Part shown: piece after piece, positions 1-33,842 of the stretch
Numbering within the stretch: position 1 is the first letter of the stretch
Layout of the letters: every line of letters begins with the position of its first letter
Origin: Treponema sp.
Lineage (GTDB): Bacteria; Spirochaetota; Spirochaetia; Treponematales; Treponemataceae
Assembly: GCA_024680155.1 (NCBI GenBank)
Contig: JAILCM010000267.1
Location: forward strand, 1-33,842
Length of the DNA: 33,842 nt
Reading direction: 5' to 3'
Made by a program: the position numbers and the translations under genes
Notes under the pieces: model-generated
What the model saw: the letters and a program-made list of their open reading frames with translations, nothing else
Told to the model about the DNA's origin: nothing
Database searches by the model: none

Positions 1-1
1 C

Positions 2-1525
2 GAAGCAGAAAGTGCTCTTAATTGCGGTTTTTACTTTGACAACAAATCAAGTGTAGAAAGCCGCGAATACCATGACTGTGTCCGTGTAATGTTTTTATAT
101 GCAAATATTTATGACAAGCCTGGTCGTGATGTACTTTATTCGTTTGAGGATTATTCACTGTTTCAAAAATACGACGGCAGTTTTTTCCTTGCAGCCCAAC
201 ATTGTGAACCTTTTGGCGGCGGACAGACACTTAAAAACGAATTTGATAAGGATTTCTTTAAAAATACATCAAAGGATGAGGTTCTGGAAATATTCAACAA
301 AAGCCTTATAAGTAGTATTTCTCCATCAAAAGATTTTAATTTGCTTTTTGAAAACCGCAAGTTTTCCTTTTACGCAGAGCAAAGGTACTTGTGCTTTGAT
401 TACCGGGTACTGTTTTATCATTCCGAATTAACTCCCAAAAAGCTTAAAGAAGATTATGAAGAAAAAATTTCCCATGCGGAAAAGTGTATTGATTCTGAAA
501 TTATCAAAGCACATCTAACTGCAGAATATGAAAAAGCCCTTGCAGCCTTAAAAGAAGATACCTGGAAAGAAATCGAATGGGAAGATTATAGAGAATTGAT
601 GCGACAGGAAATTATTGACTACAAGAGAAATCGTCATAAAGAAAGAAATCTTGAAAAGCAGCACACAAAAGCTTCCTCTTCTAAAAAAATAAAAGAAAAA
701 TTAGTTATCCCTCCATTTATAAAAAAAAGCTTAATTGCAAGTCTTTGTTTTTTCATTGGTTTTTCCATTCTTGAGTTTATTGCAACTCAAGACTTTGATT
801 TTTTTCTTGAATTTCTTGGGCTTGAAATAATAGGTTCAATTATCTTCGGTTTAGTCTATACATTAAGGTATGGGGAAAAATCTGAATTCAAATTTAATTT
901 GACAAATTATTCTTCAACTACATCAAAATCAGAAAAAGAATTTAAAGTTATACACAAAGTTTCTGAACTTATATTAGCAGATGAAAATACAGAACTAAAC
1001 TTTAATTTTGAAATTAATCCTGTTGATTTTATCAGTAAACTTGATTCCAAACTGTTTGATCCATTTTATTCAGGACTTGTGCTTTCCATTGATCAAAAAT
1101 CTGCCAACAGGGGAGATGAAATAAGATTTGAAGTTTCTTGTGCTTCAACGTCTAATATAATTGATAGAGAAAACTACAAGGATGCCTTTCTTATAACTCA
1201 ACCTGAATGGGGAGGGTGGATTGGAGCACCCTTAAATTTCAAGCTCGAAGAATTATTAAGAGAATCTCTTGGAAAAGGAAAGGATATTTACTATGGAACC
1301 TGGATAGAAAAAAATCCTGAACTTGTAAAAAATACGATCCTTAAAGTTTTAGAATTTGCTTCGAGAGATTATGATTTTTATATAAGTCTATATATTCCTA
1401 AAGAAGAAATTAAACAAATGGATTTTACAGAAGAACTAAAATCTGATGCCGAAAAATTAAAGTCAGAAAAAGTTTATTTAAAATATAAGACGTTCGTACC
1501 ATTAGTTTCTCCAATCATTAATTGA
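2..1525 (+). CDS. Membrane protein of unknown function, 5' end outside window
   Basis: The reading frame is open from base 2, so the gene almost certainly starts upstream of the window; the first ATG inside it (base 89) has no ribosome binding site and should not be taken as the start. About 507 residues are visible. The N-terminal part has aromatic and Cys residues. It is followed by a strongly charged, probably helical stretch rich in Glu and Lys (about bases 440-710), two adjacent hydrophobic segments (about bases 725-790 and 800-870) that look like a membrane hairpin, and a soluble C-terminal domain with Trp-Gly and Tyr motifs. I do not recognise the family. The next gene encodes a secreted YARHG protein 51 bases downstream on the same strand, so the two may be co-transcribed. 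Confidence 0.75.
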   Translation, partial: EAESALNCGFYFDNKSSVESREYHDCVRVMFLYANIYDKPGRDVLYSFEDYSLFQKYDGSFFLAAQHCEPFGGGQTLKNEFDKDFFKNTSKDEVLEIFNKSLISSISPSKDFNLLFENRKFSFYAEQRYLCFDYRVLFYHSELTPKKLKEDYEEKISHAEKCIDSEIIKAHLTAEYEKALAALKEDTWKEIEWEDYRELMRQEIIDYKRNRHKERNLEKQHTKASSSKKIKEKLVIPPFIKKSLIASLCFFIGFSILEFIATQDFDFFLEFLGLEIIGSIIFGLVYTLRYGEKSEFKFNLTNYSSTTSKSEKEFKVIHKVSELILADENTELNFNFEINPVDFISKLDSKLFDPFYSGLVLSIDQKSANRGDEIRFEVSCASTSNIIDRENYKDAFLITQPEWGGWIGAPLNFKLEELLRESLGKGKDIYYGTWIEKNPELVKNTILKVLEFASRDYDFYISLYIPKEEIKQMDFTEELKSDAEKLKSEKVYLKYKTFVPLVSPIIN

Positions 1526-1576
1526 CACCAAAGGTATTACAGGCCGAGAAGCTTTTTTCAGAAATGGAGATAAACA

Positions 1577-2257
1577 ATGAAAAAACAAATAGTACTTACA
1601 GCATTTTTGCTTATGACACTTCACTTTACTTCGCACGCGGCGGCAACTCCGGACAAAATCAAATGCGTGAAAGAAACTTACACCTACCAATTTGATGGTG
1701 GACAACCATATAAAAATGTGTTTTATGTCATTGGAAATTTTGTGATTTTTGACCTTAAGTGGGCTTGGTCTAAACACGACAAACTTCTCTTTTACAAAGA
1801 TGAAGCTTACTATCACAACGACGAAGGATACCCTACATATTTGGGAGACGGGATTTGGTCTGAAATAGTGTATGGGACGGGAGAATATATACCGCATATC
1901 ATTGATAAGCAAAAGGAAGAGTTTTATTTTGATGCAACAGAGTTCTATTATCTTTTGGTGGATGATTTTTATGAGTTTTTTCTGAAAGAATCTGAAGAAG
2001 ATCTGAGATGGGATTTGAGGTGCCTGCAGATTTTCATTAACCGAATTGAAAATTTCACAAAATCTGAATTACGTTTCTTGCGTAATGCTATCTATGCAAA
2101 ATACGGCTACGGCTTCAAGTCGCAGGACTTAGTAGAGGTTTTCTCACAATGCGACTGGTACGATGCGGAAAAAAAATATTCCGAATGGTATGTTGAGGAT
2201 ATAATGACTGAAGAGGATAAATCATACCTTAAGCTTATAAGACTGCTTGAAAAATAG
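1577..2257 (+). CDS. Secreted YARHG domain-containing protein
   Basis: A 226-residue protein. The N-terminus has a Lys-rich start, a hydrophobic core and a small-residue cleavage region (about residues 1-22), a typical export signal. The C-terminal third (about residues 158-224) matches the YARHG pattern: an LRFLRNAIYAKYGYGF segment, in which YAKYG replaces the eponymous YARHG, then a Phe-x(5)-WY segment and a final Thr-x2-(Glu/Asp) helix. YARHG domains occur in extracytoplasmic bacterial proteins and have no well-defined biochemical role. The middle is rich in Tyr, Phe, Asp and Glu and resembles nothing I know. The ATG at 1577 is supported by a GGAG element about 9 bases upstream. Domain identity is fairly secure; function is unknown. 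Confidence 0.8.
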   Translation: MKKQIVLTAFLLMTLHFTSHAAATPDKIKCVKETYTYQFDGGQPYKNVFYVIGNFVIFDLKWAWSKHDKLLFYKDEAYYHNDEGYPTYLGDGIWSEIVYGTGEYIPHIIDKQKEEFYFDATEFYYLLVDDFYEFFLKESEEDLRWDLRCLQIFINRIENFTKSELRFLRNAIYAKYGYGFKSQDLVEVFSQCDWYDAEKKYSEWYVEDIMTEEDKSYLKLIRLLEK

Positions 2258-2258
2258 A

Positions 2259-2330
2259 AGAGCATGGAGCAGCCGCTCTAAAACACCTAAGTGAGGAGGC
2301 CTAACGTTAGGGAGTTACGTAAGGCGCCTT
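2259..2330. repeat. Cluster of short palindromes in the gap before metG
   Basis: This 72-base stretch holds several inverted repeats: AGAGC/GCTCT with an 11-base loop (2259-2279), the perfect 12-base palindrome CCTAACGTTAGG (2300-2311), TTACGTAA (2315-2322) and AAGGCGCCTT (2321-2330). It is more GC-rich than its surroundings and has no T-tract, so it does not look like a simple terminator. Parts resemble integron recombination core motifs (GCCTAAC, GTTAGGC), but the full attC layout is not present. Confidence 0.5.
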
Positions 2331-2357
2331 GAACTGTGATTTTGGGCTCTGAAAAAA

Positions 2358-2386
2358 TTGAATATATTGAAGAAAAACATTATACT
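2358..2386 (+). promoter_or_regulatory. Probable sigma-70 promoter of metG
   Basis: TTGAAT (2358-2363) and TATACT (2381-2386) are separated by 17 bases. Transcription would start near 2393, giving a leader of about 50 bases to the ATG at 2444. This also argues against the upstream in-frame GTG at 2336, which would lie before the promoter. Confidence 0.55.
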
Positions 2387-2443
2387 ATTGTGATAAAATT
2401 ACATTTTAAGATATCAAAAAACTCTATTGAACAAGGATTTAAA

Positions 2444-4762
2444 ATGAACAGACGACTTATCACAGCAGCTTTACCTTACGTTAATAACATTCCGCATTTG
2501 GGAAATATAATTCAGTCGCTTTCGGGCGATGTTTTTGCGCGTTTCTGCCGCAGCCGTGGTTACGACACTCTTTATGTTTGTGGTGTTGATGAATACGGTA
2601 CCGCAACCGAAACTAAGGCTCTTGAAGAAAAGACTGAGCCTCGTGCACTCTGCGACCACTACTATGGCGAGCACACAAAAATCTATGAATGGTTTAAAAT
2701 TGATTTTGATAAATTCGGCCGCACTTCAAACGAGCAGTGTACTGAAATTACACAAGGCCTTTTCAACGACCTGGATAAGGCCGGCCTCATTCATGAGCAT
2801 GTAAACAAGCAGCTTTTCTGTCCTCACTGTAACATGTTCCTTGCAGACCGCTATGTTGACGGAACCTGTCCTAAGTGCGGTTACGAAAAGGCCCGCGGAG
2901 ACCAGTGCGATAAGTGCGGTTCTCTGCTTGATCCGACTGAACTTAAAGAGCCTCGCTGTCATACCTGTGGCGGAACTCCGGAAGTTCGCGAAACAAAACA
3001 CCTTTACATAGACCTTCCAGCAATGAGCAGCAAGCTCAACGAATGGATGGAAAAGGCTAGCGTAGAAGGCCGCTGGGCTGATAACGCCATCAACATGACT
3101 AAGGCCTGGATCCGCGATGGTCTTCAGGAAAGAGCAATTACCCGCGACCTTAAGTGGGGTATTCCAGTTCCAAAGCCTGGTTATGAAAACAAAGTTTTCT
3201 ACGTTTGGTTCAATGCACCAATCGGATATATTTCAATCACAAAGCAGCTGGCTGATGAACTTGTAAAAGCCGGTAAGCAGAGCTTTGACTGGAAGAGCTG
3301 GTGGATTCCAAGCGAATCAGAAGAGGGTAAGAATAAGCCTAAGGTTGATCTCTTCCAGTTTATCGGAAAAGACAATATTCCTTTCCACACTGTAATTTTC
3401 CCTTCAACAATGTTAGGATCTCCTCACGAGTGGACAAAGCTTCACCACATGTCTTCAACTGAGTTCTTGAACTACGAAGACGGAAAGTTCTCTAAGAGCC
3501 TTGGTGTTGGTGTATTTGGAAGCGACGCAATTGAAAGCGGAATTCCTGCTGATGCATGGCGTTTCTATATTTTCTATAACCGCCCTGAAAAGCAGGACTA
3601 CCAGTTTACCTGGAAAGACTTTATGGAAAAACTTAACGGCGAGCTGATTGGTAACCTCGGAAACCTTGTAAACCGCACACTCTTGTTTGTAAATAAATAT
3701 TATGAAGGAAAGATTCCTGATGCCCCTGTTGATGAAGAGCTCTGGACAAAGGTTCGCGAGCTTGAAGCTAAGGCAACAGCTAGCCTTGAATGGGCTGACC
3801 TCAAGGATGCTTTCCACACTATGTTTGAGATTTCAGATATCTGTAACAAGAAGTTCCAGGCAACAGAGCCTTGGAAGGCACGTACAGAAAATCCGGCTGT
3901 TGCTGAAAGACTTATCCATAACCTCTGTTATGTAATTAAGGATTTGATGATTATGATGAATCCTTATATGCCACAGTACACTCAGAAAATCATGAGCTAC
4001 TTTGGCAAGTCTATTCAGGTTAAGAAGGTTGGTGTGGAAACTCAGTCTGGCCTTACATGGGACGACCTTGGTAATCTCGAAGGCCTTACAAGTGTAGGAC
4101 CAACTGAAGTTTATTTTAAGCCAATGGATCAGAAGACAATGCTTGCCTTCCGCGAAAAGTTTGCTGGAAAACAAAACAAAGCAGACAAAGCAAAAGGCGA
4201 GGGCAAAAAAGATAAAAAACAGCAGAAGAAAGCTGAACCTGTTGTACTTCCTGTAGACCAACAGGCTGATTTCTTTAATAATAATATCGAACTCACTGTA
4301 GCAAAGATTGTTGATGTAAAGCCAAATCCGGAAGGAGAAAAACTTTATATCGAAACTCTTGATGATGGAAGCGGAACGCCTCGTACAATTCAGTCGGGCT
4401 TACGTATGTACCTTAAAGAAAGCGATCTTCTTGGTAAGCATGTAATTATTGCAAGTAATCTTGCACCTCGCACAATGCGTGGTGTTGAAAGCCGCGGTAT
4501 GCTTCTTGCAGGCGACTATAAAGATGCTGATGGCAAAGACTGTGTTGAGGTTCTAGATGCAAGCTGGGCAGCACCTGGTACAAAGGTAGTTCTTGAAGGC
4601 GCAGATGTAAATGCCGCAAAGAAAGCAGAAATCACAGGTGACGAGTTCTTCTCTGTTCAGATTGAAGCAAAAGACGGCGTAGTTCAGATTGCAGGAAAGA
4701 AACTTTTGGCTGACGGAAAAGAAATCAAAACTACAAAGGCACTGAATTCAGAAATCGGCTAA
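2444..4762 (+). CDS. metG: Methionine--tRNA ligase with EMAPII-like C-terminal domain
   Basis: This enzyme charges tRNA-Met with methionine in the cytoplasm (772 residues). Visible landmarks are the HIGH-type signature HLGN (18-21), four zinc-type CxxC pairs (Cys126/129, 142/145, 155/158, 172/175) and the KMSKS-type loop KFSKS (348-352). A Lys-rich linker around residue 580-600 leads to a C-terminal tRNA-binding OB fold from about residue 610. The last ~65 residues continue like the EMAPII extension rather than stopping after the OB fold. The ATG at 2444 was chosen because AAGGA lies 6 bases upstream (2433-2437). A longer frame from GTG 2336 would add 36 residues unlike MetRS and precede the promoter. 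The gene stands alone, with its own promoter and a 3' hairpin. Confidence 0.97.
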   Translation: MNRRLITAALPYVNNIPHLGNIIQSLSGDVFARFCRSRGYDTLYVCGVDEYGTATETKALEEKTEPRALCDHYYGEHTKIYEWFKIDFDKFGRTSNEQCTEITQGLFNDLDKAGLIHEHVNKQLFCPHCNMFLADRYVDGTCPKCGYEKARGDQCDKCGSLLDPTELKEPRCHTCGGTPEVRETKHLYIDLPAMSSKLNEWMEKASVEGRWADNAINMTKAWIRDGLQERAITRDLKWGIPVPKPGYENKVFYVWFNAPIGYISITKQLADELVKAGKQSFDWKSWWIPSESEEGKNKPKVDLFQFIGKDNIPFHTVIFPSTMLGSPHEWTKLHHMSSTEFLNYEDGKFSKSLGVGVFGSDAIESGIPADAWRFYIFYNRPEKQDYQFTWKDFMEKLNGELIGNLGNLVNRTLLFVNKYYEGKIPDAPVDEELWTKVRELEAKATASLEWADLKDAFHTMFEISDICNKKFQATEPWKARTENPAVAERLIHNLCYVIKDLMIMMNPYMPQYTQKIMSYFGKSIQVKKVGVETQSGLTWDDLGNLEGLTSVGPTEVYFKPMDQKTMLAFREKFAGKQNKADKAKGEGKKDKKQQKKAEPVVLPVDQQADFFNNNIELTVAKIVDVKPNPEGEKLYIETLDDGSGTPRTIQSGLRMYLKESDLLGKHVIIASNLAPRTMRGVESRGMLLAGDYKDADGKDCVEVLDASWAAPGTKVVLEGADVNAAKKAEITGDEFFSVQIEAKDGVVQIAGKKLLADGKEIKTTKALNSEIG

Positions 4763-4792
4763 TATGAGATGACCCGACAATCTCTGTACCGC

Positions 4793-4862
4793 AAAAAAAA
4801 ACTCCCAAAAAATTGTAAATTGATGTATAATAAATATAACAATTCTTTAGGGAGTTTTTTTT
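4793..4862 (+). terminator. Long A/T-flanked hairpin after metG, overlapping the next gene's SD and start
   Basis: An A-run plus CTCCC (4793-4806) pairs with GGGAG plus a T-run (4850-4862). The stem continues inward through AAATTG/CAATTC-type pairing to a loop at about 4816-4839. The GC core followed by eight T is a classic intrinsic terminator shape for metG. The GGGAG of the 3' arm is also the only plausible ribosome binding site for the TTG start at 4861, and the T-tract runs into that codon. Confidence 0.7.
4813..4840 (+). promoter_or_regulatory. Possible promoter for the cyclase pair, inside the hairpin loop
   Basis: TTGTAA (4813-4818) and TATAAC (4835-4840) are 16 bases apart; a better -10 match, TATAAT (4826-4831), lies between them but lacks a spaced -35. 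Starting here, transcription would begin near 4838-4848 and leave out the 5' arm of the hairpin, so the ribosome binding site would be free in transcripts from this promoter. Confidence 0.4.
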
Positions 4863-6846
4863 GTATATTAATAAACGGCGCATCTTTGTTTTTGTTATTT
4901 TTTTCTCTCTTTTGCAATTCGGCCTTTTTGCACAAAATAATCTTCAATATAATAAACTTGGTTTTGCAAGACTTGAATCTGGCTGGGAATTTTATCCGCG
5001 CAAAACACCTCAGGAACTTTATGAAATCTTAAAAAAATATACGGCCACCACGTCAACGGCCACAAATTCAGACTCACCGGCTGCTACACTCCCAAAAGAT
5101 TCAGTTTCATCAGAAGAAATCCAATCCTACACAGTTACCGTTCCTAGTTACTGGAATTCCATTTTTGCCGCAACCGAACATCCTGAACCAGACAATTATG
5201 GCTGCTATCATTATCAGCTGAAAAATCTGAATACTCACAAAAAATATGCGCTTTTTACAAAAGATTCGCCGGGAACTTCTTGTGCGGTTTATATAAATGG
5301 AAAACTTTCTGCCCAAACTGGAAATCCTTTTGAAATTCTTAAGCCTAAATCTCAGCGGACAAAATCATCCTGTTCACAAGTACTTCCGCTTTACGTTGAA
5401 TTTTCCCCTGATGTAGACGGCACCGCAGATATTATCTTTTTTATAAGCAATTATTTTTACAGAAAAGGTGGCCTTTGGGACTCAGTTTTTTTTGGTAGTT
5501 CCGAAACTATTACCCAACTTTATAATATCTTTTTGATTTTTACGGCAATCATCTCTGGTGTCCTCATTTTTATTGGACTTTTGAATATTCTACAATTTTT
5601 AATCAATACAAAACGAAAGGAACATTTTTTCTTAGGCGTTACGGCAACTGTTTTTGCATTACGAGTTGCAACAGCGGGCTTTAGTTTAATCACAATATTA
5701 ATTCCAGTTTTACCTTCCGAAATCGAAATCAAACTTGAATATCTTACACTTTGGCTTGCACCTCTTACGATTTTACACATGCTTTACGTGCTTTATCCTA
5801 CAAACAAAAAATACATCATTTTTAAATGGCTGAATGAAAAGATTTTCCGATGTACCTTTTTTGGTGTCTGCTATGGACTTGGAGTTACTTCTTTAATTTT
5901 GCCGGCTTATTTTGCAAATAGAATGGTTCCAATTTTGCAGATTGCTTTTGGTTGCATTGCAGTTTATGTTTTATTTTATATTATTCGAAACATTGTCCGC
6001 AAGAAAAAGTATTGTTACTATCATCTTATTGGATGTTTGTTTTTAATTGTTGGCGGCATTCTGGATATTTTTTACACAAAATCAAAAGATTTATTACCAA
6101 TTTCATTGTTTCCGTTTTTTCTTATGCTGTTTATTTTTGTTCAGCTTATTCTGCTTGCTACAATTCAAAATGATGTTTACAAAGAAACTGTAAAAATTTC
6201 TGCAAATCTTCAAAAACTGAATGAGGCGTATTTGCGTTTTGTTCCGAATGAATTTTTAAGGCTTTTGAATAAGGATTCTATTGTAAATGTTCAGGCTGGC
6301 GATTATACCGACATTGAAATGTGCATCATGTTTTCTAAGTTAAAAATCGTAAGCAACAATAATTCTTCAAGTCTTGATGACCATTTTGTAATTTTTAATG
6401 AGTTTTTAAAGCAAGCCTCTCCAATTATAAAAAAACATGGGGGATTTGTAAGTAAATTTTTGAGCGGCGGATTTATGGCACTGTTCCCGTCATCACAAAA
6501 AGATGCAATTTATGCGGCTTTAGAAATAAAAAAATGTGTTCAGCAGTTAGCTAATTCTAAACTTTGTGTTGCACATAAAATTAATGTTGGAATTGGAATT
6601 CATTATGGAAAAATGATTGCCGGAACTCTTGGTGAAGAAGGTCGCCTTGATGATACTGTAATTTCTGATACAGTTAATACGGTTGCAAGAATTGAGTCGG
6701 TTTGTGAAAAACTGGAAAAAAATATAATTGTTTCGCAGAATTTTGAAGCAGTAATTAAAGAAGAAAATTTCAGTTACGAAAAACTTGAATCAATCACTGT
6801 AAAAGGCAAATCTAAGCCGCTTGAATTATACGAAATAAAATTTTAA
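4861..6846 (+). CDS. 7TM-DISM receptor with degenerate class III cyclase domain (C2-like)
   Basis: A 661-residue membrane receptor. A signal peptide (about 1-25) precedes a periplasmic galactose-binding-like DISM domain with SGWEFYP and an FYRKGG motif. About seven membrane helices (about 222-436) lead to the linker RFVPNEFLRLL and a cyclase homology domain (about 485-661). The two metal-binding Asp of class III cyclases are replaced: Lys493 in FSKLK and Gly536 in SGGF. The substrate Lys532, Thr599, transition-state Asn606 and Arg610 (DTVNTVAR) and the VKGK lysines (648/650) are kept. Alone it should be inactive. The TTG start is supported by GGGAG 6 bases upstream and the signal peptide directly after it. 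It sits 15 bases before a paralogue with the opposite set of residues. Confidence 0.88.
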   Translation: MYINKRRIFVFVIFFSLLQFGLFAQNNLQYNKLGFARLESGWEFYPRKTPQELYEILKKYTATTSTATNSDSPAATLPKDSVSSEEIQSYTVTVPSYWNSIFAATEHPEPDNYGCYHYQLKNLNTHKKYALFTKDSPGTSCAVYINGKLSAQTGNPFEILKPKSQRTKSSCSQVLPLYVEFSPDVDGTADIIFFISNYFYRKGGLWDSVFFGSSETITQLYNIFLIFTAIISGVLIFIGLLNILQFLINTKRKEHFFLGVTATVFALRVATAGFSLITILIPVLPSEIEIKLEYLTLWLAPLTILHMLYVLYPTNKKYIIFKWLNEKIFRCTFFGVCYGLGVTSLILPAYFANRMVPILQIAFGCIAVYVLFYIIRNIVRKKKYCYYHLIGCLFLIVGGILDIFYTKSKDLLPISLFPFFLMLFIFVQLILLATIQNDVYKETVKISANLQKLNEAYLRFVPNEFLRLLNKDSIVNVQAGDYTDIEMCIMFSKLKIVSNNNSSSLDDHFVIFNEFLKQASPIIKKHGGFVSKFLSGGFMALFPSSQKDAIYAALEIKKCVQQLANSKLCVAHKINVGIGIHYGKMIAGTLGEEGRLDDTVISDTVNTVARIESVCEKLEKNIIVSQNFEAVIKEENFSYEKLESITVKGKSKPLELYEIKF

Positions 6847-6861
6847 CAGGAGGAATTGCAG

Positions 6862-8826
6862 ATGAAAATGAATAAAAAGTTGCACTTTTATTTTATTACA
6901 ATATTTTTGCTTTGTGTAAAAGTTTTTGCTGTTTCTCCAGCTGTTTCTGTCGCGCCACTTGCATCAGCCAAATCTGATAATATTTCTACATATAAAATAC
7001 AAAATCCTTTTGCTCTGGAAAAATACCGTCTTATAATTGAAACTGACTGGGATTTTTTCTGGGGACGCTTTGTACTTCCTTCCGAACTTACGGAGCCTGA
7101 TTTTCGAGTAAAAGTTCCATCAGACTGGAATAAATATAATCTTCCTGCACAGGCAAAAAAAATTGCAGCACTTGGTAAAGGTTCGGGAACTTACAGATTA
7201 CGGCTTACAGGGCTTATTCCAAAAAAGAAGTATGCAATTCCAACTTTTGAACTTGGTTATACCGCGTTTACAATGTATGCCGATGATGAAGTTATTTATA
7301 ATTCTGGAACTCCTTTTGAAAATTGGGAAAAAACTCTTGCCCAGCAATATTACGATAAAGCAGTTTTTACAGCCGATAAAGACGGTTCTGTTTTAATTTC
7401 AGTTCATGTTTCCAACGATTTTTACCGTAAGGGTGGAATGCGTCACGATTTTATTTTGTACGAACTTGAAAATTTCGAAAAATCTTATAAAAGAACGCTT
7501 TGTAATCACAGTATTTTTTCTGGCATTTTAATTACGATTATTACTTATTGTTTTTTGCTCGCTCTTATTAAAAAAGATAAAACGAATTTCTTTCTTGGGC
7601 TTTTTGTTTTAATCATTTATACAAGAATTATTTCTTCTGCATTTCCGCTGTTAAAAATCATTATTCCGCCAATTCCGCTAGAACTTTTGTTTAAGCTAGA
7701 ATATATTTCAGTATTTATGGGACCGGCTGTTTTTGCGCTTTATATGGATTCCATGAACAAAAAGATTTTTCATCATGTGCCGGTATTAGTTGTTGCAGCT
7801 CCTTCTGTTATATTTCTTATTCTTGATATTGCGCTTCCAATTGGTTTTGTAAATAGAATGGTTCCAGTCATGCAGGTTTATATGTTTTTATTGATTGGGC
7901 TGATGATTTTGTTGTTCCTTGTACGCGTATTCAAAAATAAAGATTTTACAAGTATTACGGCAATTCTATCGCTTTTAGTGATTTTGTTTGGTATGCTGCA
8001 TGATTTCTTTTTGCACAATTTTATTCCCTGGCAGACAATGCGCGACATAAAACTTTTGATTCCAAGTTTTGTTTTGTACGCTTTTATTCAGACAGTTTTA
8101 ATTGCGTATATTCAAAATAAAAATCAAAATAGGGTAGACGAGCTGAATGAAAATCTTACGGTTTTAAATAATGCGTATTACCGTTTTGTTCCAAAGGAAT
8201 TCCTTAAGTTTCTTAGTAAAAATGATATTACCGAAGTAAATCTTGGCGAATACAAAATTCAAAAAATGGCAATTTTGTCTGCTGATATAAGGAATTTTAC
8301 TTCGACTTCCGAAAACGTAGAAGGAATCCGTGTTTTTGAAATGCTGAATTCTTACCTTGGTAGAATTGCCCCTCTTATTAGAAAAAATGGTGGAATTATA
8401 GAAAAATATCTGGGTGACGGAATTATTGCAATTTTCCCGGATAGTGCTGAATCTGCTTTGATTTGTGCGGTAGAAATGCAGGAAGAAATGTGCGAGTTAC
8501 GAAAAGATTTTGTGGCAAAAGGACTTCCGCCTATAAAAATTGGAATTGGCATTCATTACGGAAACATTGTTTTGGGAACCGGTGGTGATTCAGAACGAAT
8601 GACCGAAATTTCACTTTCAAAAGATATTGATATTGCTGTTCACACAGAAGCTGAAACAAAAGAATTTAAACGTCCTATACTGGCGACCGTTCAGGCAGTT
8701 GGAGTTGCCGCTACAGAAGCAAAAGCAGAAGGGCGTACTTTTGATTTTTGTGGTAAAAAACTGCATGATTCGGATGGAAACGCGTTGTACGCTCTTTATA
8801 CCGAAAAGACTGGCATTGAGTTGTAA
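6862..8826 (+). CDS. 7TM-DISM receptor with class III adenylate cyclase domain (C1-like)
   Basis: A 654-residue paralogue of the preceding gene with the same plan: signal peptide (about 1-22), periplasmic DISM domain (TDWDFFWG, FYRKGG), about seven membrane helices, an RFVPKEFLKFL linker and a cyclase domain. Here both metal Asp are present (Asp475 in SADIRNFT, Asp519 in LGDG) with Lys515. The region that should carry the transition-state Asn and Arg reads SLSKDIDIAVHTE and has neither, and the C-terminal VKGK element is eroded to FCGKK. It is predicted to supply the metal half of a heterodimeric site with the upstream protein, making cAMP from ATP at the inner membrane. The ATG at 6862 was chosen because AGGAGG (6848-6853) is 8 bases away; TTG 6856 is too close. 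Confidence 0.9.
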   Translation: MKMNKKLHFYFITIFLLCVKVFAVSPAVSVAPLASAKSDNISTYKIQNPFALEKYRLIIETDWDFFWGRFVLPSELTEPDFRVKVPSDWNKYNLPAQAKKIAALGKGSGTYRLRLTGLIPKKKYAIPTFELGYTAFTMYADDEVIYNSGTPFENWEKTLAQQYYDKAVFTADKDGSVLISVHVSNDFYRKGGMRHDFILYELENFEKSYKRTLCNHSIFSGILITIITYCFLLALIKKDKTNFFLGLFVLIIYTRIISSAFPLLKIIIPPIPLELLFKLEYISVFMGPAVFALYMDSMNKKIFHHVPVLVVAAPSVIFLILDIALPIGFVNRMVPVMQVYMFLLIGLMILLFLVRVFKNKDFTSITAILSLLVILFGMLHDFFLHNFIPWQTMRDIKLLIPSFVLYAFIQTVLIAYIQNKNQNRVDELNENLTVLNNAYYRFVPKEFLKFLSKNDITEVNLGEYKIQKMAILSADIRNFTSTSENVEGIRVFEMLNSYLGRIAPLIRKNGGIIEKYLGDGIIAIFPDSAESALICAVEMQEEMCELRKDFVAKGLPPIKIGIGIHYGNIVLGTGGDSERMTEISLSKDIDIAVHTEAETKEFKRPILATVQAVGVAATEAKAEGRTFDFCGKKLHDSDGNALYALYTEKTGIEL

Positions 8827-8838
8827 CGGCGGAGGGGG

Positions 8839-9204
8839 CTAAAAAAGTTCCTGAATCAGTTTAAGAAAATCTTCTTTTGAAATTCCTAGTTCTTTTGCTT
8901 TGCGGCAGGTTTGTTCTGCAAGGGTACGGGCTTCCTGTAATTTTTTGTCTTCAATTTTTGCGTGTTCCAATTCGGCTACAAAAGTTCCGCGGCCGGGTGT
9001 TGTAAAAATGTAGCCGTCACGGTCTAAGGCTTCCCACGCCATTTTTACAGGAATAACGCTTATTCTTAATTCGTTGGCAATATTCCTGATTGTGGGAAGC
9101 CGGCTCCCGCTTTGCAGAGTTTTGTTCAAAATCTGACTTACAATTTGAGAATAAATTTGAGAATAAATTGGTTCATCCGAATTTTGTTTCAGAACAATAT
9201 CCAT
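8839..9204 (-). CDS. GntR-family (YtrA-type) transcriptional repressor
   Basis: A short 121-residue GntR regulator. The N-terminal winged helix-turn-helix (about residues 10-76) shows EPIYSQIYSQIVSQIL, then SRLPTIRNIANEL and a wing ending GRGTFVAEL. Only a short helical tail of about 40 residues follows, with no large effector domain, which is the YtrA subfamily layout. YtrA-type proteins usually repress the ABC transporter operon in which they are encoded. This is the third gene of that operon: its ATG overlaps the permease stop (TAATG), so translation is probably coupled. Its likely target is the 37-base palindrome upstream of the ATPase gene. The ligand is unknown. The 3' end faces the cyclase gene across only 12 bases. 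Confidence 0.9.
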   Translation of the reverse strand: MDIVLKQNSDEPIYSQIYSQIVSQILNKTLQSGSRLPTIRNIANELRISVIPVKMAWEALDRDGYIFTTPGRGTFVAELEHAKIEDKKLQEARTLAEQTCRKAKELGISKEDFLKLIQELF

Positions 9205-9860
9205 TATAAATCAGCTTTTTCAAAGCGTTTAGCAGAAACTGAATAAGTAATAATCCAACTTAAAATAAAAACAACAATTCCGCATCCTAAAACAGGAAGA
9301 TGAACGGCCGGGTAAAAATCAACACTATCAAGCTGATTAATAAATTCTAAGTTCAAAATACCTTTAATCCAAACTGGGAATTCAAGAATAAAATAGCACA
9401 ACCAGAAACCCGCAGAAGCAATAAAGAACGGAACTCCAGGTTTTTCAGCTTTTTTATAGAACATAGTAAAGAAAATCAGATTAAAAACTGAAAGAGGAAT
9501 TAAAATTAATCCGTAAGCAGCAAGATTTACATCAACTCCGGCATTATTTCCTTCTGGAAAAAATTTACGATTCAAAATTGCAAATGGAATTGTAAGTAAA
9601 ATACCAACTAATTCATAAGTAAACACAAGAATACAGCGTGATTTTACAATTTGTTTTTTAGTAATCGGCAAAATCATAGAGTAGGCAATATCCTTATTAA
9701 GTTCCGCGTTATTAAAAATAAAAAAGCAGCTCAAACAATAGTAAAAGATGTTTACGTAAACAGGGTAACTAGGAATTATAAACATTGTTGAAAAAAACAG
9801 AAAAAGATAATTTACCGGTGAAAGACAAAGTTTTATTTCTTTATTTAAAAAATTATTCAT
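9204..9860 (-). CDS. ABC-2 type exporter permease
   Basis: A 218-residue integral membrane protein with about six hydrophobic helices and no signal peptide, following an ATPase gene and preceding a YtrA-type regulator on the same strand. The pattern near the second helix, with DIAYSMILPITKKQIVKSR after a short polar segment, is typical of small ABC-2 permeases in which two copies pair with two ATPases. It would form the transmembrane path of an exporter; in related YtrA-controlled systems the cargo is often a cell-wall-active peptide or is unknown. The start at 9860 is supported by GGAGG (9868-9872) 7 bases upstream. Substrate cannot be read from sequence. Confidence 0.82.
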   Translation of the reverse strand: MNNFLNKEIKLCLSPVNYLFLFFSTMFIIPSYPVYVNIFYYCLSCFFIFNNAELNKDIAYSMILPITKKQIVKSRCILVFTYELVGILLTIPFAILNRKFFPEGNNAGVDVNLAAYGLILIPLSVFNLIFFTMFYKKAEKPGVPFFIASAGFWLCYFILEFPVWIKGILNLEFINQLDSVDFYPAVHLPVLGCGIVVFILSWIITYSVSAKRFEKADL

Positions 9861-9899
9861 ATTAAGACCTCCAAAGTTCGTATTTTTTGATGTAAGATT

Positions 9900-10739
9900 T
9901 TATCTTTCGTTGTGAACCATAATATCTTCAAGACTAGGTTCAGAAATTTCGCACATTCCAAAGGCATCTTTATCTTTTGCTTCAATCAAACCTTCAAAAC
10001 CAAGATTGTGAATATGCAACCCGATAATTTTCTGTTTAAGTTCATCGGTCAAATCATCTTTTTTACCTGCAACCAAAAGATAAGCTTCTTTAAAACTTAC
10101 AACATCACACGATTTAAGGATTTTTCCTTTTTTAATATAAGTGATGTAATCAGCGCATTTTTCCAAATCAGAAGTAATATGAGTTGAAAAAAGAATTGTA
10201 TGTTCACCGTCTGCAACATAATCCTGAAAAAGAAGAACAAGTTCATCGCGGCTAACAGGATCAAGTCCCGAAGTCGGTTCATCCAAAATAAGCAGTTTTG
10301 CATCGTGGCTCATAGCAATCGCAATCTGATATTTTACCTTCATTCCAGCGGAAAGATTTTTTATAAGTTTGTTTTCGTCCAGATTAAATTTCTGCAAAAG
10401 TTCATGGTAATATTCGTCGTTCCAGTTAGGGTAAAACTTTTTTGTTACATTAGTTACAGCTTTGATTTTTTTTGAATTATAAAAACCGTCAAGACCGCTT
10501 ACAAAACCAATTGAGTTTTTTACTTCGAATTCATTTTCTTTAATGTCAAAACCATTTATTGTAACTTTTCCACAATCAGGATGAGTAAAATTGAGCATTG
10601 ATTTTAACGTTGTAGTTTTACCGGCTCCGTTTCTGCCAATAAAACCCATGATGTAGCCCTGTTCAAGCTCAAAACTTACAGAATCAAGCTTAAAAGTTTT
10701 GTAGGTTTTTGTAAGATTTTCAATTTTAAGTGCCTGCAT
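9900..10739 (-). CDS. ABC transporter ATP-binding protein
   Basis: A 279-residue ATPase that would power the adjacent permease. It shows Walker A GRNGAGKT (35-42), the signature LSAGM (129-133; the usual LSGGQ is relaxed), Walker B ILDEPTSGLD (151-160) and the H-loop FSTHI (His187). A ~70-residue C-terminal extension after about residue 205 is common in ABC-2 exporters. It is the first gene of a three-gene minus-strand operon. A strong AAGGAGG (10751-10757) lies 11 bases before the ATG. Its promoter is overlaid by a long palindromic operator, so expression is likely repressed by the GntR protein encoded last in the operon. Confidence 0.93.
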   Translation of the reverse strand: MQALKIENLTKTYKTFKLDSVSFELEQGYIMGFIGRNGAGKTTTLKSMLNFTHPDCGKVTINGFDIKENEFEVKNSIGFVSGLDGFYNSKKIKAVTNVTKKFYPNWNDEYYHELLQKFNLDENKLIKNLSAGMKVKYQIAIAMSHDAKLLILDEPTSGLDPVSRDELVLLFQDYVADGEHTILFSTHITSDLEKCADYITYIKKGKILKSCDVVSFKEAYLLVAGKKDDLTDELKQKIIGLHIHNLGFEGLIEAKDKDAFGMCEISEPSLEDIMVHNER

Positions 10740-10781
10740 AATTTAATCTGCCTCCTTACTGTAGGTTTGCATAAAATAATT

Positions 10782-10818
10782 GTGTATATTGTGTATATAT
10801 GATATACACAATATACAC
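10782..10818. promoter_or_regulatory. 37-bp palindromic operator, probable GntR binding site
   Basis: Two perfect 17-base inverted arms, GTGTATATTGTGTATAT (10782-10798) and its complement (10802-10818), flank a 3-base centre. Each arm is itself GTGTATAT repeated after a single T, giving four half-sites. It overlaps the minus-strand promoter of the exporter operon that encodes a YtrA-type repressor. Confidence 0.8.
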
Positions 10819-10828
10819 GCGTTGTCAA
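10799..10828 (-). promoter_or_regulatory. Promoter of the ABC exporter/GntR operon
   Basis: On the minus strand a consensus TTGACA (10828-10823) is followed after 18 bases by TATCAT (10804-10799). The -10 covers the centre of the 37-base palindrome, so a bound repressor would block RNA polymerase. The start site would be near 10792, leaving a leader of about 50 bases. Confidence 0.7.
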
Positions 10829-10846
10829 GGAAAAATATACAAATAT

Positions 10847-10875
10847 TTGTAACAACCCCGTAAAAATGCTATAAT
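10847..10875 (+). promoter_or_regulatory. Promoter of the FemAB-like gene, placed for a leaderless mRNA
   Basis: TTGTAA (10847-10852) and a perfect TATAAT (10870-10875) are 17 bases apart. Only six bases (CTGCGC) separate the -10 from the ATG at 10882, so the start site is predicted at or beside the A of the ATG. No ribosome binding site is present. Confidence 0.65.
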
Positions 10876-10881
10876 CTGCGC

Positions 10882-12114
10882 ATGTTTGATATTGAAATAA
10901 AACAAATTGAATCTGCTGCTGAACCGAATAACGGAACTTTTTTGCAGACTCCTTTTTGGTGTGAATTTAAGGCTCGTCATGGCTGGACTTACCGACGATT
11001 TTTGATAAATGCAAAACTTCCTGCTGAATATGCAGAAAATGATGAACATGCCTTTGAAAAATCTTTTGAACTTGCAGTTTTAAATCGTTCTATTGCTAAA
11101 AATGCGTTTTCGATTGCGTATATTCCTCTTATGCCAGAGCTTCCTTTTGAATGTACTCCGCCGGATGTTATTGACGAAGCGTTTGATGAAGAAGGCGTTT
11201 CAATTATAAATCAGGAAATTGTTACTCCAGAAACTCAGACTATTGAATTTGTTTGGTTCTTAAATGATATTGCCAAGGCTTTAAAACCGCTTCTTCCAAA
11301 AAATACGATTGCTATCCGTTTTGATCCGAATGTTGTATTTTTTAGCCCGGAAGAACGTGATGATTTTAACCACGGAATGAAGATTGTTTCGTTTGCAGAC
11401 CGCATTCATATTAAAAAATCTAAGGTTGATATTCAGCCGCCGGATAGTACCTTGGTTGATTTAACTGTGAGTGAAGATGAAATTCTTGCAAGAATGCATC
11501 AAAAATGGCGATATAATATCCGTTTGAGCGAGCGAAAAGGTGTAATTGTTCATAAATATTCTGGAAAAAGTCTTAATATGTCTGAAAAAATAGACAAATT
11601 CTATGAACTTACAAAAGAAACCAATGCCCGCGACGGAAATTCCAGCCATGCAAAATCTTATTATCTTGATTTGATTAAATCTTCTGCAGAAGAACTTGCC
11701 GCTGGAAAAGACGTTCCTGAAATTAATCTTTACATTGCAGAGCACGAAGGTGATGAAATTGCCTCAATAATGACCCTTTTTAGTCATGATGAATCAATTT
11801 ATCTTTATGGTGCAAGCAGCAACAACAAACGCAACCTTATGCCAAATCATCTTTTGCAATGGACTGCCATGAAGGATGCAAAGGCTTACGGCAGCCGATA
11901 TTACGATATGTATGGAATGCCTCCTGAAGGAAAAGACGAAAATCATCCTATGCACGGACTTTATATGTTTAAGGCTAATTTTGGCGGTTTGAACATTCAT
12001 CGACCGGGAAGCTGGGATTTTCCATTAAAAGCTTCTTATGGATTGTATCGATGTGCTGAAAACTTACGTGCATTCTGGCATAAAAAGGTAATAAAGAAGT
12101 TCAAGGGAAGATAA
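10882..12114 (+). CDS. FemAB-family peptidoglycan aminoacyltransferase-like protein
   Basis: A 410-residue cytoplasmic protein with FemX/FemAB features: FLQTPFWCEFKARHGW near the N-terminus (about 20-35); a central RMHQKWRYNIRLSERKGV segment typical of the aminoacyl-tRNA-dependent transferases; and in the second GNAT-like half the YLYGASSNNKRNLMPNHL and YDMYGMPPE stretches, ending with a FKANFGG motif. Family members add amino acids to the peptide of lipid II using charged tRNA. The exact residue added is not visible; spirochaete cross-bridge chemistry differs from that of Staphylococcus. It is followed 4 bases later by a DUF5718-like gene whose ribosome binding site is inside this gene's end, so the two form an operon. 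The transcript is predicted leaderless. Confidence 0.85.
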   Translation: MFDIEIKQIESAAEPNNGTFLQTPFWCEFKARHGWTYRRFLINAKLPAEYAENDEHAFEKSFELAVLNRSIAKNAFSIAYIPLMPELPFECTPPDVIDEAFDEEGVSIINQEIVTPETQTIEFVWFLNDIAKALKPLLPKNTIAIRFDPNVVFFSPEERDDFNHGMKIVSFADRIHIKKSKVDIQPPDSTLVDLTVSEDEILARMHQKWRYNIRLSERKGVIVHKYSGKSLNMSEKIDKFYELTKETNARDGNSSHAKSYYLDLIKSSAEELAAGKDVPEINLYIAEHEGDEIASIMTLFSHDESIYLYGASSNNKRNLMPNHLLQWTAMKDAKAYGSRYYDMYGMPPEGKDENHPMHGLYMFKANFGGLNIHRPGSWDFPLKASYGLYRCAENLRAFWHKKVIKKFKGR

Positions 12115-12118
12115 AATT

Positions 12119-13072
12119 ATGTTTGATTTTTATTCTACAAAAGAAATTCCATGTTTTGGTGTTGCAGGAAATTTTACGGGTCATCTTGAACAGGCAGGAG
12201 AAGCAGTTGATTTTGCAAATGTAAAAATCGCAGAAGCAAACGCACCAAAAGCTGTATTCCCAACTTATATTCCCGCTGCAAACAGTCCAACTTTAAAAAC
12301 ACCCAACTTTCTGAAAATCTATCCTTTTGACAGTACAAAAATAATTTTTCCTGCTGGCGAAGAAAAGCTTCAGATTGAACCTGAATGTGCAATCATTTTT
12401 GAAGCTGAGTGGAAACAAACAAATGGAACTGAAAAAGGTCTGGCCACTTCAACCGAAAGTTCAAAGTCTTCCGAACAGTACGAACTTGTTTCTCTAAAAC
12501 CGATTTGTTTTGGAGCTTCCAACGATTGTTCAATCCGTAAACAGGGCGCTAAAAAAATCAGTCAGAAAAAAAACTGGGGAGCGTGTTCAAAAGGCTTTTC
12601 TTCAAATCTGATTCCTGCTGATTATTTTGAGTTCGGTTCTATTTTTGACCGCTACCGAATTGCGAGTTTTCTTGTGCGTGATGGCATTATTCATCCTTAT
12701 GGTGAAGATTCTGCAATCCGGGGTTACAGCTATTTTTACAAAAAGCTTACGGACTGGCTTTTGGAAAAATTCAACGGACAAAAAGATGAAGGTCCTGCCG
12801 AAGATATTCATTCGTACTTAGTAGAAAGCGGCTGCCCGGAAAAAATCATGGTTTCTGTTGGAGCTACACGTTATACAGACTGGGGCGAGCACAACTTTTT
12901 GCAGACTGGTGATAAGTCCGTAGTTTTAGTTTACCCGAAAGATAAATATTCAAAAGAAGTAATTGTTTCTGTTGCCAAAAAATTGACTTCAGAGCAGGAT
13001 AGTTTGGAATACGATAAAATTATTCGTCAATTTGAGGACATTTCAGTATTAATTCAGCTTGTTCAAATATAG
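12119..13072 (+). CDS. DUF5718-like protein
   Basis: A 317-residue soluble protein. The N-terminus GVAGNFTGHLEQAGEA, a central QIEPECAIIFE strand and the segment GASNDCSIRKQGAKKISQ followed by KNWG and SKGFS are what I recall of DUF5718, an uncharacterised family. The EPE and NDxSxR pattern faintly recalls the fumarylacetoacetate hydrolase fold, which is only an impression. An insertion rich in Ser, Thr and Glu lies around residue 100-120. The start is supported by AAGGGAAG (12103-12110) at 8 bases. It is co-transcribed with the FemAB-like gene. The last 53 bases overlap the convergent ATP-grasp gene. Confidence 0.7.
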   Translation: MFDFYSTKEIPCFGVAGNFTGHLEQAGEAVDFANVKIAEANAPKAVFPTYIPAANSPTLKTPNFLKIYPFDSTKIIFPAGEEKLQIEPECAIIFEAEWKQTNGTEKGLATSTESSKSSEQYELVSLKPICFGASNDCSIRKQGAKKISQKKNWGACSKGFSSNLIPADYFEFGSIFDRYRIASFLVRDGIIHPYGEDSAIRGYSYFYKKLTDWLLEKFNGQKDEGPAEDIHSYLVESGCPEKIMVSVGATRYTDWGEHNFLQTGDKSVVLVYPKDKYSKEVIVSVAKKLTSEQDSLEYDKIIRQFEDISVLIQLVQI

Positions 13073-14435
13073 AAACGTCTGGTTTTTGAAGTTCGATTAA
13101 TTCCGGCGAAAGATTTTCAAAAAGATTTTTTACCATATTTAAAAGGCTGGCAATTTCTTCAACATTTTTTGAAGTAATGATAACTTCGCACCATCCTTTT
13201 TCGCGTTCCTGTTTTGCGGCACTGTCGTAAATCTGATTGATGCTGATTTTTTGTGATTCATTTGCAGGTAATTTCGAATCATTTGAACTGCCAGGTGCGG
13301 GCGTACTTGAATTAAGTTCGAAAATTTTTTCAAGTACATTTTTTTCCTGTGGCGGAAGTTTTAAACTCAAAACAGGATTCATTTCAACTTTTTGCTGTGG
13401 TGAATAGATTAATTCAAACAAAGAACAGCCCAATCCAGCTGCATAAGAACGACTCATGCCGCTAAGACGAGGATTAATTTCTATAAAAGTCCATTTTCCA
13501 TCTTTATAAACAAGATCAATTTGGGCAACTCCGCAAAACTGTAATTTTTCAGCTAGATTTTTTATCAGACTGTCTAAAGAAGTAGACTGTTTTATCCCCC
13601 ATAATGCAGTACAAAATTTTACACTCTGCTTAGGACTTGTAATTCCGTATTTATTCGTACTAAAAACAAAGGGCGGAAGAACCGTATAATTTCCGGGCGT
13701 TCCATAAACTTCAACTCCAACCTGCAAACCTTCTGCAAATTCCTGAACAAGCCGGTTTGAATTATTCTTTTTAGAAGTAAGATAATTAAACGCTTCTCCA
13801 TAAGTGTTTACAACTGCAAGCGAATATGAACTTAAACCTGTTGTGTCTTTTATTACGAGCGGCAGTTGCATCTGTTTTATCTGGCAGAAAACGCTTTCCC
13901 GGTAAATGTTGCGCAAAACTTCTTTCTGACTTCCTGCACAAAAAAACATATCGTGGTCAACAAAAAGTGAGCGAGGTGCATTAAATCCATTCTGTAAAAA
14001 GAATTCACGGGTTTTGTTTTTATCAAAACAGGTAAGAGCAGTTTGCAGCGGATTACATATAGTTTTTATTCCAAGTTTTTGTAATTCCTGGGCAACAAGT
14101 GCATCGCTTACAGTGAGCCAGTCAAAGGGAGCAACCCAAAAGGTCATTGCAATTGCAAGATCGGGGGAGAGTTCTGCAATTTTAGCGGCAATTTGTTCCG
14201 GCGAAAAATCTTGCGGCGCGTAGAAAGTCCGTCCATTTTGTGATTCAAATTGTGCATGAGAAGGGTCTTCTTCCGGCATAAACAGTGCAGGCTTTTGCGT
14301 CACAATATAAAACTCATCATCGGGGAACTTTTGTGTAAAAGCAAAAAATTGTTCACAATTTGACGGAAAATTTATAAATTCGACGTGTTCTTCATCAAAA
14401 ATGTTGGTATTTGTACTGTAAAAAACAACTTTCAT
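13020..14435 (-). CDS. ATP-grasp ligase of unknown substrate
   Basis: A 471-residue protein with an ATP-grasp core. After an N-terminal Rossmann-like part come the pre-grasp FDKNKTREFFLQNGF (from about 137), the ATP-binding strand LPLVIKD (191-197), a QEFAEGLQVGVEVYG stretch (231-245) and the metal-binding end QIDLVYKDGKWTFIEINPRL (Asp307, Glu319, Asn321). Such enzymes join a carboxylate to an amine or thiol via an acylphosphate. About 130 residues after the core contain a Ser/Pro/Asn linker and a small Glu-rich domain. It lies 48 bases downstream of the DUF4129-like gene on the same strand and probably belongs to the MoxR operon. Its 3' end overlaps the DUF5718-like gene. Substrate unknown; amino-acid or peptide ligation is plausible beside a FemAB-like gene. 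Confidence 0.82.
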   Translation of the reverse strand: MKVVFYSTNTNIFDEEHVEFINFPSNCEQFFAFTQKFPDDEFYIVTQKPALFMPEEDPSHAQFESQNGRTFYAPQDFSPEQIAAKIAELSPDLAIAMTFWVAPFDWLTVSDALVAQELQKLGIKTICNPLQTALTCFDKNKTREFFLQNGFNAPRSLFVDHDMFFCAGSQKEVLRNIYRESVFCQIKQMQLPLVIKDTTGLSSYSLAVVNTYGEAFNYLTSKKNNSNRLVQEFAEGLQVGVEVYGTPGNYTVLPPFVFSTNKYGITSPKQSVKFCTALWGIKQSTSLDSLIKNLAEKLQFCGVAQIDLVYKDGKWTFIEINPRLSGMSRSYAAGLGCSLFELIYSPQQKVEMNPVLSLKLPPQEKNVLEKIFELNSSTPAPGSSNDSKLPANESQKISINQIYDSAAKQEREKGWCEVIITSKNVEEIASLLNMVKNLFENLSPELIELQKPDVSIFEQAELILKCPQIDE

Positions 14436-14483
14436 TTTTTTTGCCTGTTTAGTCCTAAAATCATACCCGAAAAATATGATTGT

Positions 14484-16031
14484 TTAGCCTAGGGTGAATG
14501 TCGTAATCGACCTTACTGCCTTTTTAAAGTTCGTTTCTTCTTCTTGTGAAAGCAGATTTTTATCATAAAGGGCTTTTTCAAACAAATCTCCGGCGGTCTT
14601 AGTATATTCAAAAAAGCTGGTTCTGTCATTCTTTGCAAAATATTCCTGCAAAAGTTCTGTGTATTCTGCAGGAGCAAGGTTTTGTGTATAAATAATCTTT
14701 CGTCGGCTTCCCCAGTCAATCAAAGTCATGAAAATTTTTGTAAGACGGTCAATTTCGTTTCGTTTTTCGCGGCTTTTTTTTGTTTTATTCAGATAACTTT
14801 GTATGTTCTGGCTAAAAGCTTCTGTCTGAATTTTTGAATAATCTTCCGGTTCATCTATTTTTATATGGAAAAGAATCTTCAAAAAATCCTTAAAATCACG
14901 GAAAAACTTTTTAAAAAACTGAGCTAATAATCCTTCCTTAAAAATCGCCCTGAAAAGTCCTTTTCTTGCAAACGTAAAAATCAGCATAAACAAAAGAAAA
15001 GCGGCACCAAGACACATCAGCACTTTTGCAACAATGTCTATAACGTACCAGACCATGCTAAAATCTTTTTCATCATAAAATTCACGCAGGAAAAAATCAT
15101 CTTCTGGCGGTGGAAGTTCCCGGTCTTCTATAATTGGCAAATCAATCACCGGATTTTCAATTTTAATAGAATCTTTTTCGGTAAATTCCAGCGGTTTTAT
15201 TTTGATTAAAGCCCTGTTTGAAGAAATTGCAAATCCCGCAACTGAACAAATCAAAAGAATTAAAAGAGAAACTGCAAAAAGTGACTGACGTTTTTTTAAG
15301 ATTGTATTAAAGCCCAAAAATGAATAATATATTTCGCGGTTATAAAGCCCCGTAAGAATAAAACTTATAAAAAGAGATGTATAAAAATACAAAACAAATA
15401 TTACTATAAGCAGATTATACGCTGCACCAATAAATCTTCCACCAAAAAGCAGCAGAAATGTGATAAAACCGAGAGTTGCCAAAAATCCCTGCAAGCGTTT
15501 TATGTATTTTCCAAAATCTCCGGCTGTAAATTTGTTGTTAAAAAGGTAAGCCCTCAGTTTTTCGCCATTCATTCCTTCTATTGAATTCAGAAAATTTTCG
15601 TGAAATAAGAAAAAATTGTTCATGTAAGCGCAAATTATATAAAGAACTATGCTTGCCGGAATAAGTGAATAAAGAATTGAAGGCGGTTGCTGCAAAGAAA
15701 GTGTGATAATCACAACTGCAACAAGAGCTGGAATTAAAATTGCACCATGAACTATTGCCGGTGTTTTTTGCTGAATAAAAAAATCAAGGGCTGCGGCATA
15801 AACTGGTGCACTCAAAATTACCATTGCATAAACAAAAAGTGTGACAGGCTTAAAAGCAACATCAAATAATTGTGAAGTCGTAAAACTTGCATTTAAAACG
15901 TAAAGCGCAATCACCACAAAACTTGTCGAAACCGAAATAAGTAAAAAGCGTTCCAGAAGGCTGCTGGTTTTTCGGCTGGATTCATTGTTTTGGTAAGTAA
16001 AGCTTTCATTTTGATTCAAAATGTTACTCAA
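14484..16031 (-). CDS. Multi-pass membrane protein with DUF4129-like C-terminus (MoxR/DUF58 partner)
   Basis: A 515-residue protein with roughly seven to nine hydrophobic segments in the first two thirds, a proline- and acid-rich external stretch (PIIEDRELPPPEDD, about residue 300), one more membrane helix and a cytoplasmic tail. The tail pattern APAEYTELLQEY ... FEYTKTAGDLFEKALYD resembles DUF4129, which often closes transglutaminase-like proteins encoded with MoxR and DUF58. No transglutaminase Cys-His-Asp core is seen. The start is TTG at 16031, preceded at 6 bases by a full AAGGAGG (16038-16044) lying inside the DUF58 gene; the two frames overlap by 8 bases. Role unknown, probably in envelope or complex assembly with its operon partners. 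Confidence 0.75.
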   Translation of the reverse strand: MSNILNQNESFTYQNNESSRKTSSLLERFLLISVSTSFVVIALYVLNASFTTSQLFDVAFKPVTLFVYAMVILSAPVYAAALDFFIQQKTPAIVHGAILIPALVAVVIITLSLQQPPSILYSLIPASIVLYIICAYMNNFFLFHENFLNSIEGMNGEKLRAYLFNNKFTAGDFGKYIKRLQGFLATLGFITFLLLFGGRFIGAAYNLLIVIFVLYFYTSLFISFILTGLYNREIYYSFLGFNTILKKRQSLFAVSLLILLICSVAGFAISSNRALIKIKPLEFTEKDSIKIENPVIDLPIIEDRELPPPEDDFFLREFYDEKDFSMVWYVIDIVAKVLMCLGAAFLLFMLIFTFARKGLFRAIFKEGLLAQFFKKFFRDFKDFLKILFHIKIDEPEDYSKIQTEAFSQNIQSYLNKTKKSREKRNEIDRLTKIFMTLIDWGSRRKIIYTQNLAPAEYTELLQEYFAKNDRTSFFEYTKTAGDLFEKALYDKNLLSQEEETNFKKAVRSITTFTLG

Positions 16032-17073
16032 AAACTGCCTCCTTGCCGGCTTCCAGTTTTAAGAAATAATTTTCTACTTCTTTTGGACCAACTGTAAATA
16101 TCATTGTTCCCGCAGGCATTTGATGGCGGAATTTTTTTTCTGGATTATATGGAAGATGACCTTTTACAAGATTGATGAGCGCAAGAATATCAAGAATTAC
16201 ATCAGCCTGATTTTGCCGTGGTTTTAAATAAGGAAAATCGGTTCCGTAAGCCGCAAATCCGCATCTTTGTTTGTGTTTTCGTGCAAGTTCAACAAGTGCC
16301 GCCGCAATTTCAATTGCTTTTTCGCTATAGTAGCTTCGGTTTTTAAGTTCGTAATCTTCTTCTGCAAGATTCAAAAATATAAAAAATGGTGCATCATAAG
16401 ATTCTTCATATTGATTTGTAAAAAGTTCACCAAATTTTGCACTCAGTCTCCAGTTTATGCGTTTTTGTTCATCGCCGTTAATGTATTCACGAACCGAACG
16501 TCGCATTGTAATATCTTCATAAACCGGATTATTAATTTTGATTACGCCTTGTGGAAAGCCCGGATGTGTTTCTGCGTGCAGTTTTATTCTGGCCGGTCTT
16601 ACCATGATTTTAAGCTCGCACGGAACTTCAATATCAACTTCAAACAAACCAAGCGGATCACTGGTTTTAATTTTTACAGGGCCAACAGGGTACAATCCGC
16701 GGTATTGAGCGGCAATTCTGTAAGTAACGTGTTTTATTTCGTGGCGGCGTAAAGTTGTAATTCCAGAATTTCCGTTGTTGTAAACGTATAAAAATGGTGC
16801 TTCATCCGAATAATAGCAGATAAAAGCCGGGAGTCTGCAAAAATTTTTAAGCGCAAAACTGATTTCGGTTTCTTCTTTGCAGGCAAGTTTTAATTCCTTA
16901 ATTGTTCGCGTAACTTTTATATTGTTATAAAGAATTTTTGCGTAAACGTAAGACACACAAATTACAAAAAAAAGTGAGAATCCTATAAATTGTAAAAGTC
17001 TGAACGGAATGGCAAAACAAAGAATTACGCTTCCAAAAAATGCCGCCATTACCATTGTAGAAGTTTTTATCAT
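16024..17073 (-). CDS. DUF58 domain-containing protein
   Basis: A 349-residue protein with two N-terminal membrane helices (about 8-50), a beta-rich middle and the DUF58 signature VREYINGDEQKRINWRLSA, followed by a vWA-like strand DAPFFIFLNL. DUF58 proteins are encoded with MoxR ATPases and are thought to act as metal-dependent adhesion-type platforms remodelled by MoxR. Here the ATG follows the MoxR stop with no gap, and the 3' end contains the ribosome binding site of the next gene, so the genes are translationally linked. The client of the complex is unknown. Confidence 0.9.
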   Translation of the reverse strand: MIKTSTMVMAAFFGSVILCFAIPFRLLQFIGFSLFFVICVSYVYAKILYNNIKVTRTIKELKLACKEETEISFALKNFCRLPAFICYYSDEAPFLYVYNNGNSGITTLRRHEIKHVTYRIAAQYRGLYPVGPVKIKTSDPLGLFEVDIEVPCELKIMVRPARIKLHAETHPGFPQGVIKINNPVYEDITMRRSVREYINGDEQKRINWRLSAKFGELFTNQYEESYDAPFFIFLNLAEEDYELKNRSYYSEKAIEIAAALVELARKHKQRCGFAAYGTDFPYLKPRQNQADVILDILALINLVKGHLPYNPEKKFRHQMPAGTMIFTVGPKEVENYFLKLEAGKEAVFE

Positions 17074-18027
17074 TTACTGATGTGCCTTAAACGCCGGAAG
17101 TGGCTGCTGGTCTATAAGCTCCTGAATTATCTGTTCGCTTGTATAACCTTTTAAAACTGAATCACTGTTAAGGATGATTCTGTTACGGAAAACCGGCAGA
17201 GCAAGAAGTTTAATGTCTTCAGGAACAACATAAGAACGGCCTTTTACTGCAGCATAAGCCTGGCAAGCCTTATACAAAGCAAGCGAACCTCTTGGACTAA
17301 CTCCTGCCGCAATTCTTTGATCTTTACGCGTAAGGTTTACTAAATCAAGCAGATAGCTTAGAACTGTTTCTTCAACGTGGATTGTAACGGCTTCTTCCAT
17401 GCACGCAAGAATTTCTTCTTTTGTAACAACGGAAGCAATTTTTTCTACAGGATGAACGGTTGAATTCTGTGCTGTGATGATTGCTTCTTCCTGTGCTTTA
17501 TCCGGGTACCCGATTGAAAGTGTCATTGTAAAACGGTCTTTCTGGGCTTCTGGTAATGGGAATGTTCCTTCCGATTCAACAGGATTTTGAGTTGCAATTA
17601 CAAAAAAAGGCTCATTCAATTTGTGAATCTGACCATCAACGCTGATTTGTTTTTCTGCCATACATTCCAAAAGTGCCGACTGAGTTCTTGGAGTTGCACG
17701 GTTTAATTCATCAACTAAAACAATACTTGCCATAACTGGACCAGAACGGAATTCAAACTTCTGGCTAGAAGGCAACCAAACTGAACTTCCTGTAATATCA
17801 GAAGGCATTAAATCTGGCGTACATTGAACCCGTGAAAAAGCAAGCCCCGAAGCTTTAGCCAATGCCTTTGCAAGAACAGTTTTTCCAGTTCCAGGCACAT
17901 CTTCCAAAAGTACGTGCCCTCCAGAAAACACACACGCAAGAATTAAATCAACAATATTTTCATTTCCTTTAAAAACCGACGTTACAGCCGATTTTATTTT
18001 TTCCGAAACTTCTGTAATTTTAGACAT
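17074..18027 (-). CDS. MoxR-family AAA+ ATPase
   Basis: A 317-residue AAA+ chaperone-like ATPase. Landmarks are Walker A in EDVPGTGKTVLAKA (about 42-55), Walker B SIVLVDELNRA (about 101-111), sensor 1 in FFVIATQNPVE and sensor 2 near GVSPRGSLAL. MoxR proteins remodel or insert metal into partner proteins, commonly those with vWA or DUF58 domains such as the next gene. It heads an operon of MoxR, DUF58, a membrane protein and possibly an ATP-grasp enzyme. No Shine-Dalgarno sequence precedes the ATG; instead TATAAT lies six bases upstream, so the mRNA is probably leaderless. Confidence 0.95.
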   Translation of the reverse strand: MSKITEVSEKIKSAVTSVFKGNENIVDLILACVFSGGHVLLEDVPGTGKTVLAKALAKASGLAFSRVQCTPDLMPSDITGSSVWLPSSQKFEFRSGPVMASIVLVDELNRATPRTQSALLECMAEKQISVDGQIHKLNEPFFVIATQNPVESEGTFPLPEAQKDRFTMTLSIGYPDKAQEEAIITAQNSTVHPVEKIASVVTKEEILACMEEAVTIHVEETVLSYLLDLVNLTRKDQRIAAGVSPRGSLALYKACQAYAAVKGRSYVVPEDIKLLALPVFRNRIILNSDSVLKGYTSEQIIQELIDQQPLPAFKAHQ

Positions 18028-18033
18028 AATTTA

Positions 18034-18062
18034 ATTATAACATAGGACTTTTTACAGGGCAA
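18034..18062 (-). promoter_or_regulatory. Promoter of the MoxR operon, placed for a leaderless mRNA
   Basis: On the minus strand TTGCCC (18062-18057) is followed after 17 bases by a perfect TATAAT (18039-18034). Six bases separate the -10 from the MoxR ATG at 18027, so transcription should start at the start codon. No ribosome binding site is seen. Confidence 0.55.
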
Positions 18063-18147
18063 ACTCATTATTACATATATTTTGGTCATAATAAAAAATT
18101 AGAATTTATATATAGAAAATTAACGTGCATTTTAATAAAATATTCGT

Positions 18148-18375
18148 ATGACAAAAGACGATTTGTTCTATTTAGTTAGCGTTAAAAAGAATTACGAATT
18201 TTCTTACAACGGCAAAAACTATATTCTTACTTACGATAAAATTGACGGACACGACTATATTCTTTTTGGCCAGCTTTACGAAACTAAAAAATTTGAATCC
18301 TACGGTGAATTTTACAATAACGCAAAAGTCGAAAATCATTTTTTCCGCGAAATGCTTGATATAATGGAACTGTAA
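18148..18375 (+). CDS. Small protein of unknown function
   Basis: A 75-residue protein, acidic and rich in Tyr, Phe, Lys and Asp, without signal peptide or membrane helix. Alternating beta-like segments (YEFSYNGKNYILTYD, then HDYILFGQLYE) are followed by a helical C-terminus, suggesting a small alpha-beta fold. I do not recognise the family. The gene stands alone between the divergent MoxR promoter and the MATE gene 45 bases downstream. No Shine-Dalgarno sequence precedes the ATG; a TAAAAT hexamer lies six bases upstream but lacks a good -35. Codon usage looks like that of its neighbours, which together with the protein-like composition supports it being real. Confidence 0.6.
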   Translation: MTKDDLFYLVSVKKNYEFSYNGKNYILTYDKIDGHDYILFGQLYETKKFESYGEFYNNAKVENHFFREMLDIMEL

Positions 18376-18420
18376 AAGGTAATGGATTTGTAAAAGCTAA
18401 AACAGGAAGCGCACAAATAT

Positions 18421-19773
18421 ATGTTTGCAAGACAAATAGACATGACCGAAGGCTCAATCTTTGCCAAACTTATGAAGTTTTCGGTTCCACTAATTATTTC
18501 TAATATTCTCCAGCTTATGTTTAATGCGGCTGACGTTATTGTAGTCGGTCGTTTTGCTGGTGATAATTCTCTGGCGGCAGTTGGTTCTACAGGTTCGCTT
18601 ATTAATCTTCTTGTAAATCTTTTTGTTGGACTTTCTGTTGGTACAAATGTTGTAGCGGCAAACTTTTTTGGAGCAAAAAAATCATATGAATTAAAACAGA
18701 CGGTTCATACGGCAATCCTTTTAAGCGTTGTAAGCGGAATCATCCTTACTGCAGTTGGTATAGTTTTTACAAAACCAATTTTACATCTTATGCAGGCACC
18801 CGAAGAAGTTTTAAATCTTGCGGCACTTTATTTAAAAGTTTATTTTGGCGGAATTACGGCAACAATGATTTACAATTTTGGAAGTGCGTTGCTTCGTGCA
18901 AAAGGTGATACCCAGCGTCCACTTGTAATTCTGTTTATTGCAGGTCTTATAAATGTTCTTTTGAATCTGTTTTTTGTTATAAAATGTTCGATGGATGTTG
19001 CGGGAGTTGCACTTGCTACGGTAATTTCTCAAACTTTTGCGGCAGTTTTTGTAATTTTGATTCTTTGTTTTGAGAAAGATGATTTTAAGCTGAATTTCCG
19101 TGAACTTAAAATGAATGGCTCAATTCTTGCAAAAATCATACGGATTGGTGTTCCGGCGGGCTTACAAGGAATTGTTTTTTCTTTTTCAAACGTTATTATT
19201 CAGTCTTCTATAAACTCATTCGGCTCTATTGCAATTGCAGGAAATTCGGCGGCATGTAATCTTGAAGGTTTTGTTTATACTTCAATGAATGGATTTTCTC
19301 AGGGAGCTTTAACGTTCTGTTCGCAGAATATGGGTGCTGGAAGAAAAGACAGAATTAAAAAACTTGTATTTGTTTCACAGGCAGTAGTAATTGTAATTGG
19401 CGAAGGCTTAGGCTGGCTTGTTTATCTTTTTGGCGAAACTTTGATTGGCTTTTATACAAAAAATCCCGAAGTTATTCAGCACGGAATGATTCGTTTAAGC
19501 ATAATCTGTACTACCTATGCACTTTGCGGAATGATGGACTGTATGGCTAATACAATTCGTGGAATAGGGCATTCTCTTATACCGATGATTGTAACTTTAG
19601 TAGGGGCGTGTGGCTTGCGTCTTGTGTATCTTGCAACCTTTTTCCAGATTCCGGCCTTACATTCAGAATTAACAATTTTTCTTTCGTATCCAATCAGCTG
19701 GCTTGTAACATTTTTGTTTTTAGCCGGAAGTTTCATAATCATCTTCAATAAAAAATCATCTAAAATTTTGTGA
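18421..19773 (+). CDS. MATE-family multidrug/sodium efflux transporter
   Basis: A 450-residue inner-membrane protein with about twelve hydrophobic helices. The N-terminus has the MATE pattern MTEGSIFAKLMKFSVPLIISNILQ (shown in part), then LMFNAADVIVVGRFAG and an internal repeat after about residue 230 beginning with IRIGVPAGLQG. MATE proteins export cationic or metabolite substrates using a sodium or proton gradient. The ATG is preceded by AGGAAG (18404-18409) at 11 bases. It appears to be a single gene; a new promoter follows it. Substrate cannot be deduced. Confidence 0.95.
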   Translation: MFARQIDMTEGSIFAKLMKFSVPLIISNILQLMFNAADVIVVGRFAGDNSLAAVGSTGSLINLLVNLFVGLSVGTNVVAANFFGAKKSYELKQTVHTAILLSVVSGIILTAVGIVFTKPILHLMQAPEEVLNLAALYLKVYFGGITATMIYNFGSALLRAKGDTQRPLVILFIAGLINVLLNLFFVIKCSMDVAGVALATVISQTFAAVFVILILCFEKDDFKLNFRELKMNGSILAKIIRIGVPAGLQGIVFSFSNVIIQSSINSFGSIAIAGNSAACNLEGFVYTSMNGFSQGALTFCSQNMGAGRKDRIKKLVFVSQAVVIVIGEGLGWLVYLFGETLIGFYTKNPEVIQHGMIRLSIICTTYALCGMMDCMANTIRGIGHSLIPMIVTLVGACGLRLVYLATFFQIPALHSELTIFLSYPISWLVTFLFLAGSFIIIFNKKSSKIL

Positions 19774-19791
19774 TTGTACAAGTGCTTTTTA

Positions 19792-19821
19792 TTGTAAAAT
19801 TAGCAATTTTTAATATATAAT
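19792..19821 (+). promoter_or_regulatory. Promoter of the receiver/HPt/RNase Z operon
   Basis: TTGTAA (19792-19797) and a perfect TATAAT (19816-19821) are 18 bases apart. The start site would be near 19828, about 24 bases before the ATG at 19852, leaving room for the GGAG ribosome binding site at 19839-19842. Confidence 0.6.
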
Positions 19822-19851
19822 AGAAGTGATTTATTGAACGGAGTTGAAAAT

Positions 19852-20286
19852 ATGGATATTGAATTAAAAGGAAAAAAAGTTCTTCTTGTAGAAGATAACG
19901 AAATGAACCGAAAAATCTCCAGCGAAGTTCTTTCTGAAGAAGGTGTAATTGTTACAGAAGCAGAAGACGGTGATATAGCAGTTGATATTCTTAAGATGAG
20001 TACAAAAGATTCATTTGATTTTGTTCTTATGGATATAATGATGCCACGAATGGACGGTTATTCAGCCGCTGCTGCAATTCGTGCTCTTGCCGATAAAGAT
20101 GTTGCCGGAATTCCTATTATTGCAATGACCGCCGCAGATTCAGAAGAAGATAAGGAAAAATCACTTGAAGTTGGAATGAATGCTCATCTTTCTAAACCTG
20201 TAAAAATTCCTGAACTTCTTTCTACAATAAAAAATTTCCTTCAATCATATTCAGATTTGGATTCTGTACTTTCTAATTTGGAATAA
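19852..20286 (+). CDS. Stand-alone response regulator receiver protein
   Basis: A 144-residue CheY-like receiver with no output domain. The acidic pair lies in LLVEDNEMNR (Glu14, Asp15), the phospho-acceptor Asp61 in LMDIMMPRMDG, the switch Thr93 in AMTAAD and Lys115 in SKPV. The EDNEMNR form is typical of receivers found in hybrid histidine kinases. It is followed 45 bases later by an HPt protein, so the two look like the detached relay modules of a phosphorelay; no histidine kinase is encoded in the window. The ATG at 19852 is supported by GGAG (19839-19842) at 9 bases; an in-frame TTG at 19834 lies before that site and is rejected. Confidence 0.93.
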   Translation: MDIELKGKKVLLVEDNEMNRKISSEVLSEEGVIVTEAEDGDIAVDILKMSTKDSFDFVLMDIMMPRMDGYSAAAAIRALADKDVAGIPIIAMTAADSEEDKEKSLEVGMNAHLSKPVKIPELLSTIKNFLQSYSDLDSVLSNLE

Positions 20287-20331
20287 TAAATTTGAATAAA
20301 ACATTGAAATAAAAAGTTGGAGCCTAAAAAA

Positions 20332-20700
20332 ATGGAACTTAAAGAATTTTACAATATAATTGGCGGTGACTATAATGAAGTATTAAGTCGTCTTGCTACA
20401 GACCAGCGTATACAAAAATATTTGCTGCGTTTTCTGGATGTACCAGATTTTGAACTTTTAAAAGAAGCTCTTGCTGCAAAAGATTGGGAAAAAGCTTTTC
20501 TTGCCGCTCATACTTTAAAAGGTAATGCACTCAACCTTGGACTTGGCACCTTTACTACAGCCGATACAGAACTTACAGAATATTTGCGTCCACGTGTAGT
20601 AGAAGACGAAGTAAAATTAAATGAACTTTTCCAGAAAACTCAAGTTGAATACGAAAAACTTATAAACACAATTAACGAATACAAGAAGTCAGCAGTATGA
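20332..20700 (+). CDS. HPt (histidine phosphotransfer) domain protein
   Basis: A 122-residue all-helical protein. The HPt motif AAHTLKGNALNLGL carries the phospho-acceptor His60 followed by the conserved Lys and Gly. Such proteins shuttle phosphate between receivers; the obvious local partner is the receiver encoded immediately upstream. The ATG at 20332 is preceded by TTGGAG about 9 bases away; an upstream in-frame TTG overlaps that element. The stop overlaps the start of the ribonuclease Z gene (ATGA), implying coupled translation. The N-terminal helix with GGDYNEVLSRL is common in HPt modules of hybrid kinases. Confidence 0.9.
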   Translation: MELKEFYNIIGGDYNEVLSRLATDQRIQKYLLRFLDVPDFELLKEALAAKDWEKAFLAAHTLKGNALNLGLGTFTTADTELTEYLRPRVVEDEVKLNELFQKTQVEYEKLINTINEYKKSAV

Positions 20701-21623
20701 ACATGGAAGCCTTTATCTTAGGTTGTGGCGGAATGATGCCGCTTCCTTACAGACACTTAACTTCCGTGCTTTTAAGAAGGGAAGGAGATTTATTTCTTTT
20801 TGATGGTGGAGAAGGAACTCAAGTAAGTTTACGCCGCCTTAATCTTAAATGGAAAAAAATTGATGCAATTTTTGTTTCTCATACTCATGCAGACCACGTA
20901 ACAGGGCTTCCTGGAATTCTTATGCTTTCTGCTCAAGTTGAACGAACTGAACCTTTGTATATTTATGGTCCTCCTAAAATCAAGGAATATATAGAAACAA
21001 GCCGCAAAGTTCTGGATATGTACATTAATTATCCGATTGTCGTAAAAGAAATTACGGCACCGTGTGTTGTTCATTCGGGTAAGGATTTTTATATTCGTGC
21101 ATTCCCGCTTGACCATACAAAAACCTGCGTCGGCTATACATTGGAAGAACTTGATCGCCCCGGTGAATTTAATCCAGACAAAGCTCGTGAACTTGGTGTT
21201 CCATGTGGTCCTTTATGGTCGGAATTGCAGAAAGGTTTTGAAGTTACAGCTGCAGACGGTTCAATTGTAAAACCGGAACAGGTTCTTGGACAAAAACGCA
21301 GCGGAAGAAAATTCAGTTTTGTAACCGATACGCTTTTTAAACCTTCTATTATTGACGAAGTTCGTGGTTCCGATTTACTTGTTTGCGAAGGAATGTTTGA
21401 AGATGCTTTAATTGATCAGGCAAAAGAAAAAAAACACATGACTGCAAAACAGGCCGCTACAATTGCAAAAGAGGCAAATGTTCGTAGAATGTGTATGATT
21501 CATTACAGTCCGCGCTATACAGACAAGGATCTTTCTATTCTTTTGGAAGAAGCAAAATCTGTTTGGCCTGCTGCTGAACTTTCACGTGACCGTATGCACA
21601 TAGAAATTCCTTATGTAGATTAG
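20697..21623 (+). CDS. rnz: Ribonuclease Z (tRNA 3' endonuclease)
   Basis: A 308-residue metallo-beta-lactamase-fold nuclease that trims tRNA 3' trailers, the usual length for the short RNase Z form. Zinc ligands are visible: HTHADH (His62, His64, Asp66, His67), His140 in PLDHTKTC, Asp211 in FVTDTLF, and His269 in IHYSPRY; His247 in KKHMTA is the conserved catalytic helper. GGEGTQVSLRRL near residue 38 is also characteristic. The ATG at 20697 overlaps the HPt stop by four bases; a second ATG two codons later is an alternative. It is last in the operon with the receiver and HPt genes, with no obvious functional link to them. Confidence 0.95.
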   Translation: MNMEAFILGCGGMMPLPYRHLTSVLLRREGDLFLFDGGEGTQVSLRRLNLKWKKIDAIFVSHTHADHVTGLPGILMLSAQVERTEPLYIYGPPKIKEYIETSRKVLDMYINYPIVVKEITAPCVVHSGKDFYIRAFPLDHTKTCVGYTLEELDRPGEFNPDKARELGVPCGPLWSELQKGFEVTAADGSIVKPEQVLGQKRSGRKFSFVTDTLFKPSIIDEVRGSDLLVCEGMFEDALIDQAKEKKHMTAKQAATIAKEANVRRMCMIHYSPRYTDKDLSILLEEAKSVWPAAELSRDRMHIEIPYVD

Positions 21624-21689
21624 GAAAATTTTGTTAATTAGGCTGCGTCGTCGGTTACAAAAAATTGACTTATAAAAAATGTCCGAAAA

Positions 21690-22460
21690 ATGATTGAATT
21701 ATCAGATTTTTCAAAAAATTATAAATCAGGTTTCTCAAAAAATGCTCAGAAAAGCGGTTTTGCAGTTCATGGAATTTCTCTTGTTGTACAGGATGGCTCT
21801 GTTACAGGATTAATTGGTGCAAACGGTTCAGGAAAAACTACAATTATAAAATCAATCTGCGGATTTCATTTTCCGTCTGGCGGTAAAGTTTTAGTTTCTA
21901 ATTACGATGGTCAAAAATATAATATAGTAGAAAATCCAGAAAAAGCAATGGAATTGATTGGGTATGTGCCAGAAAAATCTCTTCTTCCACAGGAAATGTA
22001 TGTAACGGAATTTCTGGAATATTGTGCGGCTTTGCATAATTTAACGCCCGACCAGAAAAAAAATGCACTTGAAAGAGTAATCCGTGAATGTGATTTGGAA
22101 GAAGTTCTTTGTAAAAAAATTAAAACGCTTTCAAAAGGCTTTGGGCAGCGGGTTTCTTTTGCACAGGCATTAATTCATAATCCACCGAATTTAATTTTGG
22201 ATGAACCAGTCACTGGATTAGATCCTTCGCAAATAATTCAGATGCGCAAACTTATAGAAAAATCGGCACAAACAAAGGCGGTTCTTCTTTCAACCCATAT
22301 TTTGCAGGAAGTTACTTCTTTGTGTACGAATCTTTTTGTAATGAATAAAGGCAAACTTGCAGCAAGCGGTACAGAAGAACAGATTATAAAACAAACCGGC
22401 ACAACTTCGCTTGAACAGGCGTTCTTAAAACTTACTCAAAAAGGGGCCGCAGATGAATAA
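21690..22460 (+). CDS. ABC transporter ATPase, GldA-like
   Basis: A 256-residue ATPase with Walker A GANGSGKT (43-50), signature LSKGFGQR (from 147), Walker B LILDEPVTGLD (168-178) and H-loop STHIL (His203). It resembles the ATPase of Gld-type ABC systems, and the next gene encodes a permease fused to a GldG-like domain, supporting that reading. In Bacteroidetes GldA/F/G relate to gliding; in other phyla the role is unknown. It starts with ATG 21690 without a clear ribosome binding site, and no convincing -35/-10 pair was found in the 66-base gap after rnz. The 3' end overlaps the next gene by 8 bases. Confidence 0.9.
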   Translation: MIELSDFSKNYKSGFSKNAQKSGFAVHGISLVVQDGSVTGLIGANGSGKTTIIKSICGFHFPSGGKVLVSNYDGQKYNIVENPEKAMELIGYVPEKSLLPQEMYVTEFLEYCAALHNLTPDQKKNALERVIRECDLEEVLCKKIKTLSKGFGQRVSFAQALIHNPPNLILDEPVTGLDPSQIIQMRKLIEKSAQTKAVLLSTHILQEVTSLCTNLFVMNKGKLAASGTEEQIIKQTGTTSLEQAFLKLTQKGAADE

Positions 22461-24759
22461 TTCACGAAATGAAAATTGTTCTCCAAAAGCGGGCAGCACT
22501 TTTTTCCGGCTCCTAAAATATCGCCTTATTTTTTGTTTCAAAAATCCGATTTTTTATATCAGTGCATTGATTTTTTCGCTTTTTACGACGCTCAATTTTT
22601 TTGTACGGCAGAATTTTTTTACAAACGGAAACACAAATCTTCTGCTTTATTTTTCTGCAGTTCCGTACATCAGTATTATTGTTCTTCCGTTTTTGTGTTA
22701 TAAAAAATCTTTTTCCGCATACGATAATTTTATTCCGGTAAAATATATTACAAAACTTTCTGCCGATTTTCTGTGTAATTTCATTCAATTTTCGGTGATG
22801 GTTCTGCTTCTTGTACCGGCAATCCTTCTTGTAAATTTGTTCGGCTCTCTTGATTATGGCCAGATTTTTACAAGTATTTTCTGTCTTTTGTGTTATGGGG
22901 CAGCCCTAATTTGTGTTTGCATTTTTATTCAGGAATTGTTTGACTCTTCAATTACGGCTTTTGTGATTTCGGCACTCATTCTTGCTTTGTTTAACAGCAG
23001 TCATCTTTTTGCAGTTTACGCAAATCTTCCGCATTTTCTTTCTGATTTTTTTAAGCAGATAAGTTTTGCCTGGCATTTTGACGCAGCAGGAAAAGGAATT
23101 CTTGATTCGCGAGATTTAGTTTTTTTTGCCGTGATTTCTTTGTTTTGTGTTTTTGCGGCTGATTTTGTTCATTCATCCAAAAAGGGACGTGCATTCACCA
23201 AAAAAACACTCGTTCAGATTTTGCCGGTTCTTTTTATTGCAGTTTTTTCTTTATTAAATTCCACAAGATATTTTTTCCGTCTGGATTTTTCGCAAAATAA
23301 AGTTTATTCAATTTCAAAATATTCAAAGGAACTTCTTAAAAAAGTTGATGAGCCCGTAAAAATTACTTATTACCGTTCATCTTCTCTTGCAAAATATTAT
23401 CCTCAAATCCGCGATATTTCTGACTTTTTGAATTCGTACGCGGCTACAAACAAAAATATTTCTTTTTTAATAAAAGATCCTGATAAATCAGAACAGACTT
23501 CCCAATTGTTAAAAAATTATGGAATTGCAAGCCAGCAGTTGATGACAGCAAAAAATAATTCAAAAGAATATTTAACGGTTTATTCTGCAATTGTTATTGA
23601 ATACAACGGAAATGCAGAAATTATTCCATTTTTAATGTCCGCCGATACTCTTGAATACGATTTGGATGGCCGTTTAAAACATATTGTAAGTGGAATCAAC
23701 CGAATTGTAAATATTTTTATTGGCAATGGAATGAGCCTACAAAATGATTACAGCTATATAACTCCGTGGATGAATTCGCAGGGCTTTATTTGTAATTTGC
23801 TTGCGGATGTTTCTGAGCTTGAAACTTGTAACGGTCCGCTTTTAGTAATTGGTGATAGTGAACTTTTGCTGGAAGATGCCGCTGCAATTGAACGATATGT
23901 TTTGGAAGAAAAGGGCGGCGTATTTTTTGCAGTTAGTCCGTTCAGCGTTAGTCTTGAAGATTGGTCGATTACCCGGAATAAGAATACTAATATAGTAGAG
24001 ATTCTAGAAAATTGGGGCGTTATTTTTGAAGATAAAGTTGCCGCCGATATTTCGTGTTCGCATATTTCTATGTATGCCGAGCAGGAAGATGTGAATCCGT
24101 TTATTCAGCAGAACCCGACTGTGGAAGAATTAAATTATCCTTTGTGGATTCATCTTTTGGCGCAGGATAACGTAAAAAATGGAATGACTCTTTTCTGGCC
24201 GGTTCCGTTGATTTTGGATGCAAATGCAAAAGCGTATGCGGTAACAAGTCCTTCAAGCTGGTACTACGAAGCAGGGCGTGGAACAGATACAGGAATTGTA
24301 ACAAACCCGTTTATTTTACGCGATAATCTTAAGGAAAATTTTGCAGCCGGGATTGAATTTGAGCGTGGAACACAAATTGTAGCAGCAAGGATTACAGGTG
24401 CTTTGGACGGACTTTTTAATGCGCAAAGTTGCAGTTCAAGCGATATTATTGTAGTTTCTGATCCGCTCTTTTTAAATTCACTGATGATTGGTTATAACAA
24501 TTCTGATGATTACGGTGATTACAGAAATTTCGATTTTCTTTCAAATGTGCTTTTGCGTTTGAATGGTGAAGAAGAATTAGCTGAGCTTCAGAGTAGAATT
24601 TTCCGTGATACAAGTTTATATAAAATTTCCGATGCCGAACAGTTCGCTGTTAGAAAAAATGCCGTTCTGATTATTTTGTGTGGCGTGATTCCTTTAATGA
24701 TTTTTATTTGCTGGATTGTAACTTTTATTTCCAGAAGAAGGCTTTATGAAGCTGAATAG
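22453..24759 (+). CDS. Fused ABC-2 permease and GldG-like auxiliary protein
   Basis: A 768-residue fusion. The first ~270 residues contain six or seven membrane helices of an ABC-2 (GldF-like) permease. A further helix leads into FRLDFSQNKVYSISKYS and a large extracytoplasmic part (about 275-735) with VDEPVKITYY, the hallmark start of GldG/ABC-auxiliary domains. A last membrane helix (about 745-762) ends in a basic tail. In most described systems GldF and GldG are separate. It would assemble with the upstream ATPase and the downstream DUF4340 protein. All three frames overlap by 8 to 14 bases, indicating one translationally coupled operon. The transported substrate is unknown. Confidence 0.88.
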   Translation: MNNSRNENCSPKAGSTFFRLLKYRLIFCFKNPIFYISALIFSLFTTLNFFVRQNFFTNGNTNLLLYFSAVPYISIIVLPFLCYKKSFSAYDNFIPVKYITKLSADFLCNFIQFSVMVLLLVPAILLVNLFGSLDYGQIFTSIFCLLCYGAALICVCIFIQELFDSSITAFVISALILALFNSSHLFAVYANLPHFLSDFFKQISFAWHFDAAGKGILDSRDLVFFAVISLFCVFAADFVHSSKKGRAFTKKTLVQILPVLFIAVFSLLNSTRYFFRLDFSQNKVYSISKYSKELLKKVDEPVKITYYRSSSLAKYYPQIRDISDFLNSYAATNKNISFLIKDPDKSEQTSQLLKNYGIASQQLMTAKNNSKEYLTVYSAIVIEYNGNAEIIPFLMSADTLEYDLDGRLKHIVSGINRIVNIFIGNGMSLQNDYSYITPWMNSQGFICNLLADVSELETCNGPLLVIGDSELLLEDAAAIERYVLEEKGGVFFAVSPFSVSLEDWSITRNKNTNIVEILENWGVIFEDKVAADISCSHISMYAEQEDVNPFIQQNPTVEELNYPLWIHLLAQDNVKNGMTLFWPVPLILDANAKAYAVTSPSSWYYEAGRGTDTGIVTNPFILRDNLKENFAAGIEFERGTQIVAARITGALDGLFNAQSCSSSDIIVVSDPLFLNSLMIGYNNSDDYGDYRNFDFLSNVLLRLNGEEELAELQSRIFRDTSLYKISDAEQFAVRKNAVLIILCGVIPLMIFICWIVTFISRRRLYEAE

Positions 24760-25699
24760 AACTTTGATTTTGTGGGGCGTTGCAGGATTTCTGATTCTTG
24801 CCTATATTTTGTCTTTTGCATTTGTTCAAAAAACTGATAAAAGAAAAAGTTTTAAAACTGCTTACGTTAATGCAAAATATAAAAACGAAATTAATAAATT
24901 CAAACTTACAAAAAATGATGAATCAATATTTCTTACAAAGCAGGACGGAATCTGGTATGTTCAGCAGAATGGCAAGAATGATTTTATTCCGGCTTCACAG
25001 GAACGAGTTCAAAAGTTTATTGCAGAGTTAATAAAAGTTCGTAATATGTATAAAATAACAGACAGTATTCAAGGGCAAAATAGCTATATTTTCACTTTGG
25101 ATGACGCTTTTTGTATAAAATATCAGACATCTTTAGAAAATTTCCCGGAACTTTTGTTTGGAAAAATGGATTTTGCCCAGATTTCGCGATATTTTATGAC
25201 AGGAAAAGCCGCCACTGTATACGAAACTGATACTGCAATTGATGTTTTTTCTTCCGTTTCTGTGCAAAATTGGAGCGAACCATATATTGTTTCAAGATCT
25301 CTGATTGGAAATTTAACTGCAAAAGACGTGCAATCTGTCAGCGTTTCTTATGGCAACCAGAAAAAAACGCATAATTCATCATCCGAAAACTTTTACGACA
25401 TTTGTACTAAATTCCTTGATTTACGACACGGCGGCATTTTTTATGAAGAAAATGCAGAAGGGGCATCCTCAGACGAACTGAATGTTTCATCAAACGCCCA
25501 TTCAACTTCCGACGAGCCGCTTTTTATAAATCTTGAATTCGGCAATAAATCTTCAGCTGAATTTTTAATCGAACAAAAAGGCGAGGGCGTCTACAAAGTT
25601 CATTGTGTTTACAAATTCGACCGAAAAAAATCGCAAATCTCATACAACGTAAAAATCAGTTCGTGGACTTACAACAAAATCAAAGAAATCATGTTGTAA
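24746..25699 (+). CDS. DUF4340-like membrane-anchored protein
   Basis: A 317-residue protein with one N-terminal membrane helix (about residues 7-27) and a large extracytoplasmic part. The pattern of a short strand EINKFKLTKNDESIFLTKQDGIWYV followed by a helix (SQERVQKFIAELIKVR; quoted in part) and repeated beta units is typical of DUF4340, which regularly follows Gld-type ABC permease/auxiliary genes. It overlaps the fusion gene by 14 bases. Around residue 235-255 there is a Ser/Glu/Asp-rich stretch that is probably disordered. The 3' end runs 31 bases into the convergent CPBP gene. Function unknown, likely a periplasmic subunit of the transporter. Confidence 0.82.
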   Translation: MKLNRTLILWGVAGFLILAYILSFAFVQKTDKRKSFKTAYVNAKYKNEINKFKLTKNDESIFLTKQDGIWYVQQNGKNDFIPASQERVQKFIAELIKVRNMYKITDSIQGQNSYIFTLDDAFCIKYQTSLENFPELLFGKMDFAQISRYFMTGKAATVYETDTAIDVFSSVSVQNWSEPYIVSRSLIGNLTAKDVQSVSVSYGNQKKTHNSSSENFYDICTKFLDLRHGGIFYEENAEGASSDELNVSSNAHSTSDEPLFINLEFGNKSSAEFLIEQKGEGVYKVHCVYKFDRKKSQISYNVKISSWTYNKIKEIML

Positions 25700-26361
25700 A
25701 CAAAGTGAGCGGCAAATCCACCCCAAATATTTCCGCTTTTCTTAAAACAAATCCGCAGAATTATATGAGCCAGAAACGCGTTAATCACCGAAAAATAACC
25801 TGAATACAAATGTGCAAATGCAAAAACACAGGCACCGGTAACTTCAATCAAAATATTTAATGTAATTTCCAGCCATTTTTTATGAGGCTTAATTTTTACA
25901 AAACGCAGCAACGCTTCTGGAAAATAAAAACGGTAAATCACTTCTTCGTAAAAAGCTGAATTTGCAAAAAGCAGAACACAAAACAAAATGGAAATAAGAG
26001 AATCGGGTTTTTGAACTGTAAGTACTGAATCAGCCTTAAAAATTAGAGCAAAAAACTTCATCACAAGCGAAACTGAAAAAAGTGTCCCAAAACTAAGCGT
26101 AAAAGGAATCAGAAGAAAAAATAAAAAAAATTGCCCGCGAGAAAAACGGTCATCAAAATCTTTTTTTGGAAGAAGCTTTAAACTCAAAATATATAGAATT
26201 GTTGCAAAAAGTCCATGTCCCAATGCCTGCCATGGAAACGTCCAGTTTGTAAAAGTTTCCTGTTCAATATTTTCAGCCGTTGTAAAAAAAGGTGGTAAAA
26301 TACATCCTAAAAATATTATAGAAAATATCAATATTTCGGGTAATAAAGTATGCTTTTTCAT
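25669..26361 (-). CDS. CPBP-family intramembrane metalloprotease
   Basis: A 230-residue polytopic membrane protein with about six to seven helices. The CPBP (Abi/Rce1-like) motifs are complete: Glu139-Glu140 with Arg144 in FYEEVIYRF, His184 in FAFAHLYSG, and His219 with Asn223 in AAHFVYN. These form the glutamate/histidine active site of Rce1-type proteases inside the membrane. In bacteria such proteins have been linked to peptide maturation, bacteriocin self-immunity and envelope regulation; the target here is not apparent. It is a single minus-strand gene, convergent and overlapping with the DUF4340 gene and divergent from the PilZ gene across only 42 bases. No ribosome binding site is seen before the ATG. 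Confidence 0.9.
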   Translation of the reverse strand: MKKHTLLPEILIFSIIFLGCILPPFFTTAENIEQETFTNWTFPWQALGHGLFATILYILSLKLLPKKDFDDRFSRGQFFLFFLLIPFTLSFGTLFSVSLVMKFFALIFKADSVLTVQKPDSLISILFCVLLFANSAFYEEVIYRFYFPEALLRFVKIKPHKKWLEITLNILIEVTGACVFAFAHLYSGYFSVINAFLAHIILRICFKKSGNIWGGFAAHFVYNMISLILL

Positions 26362-26403
26362 TTTTTTGTGTTATTATATATTATAGTATAAAAAGAGGGA
26401 TTT
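26362..26403. promoter_or_regulatory. 42-bp divergent A/T-only promoter region
   Basis: This gap must hold the start signals of both the CPBP gene (minus) and the PilZ operon (plus). Minus-strand TATAAT matches occur at 26378-26373 and 26385-26380; plus-strand candidates are TATAGT/TATAAA within 26383-26392. None has a convincing -35, and the elements overlap, so the two promoters probably compete. AGAGGGA (26394-26400) is the plus-strand ribosome binding site. Confidence 0.4.
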
Positions 26404-27654
26404 GTGTATATTCTTGTAGGATGTGTTATTGCCGCAGTAATTATAATTTTGGCCACGCTCATTTATTCTGTTTTTAAAGAACAGATTACATTTTTTATTA
26501 CCGGTCTTGATGCAAAATTTACATTTGGTAATCTTATTTTGTTATGGAGAGTTGCAAAAATCTGTGGGCTTGAAACTCCAACAAATTTATTCTGGTCAAT
26601 GAACGCTCTTACAAGTTGCATGGCTCACATAACTTCTCATGCTGCATCTGAACAAAAAGAAAATGATCCCGAAACTCAAAAACTTATTTCTAAACTTTTT
26701 GATTACCGCACAAAACTTCAAAATGAATCTGATGAAAAAAAAGGACTTGATACAACGCTTAGTCTAGAAAAAGGTCAGAAATTACGAATTATTTTTCCGG
26801 GCAAAGGCGTATTTTATTCAAAAATTATAAATAACGGAAAAGAAATTTATATAAATGTTCCGCGTCAAAAAAATCTTATTACGGTTCCTGCTGAAGAATG
26901 GGATGGAAAAGTTGTAAGTGTTTATTTGTGGCGAAAAGGTGATGCGCGTTATATTTTTGATACTGTTGTAAAAGGTCACGGAATGTTTTTAGGTGAATCT
27001 ACAATCTCTTTAAGACATTCAAATAATTTAATCCGTACTCAAAAACGCAAGGCTGTTCGTGCTAAATGTGATATTAATGCTCAGCTTTATATTATCCGCT
27101 CTAAAGATATTGATTATGCGGTAGAAACAAAAAATGGTTATAAATGTCATATTGAAGATATTTCAGAATCTGGAGCTCTGATTCGTATTGGTGGAAAAGG
27201 CGTGGAAAATATTCAGATAAAACTTCAGTTCCCGATTCAAAATACGCTTGTAATAATGGTTGGTGCTATAAAAACTGTTGAATTCAATCAAACTGAAAAT
27301 CAGTCTCTTTTACATTTTGAATGTGTTCATATTGAGCCGGCAATGAGGAATGCAGTTTTAAGTTACGTTTATAATATGCTTCCAGAAAAAGATAAGGAAA
27401 TTTACGATGCACTTTCGCAAACTGATGATGATGAAAGAGCTGAAGCAGAAGAAAAAACAAAACAAAATGTGACGGAATCTGGTGAAATTTTAAATAATAA
27501 TGATTTAAATGCTGACACACAGAATCAAAATTCTACTGCACAGAATCAGTCTGGACAAAATCAGAATAATACAAATAATCAAACTCAAAATCTAAATATA
27601 GAAAAATCGGACGTTCAAGCAACGGCTCAAGTTTTGGAACCAGCAGCAAATTAA
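26404..27654 (+). CDS. Membrane-anchored PilZ domain protein (c-di-GMP receptor)
   Basis: A 416-residue protein. An N-terminal membrane helix (about 2-22) is followed by a helical stretch, a YcgR-N-like beta domain (about 115-205) and a PilZ domain (about 213-340). The c-di-GMP contacts are intact: Arg215 and Arg219 in QKRKAVR, and Asp252-x-Ser254-x2-Gly257 in EDISESGAL. The protein should therefore bind c-di-GMP at the cytoplasmic face. After about residue 345 comes an acidic segment and then an Asn/Gln-rich tail that looks disordered. The start is GTG at 26404 with AGAGGGA directly upstream. It heads a long plus-strand operon; control of motility or surface behaviour is the usual role of such proteins, here inferred only. 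Confidence 0.88.
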   Translation: MYILVGCVIAAVIIILATLIYSVFKEQITFFITGLDAKFTFGNLILLWRVAKICGLETPTNLFWSMNALTSCMAHITSHAASEQKENDPETQKLISKLFDYRTKLQNESDEKKGLDTTLSLEKGQKLRIIFPGKGVFYSKIINNGKEIYINVPRQKNLITVPAEEWDGKVVSVYLWRKGDARYIFDTVVKGHGMFLGESTISLRHSNNLIRTQKRKAVRAKCDINAQLYIIRSKDIDYAVETKNGYKCHIEDISESGALIRIGGKGVENIQIKLQFPIQNTLVIMVGAIKTVEFNQTENQSLLHFECVHIEPAMRNAVLSYVYNMLPEKDKEIYDALSQTDDDERAEAEEKTKQNVTESGEILNNNDLNADTQNQNSTAQNQSGQNQNNTNNQTQNLNIEKSDVQATAQVLEPAAN

Positions 27655-27669
27655 AAAGGAACTTTGATT

Positions 27670-28848
27670 ATGAAAAATAAAACTGCTTTTTTGTTAGTCG
27701 CAATTTTTTCTTCTGTAATTTGCAATTCATTTGCACAAAGTTATAAAATTCAGTTTATAAAAGGCAATATTCAGGATAAAACGTTAGCTGTAAGAGAGGC
27801 GAGCGGACAAGAATCTGAATGGCTTACTAATGAAGCAATTTCTTTTGTTTTAGAAAATAAATCTCTTTTAGGAGAAGATCGCGAACTTGAAGGTTTGGCT
27901 GTTGCAGCAATTCTTTCTATTCCAAATGATTTTGGCTTTAACAAAGATGATGCAAAAAAAACTGAACTTGTTGATAATCTGATTACACTTTTTAAGCTTT
28001 TTAATACAAGTAATACAGTTCAAATATCGGTTCTTTCAAAATATCTTTCTTTAAGAAATGTTCTTCCACCAGAACCGCTTACAAAAACATTAAACGAATA
28101 TTTGCAAAATAGTGCCGCTTCTACCAAAGACGCTGGAGTTCTAAAATCTGTAATTAATTCTCTTGGTTATGTTGGAAATAATGTTTCTTTTACAATAATT
28201 TATAATCTTTTAAATGATAAACGTTTTACAGTCTTCACTCCAGAACTTGAACAGTCGCTTGTCAATTTGCTTCCTGTTTCTATGAATGAAGCTCTTAGAA
28301 TTATAAAAAGTAAAGATACTTACCAGATGCGCAAACTTTTTGATCTTGTACGAAAAAATAAGAAAATTTCTCAAAATTTTTTAGCTGAGATTGCAGAAAA
28401 TGTACTAAATGAGTCTATATTAATAGTGGGCAATTCTTCTGAAGTAACAGATGCAATGGTTCTGCTCCAGATGGACTCAATTTCTGTTTTAAGTGAAAAC
28501 AAATGGACAAGGAGTTCTGCTGTAGCAGTGGATTTCTTTAGTCTTGCTAAAATTGAATACAATTCGGGCGCTATGTCTGATTCCCAAATGACAAATGTAG
28601 TTAGGGCGCTGGCAAATATTGCTCCGGTTGGTTCTGTTGCACCATTGACTGCCTATTTAGGAGAATTAAATGGCCGGAAACAAAGTGGGAAAAAACTTTC
28701 TGAAGATCTTGTTCTGGCTGTAATTAAAACTTTGGGCGCAATCGGTGATAAGTCTGCTTTTGACACTTTGCTTACTGTAACCTATTTGGATTATCAGGAA
28801 GAAGTCTTGTCGGCTGCACGAGATGCGCTGGCAGGATTGAGATGGTAA
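27670..28848 (+). CDS. Exported HEAT-repeat-like protein
   Basis: A 392-residue protein with a clear signal peptide (Lys-rich start, hydrophobic core, cleavage after about NSFAQ at residue 23). The rest is helical, with repeated units of about 35-40 residues containing patterns such as VLKSVINSLGYVGN, VVRALANIAPVGS and VIKTLGAIGDKS that resemble HEAT repeats. Such solenoids serve as protein-binding scaffolds. The ATG at 27670 is chosen because AAAAGGA is 9 bases away; TTG 27664 is too close. It lies between the PilZ and ComEC-type genes and overlaps the latter by 7 bases. Partner unknown. Confidence 0.8.
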   Translation: MKNKTAFLLVAIFSSVICNSFAQSYKIQFIKGNIQDKTLAVREASGQESEWLTNEAISFVLENKSLLGEDRELEGLAVAAILSIPNDFGFNKDDAKKTELVDNLITLFKLFNTSNTVQISVLSKYLSLRNVLPPEPLTKTLNEYLQNSAASTKDAGVLKSVINSLGYVGNNVSFTIIYNLLNDKRFTVFTPELEQSLVNLLPVSMNEALRIIKSKDTYQMRKLFDLVRKNKKISQNFLAEIAENVLNESILIVGNSSEVTDAMVLLQMDSISVLSENKWTRSSAVAVDFFSLAKIEYNSGAMSDSQMTNVVRALANIAPVGSVAPLTAYLGELNGRKQSGKKLSEDLVLAVIKTLGAIGDKSAFDTLLTVTYLDYQEEVLSAARDALAGLRW

Positions 28849-30098
28849 GCGAATTTACTCGAAAACCTTTTGTAATTGCGGCTTTTATTTGTGCAGTTCT
28901 GTTTTATTGTGGAATGGTCAAAATTCCGCAAAGATTTCCTTTTATAACTTTGTTTGATAATAAAGATATAACGGAACTTTGTGGTGTTATTGAATCTTCA
29001 CCGGTAAAGACGAGTTCTGGAATGTATTACTACGCTAAAACAAGAGCAAAAAATGTTTTTACACAAAATGGAAGTCACGCTGTTGCAACTGGAACATTAA
29101 CAGTAATGATTCCTTCATCAATGGTTGAAGTTTTTTTTCCTGGAAAGTTATATTCGACGGGTAGTGCGAAAGGTGCATTTTTGTATGAACAAGGGTGTAA
29201 TTTTTGTTTTAATGGATATTTTTCTGGGGAAAGCTTTATTGTAAAATCCTGCAGGTATAGTAACTGGCAAAAAAATCTGCCTGGAAATTTGTGGTATATT
29301 CGCGCTTTGTGCAGGCTGCATCTAAAACGATTGCTTTATTTATGGAAAGATGCGGGAGGTCTTTTACTTGCCTTGCTTTGCGGAGCGCGCGAATACACTG
29401 ATTCTTCAACAGCAGAAGCGTTTAAAAATGCCGGACTTTCGCATATTTTAGCATTATCGGGAATGCATCTGTCTTTATTCTCTGGAATTGCCCTTTTTGT
29501 TGGAAATAAAATTGGAAATATAAAAATTTCTTTTGTACTTCGCATTGTTTTTATTTTATTATTTGTATGGTTTGCAGGTTTTTCAGCCTCGTTGTGCAGA
29601 GCTTTTATATGCGCTCTTTTACTTTTGCTTTCCAGCGTTTCTGGTGTAAAACGCCCAGATATGCTTGTAATTTTGTGTGTTTCATTTTTGCTTCAGTCAG
29701 TTTTGTTCCCCGGTGACATAAAAAATGCAGGCTTTATTCTATCTTATGCGGCACTTGGCGGTATTCTTGTAACACAACGAGTTTTTAGCAAAATCTATCT
29801 TCGGTTCTGTCCGCCCGTACTTTCAAATTCAATTGCTTCATCCACTGGGGCCCAACTTTTTACGGCACCAGTCTCTCTCGCAATGTTCGGTTCGTGCAAT
29901 CCGTTTGGAATTATTGCTTCTGTATTTTTGTCGCCACTTGTAACAATTTTTATTTATGCCGGGCTTGCCCTTATAATTCTTAGTTTGATTTTTCCACCAT
30001 TAGCAAAGACTAGTGGAATTTTTATGAATATTTTGTATACTATTATAAGATTCTTGGTGCTTTTGTTTGCTAAAGTGCCTTCTATAAAAATAAATTAA
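28842..30098 (+). CDS. ComEC/Rec2-type DNA-uptake channel protein, short form
   Basis: A 418-residue membrane protein. The N-terminal part has a membrane helix and a small beta domain (about 40-145, DUF4131-like OB fold) with several Cys. The competence domain follows, with ALLCGAREY, FKNAGLSHILALSGMHLSL and a run of membrane helices; the LALSGMH motif is diagnostic. Full-length ComEC proteins carry a C-terminal metallo-beta-lactamase-like nuclease domain of some 250 residues, which is absent: the frame ends shortly after the last helix. It might form a channel for single-stranded DNA using a separate nuclease or none. ATG 28842 overlaps the preceding stop, so translation is coupled. Confidence 0.87.
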   Translation: MVSEFTRKPFVIAAFICAVLFYCGMVKIPQRFPFITLFDNKDITELCGVIESSPVKTSSGMYYYAKTRAKNVFTQNGSHAVATGTLTVMIPSSMVEVFFPGKLYSTGSAKGAFLYEQGCNFCFNGYFSGESFIVKSCRYSNWQKNLPGNLWYIRALCRLHLKRLLYLWKDAGGLLLALLCGAREYTDSSTAEAFKNAGLSHILALSGMHLSLFSGIALFVGNKIGNIKISFVLRIVFILLFVWFAGFSASLCRAFICALLLLLSSVSGVKRPDMLVILCVSFLLQSVLFPGDIKNAGFILSYAALGGILVTQRVFSKIYLRFCPPVLSNSIASSTGAQLFTAPVSLAMFGSCNPFGIIASVFLSPLVTIFIYAGLALIILSLIFPPLAKTSGIFMNILYTIIRFLVLLFAKVPSIKIN

Positions 30099-30111
30099 AA
30101 ACAGGAAAAAA

Positions 30112-30978
30112 ATGATAAATCATCCAGATTATAATTCTCCGGCTGAACTTAAGCAGGTTTTGGATATTCACGGATTTTCGATGCAGAAAAAATTCGGGCA
30201 GAATTTTTTAGTAAATGGCGATGCCCGCAAAAAAATTGTAGACGCACTTGATGTAAAAGAAGGCACAACCGTTTGGGAGATTGGTCCTGGACTTGGTGCA
30301 ATGACTAACGAAATTCTTGAGCGCGGTGCAAAACTTACTGCTTTTGAAATTGATAAAGGTTTTATTCAACTGATTACTCAATATTTTGAAAAATATTCTA
30401 AGGATGGAAAATTTGAACTTATTGAAGGTGATGCCCTAAAAAATTGGTACAAAAAGTTTGAATCAGATGGAATTCCTGACCGCTTTTTTGGAAATCTTCC
30501 ATATAATATTGCTGCTACAATTATTGCAGATACAATTGAACAGAATGTGCGTTTTGAGCGTTGTGTTTTTACCGTTCAAAAGGAAGTTGCATTAAGAATG
30601 TGCGCAAAACCTGGTTCACCAGATTATTCGTCTTTTTCGGTACTTTGTAACTGGGCTTATGATTTAAAACCTTTGATGGATTTAAGTGGTGGAAATTTCT
30701 GGCCAAAACCAAATGTTGATTCACGAGCAATCGTCCTTACAAAAAAAGAAGATTTTCCTTGTTGTAAGAATCCTAAGGCATTTGTAAAACTACAGCGTGG
30801 ATTGTTTAGTTCCCGAAGAAAAACTGTTCGTAATAACCTTACAAATTATTTGAGTAATTCAGAATTGGCGCTTAGTTATCTTGAAAAAGCTGGAATTGAC
30901 CCGATGAAAAGGGCAGAAGTTATTACTTTACCAGAAATGCTCAAATTAAGTGATGTAATCGAAGAGGGCATAAAATGA
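30112..30978 (+). CDS. rsmA: 16S rRNA dimethyladenosine transferase (RsmA/KsgA)
   Basis: A 288-residue SAM-dependent methyltransferase that dimethylates two adjacent adenosines in the 3' hairpin of 16S rRNA during small-subunit maturation. FGQNFL (28-33), SAM motif EIGPGLG (56-62), acidic strand FEIDKG (78-83) and catalytic NLPYNIA (128-134) are all present, as is a C-terminal helical domain with LFSSRRKTVRNNL. Length is normal. AGGAA lies just upstream of the ATG. The stop overlaps the next gene's start (ATGA), coupling it to the YggS-type gene. Confidence 0.97.
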   Translation: MINHPDYNSPAELKQVLDIHGFSMQKKFGQNFLVNGDARKKIVDALDVKEGTTVWEIGPGLGAMTNEILERGAKLTAFEIDKGFIQLITQYFEKYSKDGKFELIEGDALKNWYKKFESDGIPDRFFGNLPYNIAATIIADTIEQNVRFERCVFTVQKEVALRMCAKPGSPDYSSFSVLCNWAYDLKPLMDLSGGNFWPKPNVDSRAIVLTKKEDFPCCKNPKAFVKLQRGLFSSRRKTVRNNLTNYLSNSELALSYLEKAGIDPMKRAEVITLPEMLKLSDVIEEGIK

Positions 30979-31685
30979 GTGTAAAAGAGAATTTGTCGGC
31001 TGTTTTAGAAAAAATTGCTGATGCCGAAGTAAAAGCTGGCCGTACTCAAGAAAGCGTAAAACTTTTGGCAGTAAGCAAATTTCATCCGCAGGAAGCTGTA
31101 AAAGAAGCAATTGCCGCAAATCAGTTTTTGTTTGGTGAAAACCGCGTTCAGGAAGCAATGGAAAAATTTCCGTCAATTTTGGAAGAAAATCCAAGTGTAA
31201 AGCTTCATCTTATAGGGCAGTTACAATCAAACAAAGTAAAAAATGCGGTAAAAATTGCAGATTGCATTCAATCGGTAGACAGAATTGATTTGCTAAAAGA
31301 AATTGAAAAGCAGTGTTCAAAAATTGAAAAGAAAATAAAAGTTTTGTTTGAATTTCATACCGGCGAAGAATCAAAATCTGGATTTGCAAGCAGGGAAGAA
31401 TTGTGTAAAGCGCTGGATTTTTGTGCAGAAGGAAAAGCTCCTCACATAATTCCGGCTGGTTTTATGACAATGGCACCTTTTACCGAAGACCAAAGTGCAA
31501 TCCACAAATCATTTTCAACGCTTTATAATCTTGCAGAAAAACTTAAAAACGAATATAAAAATTTTGACCTTACAGAACTTTCTATGGGAATGTCGGGCGA
31601 TTTTGAAGCGGCAATTGCAGAAGGTTCAACAATGGTAAGAATTGGAACGGCAATTTTTGGCGAGAGGGATTATACGAATAAATGA
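30975..31685 (+). CDS. YggS-family PLP homeostasis protein
   Basis: A 236-residue protein of the pyridoxal-phosphate-binding YggS/PROSC family, a TIM-barrel fold that holds PLP on a lysine but has no known catalytic reaction and helps keep free PLP in balance. The PLP lysine is Lys35 in LLAVSKFHP; FGENRVQEA, HLIGQLQSNK and the phosphate-binding SMGMSGDFEAAI motif are conserved. Full length. It overlaps rsmA and the next gene by four bases each (ATGA in both cases), so translation is coupled through three genes. Confidence 0.95.
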   Translation: MSVKENLSAVLEKIADAEVKAGRTQESVKLLAVSKFHPQEAVKEAIAANQFLFGENRVQEAMEKFPSILEENPSVKLHLIGQLQSNKVKNAVKIADCIQSVDRIDLLKEIEKQCSKIEKKIKVLFEFHTGEESKSGFASREELCKALDFCAEGKAPHIIPAGFMTMAPFTEDQSAIHKSFSTLYNLAEKLKNEYKNFDLTELSMGMSGDFEAAIAEGSTMVRIGTAIFGERDYTNK

Positions 31686-32227
31686 AAATCAATTTGAATG
31701 CAAAACTTTTTTTGCGAACAGTTGTATTATTTTTAATATTCTCTTCTATTCTAAATGTAAATCTTTTTGCGGCTGATTCAACAAATACAACACCTGCTCC
31801 ATACGAAGATGATGAATTTCCACAGGGATTAAAAGATTTGCGCCGGTTTGAAATTATTGCTCTTGGTTCAATGCCTTTTGTTACTTTGGATGTAAATATT
31901 GCTTATGCGATGGGAAAACCTGTGTTCAATTGTATGCAAAGTGGTGACTGGTCAAATTATACTTTTACAAATCCACTTACTGCTTCGGCTGAATATTCCT
32001 CTGATGAAATTAAAGGTGTAATCTGGACTGCTGTTGGAATTTCTGTGGGAATTGCACTTACGGATTATATAATCAATCTTGTAAAACGAAATAAATTAAA
32101 AAAATCAACTTATCAAAATAATACGATAAACATTTATAATATTACAAATGATGAAGATGCAATCAAACTTGAAAATCCTTTTGAATTTGAACCGCCTGAA
32201 CAGAATGAACCTAGTGGAGAAAACTGA
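31682..32227 (+). CDS. Small exported or membrane protein of unknown function
   Basis: A 181-residue protein. A hydrophobic N-terminus with cleavage likely after LFAAD (about residue 31) acts as signal peptide. A region with FPQGLKDLRRFEIIALGSMPF follows, then a second hydrophobic segment (about 117-137, GVIWTAVGISVGIALTDYII), a basic stretch and an acidic, Pro- and Asn-rich C-terminus. The layout suggests an inner-membrane protein with a cytoplasmic tail. I do not recognise the family. It is locked between the YggS-type gene (ATGA overlap) and the pseudouridine synthase gene (TGATG overlap), so it is certainly expressed with them if the operon reading is right. Confidence 0.75.
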   Translation: MKINLNAKLFLRTVVLFLIFSSILNVNLFAADSTNTTPAPYEDDEFPQGLKDLRRFEIIALGSMPFVTLDVNIAYAMGKPVFNCMQSGDWSNYTFTNPLTASAEYSSDEIKGVIWTAVGISVGIALTDYIINLVKRNKLKKSTYQNNTINIYNITNDEDAIKLENPFEFEPPEQNEPSGEN

Positions 32228-33192
32228 TGCCATTTTTTAACGCAAAAGTTCCACAGGATTATACTAAAGAAGAACGCCTGGATAAATTTATAGCTTCTCT
32301 GCCGAATGGAATGAACCGTTCAAAACTTAAAAGCGGTGTTTCAGAAATCATCATAAACGGGAAAAAAGCAAAACTTTCGCAAAAAGTAAAAGCTGGAGAT
32401 AAAATCGAAATTGCGTGGGAAGATAATATTCCAGATAATATTGACCCAGAAAATATTCCGCTTGAAATAATTTATGAAGATGAAAATGTTACAGTTGTAA
32501 ATAAAGCTCAGGGAATGGTAACTCATCCTGCTTGTGGAAACTGGAACGGAACTCTTGTGAATGCCTTGCTTTATCATTGGGGGCGTGAATCGGTTTCTCA
32601 AATAAAAGATGGTCCTGATTCAGAAATTTTAAAAAGACGAAGACCTGGAATTGTTCACCGTCTTGATAAAGAAACTTCAGGAATTATTATAACTGCTAAA
32701 AATCGAGATGCGGAAGAATGGCTGCAAAATCAGTTTAAAGACAGAACTCTCCAAAAAGAATACATTTTAATTTGTCGTGGAAAGTTGCCGGCAAAAGCTG
32801 GTGATATCCGTACAAATATAATCCGCGATCCAAAAAATCGTCAGCGTTTTAAGGCTGTTACAAATACCGACGACGGAAAGTTTGCCAGAACAATCTACCA
32901 TTGTATTGCACGTTATGGAAATTATTCTCTTGTTCGGGTACGCATAAAAACCGGACGTACACACCAAATTCGCGTTCATATGAAATATTTAAATTGCCCG
33001 ATTCTTGGTGATTCAATTTATTCAGGCGTTGATTCCGTTTTTCCTGATGCAACGTTAATGCTGCATTCAAAAAAGATGAAAATAAGATTGCCAGGGCAGA
33101 CCGAGTGTACCAGCTTCTGCACAAAAACGCCGGAACGATTCAAAAAAATCATGAAAGTTCTTAAAGCTAAATATCCTAAGGAACCGTTTTAA
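32227..33192 (+). CDS. RluD-type 23S rRNA pseudouridine synthase
   Basis: A 321-residue enzyme of the RluA/RluD family that isomerises uridine in structured RNA, most often helix 69 of 23S rRNA. An N-terminal S4 RNA-binding domain (about 14-75) precedes the catalytic domain. The catalytic Asp147 lies in GIVHRLDKETSG. Downstream KEYILICRGK and KTGRTHQIRVHM are family motifs. Length matches RluD. The exact target uridines cannot be assigned from sequence, so no gene symbol is given. It overlaps the preceding stop by one base and is followed by a second family member. Confidence 0.93.
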   Translation: MPFFNAKVPQDYTKEERLDKFIASLPNGMNRSKLKSGVSEIIINGKKAKLSQKVKAGDKIEIAWEDNIPDNIDPENIPLEIIYEDENVTVVNKAQGMVTHPACGNWNGTLVNALLYHWGRESVSQIKDGPDSEILKRRRPGIVHRLDKETSGIIITAKNRDAEEWLQNQFKDRTLQKEYILICRGKLPAKAGDIRTNIIRDPKNRQRFKAVTNTDDGKFARTIYHCIARYGNYSLVRVRIKTGRTHQIRVHMKYLNCPILGDSIYSGVDSVFPDATLMLHSKKMKIRLPGQTECTSFCTKTPERFKKIMKVLKAKYPKEPF

Positions 33193-33240
33193 TTTTTTAA
33201 GGGGCGAGGGATTTTTGAAAAATTGGAAAAGGAGGCTAAT

Positions 33241-33842
33241 TTGTCAGATTATCAGTCGGAAAATGAAATTGAGCTGCAATTTTTAGACACTAAAGATAAA
33301 CCTTTTCTAATTGTGAATAAACCGTCCGGGCTTCCATCGGCTCCGTTATATTCATCTGACACAAAAAATGCCTTGATGATGGCCGCAGAACGTTTTCCAG
33401 AAATCCTGAAAGTGAAGGGTAAAAAAGAAATTGAATACGGATTGCTTCACCGGCTTGATTCGGTTACATCCGGGCTTTTGCTGATTGCTACAACACAAGA
33501 TTTTTATGATTACATGATTGAACAGCAGAAAGAGGGCAACTTTGCAAAATATTACACTGCTGATTGCCAAATTAAAGAAGATAACTGGAAATTTTTAGAA
33601 GGAATGGGAGAACCGGAATTTTATCTGGAAAGTTGTAAAAATCAGAGCTCAAATAAACAAGATTTTTTTCCGCCGCAAGTTGGAACTGTTATAAAACTAA
33701 GCTCATACTTCCGGCATTTTGGAAAAAATAATGCAGAAACCCGCCCCGTAACAGAAAAATCTTCGCCCGCTGCCTTAAAAAAAATTGGAAAAAAGGAAGT
33801 TTACACTACGGAAGTTCGGATTATTTCTGTTGATTTGAAAAA
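33241..33842 (+). CDS. Second RluA-family pseudouridine synthase, 3' end outside window
   Basis: The frame opens at TTG 33241, which has AGGAGG (33230-33235) 5 bases upstream, and runs off the window end (about 200 residues visible). It has the RluA-family elements LIVNKPSGLPSAP (about 23-35) and the catalytic motif LLHRLDSVTSGLLL with Asp73. No S4 domain precedes the catalytic part, unlike the previous gene. After the active site, a region with KYYTADCQI and an insertion rich in Asn, Lys and Pro departs from typical members, so the target may differ. It is 48 bases downstream of the RluD-type gene and probably in the same operon. Confidence 0.85.
   Translation, partial: MSDYQSENEIELQFLDTKDKPFLIVNKPSGLPSAPLYSSDTKNALMMAAERFPEILKVKGKKEIEYGLLHRLDSVTSGLLLIATTQDFYDYMIEQQKEGNFAKYYTADCQIKEDNWKFLEGMGEPEFYLESCKNQSSNKQDFFPPQVGTVIKLSSYFRHFGKNNAETRPVTEKSSPAALKKIGKKEVYTTEVRIISVDLK

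Follow-up and report, generated by a model that had tools for sequence, protein, structure and literature searches.

In a review of the field, bacterial class III cyclases are described as homodimerizing and a fused bacterial dimer as unknown (Schultz 2022, PMC9552081). In soluble guanylate cyclase, two genes encode unequal homologous subunits, alpha and beta, which together form one site. Among membrane receptors, the chytrid RGC1/2 proteins form an obligate heterodimer of receptor-cyclases with NeoR, in which each partner carries one sensor; RGC1/2 retain all the catalytic residues, and the obligate pairing has been assigned to the rhodopsin or linker parts (PMC8815786). We found no description of a split cyclase pair from bacteria in the literature we searched, a scope that left out most subscription papers.

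Here we analyze a stretch of 33,842 nucleotides from Treponema sp. (assembly GCA_024680155.1, contig JAILCM010000267.1), which we refer to as the window and whose source genome is 82% complete. After metG, the window carries two plus-strand genes, each encoding a seven-helix receptor-cyclase (Table 1). We propose that the products of this pair very likely form a membrane-bound class III adenylate cyclase that is an obligate heterodimer. A preliminary description had predicted such an enzyme, with one full active site, from the sequence alone. Our analysis supports this prediction; no biochemical test has been performed, however, and dimerization in the cell, catalysis, the ATP substrate and the product are all inferred.

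Two receptor-cyclases with divided catalytic residues

Both proteins carry the Guanylate_cyc domain (PF00211; 46.1 and 42.8 bits, Pfam cut-off 21.9) and the 7TMR-DISM_7TM domain (PF07695; 42.8 and 40.5 bits, Pfam cut-off 29). Their layout is that of 7TMR-DISM receptors, with an N-terminal ectodomain, then the PF07695 seven-helix domain and a C-terminal output domain. The ectodomains had no match among the Pfam ectodomain models, and NCBIfam contains no model for either the upstream or the downstream protein. The structural model of the upstream ectodomain (pLDDT 85.0) matches the N-terminal domain of GH2 beta-glucuronidases with a Z score of 13.3. This jelly-roll likeness, which rests on a predicted model, hints at a carbohydrate ligand without establishing one.

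The two genes are separated by a gap of 15 nt. The downstream gene likely starts at the ATG at 6862 rather than at the listed TTG at 6856, because an AGGAGG motif lies 8 nt upstream of the ATG, whereas the TTG adjoins that ribosome site. Separately, we observed a strong hairpin between metG and the upstream gene (window 4788-4872; MFE -20.1 kcal/mol, z -5.2). The AGGGAG ribosome site falls within its 3' arm and its T-run reaches into the TTG start, and the hairpin is therefore a possible metG terminator and start-hiding element.

The catalytic residues are split between the two proteins. In the upstream cyclase domain both metal-binding Asp are absent, and Lys532, Thr599, Asn606, Arg610 and Lys650 are present; in the downstream domain both metal Asp are present, and the Thr, Asn, Arg and last Lys are absent, with Asp and His occupying the Asn/Arg columns. 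A domain of the first type, with the substrate/transition-state residues but neither metal Asp, is referred to below as an NR half, and one of the second type, with the metal Asp but without Thr/Asn/Arg/Lys, as an ME half. In phmmer alignments to solved cyclases, K493 and G536 of the upstream protein lie opposite the metal Asp and the downstream D/H lie opposite the Asn/Arg. The same column assignment emerged independently when 168 relatives were aligned by HMM. Thus, the pair does not meet the criterion of a homodimeric-type cyclase, namely a complete catalytic set per chain, since each half lacks one set. It does meet that of a heterodimeric type, a complete set over two chains.

The preliminary description had placed Lys493 and Gly536 at the metal-Asp positions of an upstream protein that keeps Lys532, Thr599, Asn606, Arg610 and the VKGK motif, and had assigned Asp475 and Asp519, without Asn/Arg, to the downstream protein. 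The first assignment held by residue numbering, phmmer and the HMM alignment, and the second held with numbering counted from the ATG at 6862. Moreover, the claim passed one of the refutation tests set for it, as no catalytic residue proved to be shifted in the alignment. The description had also called the downstream VKGK eroded, which we correct here, as the motif is gone altogether.

Table 1. Coordinates of the receptor-cyclase pair and its features in the window
Feature	Position	Strand	Remarks
Putative ribosome site of upstream gene, AGGGAG	4849..4854	+	6 nt ahead of TTG 4861; in the 3' arm of the hairpin
Upstream gene (NR half)	4861..6846	+	Signal peptide, ectodomain, 7TMR-DISM 7TM, class III cyclase domain
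Upstream ectodomain	4942..5538	+	Predicted jelly roll; resembles N-terminal domain of GH2 beta-glucuronidases
7TMR-DISM_7TM of upstream protein	5536..6159	+	Residues 226-433
Lys493, upstream protein	6337..6339	+	First metal-Asp column
Lys532 to Gly536, upstream protein	6454..6468	+	Adenine-binding Lys to second metal-Asp column
Thr599, Asn606, Arg610, upstream protein	6655..6690	+	Adenine/transition-state residues
Lys650, upstream protein	6808..6810	+	Lys of VKGK
Putative ribosome site of downstream gene, AGGAGG	6848..6853	+	
Downstream gene (ME half)	6862..8826	+	Architecture as upstream gene; open reading frame listed from 6856
7TMR-DISM_7TM of downstream protein	7510..8106	+	
Asp475, downstream protein	8284..8286	+	First metal Asp; numbering from ATG 6862
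Asp519, downstream protein	8416..8418	+	Second metal Asp; placed by the same offset as Asp475

Conservation and origin of the split in Treponemataceae

A profile built from 24 relatives was used to search 274 genomes of Treponemataceae, together with order-level (294) and phylum-level (247) samples; scoring was limited to the leading candidates of each genome. At each fetched locus we read seven key columns and sorted the halves by their residues at the Asp, Asn and Arg positions. The resulting counts come from related genomes, many of them drafts, and are not independent. Tandem 7TM-DISM/cyclase pairs occurred in 8 of the 20 genera represented by the 274 Treponemataceae genomes. Both halves could be read in 56 pairs. 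Of these, 42 were complementary (40 with NR then ME, 2 with ME then NR), 13 were broken in both halves and one was broken/NR; none contained a self-sufficient half. Unpaired loci, by comparison, carried a complete site in 41 of 48 cases.

Since the halves were sorted on Asp, Asn and Arg, the fair tests of the split are the remaining columns. The Thr was present in 43/46 NR halves and 40/41 intact proteins, and in only 2/45 ME halves. Likewise, the VKGK position was Lys or Arg in 42/43 NR halves versus 3/42 ME halves, with neither residue in 39/42 of the latter. The NR half retained both Asn and Arg in all 42 cases in which its partner had both Asp, and in one of 14 when it did not, a comparison uncorrected for kinship. 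Freed catalytic positions vary widely, whereas the needed positions do not. The pair is therefore strongly conserved with the same residue split; its absence from relatives would have spoken against the original claim.

The genes are also tightly linked. Start and stop overlap or come into near-contact in almost all pairs, with a mode of -4 nt. The metG gene neighbours the pair in the closest relatives only, helicase/nuclease and oligopeptidase F genes flank several dead pairs, and unrelated genes are found elsewhere. Because the flanking genes differ among lineages, it is the pair rather than the region that is conserved. In the order-reversed lineage (loci L041, L046, L127 and L131), the residue roles track the protein family and not the gene position.

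Natural fusions were considered as proof of pairing. Two genomes, G019 and G029, have both genes in one open frame (L064, 3028-6843, 1272 codons; L067, 2944-6885, 1314 codons), but we did not use them as evidence, because a single-base error near the overlapping start and stop could mimic a fusion. In two single-contig genomes, the second gene of the pair is itself split over two frames (L051, 4153-6221; L071, 2714-4779).

The pairs dead in both halves are L042-L045, L109, L119, L123, L126, L129, L130, L132, L133 and L141. In those measured, dN/dS of the cyclase part was 0.06-0.20, below or about equal to that of the whole gene, and this conserved cyclase part points to a non-catalytic function. 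One side branch maintains pairs from which every catalytic residue has been lost. As for the seven unpaired loci without a complete site, four (L040, L047, L142 and L143) are halves truncated at contig ends. The other three, L052, L078 and L110, are degraded too, L052 at a contig end, so residue erosion is not confined to pairs. L110 (2278-5760), which comes from a different spirochaete family, encodes an unpaired 7TM protein of 1161 codons whose cyclase domain is fully degraded (SSEVSEP).

No tandem split was seen outside Treponemataceae in the order and phylum samples. Since scoring stopped at the best 4-5 candidates of each genome, absence outside the family is not shown, and the split is restricted to Treponemataceae only within the scope searched. 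This restriction, together with the intact unpaired relatives, the order flips with family-bound roles and the catalysis-dead pairs, goes beyond what the preliminary description had reported.

When the catalytic columns were excluded from the tree, the window-type halves fell into two sister groups, one NR and one ME, with the reversed-order lineage nested within, and another set of pairs (genera g3, g15 and g20) clustered among intact single enzymes. Full-length trees without these columns rejected a single NR clade (p-AU 2.3e-5) and a single ME clade (2.6e-4), and the sensor part alone gave a stronger rejection (6e-8). With the cyclase part alone, the NR halves grouped together with support 92 and the ME halves with support 94; here, the pairing of window-type halves was not rejected (p 0.30) and the other type was mildly rejected (p 0.03). 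Thus, the full-length trees and the sensor part speak for two separate duplications and the cyclase part alone for one, and at present we cannot choose between them. A bolder reading, towards which we lean slightly to the sceptical side, is that the Treponemataceae heterodimeric receptor-cyclases arose independently of those of eukaryotes, perhaps twice within the family, and were in some lineages fused into one reading frame like animal cyclases and in another retained without catalysis, as pseudo-cyclase receptors whose output is new.

Predicted dimer, proposed mechanism and alternatives

To obtain a one-chain model of the upstream cyclase and the downstream protein, we treated the lone in-frame stop codon that separates the genes as a residue. 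AlphaFold2 without templates gave a mean pLDDT of 80.8 and a pTM of 0.58. By VIA-align, 413 residues of the model core could be aligned with human AC8 at 2.6 A, and 402 with the AC9 soluble domain at 3.0 A. These two-domain matches scored Z 32-33, versus about 22 for single cyclase domains, which indicates that both catalytic domains superpose jointly in the animal C1/C2 arrangement. The geometry of the eukaryotic C1/C2 heterodimer is met, although by prediction only, and we regard it as plausible. As the model reads through a stop and AlphaFold2 would likely pair any class III domains, it makes a heterodimer feasible without excluding homodimers.

In our model, the two catalytic domains would pair head to tail. 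Binding of the two metal ions would fall to the downstream half, whereas its partner upstream would hold the adenine via Lys532 and Thr599 and the transition state via Asn606 and Arg610. The heterodimer would then have a single complete site, the other being a dead pseudo-site. Each subunit would be a 7TM-DISM receptor with its own ectodomain, and two signals would jointly set the rate of cAMP formation. Both the two-signal sensing and the sugar-like ligands of the ectodomains are inferences. ATP is argued to be the substrate because the Lys/Thr pair lies in the base-holding half. A cAMP pathway is plausible, as cNMP-binding proteins are present in the same genome; two of them have paired domains and one has the size of a CRP-type regulator. 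The former two, L144 and L145, each have two cyclic-nucleotide-binding domains in frames of about 400 codons and are possible cAMP receivers. About a quarter of the pairs are dead in both halves, so the enzymatic role is not universal.

Three alternatives were considered, all of which we judge very unlikely. First, the proteins could be pseudo-cyclases, whose cyclase domains bind only nucleotide or a partner, without catalysis. In support of this, 13 of the 56 pairs are catalysis-dead in both halves yet conserved (dN/dS 0.06-0.20 in the cyclase part). However, the window branch fixes the metal Asp and the Asn/Arg/Thr/Lys across divergent sequences, whereas the counterparts in the partner drift, a pattern whose simplest cause is selection for one full site.

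Second, the halves could pair with other class III cyclases of the cell as modulators rather than with each other, and the genome does contain at least five further class III cyclase domains. Against this possibility, the genes are adjacent and mostly overlapping over 8 genera and varied neighbourhoods, and the halves keep complementary residues and mostly lose them jointly.

Third, a heterodimer with guanylate cyclase activity or a mixed product would be in line with 2w01, titled guanylyl cyclase Cya2, being the closest solved homologue by sequence of the metal half, but Lys532 and Thr599 lie in the base-holding half (Thr being kept in 43/46 such halves), and the top matches of the upstream half are photoactivated adenylate cyclases. 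Lys/Thr is the adenine-type pair of bacterial adenylate cyclases.

Comparison with known cyclases

The heterodimeric adenylate cyclase that we favour can be set against several known systems. The bacterial enzymes CyaC, CyaB, Cya2, bPAC/OaPAC and Rv1625c resemble the pair in their domain fold and in having the residues of a site divided between two chains, but they carry the full residue set on each chain and are homodimers (PMC9552081). The preliminary description had called a strict division across two bacterial genes uncommon; judged by this review, which treats bacterial class III cyclases as homodimers, this was an understatement. PDB entry 6yii, a single chain from Pseudomonas aeruginosa that was deposited as a class III cyclase-like ATP-binding protein, can be superposed on both of the model's cyclase domains (Z 24.9, 358 residues).

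Soluble guanylate cyclase, the beta subunit of which is weakly matched by the upstream half, differs from the pair in being cytosolic and GTP-specific, with a haem sensor. The chytrid RGC/NeoR proteins are the nearest receptor analogue, but they are fungal and light-driven.

The conserved and strictly divided bacterial family offers a small system, amenable to expression, for studying why a cyclase is split and how two sensors jointly control one site. As intact ancestral-type, split, order-reversed and dead forms all survive in relatives, the steps that led to a pseudoheterodimer can be followed.

Mammalian transmembrane adenylyl cyclases resemble the Treponema pair in several respects: one domain supplies the metal Asp and the other the adenine/transition-state residues, one site is active and the second degenerate, and there are two membrane domains. 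By sequence, the counterpart of the upstream domain is the C2 side of human AC9/AC8; for the downstream domain it is the C1 side of AC5, AC8 and AC9. In contrast to the single-polypeptide, 2x6TM mammalian enzymes, the Treponema pair is bacterial, is encoded by separate genes, carries 7TM-DISM domains with large ectodomains, usually has the C2-like half first and has a class IIIb-like Lys/Thr pair. Animals and fungi are known to use such a split-site design, but it has been described as absent from bacteria.
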